From Chloroflexota bacterium (GTDB lineage Bacteria > Chloroflexota > Anaerolineae > J036 > Brachytrichaceae): DNA of 64,000 nt. The DNA lies in assembly GCA_025354985.1 (NCBI GenBank), contig JANXLU010000010.1:1-64000 (forward strand). Reading direction: 5' to 3'. Shown here piece by piece: positions 1 to 64,000 of this stretch (position 1 is the first letter of the stretch; every line of letters begins with the position of its first letter). The position numbers and the translations under genes were made by a program. The notes under the pieces are model-generated. The model was not told the origin of the DNA. It worked only from the letters and a program-made list of their open reading frames with translations, and ran no database searches.

Positions 1-855
1 TATCACTCGCTGCCGGGCGACCCGTTGCGCCAGTTTATCGACATGTCCGCCGAGGTGCAGCGTGCGATGGGTTTTGAAAACGAAAAGGATCACCCGGAAG
101 TGGCGCCTGCACAGTTTGAAATCAACTATGGCTATGGCGAAGTGACAGCCGCCGCGGATCAAATCCAGCTGTATAAACTGATTTGTCGTCAGGTGGCAAC
201 CAAGCTGGGGATGACCGCGAGCTTCCTGCCCAAACCAGTGGTGGGCGTAAACGGCAACGGGATGCACACCAACGTGTCGATCAGCAAGGGCGGCAAGAAC
301 CTGTTTTATGACGCCACGGGCGAGCTGCAACTAAGCAAGCTGGCCTGGGACTTCACGGATCGCATCTTGACGCATGGCAACGACATTTGTCTGGCGCTAA
401 ACAGCAGCGTGAACGCGTTCCGTCGGCTGGACCCGCACTTTGAAGCGCCAAATCAGATCAAGGCGAGCGCCACGGATCGTGGATCGATGGTGCGCATTCC
501 GATCGGCAACGAGAAGAGCATGCGCGTGGAAGTGCGTTCGGTGGCGCCGGATGCCAACCCATATCTGGTAATGCTCTCGGTGTTCAAGACCGGTATCGAA
601 GGCAGCATCAGCGACCAGGCCAACTTGCGCCAGGCGGCACGCTATCTACCGGACAACATCTATGATGCGATTGCAAATTTCCGCGCCGCAGATTGGAACA
701 CCACCCTGCTGGGCGAGGATGTGAAGGGTCGCTATGCCGATCTCAAGCAGGCCAGCGCGGATCGCTGCGCGCGGTTGCTGGGCACGTTTGTGAAGTCACA
801 AGAAGTGCAATATCACCACGAGGTCTACAACCAGGCTCTGTGGAACATATTCTAG
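1..855 (+). CDS. glnA: Glutamine synthetase, C-terminal part (5' end outside window)
   Basis: The reading frame is open from base 1, so the gene starts upstream of the window. The visible 284 or so codons cover the C-terminal catalytic half of a type I glutamine synthetase (ATP + glutamate + ammonia to glutamine). Visible family marks are VNGNGMHTN (the ATP/ammonia-site region, usually NGSGMHTH), the FEAPNQIK segment matching the YEAP region, an R-rich phosphate-binding stretch at SATDRGSMVRIP, and the MRVEVRSVAPDANPYL block. The C-terminus is short and ends in YHHEVYNQALWNIF. A Tyr lies in NIYDAI where the adenylylation Tyr of type I-beta enzymes would fall, but I cannot tell whether it is modified. 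A strong terminator follows 17 nt after the stop. The family call is sure; the subtype is not. Confidence 0.93.
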   Translation, partial: YHSLPGDPLRQFIDMSAEVQRAMGFENEKDHPEVAPAQFEINYGYGEVTAAADQIQLYKLICRQVATKLGMTASFLPKPVVGVNGNGMHTNVSISKGGKNLFYDATGELQLSKLAWDFTDRILTHGNDICLALNSSVNAFRRLDPHFEAPNQIKASATDRGSMVRIPIGNEKSMRVEVRSVAPDANPYLVMLSVFKTGIEGSISDQANLRQAARYLPDNIYDAIANFRAADWNTTLLGEDVKGRYADLKQASADRCARLLGTFVKSQEVQYHHEVYNQALWNIF

Positions 856-872
856 AACGACCGTGTTCGTTC

Positions 873-908
873 AAAAGCCCGCGCCGGAACTGTCCGGCGC
901 GGGCTTTT
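873..908. terminator. Rho-independent terminator, probably bidirectional
   Basis: A perfect 15-bp stem (873-887 with 894-908) encloses a 6-nt loop and is flanked by A4 and T4 runs, so it can act in both directions. It lies between two convergent genes, the glutamine synthetase ending at 855 and the hydrolase gene ending at 911. Confidence 0.9.
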
Positions 909-910
909 AA

Positions 911-1726
911 TTAGCTCCAGGCGGCCAGTTTGTCCGGGCTCGCAGGATCGTGGCTAGGCAGATATAGTAGCGGCAGTTGGGCGCGGTGCCGGCCTAGCGT
1001 TGCAAGCGTGGCCCGGGCGGTCTTTACATCTGCGACGCCACCGGTGGGTTCGCCGACAGACAACTGGCCTTCGGTATGGGTGGCATCACCGGCCAGGCAG
1101 ACCCAGCGATCACCACTGCGGATCATTACGGATTGATGGCCAAAGGTGTGACCAGGTGTGGGCACCAACAGCACATCACCGGCATCGGTCACGCGCTTGC
1201 ACGCGGCAAAGGCGCCAAACGCGCCATCGGTGTAGTCCACCAAGGTGGGTCGAAACCATATGGGCCAGGTCCGGGGAAAGGCGTAATGTGTTTGCGCAAA
1301 CTCGGCGCGGGAGACCAGGATATCGGCGTTTGGAAAATACGTGAGCCCGTCGGCATGATCACAATGCAGGTGGGTGAGAATCACACGGCGCACATCGGTG
1401 CGTGCGTTTATTCCAAGCCGCGCCAACTGCGGGCCAACCTCATCAGATGGCTTGGTTGAAAAAGCGGCCGCGTGGGCAACTTTGATCAAACGACGGTAAT
1501 CGCGATCCTCATAAAAAAACGACGGATCGGAGGCGCGGGCCAATTCACCCGTATCGACCATGATTAAGCCCTCGGGGTGTTCGATCAACCAGCAACAAAT
1601 TGGCAGCGGCGGTGTTAGGCGCGGATCTGCCAGGATGCGGAGTGCGCGCGCCCCTGCCGGCCTGGTCAGGCTATACAGCGCTTGTTTGAGAACGACGGTT
1701 CCGGTGCGGATGCAATGAATTTTCAA
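911..1726 (-). CDS. Metallo-beta-lactamase-fold hydrolase, lactonase-like
   Basis: A 271-residue protein of the metallo-beta-lactamase superfamily. The zinc-ligand series is complete and in order: THLHCDHADG (HxHxDH) near residue 118, the His of PGHTFGH, the Asp of AGDATH and the C-terminal His of PSHD. The long N-terminal part with a DTG strand and the overall length resemble the AHL-lactonase/AttM-like branch, but no residue visible here fixes the substrate. There is no signal peptide, so it is probably cytoplasmic. Its start lies 2 nt after the stop of the upstream hydrolase gene on the same strand, so the two are likely co-transcribed and translationally coupled. Quorum-quenching activity would be speculation. 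Confidence 0.85.
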   Translation of the reverse strand: MKIHCIRTGTVVLKQALYSLTRPAGARALRILADPRLTPPLPICCWLIEHPEGLIMVDTGELARASDPSFFYEDRDYRRLIKVAHAAAFSTKPSDEVGPQLARLGINARTDVRRVILTHLHCDHADGLTYFPNADILVSRAEFAQTHYAFPRTWPIWFRPTLVDYTDGAFGAFAACKRVTDAGDVLLVPTPGHTFGHQSVMIRSGDRWVCLAGDATHTEGQLSVGEPTGGVADVKTARATLATLGRHRAQLPLLYLPSHDPASPDKLAAWS

Positions 1727-1728
1727 AG

Positions 1729-2865
1729 TCAGCTGCGGATATTTTTAACATATTTGTCAAACCAGGCGACGCTGCGCTGGAGCGCCACACCGAGATTTGT
1801 GGACAGATTGTGGTTGTCGCCCGGGTAGGTGAAAAATTCGACGATGCGGTTGGCCGCCAGCAGTTCTTCATCCAGGGTCTGGCTAAACGCATAGGGCACC
1901 TCCTCATCGGTTGTGGCGGCGTGAAGCTGGATCGGGGCGACGTTGGTGATGCTGCTATTTGGTGAAATGTTGTACCAGAAGGCGGGGTTGTCGGCGGGTG
2001 AGCCATATTCCTGGATCAGTCCTTCGCGCCATGACCGCGCGGGCTCGCGAAAGGCCGGAGCATTGGGTCGGCGCCACTTTGTGAGGATGTCGCCATAGGG
2101 CGCGACCACCCCACCCCAGATCACACCGGCCTTTATTTCATCCACGGTGACCATGGCGCGCAGAGTGAGCGCGCCACCCATGCTGTGGCCCCACATCCCC
2201 ACGCGGTTGCGGTCGGCATCCTTGTAACGCTCGACAGAACGCAATGCATTCAGCACATCCACGGTGTAATCGGTATTGCCGTAGCCACCGCGGGCCTGGC
2301 CCTCGCTGCTGCCATGACCGCGGTAATCGGGCTTGAACACAATGTAGCCAGCGCTGGCAAAGGCGGCTTGATAGGCCAGGTAACGTTCGGTGGTGCGGTA
2401 AATCGCGGGGGGAATAAACCCGTGGTTAAACACAATCACCGGCCAGCCCGAGGCCGGCTTGGGGCCGTTTGGAACGGTAAAAAGCGCAAATATTTTTAGG
2501 CCATCACTCTTGTATGAGGCCAGGTATTGAGCGTAATTCACGCCGGGTGGCAGGGTCTGCTCGATGACAATGTCGCTGCCGGGATAGTCGCGGCCGCGCA
2601 TGGCTTCCACACTAAGTGGATGGGGGGGTTTTGGCGTGGCAGTGGGAACCGGAGTGGCGGTTGGCGGAAGGGTGGCCGTTGGCGGCACGGGTGTTGGCGA
2701 GGGCTGGACCGTGGGGGCCGGTGTTGGCGACGCAATCGCCACCGGGGATGGGGACGGTTGAGCGGATGGTGACGGCGTGGGCGCAGGCGTGGTGCAGGAG
2801 CCAATCAAGACGACTGCCAGCAGCACGGGCAGACAGGGCAGCGGATTGCGCTGAACGGGGTTCAT
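1729..2865 (-). CDS. Lipoprotein with alpha/beta-hydrolase (prolyl oligopeptidase-like) domain
   Basis: About 378 residues. The N-terminus has a hydrophobic segment ending in a lipobox (VLIGSC), so the protein is probably a lipid-anchored exported enzyme. A Pro/Ser/Thr-rich linker of about 65 residues follows, then an alpha/beta-hydrolase domain with the nucleophile elbow GHSMGG, preceded by an HGF oxyanion-type strand (VFNHGF). A late Asp (TTDEEVPY) and His (GDNHNLS) complete a plausible Ser-Asp-His triad. The fold matches the dienelactone hydrolase/S9 peptidase group; the substrate is unknown. I chose the ATG at 2863-2865. An in-frame GTG at 2911-2913 would put the start 2 nt from the divergent acetyltransferase start and add 16 residues before the signal peptide. 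The downstream metallo-hydrolase gene follows by 2 nt. Confidence 0.82.
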   Translation of the reverse strand: MNPVQRNPLPCLPVLLAVVLIGSCTTPAPTPSPSAQPSPSPVAIASPTPAPTVQPSPTPVPPTATLPPTATPVPTATPKPPHPLSVEAMRGRDYPGSDIVIEQTLPPGVNYAQYLASYKSDGLKIFALFTVPNGPKPASGWPVIVFNHGFIPPAIYRTTERYLAYQAAFASAGYIVFKPDYRGHGSSEGQARGGYGNTDYTVDVLNALRSVERYKDADRNRVGMWGHSMGGALTLRAMVTVDEIKAGVIWGGVVAPYGDILTKWRRPNAPAFREPARSWREGLIQEYGSPADNPAFWYNISPNSSITNVAPIQLHAATTDEEVPYAFSQTLDEELLAANRIVEFFTYPGDNHNLSTNLGVALQRSVAWFDKYVKNIRS

Positions 2866-2915
2866 GCCCTGATTCTGCGCCCGGCGCGTGAAGGGTAGAT
2901 TAGACTCGGGCACTG

Positions 2916-3725
2916 ATGAGGATCATCGCGATACACGACAAGCAGATTATTGAAACATTTGCCAGGCGCAACCCGTATCTGTTTCTATATGAGTTGGGTG
3001 ACCTCGATGATTTCTTCTGGCCGTATACGGTGTGGTACGGTCTTGAGGACGGCGGCGAGATTATTGAACTGGCGCTGTTCTACACGGATGTGGAGCCACC
3101 GGTGGTGCTGGCGCACACGATGACGTCGGCGGAGACCATGGGGCGCTTGCTGCAAGGGTTGCAGCGAGCATTGCCGCAGAAGTTTTTTTCGCACCTGGAT
3201 TCAAATGGCGTGACGGCGCTGGGTGGCGCGCATGTGCATTCGCATGGTGCGTATTTCAAAATGGGTTTGACGGATCGCGCGCGGGTGGCTGGCGACCGAT
3301 CACCGGAAGGATACAAGGTGCAACCCCTGCATGTGCGCGATCTCGACCAAATTGTCGCGTTCTATGACCAAGCTTACCCGGGGAACTGGTTTGTGCCACG
3401 GATGCTGGAGACGGGATGTTTTTATGGGGCGATTGACAGCGCTGGCGTGTTGGCGGCAGTGGCGGGGATCCATGTATATTCGCCGCGATACAAGGCCGCG
3501 GCGTTGGGGAATATCGCCACGCTGCCCGGGCACCGCGGGCGCGGTCTGGCGACAGCGGTAACGGCGGCGTTGTGCGCGCATCTGCTGGCCCGGGATATTG
3601 AGCACATCGGTCTGAATGTGCGGGCGGACAATGCCACCGCGATAAGGTGTTATTCGGGCCTCGGATTTTCATTGATGGCCGAATATGGCGAATACATGGT
3701 GACGCAGCGGGCGATCGATGCTTGA
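2916..3725 (+). CDS. GNAT family N-acetyltransferase
   Basis: A 269-residue protein with a typical GNAT acetyl-CoA-binding domain in its C-terminal half: LGNIATLPGHRGRGLATAV carries the R/Q-x-x-G-x-G/A loop, and NATAIRCYSGLGF is the usual last helix and strand. The N-terminal 120 residues look like a second, degenerate GNAT-like domain (YLFLYELGDLDDFFWP), a layout known from two-domain acetyltransferases. It would move an acetyl group from acetyl-CoA to an amine; the acceptor is not predictable. A possible -10 box (TAGACT, 2901-2906) lies 9 nt before the ATG. The gene is divergent from the hydrolase lipoprotein. Confidence 0.85.
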   Translation: MRIIAIHDKQIIETFARRNPYLFLYELGDLDDFFWPYTVWYGLEDGGEIIELALFYTDVEPPVVLAHTMTSAETMGRLLQGLQRALPQKFFSHLDSNGVTALGGAHVHSHGAYFKMGLTDRARVAGDRSPEGYKVQPLHVRDLDQIVAFYDQAYPGNWFVPRMLETGCFYGAIDSAGVLAAVAGIHVYSPRYKAAALGNIATLPGHRGRGLATAVTAALCAHLLARDIEHIGLNVRADNATAIRCYSGLGFSLMAEYGEYMVTQRAIDA

Positions 3726-3843
3726 GAGTGGCAATTTCTTTGTAGTAGAACGCGCCCGACAACATCATTGGAGCGGCCAACCCGGTGTCAACTTTTTGCG
3801 TTTTTTTTGCCAAGGATTTTGCGCGACAGGGGAAAGTCTTTGC

Positions 3844-3849
3844 TATGCT
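3844..3849 (+). promoter_or_regulatory. -10 box TATGCT, leaderless-type
   Basis: TATGCT sits 6 nt before the ATG of the ankyrin gene, and no Shine-Dalgarno sequence fits between them. Transcription would begin at or near the start codon. Confidence 0.5.
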
Positions 3850-3855
3850 CGCCCC

Positions 3856-4518
3856 ATGGATAGCCAACAGGAATTTATTGAAGCCGTCAAGGAAGGAAAT
3901 TTGCATCTGGTCAAACAGATTCTGGAGCGAGATCCAGCGCTTGTGCACGCGCGCGCCGCAGATGGATCTTCCGCAACGGTGGTGGCCACGTATCATGGTC
4001 ACGGTGAACTTGCGACCCATCTGATTCAGGCGGGTGCGGAGCAAACAATATTTGAAGCGGCCATGACAGGTAGCACGTCGCGTTTGCGCGCGTTGGTCGC
4101 TGAACAACCAACACTGGTCAATGCCTACGCCCCGGACGGTTTCTTCCCGCTGGCGCTGGCGGCCTATTTCGGTCATACTGACGCTGCAGAGTTCCTTCTT
4201 TCCAATGGCGCGGATGTGAACATGGCGGCGCGGAACGGGCAGCGGGTGACCGCACTGCATGCAGCCACAGCGGGGCAGCATCTGGAGATTGCGCAGGCGT
4301 TGGTGGCGCATGGGGCGGACGTCAACTGTATTCAGGAAGGGGGCTACACCCCGCTGCATGCCGCGGCGCAAAATGGGCAAATTGCCATGATCGCGCTTTT
4401 GCTGGGGCATGGGGCGGAACTGGAGAAGTGCCTGGATGATGGGCGCACCGCATTTGACCTTGCGGTGGCGGCCGGGCATACGCAGGTGGCGGACATGGTG
4501 GCGATAGGACGCACGTAG
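3856..4518 (+). CDS. Ankyrin-repeat protein
   Basis: A 220-residue protein made almost wholly of ankyrin repeats. Recurrent features are DGxxxxxxAAYxGH, the AxxLLxxGADVN ends (LLSNGADVN, LVAHGADVN, LLGHGAELE) and TPLHAAAQNGQ. About six repeats can be counted, some degenerate at the N-terminus. There is no signal peptide, so it probably acts as a cytoplasmic protein-binding scaffold. The start at 3856 is preferred over earlier in-frame codons because a -10 box (TATGCT) ends 6 nt before it, and because the codons upstream read as low-quality sequence overlapping the end of the acetyltransferase gene. The binding partner is unknown. Confidence 0.88.
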   Translation: MDSQQEFIEAVKEGNLHLVKQILERDPALVHARAADGSSATVVATYHGHGELATHLIQAGAEQTIFEAAMTGSTSRLRALVAEQPTLVNAYAPDGFFPLALAAYFGHTDAAEFLLSNGADVNMAARNGQRVTALHAATAGQHLEIAQALVAHGADVNCIQEGGYTPLHAAAQNGQIAMIALLLGHGAELEKCLDDGRTAFDLAVAAGHTQVADMVAIGRT

Positions 4519-4562
4519 AAAAGCCTCGCCCAAGGTTGCACACTACACCTGAACCAACGCAT

Positions 4563-4663
4563 GGTGCCAAGGAGCTCCCGGTCCGCGCGACGGCGGCCTT
4601 CGACCGCAAGCTGGCACCTAATAGCCGTGTTCCCTCGCCAGCTTGCGCTCAGGGTGCCTTGGC
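4563..4663. repeat. Nested inverted repeats in a convergent intergenic region
   Basis: In the 162-bp gap between convergent genes there is a perfect 11-bp inverted repeat (CGCAAGCTGGC, 4605-4615 with 4637-4647). It is nested inside a second pair, GCCAAGG (4566-4572) and CCTTGGC (4657-4663). The arrangement could form a branched hairpin of about 100 nt. It may serve as a terminator for both genes or be a REP-like element. There is no T tract and no promoter that I can see. Confidence 0.4.
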
Positions 4664-4680
4664 TTGAGAACGCGGAGTGG

Positions 4681-5121
4681 TCACGGTGCGACCCGGGTCA
4701 TCACGGCGTCAAAGGACGCGCCACTTGGGGCTGGTTGCCCGGGCGCGGGACGCCAACCACCGGTAAGCGTCTCCCAATCCGGGCTAAAGGTACCGAGATA
4801 GCGGGCGGATTCGGTCCAGTGGAGAACCGTTGATCCGTGAGCATCCCACTGATACATCAACACTTCAGACGACATATTTGTGTAGCAATGGGAGGGGAAG
4901 GAGTCGGTGGTTTCGTCATAGCGAATAAATTCCTCGCTGCGAACAATGGCATTGTTGACGGTAATCTCGCCACGTGACTTTAGGAAGAACCCGTCCAATA
5001 ACCATTCGAACGTGTTCCAGCCGGTGACGTCGTCATGATGCGCGTCGGTGGTGCGGCCCACCACGCGCCAGGTACCAATCAGCTTTTCAAAACGCAGGAG
5101 CCCGGGTGGTGCGGCGGACAT
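4681..5121 (-). CDS. DUF1579-like/lipocalin-like small protein
   Basis: A 146-residue protein. The pattern FEKLIGTWRVVGR near the N-terminus, followed by alternating strands (WNTFEWLLDGFF, YTNMSSEV, GTFSPDWETLTGGW), resembles DUF1579 and related lipocalin-like beta-barrels, which carry GxW near the start. The function of that family is unknown. I chose the ATG at 5119-5121 because a TACACT -10 box lies exactly 6 nt upstream and the homologous pattern begins soon after. The frame continues 108 codons further upstream, but that extension has no recognisable protein character and overlaps the MarR-like gene on the other strand. It converges with the ankyrin gene. Confidence 0.6.
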   Translation of the reverse strand: MSAAPPGLLRFEKLIGTWRVVGRTTDAHHDDVTGWNTFEWLLDGFFLKSRGEITVNNAIVRSEEFIRYDETTDSFPSHCYTNMSSEVLMYQWDAHGSTVLHWTESARYLGTFSPDWETLTGGWRPAPGQPAPSGASFDAVMTRVAP

Positions 5122-5127
5122 ATTGTC

Positions 5128-5133
5128 AGTGTA
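5128..5133 (-). promoter_or_regulatory. -10 box TACACT, leaderless-type
   Basis: On the minus strand TACACT lies 6 nt before the ATG at 5121. The same hexamer and spacing precede the nitroreductase gene at 25423. Confidence 0.5.
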
Positions 5134-5280
5134 GCATCTTGCCCAATTTAGGCGTCTGTGTACGGACGGGGCACCCGGCGGCATGGGATTCACCATCGCC
5201 CGTGCCTCCTTGATCGTCAGCATCAGTCCGCCACCGAATGCAGATATTCTGCCGCCGTCATACGTCAGTGCACATGGACG

Positions 5281-5619
5281 GTGATCTATCACCAAGCCGT
5301 GGCCAATGTGGGTGGGGTCGCCGCTGTCATGGGTCTCACTACCGGCGCGCTCACCGGTGTCATTGATCGCCTTGAAAAGGCCGGGCTGGCACGCCGGGTA
5401 AAGGACCCCCAGGATCGCCGAAAGGTCATCGTTGAACCCCTGCATACCCAGCGTTCAAGCCTGGCGACGCGTGCCTGCGAGGTCATTAAATCGCTCGATC
5501 AGGCTTCCGAAGTTGAACTCGCCCAGTTTACCGATGATCAATTGGAAGTTATCGTTACATACGTCAGCCATAATAACGAACTTATGAAGGAACAAACCCG
5601 AAAGCTTCGGGACACGTGA
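5281..5619 (+). pseudogene. MarR-family regulator lacking a recognisable N-terminus
   Basis: From about 5300 the frame encodes a good MarR winged helix: an LTTGALTGVIDRLEKAGLA recognition helix, then VKDPQDRRKVIVE with the DxRxxxV wing, and a C-terminal dimerisation helix (about 113 codons in all). Upstream, in the same frame back to 5158, the residues are Cys/His/Arg-rich and do not resemble helices 1-3 of MarR proteins. I found no better continuation in the other two frames. Either the 5' end has been lost or scrambled, or the protein starts at the GTG at 5281 as a shortened form. A hypothetical membrane protein follows 7 nt downstream. The repressor family is clear; function is doubtful. 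Confidence 0.55.
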
Positions 5620-5626
5620 CGATCAT

Positions 5627-6124
5627 ATGCGCATTGATTATCGATTTCCGCGAAGTCAGAAATGGTTGTTTTGGACTTATCTTGTCGCAGGCTGTCTCAG
5701 CGCGGCAACGCTGTTGCTGGCGTTTGGCGACCGCGACGCTTCGCTCGCTATTAGCAGCGCACTTGGCTTGGTTTTTTGCGCACTCATGGCTGTCGGAAGT
5801 TTTGGTCGTTGGAAGGACGTAACCACCGAATGGTCGGGAGCGGAGGGCGGTATTTACATTACGTGCGTCCAGCCGCTGCGGTCACTGGTACAACAGACGC
5901 TGCCCGTCAGCTCCATCACTGCAGTGGTCGTCAATGGGTTTAACAATTGGGCCAGCCTAAGCCTGCGCAGCACGGATGGTACGGACCATTGGTTGACCGA
6001 AATTGCCCGCAATCCGCGCGACGGCCCAGCGTTCAAGAATCTCGTCAACTCCTGGTCGCTCGCGCTCAAGGTTCCCGTTGTGGTGGATGAATACGTAAAA
6101 AATTGGTGGGCGAACCTGCAGTGA
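5627..6124 (+). CDS. Hypothetical membrane protein with two N-terminal TM helices
   Basis: A 165-residue protein that I do not recognise. Residues about 13-33 and 40-60 are hydrophobic and form two probable membrane helices separated by a short GDRDAS loop. The remaining hundred residues are soluble, with a WSGAEGGIYIT strand and a VVVNGFNNWASLSLRS segment like the PH-like domains that follow two helices in some small bacterial proteins (YdbT/DUF304 type). That comparison is by pattern only. It follows the MarR-like gene by 7 nt and may have been in one transcript with it. Confidence 0.6.
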   Translation: MRIDYRFPRSQKWLFWTYLVAGCLSAATLLLAFGDRDASLAISSALGLVFCALMAVGSFGRWKDVTTEWSGAEGGIYITCVQPLRSLVQQTLPVSSITAVVVNGFNNWASLSLRSTDGTDHWLTEIARNPRDGPAFKNLVNSWSLALKVPVVVDEYVKNWWANLQ

Positions 6125-6142
6125 GTTTGCCATCCGGCGCTG

Positions 6143-6148
6143 TATAGT
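6143..6148 (+). promoter_or_regulatory. -10 box TATAGT, leaderless-type
   Basis: TATAGT lies 6 nt before the ATG of the response-regulator gene. There is no ribosome-binding site between box and start codon. Confidence 0.55.
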
Positions 6149-6154
6149 TTGTGA

Positions 6155-6838
6155 ATGACCGCCGCCATTTCAATATTGCTTGCGGATGACCATGCTGCCA
6201 TGCGCCGCGGCACACGCGCCATACTTGAGAGCGATTCGCGGTTGTACGTGGTGGCCGAGGCCGCCAATGGGGAGGAGGCGGTGGCGCTTAATAATCAATT
6301 GGCGCCAAACGTGCTCGTGATGGACGTACAGCTTCCCATCATCAGTGGGATTGAGGTTGTGCGCCGAGTGCGTTTGGCCGGATGTGGCGCGGCGATCCTC
6401 ATGCTCAGCGCTTATGACGACACCCCGTATGTACTCAGTGCGTTGCGCGCCGGCGCCACCGGCTATTTGCTCAAAACAGCCGAGCCGCAGGAATTGATTG
6501 ACGCCGTGCATCACGTGTTGACCGGACAAATGGTCCTTGGGCATGATATTTCCATGCCTGATTCCGCAGGCTTCGGAGCATTGCCCAGAACAAGCCTCAC
6601 CATGGTCGGTGTGACCAAGCCTGCGGCAAGCATGCGTGAGCAATTGTCCACACGGGAGCGCGAGGTTTTGCGCCTTGTGGCTCAGGGCTTTACCAACAAG
6701 GTGATTGCCGCCGAGATGCATATCAGTGACCGTACCGTGCAGGTGCACATCGCAAATATATTTGTAAAGCTTGGTGCGACAACCCGCACCGATGCGGCCA
6801 TGATCGCGCTCCGATATGGCTTGGTGACCCTGCCATGA
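6155..6838 (+). CDS. NarL/FixJ-family two-component response regulator
   Basis: A 227-residue protein with an N-terminal receiver domain (acidic pair D11/D12 in LLADDH, phospho-acceptor Asp57 in VLVMDVQLP, conserved Lys in GYLLKTAEP) and a C-terminal LuxR-type helix-turn-helix (LSTREREVLRLVAQGFTNK through VQVHIANIFVKLGATTR). It should bind DNA when phosphorylated by its partner kinase. The stop overlaps the start of the downstream kinase gene in an ATGA, so the two form a pair. That kinase is truncated before its catalytic domains (see 6835), so this regulator has probably lost its cognate phosphodonor. Confidence 0.93.
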   Translation: MTAAISILLADDHAAMRRGTRAILESDSRLYVVAEAANGEEAVALNNQLAPNVLVMDVQLPIISGIEVVRRVRLAGCGAAILMLSAYDDTPYVLSALRAGATGYLLKTAEPQELIDAVHHVLTGQMVLGHDISMPDSAGFGALPRTSLTMVGVTKPAASMREQLSTREREVLRLVAQGFTNKVIAAEMHISDRTVQVHIANIFVKLGATTRTDAAMIALRYGLVTLP

Positions 6839-7574
6839 AGCGCCGATCAGGTGGGTTCCAAATCCAAGTGGTGTTGCTGGCCTTATTGCCGGTTTCGATT
6901 GTCCTGGCGCTCGTTTCATTCGGAGCGGTCGCCATACACCAAAACACGCTGCGCGATGCAATCGCCCAAAGCGACTACCGCACTACACTCAGCACGGTAA
7001 ACGCACTAAGCCGGGAGCTGCGCGCCTGCCGGAGACACATCAATGAAAGCGGCGCCGGCAGCCCGCTGGACCCGGACGCCGTGCAGGCGTGCATACCCCG
7101 CTCGTTTCTAAATTCACTTGTAAATCCAGCTGCGGAGCGCGCACCGGTCACCGCAGTCATCTTTGATGATTCGGGCGCGATCCTTGTGCAAGCCGGGCCC
7201 CCGACACAATTTACAAACCTCACAACGGATACGAGCGCGCAAGCTGCGCTGGCCGGGCTCAGCGGTTCACTGTTTCAGCTTGGCGGGTTCGGCACGGAGG
7301 AGCTGGAGTATGTGGTCTCCTATGCCTCACTCGATACGAGCTCGGAAACCTATCACCTCGGCATTCGGGTAGAGGAGCCATGGCGCGCAATTGCCAACCC
7401 ACTGCTGCAATACAGCATGGTCGTTCCTCTTGTTTTGTTACCCTTGTCACTGTTGTCAGCCTTGTTGCTGTGGCTCGGCTGGCGTCGTGTGGTGCACCCG
7501 CTCCAGAAGCTGCAAACCAGGATCACCGCGCTACAACATGGTGATTTTTCAGTACGGAGTGGCGACTTGCCGCA
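6835..7574 (+). pseudogene. Sensor histidine kinase, truncated after HAMP
   Basis: The first 245 or so codons are a normal sensor-kinase N-terminus: a membrane helix at residues 9-31, a periplasmic sensing region of about 155 residues, a second membrane helix at about 187-213 and the start of a HAMP linker (VVHPLQKLQTRITALQHGDFS). After GDFSVRSGDL the frame turns into sequence with no kinase character. In the next frame an ABC ATPase begins at the same place. The HisKA_3 and ATPase domains are absent, so the protein cannot phosphorylate the regulator encoded just upstream. The break lies between about 7545 and 7592. It may be a genomic deletion or an assembly join. Confidence 0.85.
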
Positions 7575-8221
7575 CCATGCCAATCAGCGGGCTGGACCGG
7601 GCCACCACCGGGGAGTCCCTTGTTCGCGGCACCACAGTCCGCGGCATCACTCCGGGTGTCGGCTATGTCTTTCAGGGCGACGCCGTTTTTCCGTGGAAAA
7701 CCGTGCTAAACAATGTCGCGGCGGGTCTCATGTTTCGCGGCACGCGCAAACCCGAGGCGCTTGATCGCGCTCGTGAATGGGTGCAACGCGTCGGTCTGAA
7801 AGGCTTTGAAAATTACTATCCGCACCAGCTAAGCGGCGGAATGCGCAAGCGCGTGGCGCTGGCGCAGACATTTATCTGCGAACCAGACATTCTGCTCATG
7901 GACGAACCATTCTCGTCGCTGGATGTGCACACCCGAACACTGATGGAAGAAGAACTGCTCGAGTTGTGGGCCGCTTCCAAGGCCAGCGTGGTGTTTGTCA
8001 CCCATGACCTGGAGGAAGCCATTGCACTCGCGGACAAGGTTTGCGTGCTCACGGCCGGGCCTGCCATGGTTAAAGGCATCTATCCGATCGACATCCCCAG
8101 ACCCCGCCGGCTCACCGAGGTGCGCTTTCAACCCAGGTTTATGGAATTGCATCACGAAATCTGGCTGGATCTCAAAGATGAAGTACTCCTAAGTTATGAA
8201 CGCAGCAAAACTCAACGATAA
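7565..8221 (+). pseudogene. NitT/TauT-type ABC transporter ATPase lacking Walker A
   Basis: In this frame similarity to SsuB/TauB/NrtD-type ATPases starts at about CRTMPISGLDRATTGE, the helix that normally follows the Walker A P-loop. After it come the Q-loop (YVFQGDAVFPW), the signature LSGGMRKRVALAQ, Walker B (ILLMDEPFSSLD) and the H-loop (VVFVTHDLEEA). The roughly 40 residues before it, including GxxGxGKST, are missing, because upstream codons in all frames belong to the truncated kinase gene. ATP could not be bound normally. The stop lies inside the permease gene (26-nt overlap), the usual coupling in these operons. No substrate-binding protein gene is left. Confidence 0.85.
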
Positions 8222-9041
8222 GCCGGTCACTACCGCCGCACAGGCGGCAGTCAAACGCTCACGCATCGTCAACATTAGCCGCGTTGCGTTTGCCGTAGTA
8301 ATCCTTGGCGGCTGGGAACTCGGCGCCCGCACCGAACTCATCGACAGCTTTTTCTTTGGCCTGCCAACCGGCATCGCCAAACAGCTGGTCACGTGGGCCC
8401 TCGAAGGCACCGCCCGTGGTCCGCTATGGCGAATGGTTTGGATCACGCTTGAAGAGACCTTGCTTGGGTTTTTTATCGGGGCCATCGGCGGCATTGTGCT
8501 TGGCGTGATCCTCGGGCGCAACAAATTGCTCGCAGATATCTTCGGACCATACATCCAGATCGCAAATTCCATCCCGCGCGTGGTGCTTGGTTCAATTTTT
8601 ATCATTTCGCTCGGGCTTGGGCTGGGTTCCAAAGTTGCCCTGGCGACCGTGCTCGTGTTTTTTAGCGTCTTTGCCAATGCCTTTCAAGGTGTACGCGAGG
8701 TCGATCAGAACTTGGTTTCAAACGCGCGGATTCTTGGCGCCACTCCGGCACAAATGTTCCGCGAAGTTATCCTGCCCAGCGCACTTACGTGGATCATTGC
8801 CAGCCTGCACATTAGTTTTGGCTTCGCCCTTGTGGGCGCGGTGGTCGGTGAGTTTCTTGGATCGCTCGAAGGAATTGGCACCTTGATCGCCACCGCCCAA
8901 GGTAGCTTTAACGCAAACGGTGTATTTGCCGCGATGATCATTCTGGCTGTGGTGGCGTTGATTGCGGATGGACTGATCACCAGGCTGGAACATCGACTGA
9001 TCGCCTGGCGCCCCAACATGCATCTGGATCAGAGTATTTAG
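8196..9041 (+). CDS. ABC transporter permease, SsuC/TauC/NrtB type
   Basis: A 281-residue polytopic inner-membrane protein with about six hydrophobic helices. The cytoplasmic EAA loop is clear (NARILGATPAQMFREVILPSALTW), and the C-terminal block VGAVVGEFLGSLEGIGTLI is typical of the nitrate/taurine/aliphatic sulfonate permease group. It would form the channel for the neighbouring ATPase and a periplasmic binding protein. The ATPase gene just upstream has lost its P-loop and no binding protein is present, so this transporter is probably not functional from this locus alone. The gene itself is intact and complete. It converges with the unknown gene ending at 9063. Confidence 0.9.
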   Translation: MNAAKLNDKPVTTAAQAAVKRSRIVNISRVAFAVVILGGWELGARTELIDSFFFGLPTGIAKQLVTWALEGTARGPLWRMVWITLEETLLGFFIGAIGGIVLGVILGRNKLLADIFGPYIQIANSIPRVVLGSIFIISLGLGLGSKVALATVLVFFSVFANAFQGVREVDQNLVSNARILGATPAQMFREVILPSALTWIIASLHISFGFALVGAVVGEFLGSLEGIGTLIATAQGSFNANGVFAAMIILAVVALIADGLITRLEHRLIAWRPNMHLDQSI

Positions 9042-9062
9042 ACCGCGTCCGCGCCGGACCGG

Positions 9063-9848
9063 TTACCCATGACGAAAGTTTGCAGTTGCCAGCGCCAACC
9101 CGGCGCCTTCGGACAATCCCAGTGGTTCGTAGCCCAACTCCTTGGCCGCGGTATCGCCATAGAGTGCGGCTATTAGAGTCGGTAGGCCCGTAGCCATCAG
9201 GTGGGGCTGCAGCACGGCATTGGTATAAGCGAGGTCGTCCGCATCCAGAGACGGCCATCCACCCGAGCGCGATTGCGCATAGCCTTCCTGCGCCAGATAA
9301 TCGCCCAAGGTGCGCGCCGATCCATGCGCCAGTACAAACATCAGTCGGTACAAGGCCGTCATCGTTTCGCGCTGAACATCCGCCCATGTGTAATGATCTT
9401 GCGCCCAAAGGGGAATCACGCACCATCCCCGCTCGGCGCTGAACGCCACCCCCTCACGCATGCGAAAGTCATTGACTGCCCGATTTGTCCAGCCACCGGT
9501 GGCATCCAATACGCTTAGACCCGCCTTGATGAGAACCGGCACCGGCACCGCGCGCCGATCCGCAATTTGCATCGGACCGGCGCGCGTCATCACCTGACGC
9601 ACATCTTCGCACAACTCATCGACTGCAGCTGCCGCCGCACCATCCGCATCAAAACCGATCAGTTCGTCAATCGCCTCCAACACCGGGAGCTTCGCCATCG
9701 GATTCATCGCATTAAGTGGCAGGATGGCCACGTCACTGTGATCGGCGGTGGTCAGCACGTCCAGATAGCTGCGGAACCGCGCCATATCCCGCGGTTGACC
9801 ATACAAATCGCGATACCGCATTAACAACGGCACATATTCAAGGTTCAT
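9063..9848 (-). CDS. Hypothetical protein
   Basis: A 261-residue protein that I do not recognise. It is Ala-rich and mostly helical in appearance, has no signal peptide or membrane helix, and contains no catalytic motif I can name. Residues 67-80 form an alanine/acidic helix, and a Trp-rich patch (ERGWCVIPLWAQDHYTWADV) lies near the middle. The frame is unbroken and free of low-complexity, so it is probably a real gene. A TACACT -10-like box lies 12 nt before the ATG. It stands alone between a convergent permease gene and a divergent DinB gene. Confidence 0.6.
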   Translation of the reverse strand: MNLEYVPLLMRYRDLYGQPRDMARFRSYLDVLTTADHSDVAILPLNAMNPMAKLPVLEAIDELIGFDADGAAAAAVDELCEDVRQVMTRAGPMQIADRRAVPVPVLIKAGLSVLDATGGWTNRAVNDFRMREGVAFSAERGWCVIPLWAQDHYTWADVQRETMTALYRLMFVLAHGSARTLGDYLAQEGYAQSRSGGWPSLDADDLAYTNAVLQPHLMATGLPTLIAALYGDTAAKELGYEPLGLSEGAGLALATANFRHG

Positions 9849-10001
9849 AATCTGTCCCGCAGTGTATCGCTCGGTGTCTACGATGGTCTTTGCCGTAGGG
9901 CAGACCGACCCGCGTGGCGCAGGATATGCTGACTACTGACCATCACGTCACACGTTGTCAATGTGTTCAGCATCTGAGCGAAATGAATACCCGGCGTGAT
10001 C

Positions 10002-10007
10002 TAGAAT
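10002..10007 (+). promoter_or_regulatory. -10 box TAGAAT, leaderless-type
   Basis: TAGAAT lies 7 nt before the ATG of the DinB-family gene, with no Shine-Dalgarno sequence between. Confidence 0.45.
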
Positions 10008-10014
10008 TTCAGCC

Positions 10015-10509
10015 ATGGAACCAGCCTCCGCACTGACCACGCTGTTGCGTCACAACCTTTGGGCCAATACTCAGCTGGCAAAATTTTGCGCCGACCTCAA
10101 GCCGGATGTTCTGGACGGCAAAGTTGCCGGAACGTATGGCGCCATCCACGATACGTTCGTGCATATGGCCGGTGCCGAGCAACGCTATCTACACCGCATT
10201 GCCACGAAACAGCGATATGTACCACCAGCGCTGTCCGCGCCGCCATCCATGCTGGAACTATGCTCCTCACTAAAGGCGAGCGGTGAGCAACTAATAAACG
10301 CGGCCCTTGAAGTGACACCGACCGACACCATCGAAGTCGATTGGGACAACAGAACCGAACCCGTCCACCTACCGCTCACAATTCTGATCACCCAGGTGAT
10401 CAACCACGCCACCGAACACCGCGCCCAGATCATGACCACGCTCACTCAACTCGGAATCGAGCCACCCAACCTGGATGCCTGGACGTATTTTGAGGCAACC
10501 ATGATGTAA
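10015..10509 (+). CDS. DinB-family protein
   Basis: A 164-residue four-helix-bundle protein of the DinB/YfiT superfamily. The three metal-ligand His positions are visible: the His in TFVHMAGAEQRYLHR, and the HxxxH pair in INHATEHRAQI near the C-terminus. The N-terminal LLRHNLWANTQLAKF matches the usual N-R/H-W-A-N-x-x-L start. Members bind a divalent metal; many are thiol-dependent transferases or of unknown role. It converges with the YjbR gene, only 6 nt separating the stops. Confidence 0.88.
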   Translation: MEPASALTTLLRHNLWANTQLAKFCADLKPDVLDGKVAGTYGAIHDTFVHMAGAEQRYLHRIATKQRYVPPALSAPPSMLELCSSLKASGEQLINAALEVTPTDTIEVDWDNRTEPVHLPLTILITQVINHATEHRAQIMTTLTQLGIEPPNLDAWTYFEATMM

Positions 10510-10515
10510 TCCGGG

Positions 10516-10887
10516 CTATCCGCGCACACGTTTGCGCGCTGGTTTTGCATTGGTAACCAATTCCACGGCGCGCGTGAATAGCGTGCGTAGCTCGGCCTCG
10601 GTGACATTGTCCAGTCGAACCAGAATCGCCGGATATCCGTTGTAATGCGGCTCGGTAAAGTATTTATCGGGCTCGGTTGCCAGCATCCCCTCCTTTTCCT
10701 CCGGGGTGCAGCGCACCGCCAACACATTCAGGTTTGGCACACGGGCTTTGCGCGGATCGATCCGCTCCTTCCACGACCATGCAAAGCCCTTCTTCTGAAC
10801 GTCAAACGCCAGGGTCAACTCGGTGGATGTATCCTCAACGGCTGGCAATGACGTTGCGACTGTTCGCGTCTCTGCGACCGTGCTCAT
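10516..10887 (-). CDS. MmcQ/YjbR-family protein
   Basis: A 123-residue protein with the MmcQ/YjbR (DUF419) pattern: ELTLAFDVQKKGFAW, LAVRCTPEEKEGMLATEPDKYFTEPHYNGYPAILVRLD, then an amphipathic helix ending in TRAVELV. The fold is a small alpha/beta domain like the DNA-binding domain of CyaY-like proteins; the biological role is unknown. The basic tail (KPARKRVRG) is consistent with nucleic-acid contact. The ATG at 10885-10887 was chosen over one 11 codons upstream because a TACAAA-like box precedes it closely and the extra residues are unlike the family. Confidence 0.82.
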   Translation of the reverse strand: MSTVAETRTVATSLPAVEDTSTELTLAFDVQKKGFAWSWKERIDPRKARVPNLNVLAVRCTPEEKEGMLATEPDKYFTEPHYNGYPAILVRLDNVTEAELRTLFTRAVELVTNAKPARKRVRG

Positions 10888-11014
10888 GATGTGGATTTTG
10901 TACCGATGACCAGCGGTCACCGCACATGTGACCGAGAGTCATCGATTACGACAACAATTGACTATACCTTCGCGAGTGATTATCCTCGGACTCGTATAGT
11001 GACCATAAGTTTGA

Positions 11015-11224
11015 ATGGGTGACATGGACAACCGTCATCTTGCCTTTGGTCAAGGGATGCACTATTGTCTGGATGCCCCGCTTGCACGCATGGAGTTGCA
11101 AATCGCATTTCGCCTGTTGCTGGAGCGGATCCCCGGCCTCACGCTTGCACTTGACAGTGACTCCATCAAGTGGCGCAAGTCCACGTTTATCCGCGGTGTT
11201 AAAGAACTCCCAGTCCGGGTTTAA
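11015..11224 (+). pseudogene. Cytochrome P450 C-terminal remnant
   Basis: The 69 codons match only the last sixth of a bacterial cytochrome P450. HLAFGQGMHYCLDAPLARME is the haem-ligand loop with its Cys thiolate, followed by the L-helix and the usual RGVKELPVRV end. Bacterial P450s have about 400 residues. The in-frame codon directly before the first ATG is a stop, and I see no P450 sequence in any frame between 10888 and 11014. The canonical Gly after CL is replaced by Asp (CLDAPLAR). The piece could be translated, but it cannot bind haem productively. The 365-bp stretch 10888-11252 holds nothing else I recognise. Confidence 0.85.
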
Positions 11225-11252
11225 GTAATTGGACGGTCAGGTTCCGGATCGC

Positions 11253-12500
11253 TCACCAATCTGCACGTATATCCTGACCAAGCAAAAAGGGATCGGCTTT
11301 GCGCGGGCGTAAGCCCACATAGCGCGCCCTTGGTCGGATCATAGTGCCCGTGTCGGCCTGTTCTCTGGCGTGTGCAAGCCAGCCTGCCGCGCGTCCTAGT
11401 GCAAACCAGCCAAGTGCTGCGCCTTTTTCAGCTTTAAGCACATGCGCCAACGCCGCAAGAGCAATGTCGATCGTGGGCGCCTGACCGCTAATTTGGCGAC
11501 CAGCATCTATCAAATCCCGAACCATCTTCCAGCGCTTTTGATAGTCAAATGTGTGAGCCATCATGTTGAGCAAGAGCGTGGCCCGTGGATCGCCGGCAGG
11601 ATACAGCACATGGCCAAACCCCGGCAGCGAGGTTGCAGTATCAACGACGCCGACCGCGCCAGTCTGCACTGTCCGAAGGACGTGGGCGATATCGGTTGGT
11701 TTTTGCAGGCCGCGCAGCGCTGCCTCCCAGCGCTGCGTCATGCCGCCGTGCCGTTCGCCCTGCAAGGTGCATAGCCCGGCTGCCACGGCGACGCTGGGTA
11801 AAAGCAACGTTGAAGCCGCGCACCGCACCGTAAATGTCGATGCATTTAGTTCATGATCCGCACACAGAATTAGGAGCGCGTCAAAAAGCCGTGAGGCTTT
11901 TGGGTGATTCGGGGCAAAGTGACGTTGCAGTGCGACTGCAAGCCGATCACCGCGTCGTTGCCTTGGCGTCAGACTGCTGCATAGTAAGCGCAGGATGCGA
12001 TCATTGACGCCTACGCTTGTATCGCGTTTTTCGATTTCCAAAAATTTGGCATTCGCCAGGATAATTACCATGCGCTGGATCGGCGTCAACGCGCGCGTGA
12101 GACCCGCCGGTTGCGTTGCCCGCGCACCCACCATTGGAGCACTTTTACCGGGTGTGCCCGTCCACAATAGAGACGCCACATCTTCAAACGTCATAGTGGT
12201 TGCCAGTGTCACCGCATCATGGCCGCGATAAAACAACCTGCCATCTTCAATTAATGTGATTTTGGAGGCCAATACGGGGAGACCAAAACTCAATGCCGAA
12301 GCCGGCAATTGACTAAGATCTGCACGTTGCATTTTGCGATCCACCAGCCGTCTGAGATCCAACATGTTGTAATGATTACTGCGCAGCGATGCAGGATCCC
12401 GCATCGCTTGAACCAGCCCGCGGCTGACATAGGCATAAAGCGTTTTGCGGCTCACCCCCAGCCAGGCGGCGGCATCCGTCGCGGTCATCCACCCATTCAT
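11253..12500 (-). CDS. Citrate synthase-family protein with N-terminal helix-turn-helix
   Basis: A 415-residue protein. Residues 1-60 are a MerR/excisionase-like helix-turn-helix (TATDAAAWLGVSRKTLYAYVSRGLV). The rest is a citrate synthase fold with the family blocks ADHELNASTF (catalytic His), a GERHGG segment, LPGFGHVLYPAGDPRA (second His) and IRPRARYVG. The catalytic Asp probably lies in PTIDI, where typical enzymes have NVDF. Enzymes of this class join oxaloacetate and acetyl-CoA; 2-methylcitrate synthase activity cannot be excluded. HTH-fused citrate synthases are known as a subfamily, but their DNA binding is little characterised. A CATAAT -10 box lies 7 nt before the ATG, inside a perfect palindrome. 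The gene is divergent from a Re-citrate-synthase-like gene. Confidence 0.88.
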   Translation of the reverse strand: MNGWMTATDAAAWLGVSRKTLYAYVSRGLVQAMRDPASLRSNHYNMLDLRRLVDRKMQRADLSQLPASALSFGLPVLASKITLIEDGRLFYRGHDAVTLATTMTFEDVASLLWTGTPGKSAPMVGARATQPAGLTRALTPIQRMVIILANAKFLEIEKRDTSVGVNDRILRLLCSSLTPRQRRGDRLAVALQRHFAPNHPKASRLFDALLILCADHELNASTFTVRCAASTLLLPSVAVAAGLCTLQGERHGGMTQRWEAALRGLQKPTDIAHVLRTVQTGAVGVVDTATSLPGFGHVLYPAGDPRATLLLNMMAHTFDYQKRWKMVRDLIDAGRQISGQAPTIDIALAALAHVLKAEKGAALGWFALGRAAGWLAHAREQADTGTMIRPRARYVGLRPRKADPFLLGQDIRADW

Positions 12501-12502
12501 TT

Positions 12503-12522
12503 GGTTGATTATGCAATCAACC
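12503..12522. promoter_or_regulatory. Perfect palindrome GGTTGATTATGCAATCAACC over the citrate synthase promoter
   Basis: Two 8-bp arms (GGTTGATT and AATCAACC) with a 4-nt centre lie 2-22 nt before the HTH-citrate synthase start and cover its minus-strand CATAAT -10 box (12508-12513). The position suggests an operator. The HTH domain of the adjacent citrate synthase is one candidate ligand. The 73-bp divergent region also serves the gene starting at 12573. Confidence 0.6.
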
Positions 12523-12572
12523 TGTTCGCAGTGGACGTATCGTTCCGAACTGTGAACACCCCATCATTGATT

Positions 12573-13874
12573 ATGGAACCTATTTCTGAGCCACCGGCTC
12601 CCGAGTATTTTGAAAACGCTTTTCCGCGTGGTAAATTTCCGCGCTATGACTGGGTAAACCGACCGGTCGGGCTCCCCGCTGAAGTTTGGAGCACCGAGAC
12701 CACGCATCGTGATGGCCAGCAAGGTGGTCTCCCATTGAGCACCGAATCCAGTCTTCGCATTTACGACATCCTGTGCGCTTTCACAAGCGGCTCGGGTGCC
12801 ATACGGCAGGCTGAGTTCTTTGTGTATCGTGACAGTGATCGGGCCGCCCTGCAGGGTGCGTTGGATCGCTACAAATCTGGTGCGCCAATTGAGCCCACGA
12901 CCTGGATTCGGGCCGCCCGCAAGGACGTAGTTCTAATCAAAACACTGGGCGTTCGCGAGACTGGCATGCTTGCGTCTGCGTCGGACTTTCACACCTTTCA
13001 CAAGTTCACTCCCGCTGGTCGGCGCTCGGCCGCCCAAGCCTATCTTGATGCGGTGCAGATGACGCTTGATTTGGGGATCCGTCCAAGGTTGCATCTGGAA
13101 GACGCGACGCGGGCACCCATGGACTTTATCCAAGCGTTTGTTGAGCAAGTGCTGGCAATTGCGCAACCCTTTGGCGAGTCGCTCCGGCCAAAAATACGGG
13201 TGTGCGATACGATGGGCCTTGGGTTGCCCTATGACGACGTGGCGTTGCCCAGAAGCATTCCGCGCATTTTTCGCGTATTGAATACATTGGGGCTCAAACC
13301 CGCCGATCTTGAGTTCCACCCACACAATGACACTTGGTTGATCGTCGCCAATTGTCTTGCCGCCATTCGCGCCGGCTGTGGTGTCATAAATGGCACCTGT
13401 TTGGGAAAGGGTGAGCGCACTGGCAATGCTCCGCTCGAAGGGGTGCTGCTCCACCTCATTGGGATGGGCTACTTTTCAGCCAACCCGCCCGATTTCACCG
13501 CGCTAAATGAGTTGACGGAGCTTTATGCCGAGATGCACGAGCCGGTGCCACCGAAATACCCCCTATTCGGCCGGGACGCGCACCGCACCCGGGCGGGTGT
13601 CCATGCCGACGGTCTAAACAAATTCTGGTGGATGTATGCACCGTTTGATGTACCAAGGCTCCTGGGGCGACCGCTCGAGGTCTCGCTCACCAAAGATTCC
13701 GGACTTTCCGGACTGATCTTTCTAATTCGTCAGCACCGTGGCCTGGAGTTGCAAAAATCCGATCCGCGTCTGATAGCTCTTCACGCCGGCCTGATGGCCG
13801 AGTTTGACCTGGGTCGCCAAACCAGCATGGAGTGGGAGGAGCTGGAATCCAGGCTCGAGGATGAGGGCCTTTAA
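12573..13874 (+). CDS. HMGL-like acyltransferase, candidate Re-citrate synthase
   Basis: A 433-residue TIM-barrel protein of the isopropylmalate/homocitrate synthase superfamily. The STETTHRDGQQGG start supplies the metal-binding Asp and catalytic Arg, EFHPHNDTWL the HxH-type metal ligands, and NGTCLGKGERTGNAPLE the usual late block. Within the superfamily the stretches IRQAEFFVY, WIRAARKDVVLIKTLGVRETG and SASDFHTFHKF match, from memory, the group that includes the Re-citrate synthases of Clostridium kluyveri and Dehalococcoides better than LeuA. I therefore infer citrate synthesis from acetyl-CoA and oxaloacetate with Re-face stereochemistry, but homocitrate or citramalate synthase remains possible. 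No LeuA regulatory domain is present. The ATG at 12573 is favoured because earlier in-frame codons overlap the divergent citrate synthase gene. Confidence 0.75.
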   Translation: MEPISEPPAPEYFENAFPRGKFPRYDWVNRPVGLPAEVWSTETTHRDGQQGGLPLSTESSLRIYDILCAFTSGSGAIRQAEFFVYRDSDRAALQGALDRYKSGAPIEPTTWIRAARKDVVLIKTLGVRETGMLASASDFHTFHKFTPAGRRSAAQAYLDAVQMTLDLGIRPRLHLEDATRAPMDFIQAFVEQVLAIAQPFGESLRPKIRVCDTMGLGLPYDDVALPRSIPRIFRVLNTLGLKPADLEFHPHNDTWLIVANCLAAIRAGCGVINGTCLGKGERTGNAPLEGVLLHLIGMGYFSANPPDFTALNELTELYAEMHEPVPPKYPLFGRDAHRTRAGVHADGLNKFWWMYAPFDVPRLLGRPLEVSLTKDSGLSGLIFLIRQHRGLELQKSDPRLIALHAGLMAEFDLGRQTSMEWEELESRLEDEGL

Positions 13875-13911
13875 GTACTCCATAGCTATTGTCATTTAAA
13901 CTCATTTCATT

Positions 13912-14376
13912 ATGAAATGGATCACCAGAGAGAAGGTCAAAGTGGATCGCGTGGCATGCCCGTGGCTGATCAGTCATCACGTGGACAAGGATGCTGAATT
14001 TTTGTTTGTGCCCACCGACAAAGTCATGGAGATCGCCGCGAAGGAGAACGCCATTCCATACGACTGCAAGGACGTGGAGCTGGGTCATCATGGCAAGGAG
14101 TGCTCATTTGAAGCCATCCTGCGCAAATACAACTTGTATGATGATCTTGCGCTGCGACTGATGGGCAAGATTGTGAACGGCGCGGACACAGACAACACAT
14201 TGTGGCATCAGCCTGAGGGCGCCGGTCTGGAGGCAATCGCCGAAGGCTTCCGCCATCTGGGCTACAAGAATGACTGGGAGCAAAACCAGGCCGAGTGGAT
14301 CGTGTACGACGCACTGCACGCGTATTGCAGGGCCATGGTGGCCCAGGGCAAACCCGAGGGGGATTTCAAGTCATGA
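13912..14376 (+). CDS. ChrB C-terminal domain protein (chromate resistance family)
   Basis: A 154-residue protein matching the C-terminal domain of ChrB: KWITREKVKVDRVACPWLISHHVDKDAEF, VPTDKV, IPYDCKDVELGHHGKECSFEAIL and KIVNGADT are all family blocks. The N-terminal ChrB domain is absent, so this is the short, stand-alone form. Family members act with the ChrA chromate efflux pump or as chromate-responsive regulators; the His/Cys/Asp residues may bind metal. No chrA gene is visible next to it, so a role in chromate resistance here is uncertain. A TAAACT box lies 9 nt before the start. The last base of codon 153 and the stop overlap a potential ATG, but the reading frame after it looks non-coding. 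Confidence 0.85.
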   Translation: MKWITREKVKVDRVACPWLISHHVDKDAEFLFVPTDKVMEIAAKENAIPYDCKDVELGHHGKECSFEAILRKYNLYDDLALRLMGKIVNGADTDNTLWHQPEGAGLEAIAEGFRHLGYKNDWEQNQAEWIVYDALHAYCRAMVAQGKPEGDFKS

Positions 14377-14559
14377 GCCTGACGCACACCAGCAGCACGC
14401 TACGCCCGACGGGTCTGAGCGGAGTGCCCGATGTAATTTTCTTTTATGCGGCGCGCACACCATTGGATTTGATGCCGTCAGAAAAAAAAGGTAAATGCCT
14501 TCCTGCCGCAGACGCGGCGTGCCATGGTTTTTATGGACGCGTTATAGGGAAATTAACGG

Positions 14560-14565
14560 GATAAT
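14560..14565 (+). promoter_or_regulatory. -10 box GATAAT, leaderless-type
   Basis: GATAAT lies 6 nt before the ATG of the DUF3224 gene; a second AT-rich box (TATAGG, 14543-14548) is 17 bp further up. Confidence 0.5.
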
Positions 14566-14571
14566 CAACCC

Positions 14572-14973
14572 ATGAGTCATCACGCCAAAGGCCCTTTCGA
14601 AGTCAAGCTCTCGCCCCAAATACCGGGACCGTTGGCGGCGGAAAGCGCGGTCGGACGCATGTTATTGGACAAAGTCTTTCACGGCGACCTTGAAGCCACC
14701 AGTGCGGGTCAGATGATCGCGCTCCAAGGCTTGGTTGAAGGCTCGGCAGGATACGTTGCACTGGAGCGCGTCACCGGAACGCTGCGAGGTCGGGTCGGCA
14801 GCTTTGCACTGATGCATACCGGGGTAATGGACCGCGGCACGCCGTCCCTTGCCATCCGGGTGGTGCCCGATACCGGCACAGACGACCTGACCGGAATTAG
14901 CGGACATATGAACATTGTGATTGTGAATGGTGATCACACATACGAGTTCGCATATACACTGCCGACTGTATAA
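14572..14973 (+). CDS. DUF3224-family protein
   Basis: A 133-residue protein with the DUF3224 pattern. It starts with an AKGPFEVK strand, then DKVFHGDLEATSAGQM, SAGYVALERVTGTLRGRVGSF, LMHTGVMDRG and a late DLTGISGHM with TYEFAYTL. This predicts an eight-stranded barrel related to allene-oxide-cyclase-like proteins. The family has no established biochemical role. The gene stands alone with its own probable leaderless promoter. Confidence 0.87.
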   Translation: MSHHAKGPFEVKLSPQIPGPLAAESAVGRMLLDKVFHGDLEATSAGQMIALQGLVEGSAGYVALERVTGTLRGRVGSFALMHTGVMDRGTPSLAIRVVPDTGTDDLTGISGHMNIVIVNGDHTYEFAYTLPTV

Positions 14974-15082
14974 CAATAGGACCGACCAGGCTCCAAAGGT
15001 GATTCCGGTTCGGGGTTGTACACTTCCTTGGTAAAGACATGACCTGTGGTTAACCATGGTGCCATAGCCTTTACACACACTT

Positions 15083-16420
15083 ATGGCACAAGACACCCGC
15101 GAACTATCCCTGTCCAATAATGGTTACCTGCGCGCCGCGCGGTCAAGCCCGGCCAGTCAATACGCCGCCTCCAAGCGGATTACAGAAGCCAAATTGCCAC
15201 CCACGGTGGACTTGCGGCAATGGATGCCTCCGATCGAGGATCAGGGACAGTTGAGCTCATGCGTGGCCAATGCCACGGTTGGCGCCTACGAATACCTTGA
15301 GAAAGTGGCGATCAAGGATGCGCATGCGCAGGTGCAGGATCTCAGCCGGCTTTTTGTGTATTACAACGCCCGATTGCGCTCGGGTGATCAGAACAGCGAC
15401 GACGGCTGCATCGTCGAATACGCCATGGAGAGCCTGGGCAAGTTTGGCGTATGCACCGAGGCAACCTGGCCATATAAGAAAAAACTGACCAATAAGCGTC
15501 CGCCCGAACAGGCGTATGCCGAAGCCAAGGCGCTGACCACACGCAGCGTGAAGCAAGTTCCGCTAAAGCTGCAGGCATGGAAGCAGGCGCTGGCCGAAAG
15601 CAACGCAATCGTGTTTGGCTGCGCGACGTTCGAAAGCTTTGACGAGTGCACCGACAACGGCGGTCTCGTGCCCATGCCTTCGCCCAGCGATGCCCGGCGC
15701 GCTTCGCACGGCGGGCATTCGATGCTGGCCGTGGGTTACAACGATCAGGAACAGGTATTTATCATCCGCAATTCGTGGGGCACCGACTGGGGCGATCAGG
15801 GGTATTGCTACATGCCGTATAACTATCTTATGAGCCCGGTGTTTGGCGCGGACGATGCCTGGGTGTTGACCGGTGGAACAGCGGTGCCCGCCGCTGTGGA
15901 CAAGACATCGTGGATCACAGATTTCATCAAAGTCGTCTTTGGTGGCAAAGGCTCGCCAAAACCAACGAATCCATTTTCAGTGGCGGACTATTCCAGTCTG
16001 ACTTCGGTGAATTTATTTAAAGACATCACCGTGCCCGCCACGCCCACGCCACCCGCGATATATGTCGCACTGGTGACGGCCGCAGCTGCGCTGGCCGCAG
16101 GCGAGACAGACGTCGAATTTCCAGTGGACGACGAGTCAGCGGACCTGGAAGAGGACGACATCGATGAAATCGACGACGTGGAAGACGGCGAGTCTGAGGA
16201 CGACGAAGCCTCCGAGTCAGATGATGAGGACGACACAGAGTCCGAGGATGAAGAAAGCGAATCTGAGGATCCCGAATCAGAAGACGAGGCCGCAGAAGGC
16301 GACGAGGAAGAAGTCACAGAAGATGCGGATGACGGCGACGATGATGAGGAAGAGGAAGACGACGGCGAGGACGGCGGGGACGGCGGGGACGACGGCGATG
16401 CGGGTGGCGAGGAAGATTAG
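15083..16420 (+). CDS. Papain-like (C1) cysteine protease with polyacidic C-terminal tail
   Basis: A 445-residue protein. The catalytic set of papain-fold proteases is complete: oxyanion Gln54 and nucleophile Cys60 in DQGQLSSCVANA, His212 in GGHSMLAVGY and Asn230 in RNSWGTDWGDQGY. There is a short N-terminal region of 37 residues ending at LPPTVDLR but no full inhibitory propeptide. I see no signal peptide, so either the enzyme is cytoplasmic or export is by another route. Residues about 345-445 form an extreme tail of Asp, Glu, Ser and Gly with almost no hydrophobic residue, encoded by GA-rich DNA. Such a tail may bind calcium or other cations, or a basic partner. The next gene, for an exported protein, follows after 115 bp. 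Confidence 0.88.
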   Translation: MAQDTRELSLSNNGYLRAARSSPASQYAASKRITEAKLPPTVDLRQWMPPIEDQGQLSSCVANATVGAYEYLEKVAIKDAHAQVQDLSRLFVYYNARLRSGDQNSDDGCIVEYAMESLGKFGVCTEATWPYKKKLTNKRPPEQAYAEAKALTTRSVKQVPLKLQAWKQALAESNAIVFGCATFESFDECTDNGGLVPMPSPSDARRASHGGHSMLAVGYNDQEQVFIIRNSWGTDWGDQGYCYMPYNYLMSPVFGADDAWVLTGGTAVPAAVDKTSWITDFIKVVFGGKGSPKPTNPFSVADYSSLTSVNLFKDITVPATPTPPAIYVALVTAAAALAAGETDVEFPVDDESADLEEDDIDEIDDVEDGESEDDEASESDDEDDTESEDEESESEDPESEDEAAEGDEEEVTEDADDGDDDEEEEDDGEDGGDGGDDGDAGGEED

Positions 16421-16535
16421 TAACGGCCCGAGACTGTTTCAGACGTTCTGCTCCAAATCTCGACATCTTCTTCAGAAGCCGGCGTTAAAACCTTTATATC
16501 GAGCACATACAGGTGTTCGACAAAGGAAAATAAAC

Positions 16536-17381
16536 ATGAACGGCAAACAACTAAAACTGGCTGTGGCCGCCGGCGTTTTGGCGCTGGCGGGCAGCCTCGG
16601 GGTGGCGGGAGTCACCATGGCACAAACCGGAACACAGCCCCCGCAAGGCGCGCCACACGTGCAGCAGCGTGGACCGGTTAACCAAAGTGGGCAGAGCGGA
16701 CCGGGCGGGCAATTCGGCCCTCAAGTAGGCGACCCGGGTCGTAGGGGGCCGGGCGGTCCGGGTGGCCCTGGTGGGGACACTATGAATCATGGACCGCAGA
16801 TGGATCAGGCCACCATTGCCAAGACTCTCGGAATCGACGAAGCCGCGCTCAAAACCGCACTGATCGGCGGAAAGACCGTGGCCGACCTGGCGAAGGATAA
16901 GGGTATCACCCTTGACACGGTGGTGCAAGCGGTTATCGACCAGCACGTCGCGCAGCTCAAGAAGGATCTGCCCGAGCGTTTTAGCAAAGCCATGCCACAA
17001 CCCCCAACCGGTGGACAAAATGACGGTCGCGGCCCGCGCGGTGGTGGCCCGTTTGGCGAGTTGAGCGAAGCAGTGTCAAAGACACTTGGAATCGATGCGG
17101 CAACACTTCGAACGACGCTGGAGAACGGCAAGACCGTTGCTGATTTGGCCAAGGACAAGAACGTGTCCATTGATACGGTGGCGTCCGCGCTGGTTGCCGC
17201 ACATAAGACCCATATGGATGCAGAAGTGAGTTCCGGGCGGATCACTCAGGCGCAGGCGGACGCCGATCTGACCCGGTTTAAGAACGATGCTGTGCTACAT
17301 CTGAGCGAGAGCATGCCCGGTCGACCGACAGGCCCACGCCCAGGTGGACAAGCGCCGGACGCCCCACGCCTCGGAGCCTAG
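16536..17381 (+). CDS. Secreted protein with collagen-like stretch and duplicated helical module
   Basis: A 281-residue protein. A cleavable signal peptide ends near AGVTMAQT (residues 1-30). A Gly/Pro/Gln-rich region with collagen-like GPG and GGP triplets follows (about 32-85), then two copies of a helical module. Each copy has TLGID-A-LK/RT-L-GKTVADLAKDK and then a DTV helix (about 88-140 and 180-232), separated by another Gly/Pro-rich linker. This LGID/VADLAKDKG module occurs in exported actinobacterial and Chloroflexota proteins of unknown role; I know no function. Start choice: the ATG at 16536 follows AAAGGA by 8 nt. A terminator hairpin comes 17 nt after the stop. Confidence 0.8.
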   Translation: MNGKQLKLAVAAGVLALAGSLGVAGVTMAQTGTQPPQGAPHVQQRGPVNQSGQSGPGGQFGPQVGDPGRRGPGGPGGPGGDTMNHGPQMDQATIAKTLGIDEAALKTALIGGKTVADLAKDKGITLDTVVQAVIDQHVAQLKKDLPERFSKAMPQPPTGGQNDGRGPRGGGPFGELSEAVSKTLGIDAATLRTTLENGKTVADLAKDKNVSIDTVASALVAAHKTHMDAEVSSGRITQAQADADLTRFKNDAVLHLSESMPGRPTGPRPGGQAPDAPRLGA

Positions 17382-17397
17382 GAAACCGACAAACATA

Positions 17398-17437
17398 AAC
17401 GCGCCTGCGACCCTGAAGAGGAATCGCAGGTGCGTTT
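17398..17437 (+). terminator. Hairpin terminator
   Basis: A 13-bp stem with one mismatch (AACGCGCCTGCGA at 17398-17410 with TCGCAGGTGCGTT at 17424-17436), a 13-nt loop and T3 at the end. It lies just after the secreted-protein gene and before the lipoprotein gene starting at 17447. Confidence 0.7.
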
Positions 17438-17446
17438 GCCTACCTC

Positions 17447-18025
17447 ATGAGCAAATCCATTCGTACGATTCCGCTGACGCTGCTGTTGTTTATCAGCGCG
17501 TGCAATCCAACCAACCACAACATGAAGACCCTACCCGCAGGTGTGACACGAACGTCGGTAACGTTTTCGGCCGGCCACGACACCGATCCCCGGGACGGCG
17601 GCCGACCGGTCGTTTTGATTGCAGCCGCCCTTGGGGTGACGCCAGATTTGTTTCGAGAAGCATTCAGCCGGGTCCGCCCGGCACCTGGAGGCGCCGAACC
17701 AAGCACCAGTCAAGTGACATCCAACAAAACCGTGTTGCTGGCCGCTCTGGACAAGTATGGCGTCACCAATGCTCGATTGGATTCCGTATCCGACTATTAT
17801 CGATACGCGCCTGGTCGCAATTCATTATGGGCACTCGAGCCGGCGATTGCCAATGCGTTGGTCAAGGATGGCGCCATCGTAGGCTATGAACTGGTGAGCG
17901 GTGGATCAGGATACAGCTCCGTGCCGCTCGCCACCGTTCGTGGGTTCCCCGGGGCCCGGCCCACAATTACGCTGATCTTTGGTCGGGTCATGTCAGCCAA
18001 TGGTGCCATTGAGAGCATTACCTAG
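17447..18025 (+). CDS. Putative lipoprotein
   Basis: A 192-residue protein with a type II signal peptide: KSIR, a hydrophobic core, and the lipobox LFISAC with the modified Cys at residue 19. The mature part is polar. Residues 50-75 (VLIAAALGVTPDLFREAFSRV) resemble the helical LGV-x-x-x-x-F module seen in the preceding secreted protein. The end (GYELVSGGSGYSSVPLATV) resembles the short GGSGYS repeat found in some surface proteins. No enzymatic motif is seen. It probably sits on the outer face of the membrane. The spacing of 66 bp after the previous gene, with a terminator between, suggests a separate transcript. Confidence 0.7.
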   Translation: MSKSIRTIPLTLLLFISACNPTNHNMKTLPAGVTRTSVTFSAGHDTDPRDGGRPVVLIAAALGVTPDLFREAFSRVRPAPGGAEPSTSQVTSNKTVLLAALDKYGVTNARLDSVSDYYRYAPGRNSLWALEPAIANALVKDGAIVGYELVSGGSGYSSVPLATVRGFPGARPTITLIFGRVMSANGAIESIT

Positions 18026-18043
18026 GTGTTGAGCGTATCCCCG

Positions 18044-18049
18044 TACACT
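18044..18049 (+). promoter_or_regulatory. -10 box TACACT, leaderless-type
   Basis: TACACT lies 7 nt before the GTG start of the GT-C membrane protein gene. It supports use of that GTG, since no Shine-Dalgarno sequence is present. Confidence 0.5.
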
Positions 18050-18056
18050 TGCGGTT

Positions 18057-20093
18057 GTGTTGTTGACACAAAACCGCGCGCCCCGAACCGTCATTCCCCA
18101 TCTAGTTCTGCCGATGTTGGCACTTATCCTGGGCTTTGGTTTGCGGATCGGCTTTGTCGCGAGCGGGAGGCAGAACTATGACAACGGCTACCCGCATGGG
18201 TTGGGCATCTCAATTCTGCAATCCATACTCGCTGGTGACTGGTCGCGGTTGCCCACGTCCAGCCTACCCTCGACCATTGGGCTGGCGAACCCGGCCGGAG
18301 CAAGTTATCTTTGGGCACTGGTTGCGGCATTTGAACCGAGCGCGTATGCCGCGCGTGCGATCAGTGCCATGCTCAGCGTCGTCGGAGTGGCGATCGTATT
18401 TGATGCCGGACGACGGCTGTTTGGCGCGCGGTCTGCCTTGATTGGTGCGTGGTTGTATGCAGTCAGCCCCTGGTCGATTCAATTTGCAGGCGGCAGTTGG
18501 ATTCAGGGTCAGCTGGAGTTTTTTGCGGTCTGCACATACTGCCTGCTCGCCGTCGGGCTCCAGAAAAATCGTCCGTTGCGCGTAATTGGCGGTTTGCTCA
18601 GCCTCGGCTTTGCGCTGCAAACCTACGTTGTCGCCTATATCCTTTTGCCGCAGGCCTTATTGTTATGCCTGGTGTCTGCGACGCGGCGACTGCGCTTTGC
18701 GGTGCTGGCGGGGCTTGGTGTGTGCCTTGCCACGCTCGTTATAAGTCAGGTTGTCATTGTGGGATCACCGCAACGCGCACTTGACTTCTGGTCAGCGTTC
18801 CTGAAGACCGCGCCCGCGATAGGTACTTCGGACGCTCCAAAGCTGGACACCATCGGTATTGATCACAGTCTTAGGCTGATCTCTGGCCGGGATGGCTCGT
18901 TGTTTGGATCGGCTGGTGCAGCGACGGACGATACACAGTTTCTCGCGCAAACGCTGACGCTGGGTGGGCTGCGGACCACCGTGATCGATGCGCTGGTTGC
19001 GGTCGGAATCCTGCTTGCGATGCTCGGCGTTCGGCGGGCTAGAAACCGCCAAATGCTGGTATGGTTTGGTCTGCCTATCGCCGCAACGATCACAGTGGCG
19101 GCGTTGCGCTCCAACCAACTCATCCATCCGTTTTACCTACTGACGACCGCACCGGCCGGCTATTTGCTTGCCGCGTTGCCGCTAAACGCCATGCGCCGAT
19201 TCACCCGGACTCGAACTGCGCTGGTCGGAGTCTTGCTTGCATCAAGTCTGATCCCGGTATACAGCGTTGTTGCGCGAGAGTTTTTTTTGCAGCAGACGCC
19301 CTACCTGGGCGAACCTGAAGGCTTGTATGGCTTGACCCTCAAGAAGATCAACGAGCTGACGCACGCCTGGCAATCACTTGGTTGCACTACGGTGGCCGTG
19401 GATGAAGATGATCCGTTTAACACCCACAAGCCCCAGGACGCGAATTGGGCTCGCAGCGTGGTAGCGCCGCTGCGCTCTGGCAACCCGGAAACCTGGCGAC
19501 AGAATCCAAACGGCATGGCGTTCCTGCAGCCGGCAGGCGAGCAGCTGTGCGTCGCCAGCGCCAGCACGCTCTCAAAATTTGGCCCGGCGACATTCGACGT
19601 AGCGCTATCAGCCGTCGATACATTACATACCTATCGGCCCTCGAACCAACCAACACAGGAACGGCGCCTTACTACCAATATCGGCTGGCAACTGCGCGCC
19701 CTGGAAATCAGTCCGATGCAGACAGGCGCGCGGGAGCTGCGCATTCGCCAGGAATGGATGGTCACCGATCTGCCGAGGGAGCCTTATGCGGATTGGTATT
19801 TTGCGCCCTTTGCCAAGTTGATCGATAAGCAGGGGACCGTGGTGAGCACCCAGGATGGCGCGCCTTCGATCGTGGGCCGCGAATGGCATGTCGGCGATAT
19901 TATCGTCACGGAGCACAGTCTTGCCCTGCCCGATGGATCCGAACCTCATACCTATCAACTGGTCATCACGCTGTTTGACCCAAACCAGCACAAGAACGCC
20001 GTGTTTTTTGATCCTGCGGCGCCCAGCGACCCGATTCTTGGCATTGTCAAACACGTGACCGTTTCCGGATCAATGGTTAGGATCACGGATTGA
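18057..20093 (+). CDS. GT-C-type (family 39-like) membrane glycosyltransferase
   Basis: A 678-residue polytopic membrane protein. The first 400 or so residues hold about 10-11 hydrophobic helices with the layout of PMT/ArnT-type glycosyltransferases: an early extracytoplasmic loop with acidic and aromatic residues (RQNYDNGYPHG), then ARAISAMLSVVGVAIVFDAGRRLFG and LIGAWLYAVSPWSIQF, the typical second-loop pattern. The last 270 residues are a soluble, probably periplasmic beta-rich domain. Such enzymes transfer sugars from polyprenyl-phosphate donors to proteins or envelope glycans; donor and acceptor are unknown. The GTG start is chosen for its TACACT box 7 nt upstream. The glycosylation partner could be one of the large surface proteins of the window, but this is conjecture. 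Confidence 0.75.
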   Translation: MLLTQNRAPRTVIPHLVLPMLALILGFGLRIGFVASGRQNYDNGYPHGLGISILQSILAGDWSRLPTSSLPSTIGLANPAGASYLWALVAAFEPSAYAARAISAMLSVVGVAIVFDAGRRLFGARSALIGAWLYAVSPWSIQFAGGSWIQGQLEFFAVCTYCLLAVGLQKNRPLRVIGGLLSLGFALQTYVVAYILLPQALLLCLVSATRRLRFAVLAGLGVCLATLVISQVVIVGSPQRALDFWSAFLKTAPAIGTSDAPKLDTIGIDHSLRLISGRDGSLFGSAGAATDDTQFLAQTLTLGGLRTTVIDALVAVGILLAMLGVRRARNRQMLVWFGLPIAATITVAALRSNQLIHPFYLLTTAPAGYLLAALPLNAMRRFTRTRTALVGVLLASSLIPVYSVVAREFFLQQTPYLGEPEGLYGLTLKKINELTHAWQSLGCTTVAVDEDDPFNTHKPQDANWARSVVAPLRSGNPETWRQNPNGMAFLQPAGEQLCVASASTLSKFGPATFDVALSAVDTLHTYRPSNQPTQERRLTTNIGWQLRALEISPMQTGARELRIRQEWMVTDLPREPYADWYFAPFAKLIDKQGTVVSTQDGAPSIVGREWHVGDIIVTEHSLALPDGSEPHTYQLVITLFDPNQHKNAVFFDPAAPSDPILGIVKHVTVSGSMVRITD

Positions 20094-20118
20094 TAACGGT
20101 TGATGTGGAAGACTTGTT

Positions 20119-20811
20119 TTATGGCGTTGGCGATGCCGCTGCCCGCCAGTAACTGCTGCCATCCGATGTGCGCTCTAGACCGCATTCTTCAACCAGGGCA
20201 CGGCGCAATGTTACGGCGTCGATGCCGTACAGATTGCTCTGGCGCAGGGATGCGCCACGCAGACGTGGCTCCATGAGTTCCGGTGCGAGCCATCTGTGGA
20301 TTACCTGGTTGACTTCTTTCTCCGAATAGGTTCGCCCGGTCTCAAATTTCTCAAAGAGATAGGCCAACACAAGTTTTTGCTCGGAACGTTTGGTGGAGAA
20401 ATGGGTCACCCGCAGGTCTTCGTCCAATGAGGCTCGAAGTTCAAGCGGAAGCGCAGCAAACTTGATTTCACGCTCGGCTGCGGCCGCGTCACGCGCAAGG
20501 CTGGCACGCGCGTTGTCCGGGCTGATCAGTGTTTCCAGCTTGTCACTCAGCGCGCGTACAGCCTCCGGTCGGAGACTGTACCTTTTGCTGGCATCGCCGG
20601 CACGTCGTTCACCCACCAATCCGGCTGCCACCAGTTGCTTTATGTGCCGGCTTAAATTGGGTTGGCTGACGCCAAGCAACTCAACCAGTTCCTGCGCGCG
20701 GCATTCACCATGCGCAGCCAGCAACTCCAGCAGCCTTAGGCGACTATCGTCTGCCAGCGCGGTGAGTGGTCCAAGCACTTCACGCCGGGCAATTGGATGT
20801 CGATTATGCAT
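20119..20811 (-). CDS. ArsR-type HTH regulator fused to DUF2087
   Basis: A 230-residue protein. Residues 10-90 are an ArsR-like winged helix (ALADDSRLRLLELLAAHGECRAQELVELLGVSQPNLSRHIKQLVAAGLV). The C-terminal 75 residues (QKLVLAYLFEKFETGRTYSEKEVNQVIHRW through RRALVEECGLERTSDGSSYWR) are a DUF2087 domain, which is often joined to such HTH domains. The ligand is unknown; none of the usual metal-site Cys pairs is visible. The ATG at 20811 is chosen because TATAAT lies 7 nt before it. That start codon and box are embedded in a palindrome, suggesting autoregulation. It converges with the membrane glycosyltransferase gene. Confidence 0.88.
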   Translation of the reverse strand: MHNRHPIARREVLGPLTALADDSRLRLLELLAAHGECRAQELVELLGVSQPNLSRHIKQLVAAGLVGERRAGDASKRYSLRPEAVRALSDKLETLISPDNARASLARDAAAAEREIKFAALPLELRASLDEDLRVTHFSTKRSEQKLVLAYLFEKFETGRTYSEKEVNQVIHRWLAPELMEPRLRGASLRQSNLYGIDAVTLRRALVEECGLERTSDGSSYWRAAASPTP

Positions 20812-20840
20812 ATATACAATTATACACATATTTGCATAAT
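20803..20840 (-). promoter_or_regulatory. Promoter and probable operator of the ArsR-DUF2087 gene
   Basis: ATTATGCA (20803-20810) and TGCATAAT (20833-20840) form an inverted repeat that extends inward with one mismatch (ATTATGCAWATAT arms). Between the arms lies a perfect minus-strand TATAAT (20824 to 20819), 7 nt before the ATG. A regulator bound here would block both transcription and leaderless initiation. ArsR-family repressors commonly bind such AT-rich palindromes on their own promoters. Confidence 0.65.
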
Positions 20841-20857
20841 AGTATTTCAATCATGAT

Positions 20858-20889
20858 GATGAGTGTCGGTCCTCAGTCCGACACTCATC
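20858..20889 (-). terminator. Hairpin downstream of hpf
   Basis: A perfect 12-bp stem (GATGAGTGTCGG 20858-20869 with CCGACACTCATC 20878-20889) and an 8-nt loop lie 23 nt past the hpf stop. There is no U tract, so termination efficiency is uncertain. Confidence 0.6.
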
Positions 20890-20912
20890 GCCAGGCTAAA
20901 CGGCCTTGAAAA

Positions 20913-21470
20913 TCAACGTTCCGGCTGGAGTAAGCCGTAGCCACCCATTTTCCGGCGATAAGCGACGTTGATATGCCCGCCAATCGCCTGCATAAATACA
21001 AAGAAATCATGCCCGAGAAGTTCCATTTGTTCAATGGCTTCATCGGTGTTCATCGGGATCATGGCAAAAGCCTTGGTGCGGACGACATGCTGTTCCACCT
21101 CCTCGTCGGGCAGTTCGACCGGGAGTGCTTCGGCGGTGGCGAGTTCCTCATCGATGAGGACACCATGGCGTTTTTTGTCTACGCGCCGCCCCTTATAGCG
21201 CGCGATGCGCTGATACATTTTGTCAAGAACGAGGTCAAACCCGGCGAAGACGTCGATGGCGTTTTCCTCGGCACGGAGCATGGTGCGCTTGCGATGCACC
21301 ATTAATTCAATCGACTTGGGCGAATCCTCCTTGGTGCTTTGGCCGCTGATGCGAAGGCGGATGTCTTCCAAACCAGGCAGGTAGCGATCCAACCGTTCGA
21401 TCTTTTGCCGAACATAGTTCTCGAACTTGGTCGGAAGATGAAGCCCCTTTGATTGAATGATCAGTTGCAT
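20913..21470 (-). CDS. hpf: Ribosome hibernation promoting factor, long form
   Basis: A 185-residue protein. The N-terminal 95 residues are the ribosome-binding HPF/YfiA domain (MQLIIQSKGLHLPTKFENYV, DLVLDKMYQRIARYK). A charged linker follows, and the last 55 residues are the dimerisation domain of the long form (VVRTKAFAMIPMNTDEAIEQMELLGHDFFVF through VAYRRKMGGYGLLQPE). It pairs 70S ribosomes into inactive 100S dimers in stationary phase. A good Shine-Dalgarno (GGAGG, plus-strand 21479-21483) 8 nt before the ATG fixes the start and makes an upstream in-frame start unlikely. The comF gene lies upstream on the same strand. Confidence 0.95.
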   Translation of the reverse strand: MQLIIQSKGLHLPTKFENYVRQKIERLDRYLPGLEDIRLRISGQSTKEDSPKSIELMVHRKRTMLRAEENAIDVFAGFDLVLDKMYQRIARYKGRRVDKKRHGVLIDEELATAEALPVELPDEEVEQHVVRTKAFAMIPMNTDEAIEQMELLGHDFFVFMQAIGGHINVAYRRKMGGYGLLQPER

Positions 21471-21478
21471 TATTTTTG

Positions 21479-21483
21479 CCTCC
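21479..21483 (-). promoter_or_regulatory. Ribosome-binding site of hpf
   Basis: Minus-strand GGAGG 8 nt before the ATG. It is one of the few clear Shine-Dalgarno sites in the window and decides the start. Confidence 0.7.
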
Positions 21484-21536
21484 AAAATAATCAGGCTGCC
21501 CACGTGGGTGGCCTGCACCAAACAAACTAGCGACCG

Positions 21537-22271
21537 TTACATGTCGGCCCTCGCAAGAGTAAATGCCACAATCCGCCGCGCTCCGGCAGTGATCAGTGCA
21601 TCGGCACATTCGCACAAGGTTGCGCCACTGGTCAACACGTCGTCAATCAGGATGACGGATTGATTGGAGAATTCGCGGGCGCCAGCCGAAAATGCGCCGT
21701 TGACGTTCTGCCTGCGCTCATCCGGGGTGAGGCGTGCCTGCTGGCGGGTGCTCCGGGTGCGAACCAGAGCAGTACATAGGCGCAACCCGGGATTGTTTAT
21801 GGAAATGCTGCGGGCCAAAACTTCGCTTTGGTTATAACCGCGCTCACGTTGTCGACCGGAATGTAGCGGAACCGGCACCAAGAGTGGTTGATCGTTTGCC
21901 TCAAATTGGGCCAACACGCCGCCGAGCGCCGGGGCCATCATGACCGCGAACGGCGTCGCCATGCCAGGCGTCGCGTTATATTTGAAGGCATGGATGCCTT
22001 CGCGCAGCGTGGCGCCAAATAAAGCCGCGCTCACCGCGGTGATGGCGGATTGCTTCTCGGTAATTAGTTCGCGCTCCGCCTGTGATCCGCTGAACCGAAT
22101 CACTGCCCGGTCACATGATGCGCACCACAGTCCGACGCCCCATTTGTGGCAACCACCACACTGGGGCGGATAGAGCAGATCAAGCACGTTAGCGACCAGC
22201 CTGCCTCCAGATTTTAGAATGCTATTTGGTCGTGGATTGCGCTCCGTCGAATTCCCGACGATTTGCACCAT
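21537..22271 (-). CDS. comF: ComF-family phosphoribosyltransferase-like protein
   Basis: A 244-residue protein. A zinc-ribbon with two CxxC pairs (CGGC and CASC) near residues 40-60 precedes a phosphoribosyltransferase domain. The latter shows LVPVPLHSGRQRERGYNQSEVLA and the PRPP-binding ILIDDVLTSGATL. ComF proteins take part in uptake and single-strand processing of DNA in competent cells; here only the family can be read. I prefer the ATG at 22271, which follows a TAAAGT box by 5 nt, to a GTG five codons earlier. The upstream PAC2 gene ends 53 nt before it. Confidence 0.9.
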   Translation of the reverse strand: MVQIVGNSTERNPRPNSILKSGGRLVANVLDLLYPPQCGGCHKWGVGLWCASCDRAVIRFSGSQAERELITEKQSAITAVSAALFGATLREGIHAFKYNATPGMATPFAVMMAPALGGVLAQFEANDQPLLVPVPLHSGRQRERGYNQSEVLARSISINNPGLRLCTALVRTRSTRQQARLTPDERRQNVNGAFSAGAREFSNQSVILIDDVLTSGATLCECADALITAGARRIVAFTLARADM

Positions 22272-22323
22272 GCGAGACTTTAGCACAAAAGGCGGATTTT
22301 GTCATCGTTGTGGCAGAATCCGG

Positions 22324-23244
22324 CTAGTCACCGAAAATATCGCCAAGCGCATCTTCCCAAACGTCGTCCAACTTTGCAAAGGGCTTTTCAACAAAGTCGG
22401 TTGTGACCTTGGAAATATATTCTTTGAGTGGAACCTGGGGATGCTTGGCCGCGAGCTCATCCAGGTGAGTGGTGATCTGGGTGGTCAGCTCGGCACCGCG
22501 CGCGGCCAGGTCGGTCAGGTTTAGTTGGATCTTGAACATGTGGTTCAGGCGCGTAAGAACGTCGTGCCAGGCGCGATAGTCGTCATCCACGTTGAAATTC
22601 TGAACGCGTTGGTTTAGCTGGGCAAAGTCATACATTGGGACGAACCCGTACAGTGTGAAATACTCGGCGTCAACCTTTTCAGCCGGGTCGACCAGGTAGC
22701 TGCCCATGCTGACGCCGCCCTCATAGTTCGAGAACGAAACCGCATAGCCCGATAATTCACCTTTCATCCCGCGCTTGCTGTAGCTGCATGAGAAGGTGCG
22801 ATCCTTGTCATAGGGCACCATGGCATACACGCCGCCCAGCCCAACCGTGCGCTTTACCCCAAGCGTGGCCACAATCTCAAAGAAAGCCGCGGCATAGCGC
22901 TCGACGTTCATATTTGGCTCGTCACCAATGAAGATCACCAGAGCATGCTCACCATCGTCCCACCAATACACATCGTTGGTGGGAACGCTCATCTCAACCC
23001 GATAGCCTTCCTCAAACTTGATGCGCGGTCGAAATAAAAATTGGGAGACCGGTGTTTGATACAAGTAGAACCCCTCGGGTTTGATATGACCGATCTTTCG
23101 GGCACCCAACATTTCAATGAGATATTGGGGGAGACCAGAGGAGATGCTGCCCGCATCCGCCCACTGGCGCCAGCCCGCGATCATATGAAGCTCCCCGCTC
23201 CACGCCGGGCGTTCGGTCCACTCAATCTGGCTTTCACTTTGCAT
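22324..23244 (-). CDS. PAC2-family protein
   Basis: A 306-residue protein of the PAC2 (proteasome assembly chaperone-like) family. Marks are GWRQWADAGSISSGLPQYLIEMLGARKIG, a VFIGDEPNM strand, and VKRTVGLGGVYAMVPYDKDR, the usual glycine-rich block. The C-terminal 90 residues are helical. Bacterial PAC2 proteins are found mainly in Actinobacteria and Chloroflexota; their role is unresolved even where a proteasome exists, and no proteasome gene is in this window. The TACATT box 7 nt upstream supports this start. The gene is divergent from the phosphodiester glycosidase gene. Confidence 0.85.
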   Translation of the reverse strand: MQSESQIEWTERPAWSGELHMIAGWRQWADAGSISSGLPQYLIEMLGARKIGHIKPEGFYLYQTPVSQFLFRPRIKFEEGYRVEMSVPTNDVYWWDDGEHALVIFIGDEPNMNVERYAAAFFEIVATLGVKRTVGLGGVYAMVPYDKDRTFSCSYSKRGMKGELSGYAVSFSNYEGGVSMGSYLVDPAEKVDAEYFTLYGFVPMYDFAQLNQRVQNFNVDDDYRAWHDVLTRLNHMFKIQLNLTDLAARGAELTTQITTHLDELAAKHPQVPLKEYISKVTTDFVEKPFAKLDDVWEDALGDIFGD

Positions 23245-23251
23245 GCACTGT

Positions 23252-23257
23252 AATGTA
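23252..23257 (-). promoter_or_regulatory. -10 box TACATT, leaderless-type
   Basis: On the minus strand TACATT lies 7 nt before the PAC2 gene start; there is no ribosome-binding sequence between them. Confidence 0.45.
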
Positions 23258-23295
23258 CACCCAAACGTTAGATTCAGCTATGTGCCCGTTAAAAT

Positions 23296-24228
23296 TTGAG
23301 CCAGCCAAATCCAAGGCCCGGCCGTGCCGCCGGTGCCGCGGAGCTGGCGCCGCCATCCGTGACCCGAACCTATCTGGCTGTCCTTGCAGCGACCATCCTC
23401 ACTCTGAGTGGGTGCGTCCTGACCGAGTCTACGGTCGCGCCGCCCTTGCCAACCGTGCCCGGCGTGACAGCTACCGCGTCAAGCCATGCGCCCGTACCAG
23501 GGTCTACGGTTGTGCCCACCCTGACCGTCCAGCCCGTGACGGGATGGACGCGACTAAATCCGGGGCTCGAATGGATTACCCTGACTGGAAGGCCAAAGGA
23601 CGTGCAGTCGGATCAAACGGTGATGATTGCGCGGATTGAGCCAGCACGGGCGAACATAAAGGTTCAATATGCACCCGAGGCGCCAAAGACCGTCCGCGAC
23701 TGGCAAGCCAGCAGCGGGGCGGATGTGGTGATCAATGCAGGCTACTTTACGGATAAGCATGTTGCAACCGGGCTGATCATCGTCGATGGCAAGCCGTCCG
23801 GAGCATCTTATGCCGGCTTTGGGGGGATGTTCTCGGTGGTCGACAGCCGACCCAATTTGCAATGGCTGTTGAAGAAGCCCTACGTGGCGGATCGAAAGAT
23901 TTCGTCGGCCGTACAGTCCTTTCCCATGCTACTGATGGGCGGGGCGGTTGTGCCCAACATACCGACCGATGCGCGACCAAGCTTTCGCACGTTTGTGGGG
24001 ATTGACAAGCAAGGTCGGGTATTGCTTGGCGTGTGTCAAACGCCGACGTGGACCATGATTGAACTGGCGGACTGGCTGGCTGTGCAGCCGGCGCTCGGTC
24101 TTGATACAGCGCTCAATCTTGATGGCGGACGCTCGACCGGGCTCTGGCTGCGGGATGTGAACGAGGCCCGCCTGACCGATTCGTTTGATGTGGTTCCAGC
24201 CGTCATTACCGTGGCCCTAAAGGGTTAG
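23296..24228 (+). CDS. Exported phosphodiester glycosidase-family lipoprotein
   Basis: Up to 310 residues. A hydrophobic stretch ends in a lipobox (TLSGC), followed by a Pro/Thr-rich linker. The C-terminal 200 residues are an NAGPA/phosphodiester glycosidase domain (formerly DUF2233): VVINAGYFTDKH, ASYAGFGGMFSV, SFPMLLMGG, the TFVGIDKQGRVLLGV strand and the signature ALNLDGGRSTGLWL. Such enzymes cleave sugar phosphodiesters; the bacterial substrates are mostly unknown, with teichoic-acid-like or exopolysaccharide phosphodiesters as possibilities. The start is uncertain: TTG at 23296 or GTG at 23359, the latter giving a more normal signal peptide (VTRTYLAVLAATILTLSGC). Confidence 0.85.
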   Translation: MSQPNPRPGRAAGAAELAPPSVTRTYLAVLAATILTLSGCVLTESTVAPPLPTVPGVTATASSHAPVPGSTVVPTLTVQPVTGWTRLNPGLEWITLTGRPKDVQSDQTVMIARIEPARANIKVQYAPEAPKTVRDWQASSGADVVINAGYFTDKHVATGLIIVDGKPSGASYAGFGGMFSVVDSRPNLQWLLKKPYVADRKISSAVQSFPMLLMGGAVVPNIPTDARPSFRTFVGIDKQGRVLLGVCQTPTWTMIELADWLAVQPALGLDTALNLDGGRSTGLWLRDVNEARLTDSFDVVPAVITVALKG

Positions 24229-24236
24229 GCTAGCAG

Positions 24237-24671
24237 CTACCCATCCCGGCGATCAATAATAGCCATGGTCAAGCGGGAGATGCACACGAGTTTGCCGCCA
24301 TCAGTCTCAATTCGAATGTCCCAGACATGCGTGCTCGCGCCAATATGAAGCGGGCGCGCCGTGCCGATAACCATGTTGCCTGTGGGCACGGATCGAATGT
24401 GATTGGCATTGATATCCAATCCAACGGCAATTTTTGTTGCGCTATCAATGCAACAGGCTGACGCGAAGCTCCCGATGGACTCCGCCAGGGCCACGCTGGC
24501 CCCGCCGTGGAGGATTCCAAACGGCTGGCGGGTGTGGTTGTTGACGGGCATCCGCCCACGAATGTAATCCTCACCGATCTCGTAGATTTCGATCCCGAGG
24601 TGGCCGATCATGGAGTCCTTGGCCAGAAGGTTTAGGTTGGTGAGGTCGGGAATGGCACGCCAGATTGACAT
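24237..24671 (-). CDS. Hotdog-fold thioesterase (PaaI/MenI-like)
   Basis: A 144-residue single hotdog domain. The block QPFGILHGGASVALAESIGS carries the HGG of the PaaI/YdiI branch and the Glu (AES) used as catalytic base. ANHIRSVPTGNMVIGTA is the usual following strand pair. It should hydrolyse an acyl-CoA thioester, with aromatic or naphthoyl-CoA the common substrates of near relatives; the true substrate is not predictable. It converges closely with the glycosidase gene (9 bp between stops) and is followed upstream by the nitroreductase gene on the same strand. Confidence 0.88.
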   Translation of the reverse strand: MSIWRAIPDLTNLNLLAKDSMIGHLGIEIYEIGEDYIRGRMPVNNHTRQPFGILHGGASVALAESIGSFASACCIDSATKIAVGLDINANHIRSVPTGNMVIGTARPLHIGASTHVWDIRIETDGGKLVCISRLTMAIIDRRDG

Positions 24672-24754
24672 GTGTTTTTTGCGTCTACGTTATTTCAAGC
24701 ACGGCTCGAACGCACCGCGCGCAATTGGGATGTCATTTTATGCGGAGTCGGGTG

Positions 24755-25423
24755 CTAAACAAACGTGGCGATCTCCGTGAGCGACTTCTTGTGCAGTGCG
24801 CGCTCTGGAATCTCTACACCGGGTGCTGGATATCCAGTCACCAGCACCAAAAACGGACGCTCATTGTCTGGTCTGCCCAAAATCTTGTTTAGAAAACCCA
24901 TCGGGCTGGGTGTATGGGTGAGCGTGGCCAGGCCGGACGTGTGCAACGCGGTGATCAACATGCCGGTTGCGATACCCACCGATTCCGCGGCATAGTAGTT
25001 TTTTACTTTTCGACCGTCCGGCAGAAGGTCATAGCTCTTGGCAAAAATTACAATGAGCCAGGGTGCGATCTCCAGAAACGGCTTGTTCGGGTCGGTGCCG
25101 AGGGGCTCAAGCGCCGCCAGCCACTCGGCGGGCGCCTTGCTAGTGTAAAACTCGGCTTCTTCGACTTCGGCCTCCTCGCGGATGCGATGCTTGACCGCGG
25201 CGTCGGCCACCGCCACGAATTGCCAGGGTTGCAGGTTAGCGCCGCTGGGTGCGGTGCCGGCCGCCAAAATACAACTCTCGATGATCTCGCGGGACACCGG
25301 CCGATCGCTAAACTCGCGAATGGTGCGCCGTCGCCGCATGTGGACCAGATACTCGTGCGCTCGGCGGTGCATCTCATCCAACGGAAATTCGACATAGGTG
25401 CTGAAGGGCACGGTTTTGAACAT
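24755..25423 (-). CDS. Nitroreductase-family flavoprotein
   Basis: A 222-residue FMN-binding nitroreductase-fold protein. The N-terminal [41 protein letters not shown] carries the FMN-phosphate contact (RRRTIR) and the SGANxQPW loop. [21 protein letters not shown] and the GYPAPG end complete the fold. The spacing and the [11 protein letters not shown] form are closest to the iodotyrosine deiodinase/BluB-like side of the family. The electron acceptor is unknown. Its start is fixed by a TACACT box 6 nt upstream, and the gene is divergent from the NHL-repeat gene with a 49-bp shared region. Confidence 0.88.
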
Positions 25424-25429
25424 GCAGGA

Positions 25430-25435
25430 AGTGTA
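25430..25435 (-). promoter_or_regulatory. -10 box TACACT, leaderless-type (nitroreductase)
   Basis: Minus-strand TACACT with a 6-nt spacer to the ATG at 25423. A plus-strand box for the divergent gene lies 31 bp away (25461). Confidence 0.5.
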
Positions 25436-25460
25436 GTGCAGATCGGGCCTTTGGATGGCT

Positions 25461-25466
25461 TAAGAT
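25461..25466 (+). promoter_or_regulatory. -10 box TAAGAT, leaderless-type (NHL gene)
   Basis: TAAGAT with a 6-nt spacer to the ATG at 25473. Two leaderless promoters thus diverge within the 49 bp between the two genes. Confidence 0.5.
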
Positions 25467-25472
25467 TGCAAT

Positions 25473-27974
25473 ATGCCATCGATTTTGGATCGCATATTTC
25501 CAAATACTTCGGCATCCGCTTCATCGGCCGCGTCGGTGACTGGCCGGCCGAGCACACCTCCGGGAATCAATTTCTACGGGCACGGCGTGAGCACCCTAAA
25601 ACTGTTTGGACAGCGCCGCTGGGGTGATTGTTCGCCCGGATTCGTGGATGGGACCAAGGTATATCACGCCGCGGGTGTGCTGGTCGATCGCGAAGGACAT
25701 GTATATGTGGCGGATACCGGCAACAATCGCATCCTTGGTTTTCGCACCTTTGAAGACGCGCAACCAAGCGTCATCCTTGGCCAGCCGGACGCGTTTTCGA
25801 GCGCGGCCAATGGTGACTGCAATATCGGTCTGTATGGACCGGCCGGTGCTAATACGCTGTGTCTGATCAATTTCCCAGCCGGGACCAACGTGGCCGAGCA
25901 GTGGATGTTTCTGGGGTTCGATGTGGACGCAGCCGGCAACGTGTATGTGCCGGATGTCTATAACAACCGGGTGCTGATGTATCTCGCGCCGTTTGCCATC
26001 AACTCTGGCGGTGGTGGCGCGAATGGCGTTGCCGACATGGTTTGGGGTCAGGATGATTTTGCCGCAAACCAACCCAACCGCGGCATGGGTGCAACCACAC
26101 GCGATGCACGCTCACTAAACTTTACCGTCGGTGGCATGGACCACGCCTCGTCCCGGGGTGTATCCGTTGATCCATCCGGCAACCTGTGGGTGGCCGACAC
26201 GTTTAACTTTCGAGTGTTGCGCTTTCCCCGCGGGAGCCGCACCGCCGACCTGGTTATTGGCCAGCCGGACTTCACCACCAGTGCGCCAAATCAGGACATT
26301 ACCCGATCTCCCCTGAACCGCACCTGCCACGCCACACAAGCGCGGATTGATCCATTATCCGGTGAGCTCTGGGTGGTGGACGAGTATCCCGGCGGGTTCC
26401 CGGCCCGGCTGCTCGTCTTTACACCGCCCTTTACCAGTGGGATGTTGGCCTCGAGGTGTGTCATCCCGCGTCAGCAACTACGTGGCGACTACACGGCGGG
26501 ATATCGGTTTACCCTGGCGACCGGGCTGGCCATGAACCCGATCAAGACCGATGACTTTGTGGATGGCAGCCAGACCCGGCGCTATTGCGATGGCGTGGTG
26601 TGGGTGCATGATGGCGGTGTTGGTCGGCGGACGCTCCTGCTGGACAAGGATGGTGAGATTCTCGTTGCAATCGGAGCGCCAGACTTGGTGTCGCACGGAT
26701 TTACCGACCAGATTCTGGCACGCAGCGGGGTGAATGAAGCGCAGTCGTTTGCCATGCGCTGGCCGGGCGGCAACATCGGTTTTGACGGTCATGGCCACAT
26801 GTTGCTGGCGGATGGCACGCATCACCGTGTTGCGCGGTATGGCCTGCCCTGGCGACCACCGACGTATGCCCAGGGGCCCGGGATACCGGCGGATAGTGGC
26901 GGCATGTTGCAGGGTTCCGCCCCAAACAATATTGGGCCTGATCGGTTTCACCCGGATCGGGTGGGTCTGCGCGCGGTTAACAACCAGCTTATCGTTCGTG
27001 ACCACCAACGCTATCTGGTTTGGAATGACTATATGAGCAAGCCGGACGGCAGCCCGGCGAACGCGTTTGTGGGTCAGGACAACGGAGGCAGCCTGACCCA
27101 ACACAATCACCTGATGGGGCGGGCGATGCACGCCGTGGATGGCAAAAATCGCCTGTGGACAACCGGGGAGCATGGCCGGTTGTTGGTGTATCAACTCCCG
27201 CTCACGCAGGGCAGCCAGCCGCTGCGCACCATGATCGATCTGTTTTGGGCGGATGACCAAGCGCAGCCGATGTCATATCGGGCGGACCAGTGCGTTGCGT
27301 ATGACCCAAAACTGAATCACCTTTGGGTCATGGACAGCCAAAGCTTCCGATTGTTGCGGGTGCGCAACCCCGATGAATGGAAGGGCAAGCTTGTGGTTGA
27401 CTGTGTCATCGGCCAGGCCAACAAGACGGATGGCGGAATGAACCGCGGTCTGGCCAAGCCCAGTGCGGCGAGCTTTGGTTCGGCCAACGACCTGAAATTT
27501 GACCACCTGGGAAACTTGTTTGTGGTGGATTGCACCTACGAGGGTCACCCAAACGGCCGCGTAATCGCGTTTACCGCCGAGGATCTCGCGGCCATCAACA
27601 CCATGTTCCCGGGTGTTTTGGCCAGGTACGTCTATTGCGTGGATTCCATGGATTGCACCGACATCTGCCGCATAAACCTGCCCGTTGATCACCCGCATTC
27701 ACCGGTGAGCGTGGCCTTTAACAGTCGAAATGAGATGGTGATTGGCAACGACGGATATTATCGGGATGCAAAGAAGCGATCCCAAATGCAGGTGTATTTG
27801 TATCGCAGCCCGCTTACCAAGTACACGCCAGATGCAACGATTGCGCTGCCGCTGGGCGCACCGGGTGAATTGTGCTTTGATGACAAGGATAATTTGATCG
27901 TGCAGGATCACACCTGGAACAAGGTTTGGATCATCAATCTTGACCTGGACCCGGGTTGGCTACAACCTGTGTAA
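25473..27974 (+). CDS. NHL-repeat protein
   Basis: An 833-residue protein with many NHL-type beta-propeller blades. Examples are VDREGHVYVADTGNNRILGF, VDAAGNVYVPDVYNNRVLMY and VDPSGNLWVADTFNFRVLRF, each with the DxxGNxxVxDxxNxRV core, interspersed with VILGQPD-type phrases. There may be two six-bladed propellers. There is no signal peptide, membrane helix or anchor, which is unusual because most bacterial proteins of this sort are exported. NHL propellers bind proteins, ligands or nucleic acids; no catalytic motif is recognisable. The alkyltransferase-like gene follows after 26 bp and may be co-transcribed. Confidence 0.88.
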   Translation: MPSILDRIFPNTSASASSAASVTGRPSTPPGINFYGHGVSTLKLFGQRRWGDCSPGFVDGTKVYHAAGVLVDREGHVYVADTGNNRILGFRTFEDAQPSVILGQPDAFSSAANGDCNIGLYGPAGANTLCLINFPAGTNVAEQWMFLGFDVDAAGNVYVPDVYNNRVLMYLAPFAINSGGGGANGVADMVWGQDDFAANQPNRGMGATTRDARSLNFTVGGMDHASSRGVSVDPSGNLWVADTFNFRVLRFPRGSRTADLVIGQPDFTTSAPNQDITRSPLNRTCHATQARIDPLSGELWVVDEYPGGFPARLLVFTPPFTSGMLASRCVIPRQQLRGDYTAGYRFTLATGLAMNPIKTDDFVDGSQTRRYCDGVVWVHDGGVGRRTLLLDKDGEILVAIGAPDLVSHGFTDQILARSGVNEAQSFAMRWPGGNIGFDGHGHMLLADGTHHRVARYGLPWRPPTYAQGPGIPADSGGMLQGSAPNNIGPDRFHPDRVGLRAVNNQLIVRDHQRYLVWNDYMSKPDGSPANAFVGQDNGGSLTQHNHLMGRAMHAVDGKNRLWTTGEHGRLLVYQLPLTQGSQPLRTMIDLFWADDQAQPMSYRADQCVAYDPKLNHLWVMDSQSFRLLRVRNPDEWKGKLVVDCVIGQANKTDGGMNRGLAKPSAASFGSANDLKFDHLGNLFVVDCTYEGHPNGRVIAFTAEDLAAINTMFPGVLARYVYCVDSMDCTDICRINLPVDHPHSPVSVAFNSRNEMVIGNDGYYRDAKKRSQMQVYLYRSPLTKYTPDATIALPLGAPGELCFDDKDNLIVQDHTWNKVWIINLDLDPGWLQPV

Positions 27975-28000
27975 GCTAGACAAACTGCGAGGCGCAAACC

Positions 28001-28354
28001 ATGAGTGAACTGTATGCGGAAATCTATGCCCTTGTAAAGCTTATCCCAAAGGGGCGGGTGATGTCGTATGGCGGTGTCGCCCGGCATATTGGACACGCCA
28101 ATTATTCCCGGGTTGTGGGCTATGCGCTAAATGCGCTTGGTGCGCCAGGGAACAAGGTCAAAAACGTGCCCTGGTGGCGCGTCGTGAACTCGCAGGGGCG
28201 GATCAGCAACAGCAGCACGTTTGACGCCGCAGACCGCCAGCGCGACTTGTTGCGAGCGGAGGGCGTGGAGGTGGGTGACGACTATCGGCTGAGCCTGCGC
28301 AACTATAGCGCCGAGGTAATTGTGTATGAAAAATTACGCAAGAAACTCGGTTAG
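28001..28354 (+). CDS. Alkyltransferase-like (ATL) protein
   Basis: A 117-residue protein with the C-terminal domain fold of O6-alkylguanine-DNA alkyltransferase: IPKGRVMSYGGVARHIG, a helix-turn-helix with its Arg finger, then VPWWRVVNSQGRIS. The alkyl-acceptor Cys of the PCHR motif is replaced by Trp58, the defining change of ATL proteins. These do not repair alkylated bases themselves but bind O6-alkylguanine, flip it out and flag it for nucleotide excision repair. The start is preceded by GAGG-like sequence 9 nt upstream. The stop overlaps that of the convergent SRPBCC gene. Confidence 0.9.
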   Translation: MSELYAEIYALVKLIPKGRVMSYGGVARHIGHANYSRVVGYALNALGAPGNKVKNVPWWRVVNSQGRISNSSTFDAADRQRDLLRAEGVEVGDDYRLSLRNYSAEVIVYEKLRKKLG

Positions 28355-28833
28355 CCGGAAGCTGGCCGCTGGTCGCTCGCCCCGCCTTCCAGCAACCTCT
28401 TCGTCGCGCGCGCACGCGGCCCAAACGATGATCGGATCACATGTTGCACGATCAGCTTGTCAACCGCCCGCCCAATCGCACCAAATGGCAGCGTATAGGT
28501 GACGGTGTCTGTCACCTGCGTGCCACCGGCCACAGCTGCAAATTCGTGCACATGCAGCCAGCTCGCAAACGGGCCGGTGACTTGCTGATCCACAAATCGC
28601 ACCATGGGTTCGTGCCTGACCACATTTAGCATCCAGTCTATTCCCAACCGGCCTGCGCCCAGCCGTAGCTGTATCCGGCTACCCGCTCGCATCGGCGCGT
28701 CCGCAGAGACCACGGTCACGGTCCCGGGCATTATGCGTCCCAGGGCCGAGACGTCATTGTGAAACTCCCACACCTTCGAAAGACCGGCATTCACCAAAAA
28801 CGTCGACTCGATTTTTGCCATATTCTCAACCAT
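28351..28833 (-). CDS. SRPBCC (polyketide cyclase-like) protein
   Basis: A 160-residue START/SRPBCC-fold protein. The N-terminal AKIESTFLVNAGLSKVWEFHNDVSALGRIMPG strand-helix, RAGSRIQLRLG, and the last long helix (IGRAVDKLIVQHVIRSSFGPRARATKRLL) are characteristic of the polyketide cyclase/dehydrase-like group, which binds a hydrophobic ligand. The ligand is unknown. The ATG at 28833 is fixed by a strong Shine-Dalgarno (GGGAGG, plus-strand 28841-28846) 7 nt upstream; more distal in-frame starts would place that site inside the coding sequence. Confidence 0.82.
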   Translation of the reverse strand: MVENMAKIESTFLVNAGLSKVWEFHNDVSALGRIMPGTVTVVSADAPMRAGSRIQLRLGAGRLGIDWMLNVVRHEPMVRFVDQQVTGPFASWLHVHEFAAVAGGTQVTDTVTYTLPFGAIGRAVDKLIVQHVIRSSFGPRARATKRLLEGGASDQRPASG

Positions 28834-28840
28834 GCTAACA

Positions 28841-28846
28841 CCTCCC
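28841..28846 (-). promoter_or_regulatory. Ribosome-binding site of the SRPBCC gene
   Basis: Minus-strand GGGAGG 7 nt before the ATG at 28833; it decides between several possible in-frame starts. Confidence 0.65.
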
Positions 28847-29065
28847 ATAGCAATATGGCAATTCCGACCGAACGGCAAAACCCGGGATGCTATATGCGCG
28901 GCTTCGCGCTGGCCGCTCACTCATAATCTCAACGTAACAATTGCGTTGCACATTTGACTCAACCAAGCTGCAGTCAACGGAGCGCGGGAATGGCACCGGC
29001 GAAACTGTAGTACAACTAACGGCAATGGTCACATAAGCGCCAGATTGCTGGCATTCAAAGGATTT

Positions 29066-30265
29066 ATGAACCCGATTCAACAGATTAACGCGCTAGGTCA
29101 AAGTATTTGGTATGACAATGTCAGCAAGTCGCTGATCGAAAGTGGCGAGCTGCAACGGTTGGTGGACAAGGGCGTTACCGGCGTCACCTCCAACCCAACC
29201 ATATTTGAAAAAGCGATTGCCGGCAGCGCCGACTACGATGCGGGCATCAGCCAGCTGACCGTGGCGGGCGCGGGCACGAAGGACATTTACGAATCATTGG
29301 CCATCGCTGACATCGGTCACGGCGCGGATATTCTTCTGCCCGTCTATCGGCAGACCGACGGCGCCGATGGATTTATCAGTCTGGAAGTAAGTCCACTTCT
29401 CGCCCACGACTCGGCCGGATCAATCGCCGAAGGCAAGCGCCTGTATTCACGTCTGGATCGCCCCAACGTCATGATCAAAATTCCGGCCACACCGGAAGGC
29501 TTGCCTGCCATTCGCGCACTCATCGGCGCCGGGATCAACGTAAACGTCACCCTGATTTTTGATGTCGAGCAATATACCGGTGTCATCAACGCCTATATGG
29601 CGGGCATCGAGGATTTGATCGCGGCGGGTGGCAATCCACATCACGTCGCATCTGTGGCTTCGTTCTTTGTCAGCCGCGTTGATGGCGCCATTGATCCAGT
29701 GTGCTCACCCGCGCTTCAGGGCAAGGCCGCGATCGCCAACGCCCGCCTGGCCTACGTCAAGTTTCAAGACATGTTTATCAGCCCGCGATGGCAGGCGCTG
29801 GCGGCCAAGGGCGCACGAGCGCAGCGACCGCTCTGGGCCAGCACCGGCACCAAAAACCCCAAGTATTCGGATGTCATGTATGTGGACAACCTGATCGGCG
29901 CTCTCACCGTAAACACCGTGCCTCCGGCCACGCTCACCGCCATCCTGGATCATTCCGTTGCCAAGCTCACCATCTCCGAAGGCGTCGGTTCGTCAATTCT
30001 GGAAATAGGCCAGCTGGCCGGTGAAAATATCTTCATGCACGACGTGGCACAAAAGCTCCAGAATGATGGCGTGGCCTCGTTTGCAAAATCCTTTGATTCG
30101 CTGATGGCCAGCATCGATGCCAAGCGCATTATGTTTCAGGAGAAGCATGGCGTGGTGTCCGCCGCTCACGAGGCTGAAATGGACGCAGCGCGCACCGCCG
30201 CCCTTGTCAACCGCATGAGTGCACACGCTTCGGGCGACATGCAAAATCACAGCGAAGTGTTTTAA
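29066..30265 (+). CDS. tal: Transaldolase
   Basis: A 399-residue transaldolase (sedoheptulose 7-phosphate + glyceraldehyde 3-phosphate to erythrose 4-phosphate + fructose 6-phosphate). The N-terminal GQSIWYDNVSKSLIESG and GVTSNPTIFEKAI blocks, the Schiff-base Lys138 in NVMIKIPATPEG and INVNVTLIFDVEQY are all present. Length and motifs place it in the long transaldolase group typical of Actinobacteria and Cyanobacteria, without the phosphoglucose-isomerase fusion seen in some. AAAGGA lies 3 nt before the ATG, so ribosome binding there would be tight. It is the first gene of a pentose-phosphate cluster with gnd and zwf. Confidence 0.94.
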   Translation: MNPIQQINALGQSIWYDNVSKSLIESGELQRLVDKGVTGVTSNPTIFEKAIAGSADYDAGISQLTVAGAGTKDIYESLAIADIGHGADILLPVYRQTDGADGFISLEVSPLLAHDSAGSIAEGKRLYSRLDRPNVMIKIPATPEGLPAIRALIGAGINVNVTLIFDVEQYTGVINAYMAGIEDLIAAGGNPHHVASVASFFVSRVDGAIDPVCSPALQGKAAIANARLAYVKFQDMFISPRWQALAAKGARAQRPLWASTGTKNPKYSDVMYVDNLIGALTVNTVPPATLTAILDHSVAKLTISEGVGSSILEIGQLAGENIFMHDVAQKLQNDGVASFAKSFDSLMASIDAKRIMFQEKHGVVSAAHEAEMDAARTAALVNRMSAHASGDMQNHSEVF

Positions 30266-30276
30266 GCGACGAACGC

Positions 30277-30318
30277 AAAACCGCACCCGTCTCGGCGTCG
30301 TCAGGGCGGGTGTTGTTT
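30277..30318 (+). terminator. Weak hairpin after tal
   Basis: CACCCG (30284-30289) pairs with CGGGTG (30307-30312), and the flanks AAC and GTT also pair, around a 17-nt loop. It is partly degenerate and may only attenuate transcription into the next gene. Confidence 0.35.
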
Positions 30319-30330
30319 GCCTATCCAAAA

Positions 30331-31062
30331 ATGATCACTGCGTTTATCTTTGATCTTGACGACACCCTGGTGCAGACCGAGCATCTGAAGGCGCTCTCAT
30401 ATGCCCGTGCTGCGCATCTGCTCGCCCCTTCGCTGGACGAATCCACCGCCATCGATGCGTTCAAGGATTTCGTCGGCGGCTCGCGCAAGGACGTGGCCAG
30501 GGGATTGTTGCACAAGCTTGGTCTTGAGGAGGCCGCGCGCGCGCGGATGCCCGAATTCAGCGCAACCGAACCCTGGGAGGTCTTTAGCGCCCTGCGCGTT
30601 CCGATATACAACGCGATTCTGGCCGACAACGCTTTGCTGGAGCAAAACATCATCCCGGGCAACGCCGCGCTGCTCCGCCTGGTGCATGCCCAGGGCTATA
30701 AAACCGGGCTGGCCACAATGAGTCATCGTGAACAAACGACCCATGTGCTTGATACGCTGCACTTGTCCGGTGAATTTAACGTGGTGGCCACCCAGGAAAA
30801 TGTTCGTGTGGGCAAGCCCGACCCCGAGATTTACAACTTTGTGGCGCGTGCACTTGGCGTGCCCGCCGCGGCGTGTCTGGTGATCGAAGATTCACCCACG
30901 GGCGTGTTGGCTGCTCAGGCCGCCAATATGAAGGTAATTGCGATCACCACGGATTACTCCCGCGAGGCGTTTGCCTCCGGGGCACTGCTTGATCGACGCT
31001 ATGTGGTGGATGATCCTTCAACGCTTCGCATGGTCCTTGATTGTGTACTAAAAGAGAACTAG
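30331..31062 (+). CDS. HAD-superfamily phosphatase (beta-phosphoglucomutase/phosphatase-like)
   Basis: A 243-residue HAD hydrolase of subfamily IA. Motif I is FIFDLDDTLVQ (nucleophile and acid Asp pair), motif II is TMSHRE near residue 133, motif III Lys lies in VRVGKPDPEIY, and motif IV is VIEDSPTGVLAAQAA. A helical cap lies between motifs I and II. The arrangement fits sugar-phosphate phosphatases or phosphomutases, and its place between tal and gnd hints at a pentose- or hexose-phosphate substrate, but this is inference. The ATG at 30331 is preferred over a TTG at 30310 because motif I normally begins within the first ten residues. Confidence 0.85.
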   Translation: MITAFIFDLDDTLVQTEHLKALSYARAAHLLAPSLDESTAIDAFKDFVGGSRKDVARGLLHKLGLEEAARARMPEFSATEPWEVFSALRVPIYNAILADNALLEQNIIPGNAALLRLVHAQGYKTGLATMSHREQTTHVLDTLHLSGEFNVVATQENVRVGKPDPEIYNFVARALGVPAAACLVIEDSPTGVLAAQAANMKVIAITTDYSREAFASGALLDRRYVVDDPSTLRMVLDCVLKEN

Positions 31063-31063
31063 G

Positions 31064-31116
31064 CCCGGACACGATGAGTGCAAACGAACGCATGGTTTGC
31101 ACTCATCGTGTCCGGG
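31064..31116. terminator. 22-bp perfect inverted repeat between HAD gene and gnd
   Basis: The arms 31064-31085 and 31095-31116 are perfectly complementary over 22 bp with a 9-nt loop. The repeat starts 1 nt after the HAD stop and ends 13 nt before the gnd start. An A5 run follows on the plus strand, with no T tract. It may be a terminator, a processing site separating the two cistrons, or a mRNA stabiliser. The stem contains GATGAGTG, as does the hairpin at 20858. Confidence 0.7.
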
Positions 31117-31129
31117 AAAAAGACAAACA

Positions 31130-32047
31130 ATGCAACTGGGAATGATTGGATTGGGCAAAATGGGCGCAAACATGACCCGCCGGCTGTTGAAAGGCGGCCA
31201 CCGGCTGGTGGTTTTTGATCGCAGCGCTGATGCGGTCAAAAACATGGCGGCCGAAGGCGCAGTGGCGGCGGCCAGCCTTACCGATATGGTGCAGCAGATG
31301 ACGGCTCCCCGTGCCATATGGATCATGGTTCCCAGCGGCGCACCCACCGAGAGCACGATCATTGACCTGATGAAGGTGCTGCAACCGGGTGATACGATCG
31401 TCGATGGCGGCAACAGTAACTACAAGGATTCAATCCGTCACGCCCAGCAGGTTGCCGCGACCGGGTTGCACTTTGTCGATGTGGGCACCAGTGGGGGTAT
31501 TTGGGGAGTCACCGAGGGCTACTCAATGATGATCGGAGGCGACAATGAACCTGTAGCGTGGTTAAATCCCATCTTTGCGACCCTGGCGCCCAGCGCCACG
31601 ACCGGTTGGGGTCATGTCGGACCATCTGGAGCGGGTCACTTCACCAAAATGGTTCACAACGGAATCGAATATGGTCTGATGGAAGCCTATGCCGAGGGCT
31701 TTGACCTAATGGGTAAGAAAAAAGAAATGAACCTCGATCTCCATCAGATTGCCCAAATCTGGCAGCACGGCAGCGTGGTGCGTTCCTGGCTGCTTGACTT
31801 GACCGAACGCGCATTGGCGGCCAACCCAACTCTGGACGGAATCGATGCGTGGGTTCCTGACTCAGGCGAGGGTCGCTGGACGGTGGTCGAGTCCATTGAT
31901 CTGCATTGTCCAATACCGGCGATCACCGCGTCGTTGCAGGTGCGATTTGCCTCACGTGACGATGAATCCTTCTCGCACAAGCTGCTCGCCGCCATGCGCA
32001 ACCAATTTGGCGGCCACGACATTAAGATGACAGCTCTGAAGGCCTAG
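31130..32047 (+). CDS. gnd: 6-phosphogluconate dehydrogenase, decarboxylating (short form)
   Basis: A 305-residue enzyme converting 6-phosphogluconate to ribulose 5-phosphate and CO2. The Rossmann motif is GMIGLGKMGANM, substrate residues lie in DGGNSNYKDS, and the catalytic Lys in GPSGAGHFTKMVHNGIEYGLM. At about 300 residues it belongs to the short class (YqeC/GntZ-like) rather than the 470-residue enzyme, and such members often prefer NAD+. The next gene, zwf, begins 6 nt after its stop, so the two oxidative-branch enzymes are coupled. No gene for 6-phosphogluconolactonase is present here. Confidence 0.94.
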   Translation: MQLGMIGLGKMGANMTRRLLKGGHRLVVFDRSADAVKNMAAEGAVAAASLTDMVQQMTAPRAIWIMVPSGAPTESTIIDLMKVLQPGDTIVDGGNSNYKDSIRHAQQVAATGLHFVDVGTSGGIWGVTEGYSMMIGGDNEPVAWLNPIFATLAPSATTGWGHVGPSGAGHFTKMVHNGIEYGLMEAYAEGFDLMGKKKEMNLDLHQIAQIWQHGSVVRSWLLDLTERALAANPTLDGIDAWVPDSGEGRWTVVESIDLHCPIPAITASLQVRFASRDDESFSHKLLAAMRNQFGGHDIKMTALKA

Positions 32048-32053
32048 CTTCCC

Positions 32054-33463
32054 ATGAATACAACTGTTGTGATTTTTGGCGCATCTGGAGATTTAACCGC
32101 ACGCAAACTGGTCCCCGGTCTATACAATCTAAAACGCAAGGGGCGCCTGCCCGCAGGCACCCATGTCGTTGGCTTTGCCCGCCGCCCATATACCTCGGAA
32201 GATTTTCGCGCACTCATGCGCACTGGCGTGGAACAGTTTGCCGGAGGTCCCATTGATGAAGCGATTTGGAAGGAATTTGCCCAAAGCCTGTCCTATTTCA
32301 GGGGCAACCTGGATGCGCCTGCCGACTACGCATCCCTGGATGCCTATCTGAAGGGCATCGAGGGTGGTGCCGGCAACCGCTTGTATTATCTTTCGACCTC
32401 GCCTGAATACTATGCGCCGGCCTCACAAGCTCTGGGCGCCGCCGGCCTGTCCAAGTCAAGCGATGGCGGATGGCGGCGCATCATTATCGAAAAGCCATTT
32501 GGCCACGACCTGGAATCCGCGCTCGCGCTTAACGATGCGGTGCATTCCGCCTGGAACGAATCACAGGTCTATCGCATCGACCACTATCTGGGCAAGGAGA
32601 CCGCTCAAAATGTGCTGTTCTTCCGATTCGCCAACACCATGTTTGAACCGGTTTGGAACCGCAACTATATCGACAACATTCAGATCACCGTGGCCGAAAC
32701 CGTGGACGTCGGTCACCGGGCTGGTTACTATGAGCAAAGCGGTGTACTGCGCGACATGTTTCAGAATCACCTGCTGCAGCTGCTAACCCTGGTGACTATG
32801 GAGCCGCCCTCGTCCTTTAGCGCCGACGCCGTGCGCAATGAAAAGCTCAAGGTGCTCAACGCGATCCGGGCAATCAACCCGGCGGATGTCGTGCTCGGTC
32901 AATATGCCGGATATCGGGATGCCGAGGGCATTGCACCGGGCTCAAAAACGCCGACCTATGGTGCGATAAAACTTTATGTGGACAACTGGCGCTGGCACGG
33001 TGTGCCGATCTACATTCGCTGTGGCAAGGCGCTGGCCGAGAAAACCAGCGAAATCAACATTCAGTTTCAGCCACCGCCCCACACCATGTTCATGGGCGCC
33101 AATGCGATCACGCCAAACACCATTCGGTTGTTTATCCAACCCAATGAAGGCATCAGTGTGACATTTAGCAGCAAAGTGCCCGATACCACGCAGCAAGCCC
33201 GCGCGGTCGATATGCGTTTCAATTTCGCGGACGTTGCGCGTGGCGAGAAGCTGCCAGAGGCTTACGAACGACTACAGCTCGACGCCATGCTGGGCGACGC
33301 CTCGCTGTTTATCCGAAGTGATGAGATCGTTCGCCAGTGGGAGCTCATCGATCCGCTTATCAAACTGGATCGTGAGCCCACCATCTACGCCCGCGAGACA
33401 TGGGGCCCGCCCGAGGCCGATGGGTTGGTCGGCGGCAGTAGCGACACGTGGCTTCAGCGGTAG
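32054..33463 (+). CDS. zwf: Glucose-6-phosphate 1-dehydrogenase
   Basis: A 469-residue enzyme that oxidises glucose 6-phosphate to 6-phosphogluconolactone, the entry to the pentose phosphate pathway. The cofactor motif GASGDLTARKL, IIEKPFGHDL and the active-site signature RIDHYLGKE (with catalytic His) are all present. The C-terminal beta-domain segments (DNWRWHGVPIYIRCGKALAEK, PNTIRLFIQPNEGI) are normal. It closes the tal-HAD-gnd-zwf cluster. Length is close to the family norm. A hairpin terminator lies 8 nt downstream, shared with the convergent ABC permease gene. Confidence 0.96.
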   Translation: MNTTVVIFGASGDLTARKLVPGLYNLKRKGRLPAGTHVVGFARRPYTSEDFRALMRTGVEQFAGGPIDEAIWKEFAQSLSYFRGNLDAPADYASLDAYLKGIEGGAGNRLYYLSTSPEYYAPASQALGAAGLSKSSDGGWRRIIIEKPFGHDLESALALNDAVHSAWNESQVYRIDHYLGKETAQNVLFFRFANTMFEPVWNRNYIDNIQITVAETVDVGHRAGYYEQSGVLRDMFQNHLLQLLTLVTMEPPSSFSADAVRNEKLKVLNAIRAINPADVVLGQYAGYRDAEGIAPGSKTPTYGAIKLYVDNWRWHGVPIYIRCGKALAEKTSEINIQFQPPPHTMFMGANAITPNTIRLFIQPNEGISVTFSSKVPDTTQQARAVDMRFNFADVARGEKLPEAYERLQLDAMLGDASLFIRSDEIVRQWELIDPLIKLDREPTIYARETWGPPEADGLVGGSSDTWLQR

Positions 33464-33471
33464 TTATTCAA

Positions 33472-33498
33472 GGTGCGCGGACTTGCAGCCCGCGCACC
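33472..33498. terminator. Hairpin between convergent genes
   Basis: A 9-bp GC-rich perfect stem (GGTGCGCGG 33472-33480 with CCGCGCACC 33490-33498) and a 9-nt loop, in the 43-bp gap between the zwf and ABC permease stops. There is no clear T tract. Confidence 0.6.
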
Positions 33499-33506
33499 AT
33501 ACTTCG

Positions 33507-34298
33507 TTACGCGCTTGCGCCCGCGTAGCGGCGGGTGCCCGCGCGCCAGATTGCCGACGCCACAACAAACGTGGCGGCGCCACCGCCGAGGCACGCAAGC
33601 ACCTGCCAGAGCGTTAGCTCGCCGCGGAGCGCTTGTAACGGCACCGTGGTCGCCAGTCCAATCGGAATCACAAACGTCACCAGCAACCTCAGCCAAGTCG
33701 GATAGACCCCGGTTGGATAGCGACCAGAGTCGGCAAGTGCATTCATCAAAGTGATGTTGTTATCAAACTTTGTAAACCAAAACACGGCCGAAATCAAGAC
33801 GAGCCATACGCTGTAGAGAACGACCAGACCACTCGCTGCCAACGCCAGGAACATCAGGATCTCCGTCGCGTTTGCCACCCGCCCCGCCATGCTCAATCCC
33901 AATGGCACCATGATCGCGGCCTGGATCAAGTTGTGCACTTGCCACACCTGCAGCCGCTGAATGCTCGTCAACAACTGGCTGTTGGCCGGCAGCAGAAATA
34001 TATAGTCGAGCGTGCCTTCACGCACACTCTTGTTAAATTGTTCGGTGTTGGGCCACATCATCCCAAACATCACGGACATGAGCACCTTCCACATCCCGAG
34101 CAACGCAATCAAATCGCCGGCCACCCAACCGCCGATGGTCGCGGTATTGCTATAAATAATACTGAGGCTGAGCAATTCCCAGCCAAGCCACAGAAGCGAG
34201 GTGATCAGATCGACGACAGTGTTGACGCGATAGGCAAAAATCACCTGCATATTCAATCGCAAGTAAGCCCGAATCAATCGCAATGCGGTCATGATCAT
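33507..34298 (-). CDS. ABC-2 family transporter permease
   Basis: A 263-residue polytopic membrane protein with about six helices. The N-terminal RLIRAYLRLNMQVIFAYRVNTVVD segment and the FGMMWPNTEQFNKSVREGTLDYIFLLPANSQLL amphipathic loop are characteristic of the COG3694/COG4587 ABC-2 permeases. These usually come as two permeases with one ATPase. Neither a second permease nor an ATPase gene is adjacent, so partners must be encoded elsewhere. The substrate is unknown. It lies 17 bp downstream of the secreted dehydrogenase gene on the same strand but need not be related in function. Confidence 0.82.
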   Translation of the reverse strand: MIMTALRLIRAYLRLNMQVIFAYRVNTVVDLITSLLWLGWELLSLSIIYSNTATIGGWVAGDLIALLGMWKVLMSVMFGMMWPNTEQFNKSVREGTLDYIFLLPANSQLLTSIQRLQVWQVHNLIQAAIMVPLGLSMAGRVANATEILMFLALAASGLVVLYSVWLVLISAVFWFTKFDNNITLMNALADSGRYPTGVYPTWLRLLVTFVIPIGLATTVPLQALRGELTLWQVLACLGGGAATFVVASAIWRAGTRRYAGASA

Positions 34299-34315
34299 AT
34301 TATGATCCGGCCGTT

Positions 34316-36433
34316 TTAGCGCACCCGTACGACCGCGTCGGTCATTACCGAGCCATCGCCATTCAGCAGGCGTGCTTTAAACACCCAGGTTGCATTGCTC
34401 TTCTTGGTCTGGTGCACTTTGAACATCAGTGCGTTCGCCCCGGCTTTTAGCTTCACCCGCGGCAGGTCAACGTCAACTGTATCATCCGGCACAGCACGCT
34501 CCACCCGCTTGTCCCATACCCCCTGACCATTGAGAAACACCTTCAAGCTCTCATCCGAGTTGATCCCGATCAGTGCCTCGCGCTCGGTGGGCACACTCAC
34601 CCATATGAAGGCATGTGCCACCATGTTGCTGATCAGAATATTTTCCTGGTTGGGTGAGAGCGCCGCTCGCAAATCTATAAGCCGGCTGCGGCTGCGGATT
34701 GGAAACATTGACTTGTCATCTATGCTCGTTGTAAACGTGTCTTCATTACCCAGGACGTTGTCATCAACAAACTTGTCCGGGTAACTTTTGGTCAACAGCC
34801 AGGTGCGCACATAGCCGTCGGCGCTTTGCGGATATATATTGACCCTGCTCACTCCTACGTTTCCATTCGCGTCGAGCGCGGCAAACGTGACCTGAACATA
34901 GCCACCGTCCAGATTGCTGTTGCCGTTGCTTGCCAGTTCCGGCATGGTCAGGATGGTCTCGGTGCCGGTTATCCCGTCAACCAAAACTGCGCCCACCGAC
35001 GGGTCATTTTGGTCGCGCATGGTGACCCACCAATATTGGGCAATTGAGTCCGGTGCGCCGCCCGCCAGCTTGATTGACTCACCAGTCTGATACACGTCGC
35101 CATCTCCCGGAGACAGAATACGCACGAATGGATGCGGGCTGGTGGCGGTGGCGAGCGCCGGGAGCGGGTTGTCCTTGAATGAAATTCGGCGCAGCCCACC
35201 CGAATAAATCGTCAGGTAATACAGCGCGCCATCCGGCCCGAATTGCAGATCCACCACCTCACCCGCGCCATCAACAAACGGCTCGACTGCTGCAAAGTGC
35301 CCATCTTCCTTTAGGGTCGCGCGCCAAATGCGCTGCGTGCTGTAGTCGGAAAAGAAATAATTTCCAAAGTAGCCATCCGGCCAATTGTGACCAAAATCAA
35401 ATGCGCCGCCGGTGACGCTGGCGTTGTTGCCTTTGTGCGGGTAATCAAATTCGCTCGGAACCACATTAAACAGCGTGACCGAGCTGCACGCGGTTCCAGT
35501 GACATATTCCAGGCGGGTGAGGATGCCCTCTACACACGGCCAGCCAAAATTTGCGCCCGCGGTTGCGCGCTGCACGCTTTCATAGGTGCTCCAACCGACG
35601 TTGCCGACATAGGGAATCCCGGTGATCGGATGAATGCCAAATCTAAAAGCATTCCGGTGGCCATAGCTCCACACGCGCGAGCGCGCGCTGTGCGGCTGGC
35701 TGGCCTCGAAAAACGGGTTGTCCGGCAGGCCGTCACCGGTCGCGGGGTCGAGACGCAACACCTTGCCGTTTAGTTTGTCCAGGTCTTGGGATCGATAGGC
35801 CAAATCGCTGCGTTCAAATGTGTATGCCCCGTCACCCAGTGATACAAACAGTGCGCCATCGACCGGGCTGAACCGCAGCGAGCCCACCGCATGAAATTGG
35901 GTGGTGGCCTCAAAATCATCCAGAAGCACCCTGGCCGAGGACCGGTCGGCGTTATCACCGTCCACGGTGTATCGCGTGAGCCGGCCTTTGCGCGGCGCCA
36001 CGTCATTATGTAGTTGCCCAGGAGCGTCGTATACATATAGCGCATATACAAAATGATTTTGATCAAAGTGCGGATCAACTGCAAAACCCACCAAACCCCG
36101 GTCGATATAGCTGTTGATCTCGTCGCGCAAATCGATCAGGGGACGGCCATACAGCACGCCGTCTTTCCAGATGCGCACATATCCTTCCTTCTCCGCGATA
36201 AATATGCGCCCATCCGGGGCAAATGCGAATGCGGTTGGAAACGTCAGCCCGGAAACCAATTCATCGCGGACGAACCCGGTCGGAAGCACAAACGGAGGGA
36301 TATCCAGCGCGCGGGCAATGTGCACGGGCTGAATTGTCAATAGCAAGCACAGCAGCAGGGTTCGCCGGGCGCCTGCAAGCAGCCATCGCACCCGCCTTCG
36401 CAAATTCCCGTGGGATGCGTCGTAAAGAATCAA
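34316..36433 (-). CDS. Secreted sorbosone/glucose dehydrogenase-like protein
   Basis: A 705-residue exported protein. A signal peptide follows a basic N-terminus (RRRVRWLLAGARRTLLLCLLL) and ends near IARA. Residues about 45-440 are a PQQ-dependent soluble glucose/sorbosone dehydrogenase-like six-blade propeller: FPTAFAFAPDGRIFIAEKEGYVRIW, RGLVGFAVDPHF, LNGKVLRLDPATGDGLPDNPF, VWSYGHRNAFRFGIHP and FGPDGALYYLTIYSGGLRRI. The C-terminal 230 residues include a jelly-roll-like domain (GINSDESLKVFLNGQGVW, LKAGANALMFKVHQ), perhaps carbohydrate-binding. The TTG start is supported by a perfect TATAAT 8 nt upstream. Substrate and true cofactor use are unverified. Confidence 0.87.
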   Translation of the reverse strand: MILYDASHGNLRRRVRWLLAGARRTLLLCLLLTIQPVHIARALDIPPFVLPTGFVRDELVSGLTFPTAFAFAPDGRIFIAEKEGYVRIWKDGVLYGRPLIDLRDEINSYIDRGLVGFAVDPHFDQNHFVYALYVYDAPGQLHNDVAPRKGRLTRYTVDGDNADRSSARVLLDDFEATTQFHAVGSLRFSPVDGALFVSLGDGAYTFERSDLAYRSQDLDKLNGKVLRLDPATGDGLPDNPFFEASQPHSARSRVWSYGHRNAFRFGIHPITGIPYVGNVGWSTYESVQRATAGANFGWPCVEGILTRLEYVTGTACSSVTLFNVVPSEFDYPHKGNNASVTGGAFDFGHNWPDGYFGNYFFSDYSTQRIWRATLKEDGHFAAVEPFVDGAGEVVDLQFGPDGALYYLTIYSGGLRRISFKDNPLPALATATSPHPFVRILSPGDGDVYQTGESIKLAGGAPDSIAQYWWVTMRDQNDPSVGAVLVDGITGTETILTMPELASNGNSNLDGGYVQVTFAALDANGNVGVSRVNIYPQSADGYVRTWLLTKSYPDKFVDDNVLGNEDTFTTSIDDKSMFPIRSRSRLIDLRAALSPNQENILISNMVAHAFIWVSVPTEREALIGINSDESLKVFLNGQGVWDKRVERAVPDDTVDVDLPRVKLKAGANALMFKVHQTKKSNATWVFKARLLNGDGSVMTDAVVRVR

Positions 36434-36441
36434 GCCTAAAA

Positions 36442-36447
36442 ATTATA
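36442..36447 (-). promoter_or_regulatory. -10 box TATAAT, leaderless-type
   Basis: A consensus minus-strand TATAAT lies 8 nt before the TTG start at 36433. It also shows that the gene has its own promoter despite the upstream gene ending only 41 bp away. Confidence 0.55.
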
Positions 36448-36474
36448 CGATTGGCGTCCGGCTTGCTTGCGAGC

Positions 36475-38766
36475 TCACGGACGACGCCAAATAACGACCG
36501 TATCATCCACCCAGCGCGTGCCGTCGGGTTTGAGCGCCGGGAGTCGTTCCTTGCTAACGGGATCGTAGAAGCCAATCTCTATTCGTGCGACCTCGGTAGT
36601 TAGATTAATGGCGCGTGTCTCCTGTATAACATCTCCGTTATCCCACCAGCGCGGCGTGAAGCGATCACCCAGCGGGGAATCATCTTCCTGGCTAATGGGC
36701 AGCCCGGCAGCATCCAGCAAATGTACAAACAGCACGGCATCCCTGCCAGTGCCGGCCGCGGCAGGTGGTTGCAATCCAGTCAGGCTTAGGATCAAATCGG
36801 TATTTACGGGCTTTGCACTGGCAGATTTCGCCGAGCTTGAACGTGGAACCAGGGTAAACCCGATCAACCGGGCAATTGAGCCAAAGCGCGCGTCCAGTGC
36901 CGTGGCAACGTTCGGTTGAACCGACGCCGCGCCATCGATTTTGATCGTACCGATAACCAATCGCTGTGCGCCGTTGGGGAGTGGCAACAGAGACGCCGCC
37001 TGATCGGGGCGTTGAATGGCAAGCCGGATCACAGCTGTGCCGCGCGCCGCGGTGGCGTCGATCGGCAACTCATACTGATCCTCAAACATGACGCTCGGAG
37101 CCCACTGGGTGGTGGCATATCGCCCGCGAAATGGGATGAAGCGTTTTCGTCCAACCACCTCGCCAGCCTGGTCGATGGCTTCAAGAAACACCCGATAGCT
37201 GGTGGGGATTGGCTGATCCAAGGCACCCCATAACAGTCGGATGTTGACACTCGCCCCAGGTTTGACTACACGCTGCATAAGATCGGCCGACCATAAGTGC
37301 AACTCGTCATTTATTTTCAGGTTTATCCCACTTGGTGCCAGCGCATTCAGCTGGGTTTGGTTAAGCGTTGGTGGTGTTGCGAACGCGGGGACTAGCACCG
37401 TAAATGGGGTGACCGCCGAAAGCACAAACAGAGCGCCGGATACAACCAATACCGACCCCGCATGGGTTCGGTCGGGCAGCACCGCCAACCAGCCTTGCGC
37501 GACCAACAAGGCAATGCAGGCTGAACCGGGCATAAGCAACCGGCTGTTCTCCGTGCCGACGTGAGTGCGCATCCAAGATAAAAACAGTGCAAGCAGTGCA
37601 GCTTGCCAGGCCAGCAATATGAGCCAATCCCTGCGCAGCCAGCGTCCGCGCCCGGCGACCTCACGCCACATGCGCGTAACCAGCCCGATAACCGCCACTG
37701 CCAAGCCGGCAAAAAAGAGCGCATCAACCCAGCCCGGGAAAACCTTCTCGATACCAAGGACGCCCCAAAAGGTGATAAACAACTGGGGTATCCGCTGCAA
37801 AATATCCGGCGCAGTCAGGGGCGCTGCGCGTTCAAGCGCGGCGTTCATTTGTTGCACCTGGGACCATGCGAGCGGATCGCCATACCGCACACTATTGCCC
37901 ACCAACCACCAACCCGCCGTGAGTAGGAATCCGCCGGCAAGCGCCGGGAGCGCGAGCGCCCAGCGCGCCGATCTAAACCGCACAACCAGCATCAGGACAG
38001 CAGGCGCCAGAAGTCCCAGCGCCTGAATCTTACACAGCATGGCCAGGCCAATGCACCCGCCAAGCACAAAAAACTGCCACCATACCCGCCGTGGAGAGTC
38101 GGTTGCTGCCGTGACAGTAATGCGGATCATCCAGGCACAGGCAAGCGTGGCCCCAAACGTCACGGCGATATCGTTGGTGACAACGCTGCTGAGGTGAATA
38201 AACTTTGGGTTAAACGCCACCAGGGCCGCGGCCAGGATGGGCATGAGCGCGCCAGTCTTCGCGGTGACACGTGCCATAAGCGTGCCGATCCAGAATACAC
38301 ACAGAACCACCCCAATCCCAAGCACAGTTGACAGCGCTCGCGCAGCATGAACCGCCCATGCCACGCCCGAATACGGCCAGTGTTCAAGCCCGGTGTGAAG
38401 ATGCTGATTGGCCACGCTGGCGTGATCCGCGTTCACATCAAGATCAAACCAATCCCGGTTTAGCAAACTGATCAGCCGAAGATCACTTGGAGAATATCGA
38501 AAAGGCGCAATCACCAATGCGACTGATGCGTAATACAGCGGCGGCTGAAAGGCTTCATGTGAGGGCGTTTCGATGCGCAAATCCGGCGGGCGACGTTCGC
38601 GCACTAGAAAATCGGCGTAACCAAAGTGGGCCGCTTCATCGCTGGCCTCAAAAAGGGGCAGCACGGCGTTGTTGATCAGGCACAGCGCAGCAAAGGCCCC
38701 GCAGATTAGCCATAGCCAGATGGAGGGGCGGGATGTGTGCAGCGGACTGCGCGTTAGCGGGGACAA
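36475..38766 (-). CDS. Polytopic membrane protein, DUF2142/GT-C-like
   Basis: A 763-residue membrane protein with about 12 hydrophobic helices in residues 15-440 and a soluble, beta-rich C-terminal part of about 320 residues. The early extracytoplasmic segment LFEASDEAAHFGYADFLV carries the DE-AHF motif of DUF2142 proteins and resembles the acidic loop of GT-C glycosyltransferases. AALVAFNPKFIHLSSVVTNDIAVTF is also typical. It would use a polyprenyl-phosphate sugar to modify envelope glycans or proteins; the substrate is unknown. The layout (GT-C helices plus C-terminal soluble domain) parallels the protein at 18057. The TTG start is supported by GGAG 4 nt and GATAAT 9 nt upstream. Confidence 0.75.
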   Translation of the reverse strand: MSPLTRSPLHTSRPSIWLWLICGAFAALCLINNAVLPLFEASDEAAHFGYADFLVRERRPPDLRIETPSHEAFQPPLYYASVALVIAPFRYSPSDLRLISLLNRDWFDLDVNADHASVANQHLHTGLEHWPYSGVAWAVHAARALSTVLGIGVVLCVFWIGTLMARVTAKTGALMPILAAALVAFNPKFIHLSSVVTNDIAVTFGATLACAWMIRITVTAATDSPRRVWWQFFVLGGCIGLAMLCKIQALGLLAPAVLMLVVRFRSARWALALPALAGGFLLTAGWWLVGNSVRYGDPLAWSQVQQMNAALERAAPLTAPDILQRIPQLFITFWGVLGIEKVFPGWVDALFFAGLAVAVIGLVTRMWREVAGRGRWLRRDWLILLAWQAALLALFLSWMRTHVGTENSRLLMPGSACIALLVAQGWLAVLPDRTHAGSVLVVSGALFVLSAVTPFTVLVPAFATPPTLNQTQLNALAPSGINLKINDELHLWSADLMQRVVKPGASVNIRLLWGALDQPIPTSYRVFLEAIDQAGEVVGRKRFIPFRGRYATTQWAPSVMFEDQYELPIDATAARGTAVIRLAIQRPDQAASLLPLPNGAQRLVIGTIKIDGAASVQPNVATALDARFGSIARLIGFTLVPRSSSAKSASAKPVNTDLILSLTGLQPPAAAGTGRDAVLFVHLLDAAGLPISQEDDSPLGDRFTPRWWDNGDVIQETRAINLTTEVARIEIGFYDPVSKERLPALKPDGTRWVDDTVVIWRRP

Positions 38767-38839
38767 GTCTCCGCTATTATCTTTTAGGTGGCGGGCTTGT
38801 TCGTTAGCAGTACACCGGGGCCCAGACCCGGATACGCGT

Positions 38840-39259
38840 CTAGATGCGAATGACGTCGTCCAACCCGGGGTTTTCCAGCAGGGTCTTTATGTTTTCCTTG
38901 TTGCCCACACCGCGTTCGATCTTGATCCAATTCTGGCGATCACGTTCAGCAGCGCGCATCAGTTCGAGATACCCCACCAGGGCAACCTTGGTGGGTTCGT
39001 CCGTGCAGGTTTTGAGCATGTTATCGATTGCGACTTTGGTTTCCTTCAGACCAGCCACCATCTGCCGGAGCATATTTGCCCGGTCATACATTACCTTGGT
39101 GTCTTTTGAATTAAGATCGTATTTGGGATAAGCGATGTGATGCACCCGCAGAAACTCCATTCGTGATTTGAACTTCGGATCCTCCGTCACGCCCTTGGAC
39201 GGTTTGTGGCTTGTCCACCACGCATACTCGAAATTTTTGGGCATGTCACCTTTTTTCAT
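38840..39259 (-). CDS. Hypothetical protein
   Basis: A 139-residue soluble protein that I do not recognise. It is rich in Lys and charged residues, with a predicted helical middle (NMLRQMVAGLKETKVAIDNMLKTC). There is no signal peptide, no metal motif and no membrane segment. The start is secure: AGGAG lies 6 nt before the ATG. It stands apart, separated by more than 70 bp from both neighbours. The 160-bp gap before the LCAT-like gene (39260-39419) holds nothing else I can identify. Confidence 0.65.
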   Translation of the reverse strand: MKKGDMPKNFEYAWWTSHKPSKGVTEDPKFKSRMEFLRVHHIAYPKYDLNSKDTKVMYDRANMLRQMVAGLKETKVAIDNMLKTCTDEPTKVALVGYLELMRAAERDRQNWIKIERGVGNKENIKTLLENPGLDDVIRI

Positions 39260-39265
39260 ATTTTT

Positions 39266-39270
39266 CTCCT
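39266..39270 (-). promoter_or_regulatory. Ribosome-binding site of the gene at 39259
   Basis: Minus-strand AGGAG 6 nt before the ATG. Confidence 0.6.
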
Positions 39271-39419
39271 AGAGCTAGCATCATACGTCTGATATTTGGC
39301 CGTTGCCGGTGCGCGCGCAGCTGCGCTGTCGCCATGGCATCTAAACCATGAACCCAGGATATCTGTTCATCGTTACCCACTCATTACCAAATGAAAAATG
39401 ACATACATGGGCGCTTTAT

Positions 39420-42400
39420 TTACTTGTCAATCACAATCAGGGGCAGTGCCAGTGTATTGACGGACATGGCCGCGCTTCCCGAAGATGAAAGCAAACGCCC
39501 ACTCGCCAGCGTCGCCGATGCTGCGTTGCGAACAACCAGTCTGGCTACGACCCCGGAGCCGCCTGGACCGATCGGCGTGGCACCCAGGCTAAATGCGCCA
39601 ATCCGTACCCTCGTTTGGGCATCTTGCTGATCAGTTTGGACCGGCAACAGGGTGAAGCTGCGCGTTGCACCCGCTATGAATTCACCGGATGCCAGGCTCA
39701 CAATCTCGGCATTCGACGGAAGCAACAGCGTGGCTTCGTAAGCACCCAGATCACGCACCTTGCGCGCGCTTAACTCCAAGATCGTCAACTGTGGATCTTC
39801 CGGATCGGGTCGGCTGGTCAGGAACAGATTCGTCGCGTTTTTCGTGCGAAAGAGTGGGCCGGGATAGGCGTTGCAATCGCTGTTCCAGCGGTTGGCCACA
39901 AATTGCACATCCTCCACATCGACGCGGAAGTTGCTGTTCAAATCAAGGCGGGTCTCATACAACGCATCCGTGCTCGCGCTGTTCCAGCGATAGGCGATGT
40001 ACTGCACGTCATCAATGCGCACATAGCCATCCGGCGCGTTCAATGGGCCTGTAAAGTCACCGCGGCAGGCGGGAACCGGCGTGCCGGTGGCGGTTGCCGT
40101 GGCCGTCGGGGTCCGCGTCGGAGTTGCGGTTCGTGTGGGCGTCGGGGTGCGCGTTGGAGTTGGGGTTTCTGTGGGGGTTCCGGTTTCAGTTGGCGTGGGC
40201 GTCAGGCTGGGCAGCGCGGTCAAGGTTGCCAGCGGGGTCAAAGTTGGTTGTAATGTGGGCGGATTACCCGTCGCTGGGACCACGTGCACTGTTTGCGACA
40301 CGGCGTTTACGTTGCCAAACATGTCCACAGCCATTACATAAAGCTGACGCGTCCCGGTCGGGCCAGTGACATATCCCATCAATCCGGCATAGGTATCAGT
40401 CATGTCATAACGCATGTGCAGGGACTCGCCGTCACTGTCAATGTCATCTGAGCCGTCCACATCAAAAATCATGAGGACATCCTTGACAACGCTTTCATCG
40501 GTGATAAGCAGCGAGGCACCGAGGTAACTGTTTACCGGCACGGTGATGTCTTGCGTTGGCGTGATCCACATCATTATGGGCGCATGGTTGTCATTCAACA
40601 CATCCTTTCCGGGCATCGGTAGTTGAATAAATTTGTGTTCACCGAGCGCCAGCGTACCGCTATCGGTCATGGATACGTTGCCGGATGGACCAATCGCTTC
40701 ATATTTGATAAAGTATGGTTGCCCAAGCCCGATCAGTTCGAGCGTCATGGATGGCGGTGTCTGCTTGCTGATAAAGGTCAGGTCGGTTCCCTGACCGTCG
40801 CCCATCCAATACGTCCCCGGAATGTCCTGTTTGAACCCCTCCTCCAGACTTACTCCGGTCTTGCGTCCTTCCTCATCAATCAGGTAGCCCATGACGGGGT
40901 CCTTGGTGACCGTGCCGCGGTACGCCGCATCCGGATTCTTGATCTGATCAGAGAGGAATTGGGCGTTCTTAGAAAGCTGTCCAACAAGCAACTTTGTGGC
41001 CTGATCCTTGACGTAGTTAAAAACTTTCTGTTGAATAAATCCGCCGGGCGCATCCTGGATTAGGAATGAGCCAATTTCGCGATAACCGTTGTAGGCAGCG
41101 GCAATGTCTTTGTTTAGCAACTTCGTGCTGATGGGTGCGCCGGTCGGGTTAAACACCTCAAGCCCGCGCAGAATTTCGGCCTGGCTCCCGCGGTCAAACA
41201 TCAAGCCAACATGGTTGACGTTTCCTATTCTTGGTAGTTTTATCTTGTTGGACAACGGCTTGCCGTTCAGGTCGATAAACGGTCCGGCAGCTGAGCCATA
41301 CATGACCGTGCCATCCCCAATTTTGTCAAGATGCATGGTCGGAAGTTGCAGCGTTGCTGGAACGTTGTGCTGGGCCCAGAACCACTCTTCCGAACCGTTT
41401 GAACACTTGCCCTGAATATCCCCCATCGTGACAATGTCCGCGAAAAACAACTGGGCGCCTTTGACGATAAAATCCGCGATCTTGAAGTAGACAAATATGC
41501 GGGCCAGCACTTGCGTATCAAGGGATTTTGACAATGAATCAATATACGGGCTGAGCAAATTGTCTGGATCAAGCAGGTATCCCGTGAGCTTGAGATTGCC
41601 AAGTAATCCCTTAATCTTGGCGGCAATGGCGGCCGGTGCCTCGAATATCGCCGAACCGAGGTTCAGATCCGAGCATACTGGTGACGGTACCATGCGCTCC
41701 TGCAAATAAGTGATAGTGTCCTTGTTGTCACTCCCCGCAATAACCACGACGTCGCTTAGCACCAATGACACCCACGGAGGTAAATTGGCGTCTGGTGACA
41801 CCAGACCCCCGTTTAAGTCTTGCGCCAGGTCATTGTTATACTTTTCCAGCCCGGGTATTTGAAGAAGCGTTCGCAGGAAGCCACCTGAGAACGACCGTTG
41901 CAGGTTGGGATCTGGATCATCCGCACCATCCGAACCCAGTTCAATGACGGGATACGTTGCCATCAGGGCGCGCGCTGTCGGCAGATAGGCGCTGATAAAC
42001 GCGCGCTGGCGCAGATCCTCATTTTTTGGCACGGAGGGGCTGGCCGGGTCCAAGATTGGCAGCGGCAGCGTGGTGCTCATGATCACCCGGTCAGGCCCGT
42101 TGATAATATTGTTGGGGTTTGAAGTGACATGCAAATACTCGGCATAAATGATCTTGGACAGCACCAGCCGGAAACTTATGTCATCTACAAAGTTGTTCAC
42201 CATCGGATTGAGCGCCTTGGCCGCACCAAAGTGGGGCACACCCACACTGATGAAATGGCGGATGGCCGGCAAGTGCGCTGCCCCAAGCGTACTGTTTGGC
42301 CCGATGGTCGGGTTAGTCAACACACCCTGATAGGCATCGCTCTGCAAATAGGTTCGGGCAACCAGGCCACCCGTGCTATGCGCGATGATGTCCACGCCAT

Positions 42401-44540
42401 CCAAGTCGGGATTGTCCGGGTGGTCAAAAGCCCACTGGTCCGCGGCCTTGCGCAAATACAAACCCAGATAGTCGACCCCGTATTGAAAATTTAGATCACT
42501 AATACCATCCGCCGTTAATCCCGCTATGTGTCCGTCAAACGAGCCATCAAACGGACCTGGCGGCAACCGCCAGTCGTAATTGACAAAGAAATACGTCTTG
42601 CCGTAGTCATAACCGACGTTGTAGAGCGTTTGCGAAATATCGTTGTATACGCCCAGAAGTGGGTCAGAAACAATGTGTTCCGGTTGTGGTCCGCGATGCG
42701 TCCACCATTCGTAGTCTCCACGCGCCGGACCGGTGCCCACGATTCCGGGGATCACCAAAACCGGCCGCGGTACCTGGGTTCGGGTCTTGAGCACGGCCTT
42801 TTGCCCGCTGCTCATGGTGACCCAAATAGCCATTTCGTCCAGACCGGTCAGCCGCTCGGAAATGTTTAGATCTACGACCGTACCAATCAAACCGGTGATA
42901 ACGTCACCAGTTCGAATGATGCGTTCCGTCCGGATTGTAGGCTGGATTTGTTCGTTTGGCAGCGCATCATCCGGGATCGTCACCCGGCTGCGAAACACGG
43001 CTATCTGGCCATCCTCGTCATTCGCAACGAACCCCACGCCAAAGTGATGCAGGTGCGGGTCCAGTGTTCGATTGGTGGCGACCCGCTTGTTAAGTTGGAA
43101 CCCGGTGATGAAGCCAAAATCTTCAGGCGGACTAGCGTCAATCCTGCCGTTGTTGTTAACATCCTTCCAAAGTTCCGCCGGGTCAAGCTTTCCGTCACAG
43201 GCGATGCCCGCAAGTTTGAAGGTGGAGCGATCCGCCGTATTGGTATTGAAGCCGGTCCAAAACTCGCGTCGAACCGACGCATAGATTCCGTCACCGGGTG
43301 AAGTGTATGTTCCAGAAAGCAAGGCGCCGTTTGCCAAGTTTCCCTTAAACGAAACTACTTCAGAGTCTCCTGAAACACTGGACCGCTGCCCCACGGACGA
43401 CCAATATGCACCCGCGATTGAGATTCTGCCACCCAAATCAGGATCTAGCAGTACAAGGGGTGGATTGGCCAGCGCAGCATCGCGCACCACCGTTCGTCCG
43501 TCGTTCGAGAGAACTGGATACAGCAGCGGCGTAGACAAATCCACATGTATCGGTGAACTCAGTGAGTCCGGCCCATTGTTTTTCGCCAGACCCTTGAACA
43601 GGACATTCTGGTCGAGAAACCCGAACACGGTTGAGGGTGGCGTATTGTCGTTAATGCTGACGTGCTGGTTGGCAAGCTGGAATTGCTGACCAGGTCCTCC
43701 CCGCCCGTAAATGGAGTAGCCATTGGTGTTAACAGTTGGGGCGGGATCTGGATTGAATACAAGGTTGAATGAAAACGCTCCGCCACCGTTTTTTAGCTCC
43801 GATGCAACCAGATATCCTGCATTGTTGATTTGCGTCTGACCGACAAAGCTGATGCCCGGTGCGTAGAAGTTTTCGTGGATGAGATGCAGGTCATTGAAAG
43901 CGGTTCCCCACCAAAGTGTTTCATATCCATTCTTGACCGCGGTGAACGCCACCCGGCCGTTGTCGTTGATTGAAATGCCTTCGCCAATATCGTTGATGAT
44001 GGTTGCCGTGCCCAAATCATCCGCAAACCCGTAGTTGGTCTTTGCAACAATCTCAAAGTTGGTGGCCGCCACTGGCGATGAGATCAGACACGATGAGGTG
44101 ATCACGGGTGTGGCCGTTGGTGTTTGCGTCGGAGTTTTGGTCACGGTATTGGTTGGCGTCGCCGTGTCAGTGGCAGTATTGGTTGGTGTGGCTGTATTGG
44201 TTGGTGTAGCGGTCGACGTGGGTGTGGCGGTAGCGGTCGGAGTACTCGTTTCGGTTGGGGTTGGCGTACTGGTATCTGTGGCAGTAGCAGTTGGCGTCCG
44301 AGTGGGTGTACTGCTGGACAAGATGACGATTGTCGGAGATGCAGTTGGCGTGTCAGTGAGACCAGGTGTCGGTGTATCCGTGGGTGCGCTCAGCTGCCAG
44401 GGCGGTGCGAGCGGAATAACCACCTCGGGTTCCGCAGCCGAGTCTGCCGCGTGTGCAACGGTCGCACCCAGAGGCGCCAGGGGTGAGGCAAGCAATAATA
44501 TGACAAGGGTTAGCTGGCGTATCTTGCGGCGGATGTCCAT
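39420..44540 (-). CDS. Large secreted LCAT/lipase-like protein with dockerin and cohesin-like domain
   Basis: A 1706-residue exported protein. Order: signal peptide ending near VAHA; T/P-rich linker (about 45-140); an N-terminal beta-rich region (about 145-590) with [15 protein letters not shown]-type phrases seen in propeller-like proteins. Next comes an LCAT/PGAP1-like alpha/beta-hydrolase ([22 protein letters not shown], nucleophile elbow [12 protein letters not shown], late [12 protein letters not shown]), which suggests an esterase or acyltransferase acting on lipids. Then a further beta-rich region, a second T/P linker, a type I dockerin (two F-hand-like repeats; the second, [12 protein letters not shown], is a good calcium loop) at about 40080-39860, and a cohesin-like domain with a terminal [13 protein letters not shown] cohesin gene lies upstream. 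The ATG at 44540 gives a normal signal peptide. Confidence 0.82.
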
Positions 44541-44618
44541 GGTGTCAGTTTTGATCAGGGAACTGCTCACTCTCCAGCCCGACAAGTGCTCAGGTTTTGC
44601 TCACGGTGCCATCACAAT
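44541..44618. promoter_or_regulatory. Direct-repeat array, about 11-bp period, upstream of the LCAT/dockerin gene
   Basis: On the plus strand TGCTCA occurs at 44564, 44587 and 44598. Weaker in-phase copies contain TCA at 44545 (GTGTCAG), 44555 (TTGATCAG) and 44612. Intervals between the TCA cores are 10, 12, 23 (two periods), 11 and 11 bp. Heptamers repeated at one helical turn are the usual site form of OmpR/PhoB-type and SARP-type activators. The right end of the array overlaps the 3' end of the cohesin gene. Confidence 0.6.
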
Positions 44619-45986
44619 TGGAAGGAATTGCGGACTGGTGCCTTGAGTTATTGTCAGACTGGCGCCCAGGTTGGAGACAGGCACCCGTTCGCTGCTGACT
44701 TTGGTCACAATTGCCTCGCCAATATTGAAATTGAGCAAACCGGGTTTTAGCACGAAAAAGGTCATGGTCGCCAGCGTGCCATCACCGCTAAATCCGCCTC
44801 CTGAACCCAGCGTAACCGCCCCAAACCGCACGCCGTCAGGCACGGATACGATTGGCAGCGGCAGGGTGTTTCTACCGGTAACAGCGAGCAGACCGGTCTG
44901 GCTAATTTTAGTAAGCGTGACTTGTGAAGCCTTGAAGGTCACCAATACTTCATAGCTCCCAATGCCGACCGCGTCGGAGATTCCCAAAGACACGGTCACA
45001 ACGTTGCGGCTGGCTGCAGTGGCGGATCGGTGGGCAACAGATTCACGCACCGTGGTCAGGTATAGCGTCGCCGCCTGGGGCGTATGCGCAGACGTAGGTG
45101 TTTTGGTAGCGGTGGATTGGGTGGTTTCGGATGGCGTTGCCGTAGGTGATGGCGTAGCCGGACTCGTTTGCGTAGCGGTCTCAGATGGTGACGGCGTGGA
45201 AGTCGCAGTTTGCGTTGGAGATACTTCAACCGGGTTGGTGACCGTTGACGTTGTCGATGGCACTTGGGTAAGCGTGCCGGTTGGAAGCGCGGTGGTGGTT
45301 GCCTGGGCGGTATCGGATGGCGTGGCCGTAGTCGTTTGGGTGGCAGTATCAGTTGGTGTCGGCGTGGCTGTGGCAGGTTGAGTTGCAGACGCTTGAATCA
45401 GGCTGGTGGCCGTAAGGGTGGGCGTGCCCGTGGGTAACGGTGTTGACGTGATGGTCGGGGTGGCCGATGGGATCTGCACCTGGACCTGTGCACCAATTGA
45501 TGCAACGGGTTGGTGCATACCGGTTATGTCCGTAAGGATAACGTTGCTCGGTGTTAGCGAGCCTGTGCCGCCGCCAACCGCTACAACGTGAATCATCGCA
45601 AGCACACCGTCCCCGGTATAGCCGGGTGCGGTGTCCAGCGTGGCCACACCAAGATGCACGTTGTCCGCGCCAATTGTCGTAAACGCGATGGGTATACGCT
45701 GACCACCATTCGACGCAAGGTCGGTGTGGGCGACATTGGTTACCGTAATTACCGTTGGGTCAAACAAGATGATCGTCTCATAGCTGCCCAGGTTACTGGC
45801 GTTTGATATGGTTAAAGTGAGCGTTATGTCATCACCTGGCGCAAGCGCAGTCAATGCGGGTGTCAGCTGCAGCGTTGGGGTGGCCAGGCTGGGTGGCACA
45901 ATCGGCGACCGTGCCATGACCGGACGTCCAAGCCACGTGGCGGCAATCAGGCAACCAATGAACACAATGCGCACAAGTTTGCTCAT
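44601..45986 (-). CDS. Secreted protein with two cohesin domains
   Basis: A 461-residue exported protein: signal peptide (residues 1-25), cohesin 1 (about 38-165; LGSYETIILFDPTVITV, VHLGVATLDTAPGYTGDGVLA), a linker of about 125 residues made of Thr, Pro, Ser and Ala, cohesin 2 (about 310-450; IGSYEVLVTFKASQVTLTKI, VRFGAVTLGSGGGFSGDGTLA), and a C-terminal FLPIVMAP. Cohesins bind dockerins with calcium; the adjacent downstream gene encodes a dockerin, and the upstream giant protein has a third cohesin of the same type. It therefore looks like a small scaffoldin, but it lacks a visible cell-wall anchor and any cellulase partner. The start ATG has a TAGTAT -10-like box 15 nt upstream. Confidence 0.87.
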   Translation of the reverse strand: MSKLVRIVFIGCLIAATWLGRPVMARSPIVPPSLATPTLQLTPALTALAPGDDITLTLTISNASNLGSYETIILFDPTVITVTNVAHTDLASNGGQRIPIAFTTIGADNVHLGVATLDTAPGYTGDGVLAMIHVVAVGGGTGSLTPSNVILTDITGMHQPVASIGAQVQVQIPSATPTITSTPLPTGTPTLTATSLIQASATQPATATPTPTDTATQTTTATPSDTAQATTTALPTGTLTQVPSTTSTVTNPVEVSPTQTATSTPSPSETATQTSPATPSPTATPSETTQSTATKTPTSAHTPQAATLYLTTVRESVAHRSATAASRNVVTVSLGISDAVGIGSYEVLVTFKASQVTLTKISQTGLLAVTGRNTLPLPIVSVPDGVRFGAVTLGSGGGFSGDGTLATMTFFVLKPGLLNFNIGEAIVTKVSSERVPVSNLGASLTITQGTSPQFLPIVMAP

Positions 45987-46020
45987 TCACGTCATTCTGC
46001 AATACTACTGTGCCAGCGAA

Positions 46021-46042
46021 CAGATCAAAAAGTGCTCAGTTT
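46021..46042. promoter_or_regulatory. Two-copy 11-bp direct repeat upstream of the cohesin gene
   Basis: CAGATCA (46021) and GTGCTCA (46032) are spaced by exactly 11 bp, 35-56 nt before the cohesin start. The second unit, GTGCTCAGTTT, is identical over 11 bp to a unit upstream of the giant gene (61905-61915). Confidence 0.5.
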
Positions 46043-46056
46043 CTTAGGGTGTGGGT

Positions 46057-46101
46057 GCGATGAGAAGGCCGGTTGGTCTCATTTGCCGGCCTCCTCATCG
46101 C
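46057..46101 (-). terminator. Hairpin after the giant gene
   Basis: A 16-bp stem with one mismatch (GCGATGAGAAGGCCGG 46057-46072 with the complement in 46086-46101), 12-14-nt loop, 9 nt past the stop of the giant gene. There is no U tract on the minus strand. Confidence 0.65.
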
Positions 46102-46109
46102 CCAATTTA

Positions 46110-49100
46110 CTATTGCGTGACCAACGGCAGGAAAACCGAGTTGACCGCGCCAAGCCGGTGCGTCACGGAATTGGAGGTATAGCGTACCCCGTCGATATCC
46201 ACATCTGCCTCGTTGACCAGGACCTGGCTGTTGCTGCGGGCAGTGGTTCCCTGCACCTGCACGCTGTATACCAGTACCATACTTTCGTCCGCGGGCACCG
46301 GCTCCGTCCACACCACTGCCGTTCCCGAGACCACGCCGCCATCCGTCACGGTGTCGCCGAGTAACTGCGCCGCTGGTGGAATGTTGCCTGAAACCGTGGC
46401 GGTCAATTCACCTGTCGCCATGCGAGCCAGCCCAGTTGCATGTCCAGGCCCTTGAATCAGCACATAGTAGGTAATGACCGTGCCTGGCATCACCTGTGAA
46501 CCGCTGGGCGGGTTCGAGAACATCGCAACATTATCGGGACCGCTCACGATTGCCGGCGCGGGTTGTTGCGTGGCTGCGCACCCAGTGTTATCAAAGCGCC
46601 ATGTGCTGGTTTCACCATCGATTCCGGCGTGCACCTTCACCTGAATCGGCAGCGTTGGGTCGAAGTTGCGAACCACATAGGTAAACAGCTCATTCTCACT
46701 AAAGTTCAAGGCGAAATTGACCGGGCTGTACTTGATGCTCTTGAATCCCGGGTTCGCGGTGGTATCCGTCCAGGTCACCAAATACGCACCCTTCTTACCA
46801 AGGAAATTTGAGCCATGGGTCGAACTGACGCGTGTTGAGGTACCCGTGCCAAACGATACATAACTAACGTCATATCGGCAGTGGTTGGTCACACGCCAAT
46901 TCATGGTCGTCTCGCCTGCCGCGTTGGTTGTGTAACCCAAGAACTCCACCTTGTAGCACGCACCATCCTTCATACAGGGGGCAACGGGCGTAGAAGTTGG
47001 CGTCGCCGACGGTGCAGATGTGGGCGTCGGTGTGGGTGTTGTGACGGGCGTTGAGGTTGGGGTACCTGTCGCGCCACCACAGTTTCCGTCCATTCTGATT
47101 TCAAAGTAATCAATATCGACGTAGCCAACCTGACTTGCAGATTCACGGCGCAGACTTAGGGTGTTGTTCCCACTGTTCAGCGAGATCGAAATCGGCCCAC
47201 GTGTGGCAAAACCATCCCAGTCGTCGGTGTCGACAAAACCGATGGCATTCGAAACCAGGCCGTTGTTGGCATACAGGCTCCGGACAGCGGTTGTCTGATG
47301 TGCACGGTCACTGTCATCGCTGCTGTAGCGAATGTAAAGGCCATACGTTCCTGCCGCAGGTGCATTGATGGTGACCGTCAGACCCTGCCCGACATTGTCC
47401 AGATCACCCACTGCGGTCAGACCGGAAGCAGCATCATTGTCATATGGATGGGCAAGGTTTGTGAAGCTGCCAAACTCGGCTTCAGCTCGTCGCACCTGCG
47501 TCTTGTATGTTCCGCTTGAACTGGTCAGGCTTGCCACTTCGAAGCCGATGTACTCGGTGCCATCAGCGGTGCCGGGCAACTGCGAACAGTCGGTCTTGAA
47601 CACAGCACGGACCGATTCCTGGGAATAATTTGCGCTTTGCACGGTCACGATAACCCGGGCGGTGTTGGCAGGCACGTTAAAGGTGAAGAGCGAGCCTACA
47701 CCAAGCACCGGGTTGGGCAGGGAACCCACGCCACGGCCATCCGAATCATTGTCATAGAGCACCGCGCCGGACGGGTTCTTGGTGCCTTTTTGGTCGGATG
47801 CGCCGGCCACGCGTACACGTAGGCGTTCAGTGGGTGCGTTGGCCTGCCCGGATGTGCTGCGGTAAATCGTCTGCAGGGTTAGTTGCGTTACGCTTCCCGA
47901 GCAGCTTGCCGAGCAGGTGCCACCCGATGGGGTGGCGCTGGCTGTGGGCGTAGCGGTCAGCGTCGGCGTATTCGTAACCGTTGGCGTGGCCGTGTTGGTT
48001 GGGCTTGGTGTCCAAGTCTGCGAAGCGGTTGGCGTTGCAGAGCTGATCGCTGTCTGCGTGGCAGTTGAGGTCGCTGTGGCCGTGAGCGTCGGTGTGGTTG
48101 TTTTGGTGGCCGTGCTGGTCGGCGTAGTGGACGGTGTTGGGGTTGCGCTGTTATTCGGAACGGGCGTCCGCGTCGGCGAAGCGGTTGACGTTGCCACGCT
48201 GGTTGCGGTCTGAGTGGCTGTATTCGTTGGCGTCGGCGTCACTGTCCTGGTCGGCGTAACCGTAGCCGTGTTAATGGCCGTCTTGCTCGGCGTAGCGGAC
48301 GGCGTCACGGTTGCGCTACTGACAGCGGTGGACGTCTGGGTCGGCGTGGCAGTATTGGTGGCCGTATTGGTTGTGGTCTGGGTGGACGTTTTTGTCAAGG
48401 TCGGCGTCGGTGTGGCCGTATACGTAGCCGTGCTGGTTGGTGTTCGGGTAGGCGTATTTGAGGACGTCGGCGTCGGTGTGGCGGTATTCGTAGCCGTGCT
48501 GGTTGGTGTCCAGGTAGGTGTATTTGAGGACGTCGGCGTCGGCGTGGCGGTATTCGTAGCCGTACTGGTTGGTGTTCGGGTAGGCGTATTTGTGGATGTC
48601 TGCGTCGGCGTGGCGGTGCTCGTCGCCGTCGCTGTAGCCGTACTGGTTGGCGTCGAAGTCGGCGTGTTGGTCGGCGTGGCCGTGGGCGTTGCGGTGTTGG
48701 CAACCACGGTAAGCTGTGCTCCATCCTGGCTCAGCAAGTTCACACTTAATCCGCGCGCGTTGGCGACGATGCCGTTGCTCAGATTGATCAAGCTGCTCCC
48801 GCCGGCGACCCCTCGGAATTGCACCCAGGCCAGTACGCCATCCCCACTGAACCCGGCGGCAGTGCCCAGCGATGCCCGGCCAAAACGCACACTGTTGCCG
48901 TTCATCGCACTGGTCAGCGGCACTGCCGTCCGTCCGGTGCTGCCCAACAACCCGGCGTCGGACAGCTGGGTCACAGTCACGATCGCCGGGTCAAAGGTTA
49001 TGAGTGCTTCATAGCTACCCAGGTTCTGCACGCCACTGATGACCAGCGCCATGGAAATGTTTCCACCCTGATCTATCGTCGCGGTTGCAGGCTGCAGACT

Positions 49101-52100
49101 GAGGCGCGCATTGCCCGGCTGGGGTGTTGGCGTTGCCGTGGGTGGTTGAATTACAGTTACATGTGTCGTGGCCGTGGCCGTGGTGAACAAGGTCGGGCTG
49201 TAGTACGCGGTCCACATGCTGCTTCCAGAACTGGTCTGGGTTTCAACACGGCTGGTGATAAATTCGTATGTGTCTCCAGGTTGTAGTACAACGGGCGTCT
49301 GCGTTAGCAGTGTTCCCAGTTCGCTGTCCACGAGTGACTGCGTGACCAACGGATACAAACCCGTATTTTGAACGGTGTAGATGTAGAACACCTCCGTGCC
49401 ACGGTTCACCGTAATGCTGTCCAAACCACTGGCCTGAGGTTGCAGGCTGACCGTCTTGCTCAAAGCGATCGAAATCGGCAGCTCGGCTCCGGTATCACAG
49501 CCGCGTCCGCCGGGCGCAGTGAATTGCACGTGATCGAGAAACACTGCGCTGTCGTAGGCCGTGTCCACCGCGTCCGATATCACAAATGTAGCGTAACTGT
49601 GGTTGCCCGGTGTGACCGGGGTCTGCGCGCGCAACCGCAATGTGGCCGCGTCATAGGTGGTACCGGCCGCGTTTGCGGGTGTCACACCCAGCACGGTATT
49701 GACGGTGATGCGGTTGCCGGCGCTGTCTCGCGCGATGGGCGCGCCATCCACCGTGATCTCAAACGCATCGTTAAACTGTGAGCCGACAAACTCCGGGAAT
49801 TCTTCACTCAAGAACGTGAAGTCCACTGACATGCACGTGGCCGTGGCGGGCACGGTAAACCCTATGTTCAGCTGTCCATAGTCACCCAGGCCAAACGTGT
49901 TGGGCGCGTTATTGGGCTGATCGGCGAATATCATGTTGCCAGTGCCCAGGTAGGCGAAGGTTTTGCCGTCGGTTGGGAAGCCAGCCATGGACGCACGGGT
50001 GAGCCCACCCAAACCCGCTTTATTGATCCCGTCAACATCAAGCGTCGCACTGGTTACCACACCGGGCGCAAAGCCCATGGCCTCGGCCAGGTCAAATGCT
50101 GAAGGTGACACGTCGCCAAAGTTGTAATTGACCGCCGCGACGCCGCTCGGCACGGTCACGTTGCTGATGACGTTGCCGTTTGCAATCGTGCCGCCCTGGC
50201 TGCCCGCCTGCGCCGTTCCGGTCAAATAGCCAAATGGCTGCACTTCCTGGACGACATACGTTCCTGGTAACACATCAAAGATATAGAAGCCGCTGTTATT
50301 GGTCGCGGTGCTCTTGCTCACGGCGCGGTTTGCGAAGTCCCGACCGGTCAGGTTGATCGTCACCGGACTTAGACCGGTCTCCGTTAGGCCGCGCACCCCA
50401 TCGGCATTTGCATCCAGATAAACATATCCGCCAAGGCCGGCGCTGCGCTCGCCAAAGCTGTAGTCGGTGGCGTTTGCCCCCACGCGCAGGCCTATGCCCA
50501 CAATGCGGTCGTTCAGAGCGATCCCCCCGGCGCTGCCTGCCCGATCCAGCCCATCGAGGAAGTTGGGTTGTTGCTCGTTCAGTTCGTAGACACCTGCGCG
50601 CAAGTTTCCAAACCCAAACGCACCATTTGCGTCGGTCACCTGCGTTATCAGCACGCTGCCACCAACATTCAAATTGCCGGTCAGGGTTATTAGCACGCCC
50701 GCGATTCCGGGCTCGCTTTCTCGGACGACATCGTTATTAACGTCAACAAAGACGTATCCACGGATACTGCTGAGTGGCGTTTCGCTAAACAAGTAGCCGT
50801 CGCCAAAGTTGGTGGCGCCCAAAACGATATTGTTGATTCGGTCATTCCCCGCGCCCTGGACGGCGTTTCCACCCAGCGTTCCCACGGTCTCGCTGCTGTC
50901 ATCAAAGCCGGCAGGTTGCACTTCACTTAGCGCATACGTGCCAGCCGGCAGATCGCTAAAGAAGAAGTTGCCGGACGAATCGGTGGTGGTGCTATACGAA
51001 ATAGTTCCGCTGACGAAGCTCGTGCCCGTGAGCCAAATCGTCACATTTGGGATTCCATAATCGTCGCAACAGAATTGATGGTTGTTGTCCACATCCGCGT
51101 ACACCGAGCCGATAATGCCGGTGCGCCGCTCGTTGAACAAGTATCCCGACCCGTTGTCGCCATACGTCAGTGGGATGTTGATAAAACGATCGTTCTGGGG
51201 CTCGCCGCCCTTGTTCCCAAGAATATCCACCCAGTCGGTATAACCAGCCGGTTGTTGCTCGGTCACAGAGTAATAGCCAGGTCTCAGCACGTCAAAGCTC
51301 CAGCCACCATAGGCATCCGTAAGCCGGGTGATCAGCACCGATGCGCCCAGATCATCAATCCCATCCAGCACAATCTGGACATTGCCGATTCCGCCCGCGT
51401 AGTCATCCGCCACACCATTTTCATTCTTGTCGTAATTAACCAAGCCGTGCAGGCTGGCCAGGGTGCGCTCGCCAAAGCGATAATTAGTAGCGACGCTGTC
51501 ACGGTTATACACAATTGCGATGCCGCTGATCACGTCGCTCAGCACATGTCCGTCAACGGGTGACGAATAGGTCGCGGTCACACCACCTGCCGAACCGGCG
51601 AAGTCGGCGCCGTCAATGATCGCCGGCTGGGTTTCGGTGATTGCATACGTGCCGGTAAACAGCGGCGCAAAAGCGAAGCGGCCACATGGCTCATAGTCAC
51701 TACAGCCGGCGGTGGTGGTGGTCGCCGTGACCACGCCGCCACCCGTGCGCACCCCGCCAAGGTCGATCATTACACCACTCAGACCTGTGCCGTCAAATAC
51801 GCCATCACTGTTGTTGTCAATGGCCACTGTTCCTCGAAGCATCGAACCAACCCTGAAGTTACAGCCCGCACCGGAACCATAACCAAGCACGATCGCACTA
51901 TGGGCGCGCCGCGATGCGTCATAGAGCCCACCACCACACGCCACAACGCCATCCCGGTCCGCCAACGGCAACTCATTGCTATATCCGGACGGGAATGAGA
52001 CTTCAGTGACTTTATACGTGCCGGGCGGCAGGTCAAAGAAGAAATACTGCCCGTTGACATCTGTTGTGGTCGTCTGAACCAGGCCGCCCTGCATGGTCGT

Positions 52101-55100
52101 GCCATCCAACCGGATGATCTCACCGGCAACCGGTTGAGTGCGATAGGCAAACGGCCAATCCGGGAATGGCCAGTAGGTTACACTGCCATTGATGGTGCCC
52201 GATATAAGCTCGCCAAAGTTGAACCCTTCCGCAATTGCACCGGCCGTCAATGTGATGACAAATTGATCATTCCCACTGATGCGCGCCGTTGATCCTGTGC
52301 CGGAACCCAACTGTTCAGCGCTGTCATCATAGCCGGCTGGCTGCACCTCTGTCACGGTATATACGCCGGGCCGCAGACCGCTGAACTCATAGAACCCTTG
52401 GGCCAGGACTGAACGGGTGACAGTTTGGCTCAAATCGGTGACACCGGTCAAGAGGATCGTTGCTTGAACATTGGCGGCATCCGTACCGGCATCATATGTG
52501 CCGTTCCCATTCACATCCAAATAGGCGTTTCCGTTGATAAAGTTACGCAGCTCGCCAAAGGTATAGCCGGACAAAACCTGACCGGGTGTAAACACAATGC
52601 GGCTGAACACGTCATTAGTTGTGGTCAGTCCGCCACCCGTGCCGATGTGCTCCTTGCCATCAAAGTATTTGGCAGGTTGCGTTTCACGTATGTCGTAGGT
52701 GCCGGTCACCAACCCGCCGAAGTACCAAAAGCCCTCGTAGCAGGTTTGGTTTGCGACCACACTCTGGCTGGTCGTGTTGATGGCCACCTGCTGGTTGTAG
52801 ATGTTCACCCCGGTGAGCTGAATACCCGCGCCGCCGATGCCAAGCTCGGGCAACACGCAGGTTGATCCACCGGGTTCGCGCAGTCCGTTGTCATTGTCAT
52901 CCCGATAGACATATCCGGTGATGCTGGGCTGTTCGCCAAATACGCCCCCCTTTAGGTCGCCCACACCAAGCACCAGACCCTGCAGGCGATCATTGACGGT
53001 GCTGGATACCAGCATGCGCACGCCCAACAAGACACTGTCTTTGCCATCCACATCCGCGTCCCGTTGAATCTGGGTTACGTTGTATACACCCGGTCGCAGA
53101 TTCGGGAACTCCCAATATCCGTTGCTATTTGTGCTCACCGTAACCAACAGGCCCTGCCCCAAGTCGTTCACCCCATCCAGCACGACCTGAGCCGCGGCGC
53201 CAATCGGGACCTCAGGGCTGTCTTGATCACCCTGACACAAACCAGAGTCATCCGGGCAAGCAGACCATTCGAAGATACCGTCGTTGTTGATGTCAAAGAA
53301 AGTGTAACCCGCGATGCGCGAGGGGGTGATTTCGCCAAAGTTGTATCCTTCGGCGTACCCGGTGCCATTGAACGTGAAGTCAACGGCATCCTGTCCCAAA
53401 GGTGCAACACTGCCACCCTGACTACCAGCGTTGTCCAGACCATCCAGCCAACCGGCGGGTTGAATCTCGCTGATCCGATAGTTACCCGCGGGCAAGTCAC
53501 CAAACACATACAGACCCGCGGCATTGGTTGTGGCGGTGCGCACCAATTGTTGGCCACTCGTCGTGGTTCCGGTGAGCAACACGTTCACATTGGCAATACC
53601 CGGCTCAATATTGCTCTTGACACCATTGTTGCTCAGATCGTCATATACGTAGCCGCTCACGCCGGTGATGCGCTCGCCAAAGGTATAGCCGCTTGCTGCA
53701 AACCCCGGCGAAATGACGATGGAAGTCACCAGGTCATTGGTCAGGGAGCCCCCTGCGTTTCCAGTGTGATCGATCCCGTCTACAAATCCGGCGGGTTGCG
53801 TCTCGCTCAAGACGTAGGTGCCGGGCCGCAAACCAGTGAATGTCGCGAAGCCGGCGTCATTGGACAGACGCAGCAGGCTTACCGATGCACCAAGATCGTC
53901 AATACCAGCGAGGGTGAACACCACGGCCGGAATGGGTGCCTCGTTCCCCTGGGGCACACCATCGCCGTTCACATCCAAATACACCTGCGCCTGCACGCTT
54001 GCCAGAGCAAGCTCGCCAAAGTTATAGTTGCGCCCGCTGTCAACGGTGGTGATCGTCACATCAAATGCATCCGGCGATACGATACCTCCCAACGTGCCCA
54101 GTTGCTCCTTTCCATCCAGCCAACCAAACGGCTGGACCTCGCGAATGCGATACGTGCCAGCAGCCAGGTTGGGGAAGTTATAGAAGCCAGCGCTGTTTGT
54201 CTGCATGGTGCGGTTGACCGCCTGGCCACCGGTGGTGGTGCCCGTGAGCACGATGACCGCGCCGCTAATACCGGTCTCGTTTGATCCCGGAGCGGCGTCA
54301 CGCACGCCATCATTATTCTTGTCAGAGTAGACATAGCCGGCCAGACCGGACTGGCGCTCGCCAAACAAATTACCACTGCCTTGCTGCGCCACTCCCAGCA
54401 CGATGCTGTTGATCCCGGTTCCCGTTGCGACACCACCCGCAGTTCCGACAGCGATGACACCATTGGTGTAGCCAGCGGGTTGGGTTTCGTTCAATGCATA
54501 CGTGCCCGGTCGTAGATTTCCAAACGTAAAAGTTCCATCCGCAGCAGTTACCGTGCTCATGCTGACCGCGGCGCCGCGATCATCCGTGCCAGTCAACGTC
54601 AGGATCACACTTGCAATGCCTGGATCCCCGGTCGCCGAGCCATCATTGTTGATGTCAAAGTAAACCATTCCGGCAACACTGGCGGGGCCAATTTCACCAA
54701 AGTTGTAGTTATTTGCACCCACGCCGGTGGCGATGAGTCCGCGGAACTCATCATTGAAGGCTGCGCCACCCGCCCCGCTACCCAAAGAATCTTTGCCATC
54801 CAGGACGTCCGGCGGCTGTTGTTCCGTTACGGTATATGTTCCGAGTGGCACTCCAAGGAATTGGTACTGGCCGTTTCCGTTCGTAATGGTGATGAACTGT
54901 ATCGCCTGACCAGTCTCTGATTCCACTCCCGTCAGGGTGATCATCACGCCATAAAGACCCGCTTCGGTTGGCTGGCGGATTCCGTCGTTGTTTACATCCA
55001 GATAAACGTAACCTGCGATAAATGAGGTGCTCTCGCCAAACTTAAATGCGCCCACCTGGGAGCCCAGGCCCACCAGAATATGATCAAACCCGTCGTTTCG

Positions 55101-58100
55101 GACGCTTAGTTGATCTGCGCCGTCACGATCCTTGCCATCGGAATAACCTGCCGGCTGTGTCTCTGTGATGGCGTAGGTGCCGACCCGCAACGCATCAAAT
55201 GACCAACTGCCGTCCATTCCACTGGTGATGTTGCGTGACACGCGTACGCCGCGGTCATTTATGCCGCTCAACGTAATCGTGACGCCGCCGATCCCCAATT
55301 CGCCCGCATCCAACCGGCCGTTGTTGTTCAGATCAACAAACACATTGCCAAACACGCGACTGGCCGGAATTTCACCAAACGTATAGCCGCTTGCAAACGT
55401 GCCCTGGGTGATCACAATATTGGTGATGAGATCCTGATCAGCGCCTTCGGTCCCCGACACCAGGCCACCCGGAATGATTCCGCCTGCCGAGCCGATTGAT
55501 TCGCCACCATCCAGGAATTGCACAGGTTGCAGCTCGTGCAACGCATACGTGCCTGTTACGAGATCGCCGAAGGTAAACAATCCGTTGGCACCCGTGGTCG
55601 TCGAAACAACCACCTGATCACCAACGGACGTTGTGCCGCTCAGGACCACGACGACGCCAGCCAACCCGCCTTCATTCAGGTCACGTTGACCATTGCCGTT
55701 GCCATCGTAATATACGTTACCAATAACACCCACCTGGCGCTCGCCAAAGTTATATCCTGTGGCGCCAAAGCCGCTTGAAATCACGATATTGCTGGCTACA
55801 TCATTGGCCAATTGCCCGCCTGCGTTGCCAAGCGAATCCCGACCATCCGTATATCCTTCGGGTTGCAACTCCGTAACCGTGTAGGTGCCCGGGGTCAGTG
55901 CCGCAAAGTTGTAAGAACCTCCGACACTAGAGCTGGTCACGAGAGTCACCGCCTGGCTCAGGTAGTTCATACCCGAAAGAGTGACGGTCACACCCGTAAT
56001 CCCAGGTTCGCCGGTGTCGATATTGCCGTTGTTATTCAGGTCATGGTAGATCGACCCGCCCACACTTCCCGTTTGAAGCTCCAAATACAGATAGCCGGAT
56101 GCGCTGGTTGTGGTGATCACAATGCCACCAAACTGCCCTCCCGCCACCGAGCTTGGGATGTTGCCGTCAATCTGTCTGGAATCCAAAAATGGCGGCGACG
56201 GCGGGTTCTTGGTAACTGTGTAGGTGCCTGCGGCCACCCCAACGATCTGCCACGACCCGTCCCCGGCAGTGGTCAGGCTGCGTTCGACCAGCGACCCGTC
56301 GCTTGCCAGCACGCCGAACACATTGATCATTCGTCCTGGAATACCGGAATCCAAACCATCCGCCACACCATTTACATTCTTGTCCTCGACAACGCGACCG
56401 CTTAAGCTGAGCGCAGACTCTCCAAACGTGAAGTTGCCCTTGAATTGGCCCTGGGCAAGAACGATATTGGTGAATATGTCGCTCGCAACACTCAGGTTTC
56501 CGGCTGCATCACGATCAAGACCATCCCCATATCCACCTGGTTGCATCTCGGTGAGCGTATATGTGCCGGCTCGCAACAGTTCAAATCTGGCATAGCCAAG
56601 CTGATCCGTTGTCGCCGGTATCATGACGTCCTGTCCCCGATCGTCCCGCCCGGCAAGCATAAGCATCGCAGCAGGGATGGCCGGGTCGTCATTGTTCTTG
56701 AAGCCATCATTGTTGAGATCGGCATACACAACCGCCTGTATCACCGATGGATTCAACTCGCCAAACAAATAATCCGTGGCAAACGTGGCCGCGGTGATAG
56801 GGATATTTGCAATCAGGTCATTGCCCGTCGCCGCTGCCTGCAAAACGAGCCCGCCATTGCTCCCAACTTGATCCGTGCCATCGACATACCCGACTGGCTG
56901 AACCTCGATGAGGGAATAGGTGCCGTTTGGAATATCACCAAAGCTGAAGATGCCACTGTAGCCGGTGGTCGTTGTGGTTATGAAGGTAGCTCCGACGTCC
57001 GTGGCGCTGAGCACCACGGTTGTGCCCTGGATGCCGGCTTCGTTCTGCTGCCGGATGCCATCACTGTTTCCGTCCAAATACACATAGCCCACGACGCCAA
57101 CCTGGCGTTCGCCAAAGTTTGCACCCTGGAAGTAGCCGCCGATCGTGCTAATGGTCAACGAGAAAGAATCATTGCCCGAGACTTGGAACTGCCCATAGAG
57201 ATCGCGCTCCTGACCGTCGGTGTAATCTGCAGGTTGTGTTTCCACCAGTTGATAGGTTCCGCGTCGCACCCCGTTAAACTGTATTTGTCCGTAAGCGTTT
57301 GAGACCGTGGTCATTGTCACGTGTTGACCCACGTCATTAAGCCCGGCCACCGTGGCCGTGACTCCGGCAATACCCGGTTCACCATAATCCTGATATCCGT
57401 TATTGTTGAAGTCGACGAAGACCTGGGCATTTACAACCGCACCCTGCAGCTTGCCAAAGTTGTAATTCACACCCACTGCACCTGCGGTGTAGCTGATCTG
57501 CGAGATCAAATCCTGACCAATAATCGTTCCACTGATTCCACCAAGACTTCCGACCTGCTCAAACCAATCAAGATATGAATCCGGGTTTAGCGACGTATTG
57601 GCATCGGTGCTAATTTGATATCGACCAGTCGGCAAATTGTCAAACACATAGTAGCCAAGTGACCCGGTGGTGTTGGTGCTGCTATAGATGCCGCCCCCAT
57701 CCGTGCTGCTCATGATCACGGTTACGGCGTCATAAACATAGCTGTCAAAGTAGTTTCGAATGCGATCTCCATTGGCGTCAAAGTAGATGAATCCACTCAA
57801 CCCGGTCTTGAGCTCAGCAAAGGAATAACCGTATGCCCCCGCCCCCTCGGTTACAGAAATGCCGGACACCTGATTCGTGGTGCTGATGCCACCCTGACCG
57901 CCTATGGTGATCATCCCGTCGACAAACCCGTCGGGCTGGACCTCTGTAATCGTGTAGATTCCCGGGCGCAACAGACTAAACTGCACATTGCCGTAGTAGT
58001 CGGCGTCCCGGGTTATCGGACCGACGGTGCCAAGATCATCCTGACCCGTGATCCCAACCAAGGTGCCCTGGATTCCAGGTTCGCCATTGTTTTGCCCATC

Positions 58101-61100
58101 CGAGTCGCGATCCTGGAACACGTTGATATATACCGTTGCAGGTGCAAGCTCGCCAAAATTGAAGTTCTGACCCTGATCACCGGCCGCGAACACAAACCCG
58201 CCAAATTGGTCGTTGGCCGTTGCGCTGAACACTGCACCTGTGCTCAACAGGCCTGGTTGTTCACTGCCATCCAGATAAGAATAGAGCGGATAAAGTGCAT
58301 GGGATTGCTCAGTGAGCGTGAAGGTGCCTGCAAAATTTACGCTAAACCGATACCGCCCGCTGGCGTTTGTTGTGGCGTTCATGACGCCAGACGCACCTGA
58401 CGGAGTGACATAGTCCAAACGTATGTTGACGCCGGCAATACCCGCTTCACCGGTCTGCCGCACGCCGTCATTGTTGTGATCGCGATATACGTAACCGGAG
58501 ATGCCACCCGCTGATTCGCCAAAGCTGTAGAACTCGGATCGACCCTGCGGTCCAACCACGATGTTGTCGAAACGATTGACACCGGCGGTGGCAAATGGGC
58601 TGCCATTGGACAAAAAGGCATCCGCGTATCCTGCTGGTTGCGTCTCAATGACGCTATACGTTCCGGGCCGGACGCTAAATGTGTATACGTCACGGTTGGA
58701 ATAAGTCGGATAAGGCAAGTTTAGTGCGAGCCCAGTCGTGGTGGTAAGAAGCGCATTCTGGCCAAAGCTGTCCAAGCCGGTCAGAGTCATGGTTACCCCG
58801 CGCAAGGTTGGGTCACAGTAGTAATAGCCCTGATAGTAGTAGTTGCACAGAGTGTTCTCAAACGTTCCGTTATCGTTGGCATCTACAAACACCATGCCAC
58901 GGATAGTGGACGCCGGGATTTCGCCAAATTCATAACCGCCGGCCATATGCCCGGGCGTGAACGTAATTCCAGAAATGGTCTTGGAACCCAGCCTGGCACT
59001 TGTGATGCCGCCCGAGCTACCTGCGGTTTCAATTCCATCGACCAGATTCAAATATCCATAAAGTTGATCGGTCTGCTGCGCGGTCACGGTGTAACTACCC
59101 GCGCTCACACCGGCAAATACAAAGAAGCCATTGCCATCCGTGCTGGTCGCTTGCATTACCGGCACCCCTTGCGAGTTTGACCCGGTCAATGTAATTGGGA
59201 CGCCGGCAATACCCGATTCACTGGTATCTGTACCATTCGCGTCATAGTCGAGATAAACACGTCCGCTGATTCCATCCGGTAGTTCGGCAAACGCAAAGCC
59301 ATAACCGTTGGCACCCGATGGCAGTGTAAATGAAAACGCATCGTTGGCGCTGGTCAAATACAGAACATTACCGCTCGCCGTATCAATACTGTCGATGTAG
59401 CCGACGGGTTGGATCTCCACCAGGCTGTATAACCCAGGCGTTATGTTGCTAAAAGAGAACCCGCCGTAATAATCTGTAACTGATTCGAGCTGGACTGGAT
59501 TGTTAAAAGCGTCCATGCCAGCCAGCGTGATCGTTACACCCGCGAGACCAGGCTCGCTATCATTTACGCCATTGCTGTTGATGTCAAGAAACACCTGACC
59601 ACTTACCGACCCCGGAAGTAACACGCCAAAGTTATAGTCGGCGCCCACATCGTTGATTCCCACAACCACGTTGGTGATCTCGTTGGGCAAAACGGCGCCC
59701 ACCACGACGGCGTTGACGGTTCCGGTCTGCACCTTGCCCTGAAACACCGGATAGTAGCCGGACGGAATATGCGTAACAGCATAAGTGCCAGGACGCAGGT
59801 CTGTGAACCGATATTGGCAGTTGCCTGACAGAAGTGAACTGCGGCTGACGGTCGCGCCATGGTCATCCGTGCCACCAAGCGTGACAGTATCACCCGTCAC
59901 TTGATACGCGCAACCCGCTTCGGTCTGGGGGTCGCGCACCCCATTGTTGTTTCGATCCTCATATACGTAGCCGCTGAGCATCGCCGCACCGAGCTCGCCA
60001 AAGTTGTAGTTGACGCCTTGCGCACCGCCGCTCAGCACGATGCCATCTATCCGGTTGGCCGAAGCGGTGCCACCCAAGCTGCCCGCGGTCGCAATCCCAT
60101 CGTCAAAACCCGATGGCTGTGTCTCTACAATGGCATACGTTCCGGGCTGCAGCCCACCCACCGCCCAATATCCATCGGCAAACGTATCCACTCCAAGGTC
60201 GACCGGGTCACCGATGGTTGTCGTGCCCGTTATGCGTAGATGCACCTGAAAAATACCTAACTCAGACGCAGTCCGAACACCGTCATTTCCAATATCCGCA
60301 TAAACATATCCGCTCAGGCTGCCCAAATTGCTGTTTGCCTCATACGCGCCGATGTCGCACGCGGAGCCCTGCGGTCGGCTGATCCCGCGCTGATCTGTGG
60401 GGAGACACGCCGCCGGGTCCCCGGTGTCGATCGCCGGGCTTCCTGGAAGCAGTGCCAGGCTCGCTGTGGCCCCACCGTTTTGTTGCAGCCCGCCAAGCCT
60501 AGGGCTGACGTTTGTCAAGTTCCCCACGGTAATTCCGGCCAACACACAACCAGGCAGACTCCCGACAAGGTTATACCCCAACGATTGCAGGTTGCCGGAG
60601 CCATTTTCGGTTGAACAATCCGGCGCATTTCCAGATCGATCTGCATTCTGAGCCACCAGGCTGTTATGGAGGGTCAGTGTGCCATAGGCATATGGCACGT
60701 GGATTCCGCCACCGCGACCATTGCCATCACCATTGGCGTCGGCCTGGTTGCCGACGATGGTCAGACTATCCATGTCAAGACCGTAGACGCCGTCAAGCTC
60801 CAGCGCACCTCCGCTGACATCCGCACTGTTATTTGCAAACGTGCTGTTCTCGATGCGCCCGGTAATGTAGTTGACTTGCAGTGCTCCACCCATACCGCCA
60901 CAGGTCGGGCAGCTCACGGGCGACAGCGCCCGGTTGCTATCCATAAGCGAACCAGTCATGCTGATCGAACCGCCATTTACGTACAACCCGCCACCATTTG
61001 CAGCAGCGTTACGGCTAATCGTGCTGTCGTGGATGCCCAGTGCAGCGCTGTTTGAATTGATTCCGCCACCCTGCGTAGAGGTGTTGCCCGAAGCCGTCGG

Positions 61101-61838
61101 GCCGTTGTAAAGGACGGCGGTGCGGTTTAGCTGCACTTGGGCGTTGTATTGCGCGTAGACGCCGCCACCATAATCAGCCTGGTTGTATGCAATAACACTG
61201 TCGTTGATCGTCAGGTGACCGTTGTAATCGACGTATACACCACCGCCCTGATAGTAGGCATCCACCTGGTTGTTGGTGATCCATACATCATTCAAGGTTA
61301 CGTTTTCGTTGCCACCAATCGTCAGTGCGCCACCGTTTTGATAACTCGGGTGCCCACCATCCAGGGTGATGTGCGAGAACACCACGGGGTCACCCGGCGC
61401 AAACGCGGGCTTGGCGACCCCGTTCCGACCATCTATCAAGTTTGAGAAGTTCCCACCGCCACCGTTACCAAATGTTGAAACACCCAGAAGCCGGTCCGTT
61501 CCGCCATTCCGAATGACCGTGCTATTCGCGCCGGAGCCGCTCCCCGACCCGTTTATGATGACCGTTTCCGCAATTGCCAAACCACCTTGTGTCAATGTGT
61601 AAACACCAGCCGGAAGCACGATGGTATCCTGACCTGGATGGGCGTTGGCCTCGCCCATGGCCGCACGCAGCGTGCATGTGCCATTGACCGTGGCACAGAA
61701 CCCATCCCCGGGATAGATATCCGGCAAGTCTGCCGGGTCGTCCACGGGAAAGCTAGCCGCCCAGACCGGGGTGGCGAGACCGAGCGTAGCGACAATTCCA
61801 GCGATCATAACTATTGAGCGGTAAAAAGCGTTTTGCAC
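46110..61838 (-). CDS. Giant surface protein: beta-helix head, 29 SdrD B-like repeats, anchor-L, cohesin, CBM-like module
   Basis: A single uninterrupted frame of 5242 residues. Order: signal peptide (residues 1-28); a CSLREA-type start ([12 protein letters not shown]) and a right-handed beta-helix like polymorphic outer-membrane proteins (about 30-498); 29 SdrD B-like domains of about 117 residues (about 500-3905); a choice-of-anchor-L domain (about 3910-4115); a conserved-repeat domain; a cohesin (about 4240-4375); a T/P linker of about 260 residues; a beta module; a CBM6/35-like domain (about 4770-4920); a second linker; a domain of unknown type; a DUF11-like domain; and the end SVFLPLVTQ. 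It should be a very long, calcium-stiffened stalk holding the cohesin and sugar-binding end away from the cell, or the reverse. The GTG start has GAGG 5-6 nt upstream; an ATG at 61808 is the alternative. Confidence 0.9.
48430..48627. repeat. 66-bp minisatellite, three copies, in the T/P linker of the giant gene
   Basis: Units begin at 48430, 48496 and 48562, differ by only a few bases, and stay in frame (22 residues each). A fourth partial copy starts at 48640. The rest of the linker (48705-47925) is built of looser repeats. This length is prone to slippage, so linker length may vary between strains. Confidence 0.8.
50110..60325 (-). repeat. Array of 29 SdrD B-like domain repeats within the giant gene
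   Basis: I counted 29 successive domains, each opening with a GYVYxDxNNDGxR-like calcium-loop motif and closing with a YNFGE-like strand. In between come a VTLTG-type strand and the PGTYxVTExQPxGY signature. The copies are clearly related as protein but strongly diverged as DNA, unlike the nearby minisatellite. Repeats 5, 21, 22, 24 and 27 carry inserted segments with extra Cys or aromatic residues. Confidence 0.85.
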
Positions 61839-61870
61839 AGGTGACCTCGGTTGAGGTTGTATCCGTCCTG

Positions 61871-61915
61871 TTGCTCACTATCCCGCTCACGGAATGTTCA
61901 GTTTGTGCTCAGTTT
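61871..61915. promoter_or_regulatory. Four-copy direct-repeat array, 11-12-bp period, upstream of the giant gene
   Basis: On the plus strand the units TTGCTCAC (61871), CCGCTCAC (61883), ATGTTCAG (61894) and GTGCTCAG (61905) follow each other at 12, 11 and 11 bp. The array lies 33-77 nt before the GTG start. Its repeated heptamer also occurs upstream of the other two genes of the cohesin/dockerin locus. Confidence 0.65.
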
Positions 61916-62049
61916 ACAAAAACGGTCACTTTTCGGCCAAACCCAATCGTTAGTATGGGTATGATGCGGTCATTTGGGACAGGTTTTTAAGACTAGACCA
62001 GTTGACTTTACCCATAAAAATGTGTTCAATGGTTTTGGAGACTCAAATT

Positions 62050-62376
62050 ATGAAAAAATTCCTACTGATTTACCATTCTCAACCAATGACGGCGATGCCA
62101 ACCCCGGATCAAATGAAGGCCATGATGGACGCATGGATAGTGTGGAACACCAAATGCGGCACCGGCATTGTCGATCTGGGCAACCCACTGGCGCCCCAAG
62201 CGCACCGCATCGCAACGCAGGGTGCAACGGACATCACCAGCACGGAATCTGGCTACTCCATGATCCAAGCCGATGACATGGCTGCCGCCGTCAAGATGCT
62301 GGACGGCCATCCCATCATGCACCAGCCCGGTGGTTCCATTGTGGTTCACGAAGTGACTCCTATGCCCGGGATGTAA
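62050..62376 (+). CDS. YCII-related protein
   Basis: A 108-residue protein resembling the YCII/DGPF-type dimeric alpha-beta barrel family. It starts with KKFLLIYHS, then PDQMKAMMDAWIVWNTKCGTGIVDLGNPL, a GYSMIQADDMAAAVKMLDGHP helix and a VVHEVTPMPGM end. Members are often sigma-factor-linked accessory proteins or of unknown role; no ECF sigma gene is visible here. TTGGAGA lies about 12 nt before the ATG. The 211 bp upstream separate it from the divergent giant gene and include the direct-repeat array of that gene. Confidence 0.8.
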   Translation: MKKFLLIYHSQPMTAMPTPDQMKAMMDAWIVWNTKCGTGIVDLGNPLAPQAHRIATQGATDITSTESGYSMIQADDMAAAVKMLDGHPIMHQPGGSIVVHEVTPMPGM

Positions 62377-62441
62377 TTCCACGGCGATTACGTCGGGGAC
62401 AATAGAGGCTGCGCGAACAAGATTTCGTGCAGCCTCTCATC

Positions 62442-62987
62442 ATGTCACCTGTCATGCCAGACGCTCTTATTTCAAACACCACTTCGCGCACCACGTTTCG
62501 CAGCAAACCTGTGACCATCATTGGCGCACCCCTACGCCCTGGTGATTTCATGCCAGACGCGACGTTGCTCACGCCGGAGTGGGCTCAGATCAGCCTGAGC
62601 AAATTTTCCGGTCAGGTGCGGCTGTTTAGCGTGATCCCATCGCTTGCCACCGGCATTTGTGACACGCAAACCCGCCGATTAAATGACGAAGCCCGGCGCC
62701 TTGGTGAACGTGTGCGGGTCATCACTATAAGCGCCGATCTGCCCTTTACCCAAAAACGCTGGCAAACGGACGCCGATGCGCATGCCATGACGATGTTGAG
62801 CGACACCATGTCGCTGGCGTTTGGAGATGCGATCGGCGCACATGTGGCCGAAATGCGGGTTCTGCAGCGGTGCATCCTGGTGGTCTCGGACTCCGATAAG
62901 GTCACATACACGGAATACGTGCCCGAGATCGCGCAGCACCCGGACTATGACGCCGCGCTTGCTGCCTTGACCGCGCTGATCGGGTAG
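62442..62987 (+). CDS. tpx: Thiol peroxidase (Tpx-like) without the resolving cysteine
   Basis: About 181 residues of the atypical 2-Cys peroxiredoxin Tpx family. SVIPSLATGICDTQT contains the peroxidatic Cys73, VRVITISADLPFTQKRW the conserved second block, and VTYTEYVPEIAQHPDYDAALAAL the C-terminal block. In typical Tpx proteins the resolving Cys follows RF or RW about 34 residues after the first; here that position is Gln108. Another Cys (VLQRCILVV) is found in a different strand. The enzyme may therefore work as a 1-Cys form with an external thiol. The ATG at 62442 is preferred, though a GTG at 62427 is possible. Confidence 0.87.
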   Translation: MSPVMPDALISNTTSRTTFRSKPVTIIGAPLRPGDFMPDATLLTPEWAQISLSKFSGQVRLFSVIPSLATGICDTQTRRLNDEARRLGERVRVITISADLPFTQKRWQTDADAHAMTMLSDTMSLAFGDAIGAHVAEMRVLQRCILVVSDSDKVTYTEYVPEIAQHPDYDAALAALTALIG

Positions 62988-62993
62988 TGCAGT

Positions 62994-63740
62994 TTATGCA
63001 GTCCCGCCGACGAGCGCGTGTTTGATGGCTGCAATTTCAGACGCGGTCACACCGCTTTCCAAAAGATAATTCTCGACGCCACCATGCTGCTCATGCAGCA
63101 GATTGAGGGTGTGTTGAATTGTTTCCGGCACGCACTTTAGAAATTCTTCATACTTATGCAGATCAACACCGTCGCTGGCGGCCCGGGCCCGCAGACCATC
63201 GTAGAACTCCCCGGACAGCATCTCGCCGGTCAGCAAATAATCCCGAATCACATCGGCGTTGTTCACACCGCACAGTTCGTGCAGCATCGCGACCACGACA
63301 CCGGTGCGATCCTTGCCCGCGGTGCAATGTATCAGCACAGTCTGATCTATGTTTTCTGCGATGGCGCCAAAAATATCGCGCATACTTTCGCGTTCCAGCA
63401 ACATAAATTCATATGACTGAATCTGTGTGCTGGGCAACATGTCCCGAAACTTTCGGAAAATAGGTCGGTGCAAATAACGCACCTTGTCCGATCCTTCAAA
63501 TGGGCTGGGATGGCGTGCGCGTTCCAATTCCGTGCGCAAATCAACCACAGAGCGCAGGGCATGCTGGTCCACAATAGCCGCACGCGCAGTTGGCGTCAGG
63601 TGGTGCAGACTCTCGCCCCGTAACAACCGTGCCCAGGGTAGCGTCCCTGTGCCCGTCATATAGCCACCGGCATCGCGAATATTGTGTGATCCTTCAAGCC
63701 GTATTTGGCGGCGTTTTGCTTCCGGGCTGAGCGTGTTCAT
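62994..63740 (-). CDS. Tyrosine-phosphatase-like protein (atypical, Y_phosphatase3 type)
   Basis: A 248-residue protein. The catalytic P-loop is LIHCTAGKDRTGVVVAML (C-x5-R with the KDRTG form), and the N-terminal LEGSHNIRDAGGYMT and SVVDLRTELER segments are the conserved blocks of bacterial tyrosine/lipid phosphatases of the Y_phosphatase3 group. It could act on phosphotyrosine, phosphoinositide-like or other phosphoesters; the substrate is unknown. There is no signal peptide. Its start overlaps the 3' end of the recO-like gene by 47 nt, and it converges with tpx (6 bp between the stops). Confidence 0.85.
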   Translation of the reverse strand: MNTLSPEAKRRQIRLEGSHNIRDAGGYMTGTGTLPWARLLRGESLHHLTPTARAAIVDQHALRSVVDLRTELERARHPSPFEGSDKVRYLHRPIFRKFRDMLPSTQIQSYEFMLLERESMRDIFGAIAENIDQTVLIHCTAGKDRTGVVVAMLHELCGVNNADVIRDYLLTGEMLSGEFYDGLRARAASDGVDLHKYEEFLKCVPETIQHTLNLLHEQHGGVENYLLESGVTASEIAAIKHALVGGTA

Positions 63741-64000
63741 GCGAGCTCAATTTTAGCGTGGAGCCCTCAATCACCTCGCGCATGAATCTGCGACTTTGGG
63801 GTGCGCGCTCCAAAATAAAATTTAGATGATGGCGCAGAACGCGTTCAAGTTGCGCGTGCAAATATGGCGTGATCGCAAGCGCCCGTACCTGTGACCAGGG
63901 CTGTGATTGCAGGGTGCGCAATACTAATATCGTGAGCGCATTTAGCAGCAGTGCATCCCGGGCAAAACCGGTCGCTGCAGGTGATAGCAGACCGCCTTCC
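63694..64000 (-). CDS. recO: Probable DNA repair protein RecO, C-terminal part (5' end outside window)
   Basis: About 101 codons are visible, running in from the window edge. EGGLLSPAAT, followed by a helix-rich region with AITPYLHAQLERVLRHHLNFILERAPQSRRFMREV, fits the C-terminal domain of RecO, which loads RecA with RecR in gap repair. The zinc-site Cys residues found in many RecO proteins in the GG-x-C-xx-C region are Ser and Ala here. The call rests on pattern only because the OB-fold N-terminus is outside the window. The stop lies inside the phosphatase gene. Confidence 0.6.
   Translation of the reverse strand, partial: EGGLLSPAATGFARDALLLNALTILVLRTLQSQPWSQVRALAITPYLHAQLERVLRHHLNFILERAPQSRRFMREVIEGSTLKLSSHEHAQPGSKTPPNTA

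Follow-up and report, generated by a model that had tools for sequence, protein, structure and literature searches.

A four-unit GYTCA tandem between a giant surface-protein gene and a divergent thiol-peroxidase pair in a Chloroflexota genome as a candidate operator

The window analysed here is a stretch of 64,000 nucleotides from the genome of a Chloroflexota bacterium. Within it, a non-coding spacer of 211 bp (61839-62049) separates two divergent genes (Table 1). The gene on the minus strand encodes a giant protein (46110-61838) with a signal peptide-like start, many stacked SdrD_B-like domains, a choice-of-anchor Q domain, a Thr/Pro-rich linker and a CBM_35 module. No close homologue of the giant protein was found in its genus. 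The product of the divergent plus-strand gene has no match in Pfam or NCBIfam, and we take it to be YCII-like; a gene for a thiol peroxidase follows it.

Table 1 Features in and around the spacer, with positions in the window
Feature	Position	Strand	Details	Basis
Giant gene	46110..61838	-	5242 aa; GTG start at 61838, GAGG upstream	
Weak -10-like TACAAC	61857..61862	-	8 bp past unit 1, on the giant-gene side	predicted from sequence
Repeat unit 1, TTGCTCA	61871..61877	+	core GCTCA at 61873-61877	sequence
Repeat unit 2, CCGCTCA	61883..61889	+		sequence
Repeat unit 3, ATGTTCA	61894..61900	+		sequence
Repeat unit 4, GTGCTCA	61905..61911	+		sequence
-10-like TATGAT, without a good -35	61960..61965	+	on the YCII side	predicted from sequence
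Small YCII-like gene	62050..62373	+	ATG at 62050; homologues 30-40% identical, in a few relatives	
Thiol peroxidase gene (Redoxin/AhpC-TSA)	62427..62987	+	3' of the YCII-like gene	

Direct reading of the spacer bears out the array described in an earlier note on this DNA: four heptamers, each followed by C or G (C, C, G and G after units 1 to 4), with start-to-start distances of 12, 11 and 11 bp, or about one helical turn, inside a 211-bp spacer. The four heptamers share no more than a core of five bases, G[CT]TCA (GYTCA); the outer two positions vary. The sequences between the units are dissimilar, with 5 of 11 positions identical for units 2 versus 3. The array lies in the upstream spacer of the giant gene, and 32 bp separate its nearest unit from the start codon. 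GYTCA reads along the plus strand and thus away from the giant gene on the minus strand, an orientation that favours the plus-strand gene. When the spacer was scanned for sigma-70 promoters, no pair passed on either side.

To gauge how unusual the array is, we used dinucleotide shuffles as the null model and scored the best four-unit array for a given unit length k. With the spacing fixed at 10-12 or 11-12 bp and k of 5-10, 0-0.3% of shuffles of the 211-bp spacer reach the observed four-unit score; in 1,000 shuffles at spacings of 10-12 bp, the score was equalled in 0.2% at k = 7 and in none at k = 5, 6 or 8. When all spacings of 8-24 bp are permitted, 3% of 200 shuffles are as good. Across all 27 intergenic segments of the window, 0-7% of shuffles hold an equal array, depending on unit length (0-3% for k = 5-6). 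A sample of 312 intergenic segments, 97 kb in all, is expected to contain 0.2-1.3 such arrays and contains 1-4, depending on k; at k = 5 or 6 the array has the top score of these segments. The array is therefore locally unusual but borderline once window, unit length and spacing are allowed to vary, and it is not beyond what chance may yield in a genome of 4.19 Mb. Given the 3% of shuffles with free spacing and the 0-7% across the window, the assertion that four such copies are very unlikely by chance was too strong.

The strict pattern GYTCA-N6-GYTCA-N6-GYTCA has one exact match in the whole genome, which is the array itself. Near matches with two mismatches number 33 genome-wide, against 27 for the reversed control, which is no clear excess. 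By the measure of such a scan for tandem matches at 11 bp, which the earlier note had proposed, a regulon is not supported. Coding and non-coding DNA were compared in a sample of 854 kb, made up of the window and fetched stretches, with a simple gene call. GYTCA occurs there at 2.3 copies per kb and strand in non-coding versus 2.4 in coding DNA; a slight surplus of non-coding GYTCA pairs at 11 bp is mostly due to the array in the window, and the other non-coding pairs returned by a search of the sample for two- and three-unit regulons are chance-like. GYTCA tandems were likewise absent upstream of the OmpR-type and BTAD loci of the genome that have readable starts, and upstream of three other large surface-protein genes. 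Elsewhere in the genome, several GC-rich GCGAATGCTTCGCCC-like repeats occupy the spacer before a gene of 1124 aa (G000:C35 ~36425-36725; L243 8425-8725).

That the array arose by chance comes close to an even bet. Among thousands of intergenic regions, one would simply have come to contain four GCTCA or GTTCA pentamers at intervals of 11-12 bp and have been chosen post hoc. The free-spacing shuffles of the spacer agree with this, as do the conservation among units, limited to the 5-bp core, and the lack of a second site or a regulon in the genome; the expectation per 97 kb of non-coding DNA scales to ~1-6 arrays in the whole genome. Against chance stand the rank of the array among the sampled intergenic segments, the low share of window-wide shuffles that match it at core lengths of 5-6, and the recurrence in relatives of this word and spacing at non-coding sites that are conserved.

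Those sites lie at other genes. The spacer, the giant gene and the YCII-like gene have no counterpart in the three other genomes of the genus, as judged by orthologue queries with the YCII-like protein, the N terminus of the giant protein and DNA. The DNA of positions 61700-62560 found no match in 40 relatives, a scan of the genome collection returned distant choice-of-anchor proteins only, and no GYTCA tandem stands upstream of the YCII homologues in five relatives.

Of 396 genomes of the class, 33 contain exact GYTCA triplets with 11-bp spacing and 17 contain the reversed control pattern. Among the retrieved cases, with near-identical tandem copies left out, 13 of 16 triplets lie outside any ORF of at least 150 aa, versus 4 of 10 controls (one-sided Fisher ~0.04, computed by hand). 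Across the class, this preference for non-coding DNA is modest, and the other sites precede unrelated genes. In five genomes of a sister genus (g6), a GTTCAC-N5 triplet lies 14 bp in front of a gene for a histidine kinase; its cores are invariant, whereas its spacers vary. The triplet resembles the array in core, in its 11-bp spacing and in being non-coding, and it is conserved over all five genomes; it differs in the gene that it precedes, in lying 14 bp from the start codon and in having solely GTTCA cores. At the g6 loci L246, L247, L248, L250 and L254 (~1501-1527) the triplet is divergent from a substrate-binding lipoprotein-like gene. Other triplets in the class precede a glutathione peroxidase gene and a MarR-type gene, and in one class relative (G255) GTTCA units stand directly before a gene for a BTAD-NB-ARC protein, a SARP-type regulator. 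Upstream of the SARP genes of relatives with readable starts, GTTCA tandems are not a general feature, and G255 therefore does not stand for a rule. These occurrences make it plausible that the GYTCA tandem serves as an operator word in the class.

Two further kinds of 11-bp tandem were seen in relatives. The triplets of one genome (G005) were set aside, being dispersed 11-bp CGCTCACATTT tandems; at four of its loci (L245, L253, L255 and L261) a dispersed sequence contains such a tandem in variable form. In two genomes of one family (f27; L275 and L277), long 11-bp GTTCAGG arrays lie directly before dnaA. The latter are perhaps related to replication and probably differ in kind from the array in the window.

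We propose, with a probability of roughly 0.4, that the array is a single operator, with roughly four half-sites in head-to-tail order, for one of the ~20 OmpR-fold regulators (PhoB/SARP-type winged-helix proteins) that the genome encodes; ~20 Trans_reg_C domains were counted, along with 5 BTAD/SARP proteins. Its protomers would sit side by side on one face of the DNA, one per GYTCA half-site and about one turn apart. What we infer here takes in protein binding itself, the identity of the binder and the direction of control. In favour of an operator are an array that is confirmed, locally unusual and non-coding, the presence of OmpR-fold regulators in the genome, a core that is also the half-site of AfsR and of Streptomyces PhoP, the conserved triplet of the sister genus, the triplets across the class and the GTTCA units before the SARP gene of G255. 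The single exact site in the genome and the lack of a consensus promoter in the spacer argue against it. The units of PHO and afs boxes are directed at the gene under control; if this holds for the array, its target would be on the plus strand, and the orientation makes the side of the YCII-like and thiol-peroxidase genes more likely to be controlled than the giant gene. Any effect on the giant gene would then be repression or shared control.

One of the nearest described architectures is that of the SARP regulators, for which the rule is 11-bp repeats with the last repeat 8 bp from the -10 element; from the positions given in the same source, the upstream half-site of AfsR can be read as GTTCA (PMC10936776). 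The afs box of AfsR, a member of the SARP family from Streptomyces, thus resembles the array in its head-to-tail 11-bp repeats and apparently in its half-site core. It has two units, with their centre at -29.5 and a distance of 8 bp to the -10 element, whereas the array has four units, a first spacing of 12 bp and no such -10 element in the matching orientation. In SARP boxes, heptamers are directly repeated every 11 or 22 bp, and here two spacings are 11 bp and one is 12; a SARP protein is also at hand, as the genome has five BTAD matches. In the GTTCA direction the 3' repeat does not lie 8 bp from a -10 element: no -10-like hexamer occurs 8 bp past the array on the plus strand, and the minus strand has the weak TACAAC, relative to which the core is reversed. 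A comparison with OmpR-family and SARP architecture had been drawn in the earlier note, and it is a fair analogy as regards the 11-bp head-to-tail heptamers, the GYTCA core shared with AfsR and Streptomyces PhoP, and the tandem in G255; the part concerning phosphate fails.

A stricter version, in which the array is the site of an AfsR-like SARP activator of the giant gene, read on the minus strand with its last heptamer 8 bp from TACAAC (61862-61857), is very unlikely. Both the distance of 8 bp and the repeats at 11 bp agree with the SARP rule (PMC10936776), and the genome codes for five BTAD proteins. On that strand, however, the unit becomes TGAGCA and runs opposite to the GTTCA of the afs box; the -10 element is weak and would leave a leader of only ~12 nt; and the SARP genes with readable starts in the host and its relatives are without such upstream units. 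It is more improbable still that the array is what is left of a short 11-bp tandem duplication (VNTR) and has no regulatory role: one relative, G005, carries dispersed 11-bp tandems at several loci, but the unlike spacers of the array and its first spacing of 12 bp make a recent duplication unlikely.

Phosphate control was examined in the family of the host, in which TTWAM-N6-TTWAM occurs upstream of pstS in 11 of 18 genomes (mean 0.19 and maximum 3 in shuffles). TTWAM pairs upstream of these genes peak clearly at a spacing of 11 bp and less strongly at 22, with a handful at 33. The pst cluster of the host contains phoU, pstS and a PhoB-like regulator (C85:170585-171253), and the tandem in its own pstS promoter is TTAAACCAGGCTTAAC. 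TTWAM tandems were recorded at G000:C85, upstream of pstS (167511), and at loci L220, L226, L227, L228 and L231. These promoters give the PHO unit of the family as TTWAM, repeated every 11 bp, and the analogy with the Streptomyces unit GTTCACC does not carry over. In type, the family PHO box resembles that of Bacillus more than that of Streptomyces.

PHO boxes bound by PhoB or PhoP consist of at least two 11-bp direct repeat units with seven conserved positions. The array has such repeats (at 12, 11 and 11 bp), but its unit differs from the one in the pst promoter of the host. That the host PhoB binds the array and places the giant gene under phosphate control, an idea raised from the likeness of the units to GTTCACC and compatible with the PhoB-like regulator in the pst cluster, is scarcely credible when GYTCA pairs occur in none of the 18 family pstS promoters and most of these, that of the host included, use TTWAM.

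The operator reading can be widened to the class. The 11-bp GYTCA tandem would then be the operator word of an undescribed OmpR-fold or SARP-type regulator, used at few promoters per genome throughout the class and here controlling both the giant SdrD-like surface protein and the divergent peroxide-defence pair; we regard this wider proposal as unlikely. A firmer by-product of the analysis is the family PHO box as TTWAM repeats, which would make phosphate regulons predictable, with the site of the array excluded from them. If the operator itself is real, it would offer a rare handle on the control of a 5242-residue surface protein, or of the adjoining peroxidase genes, in an uncultured bacterium.
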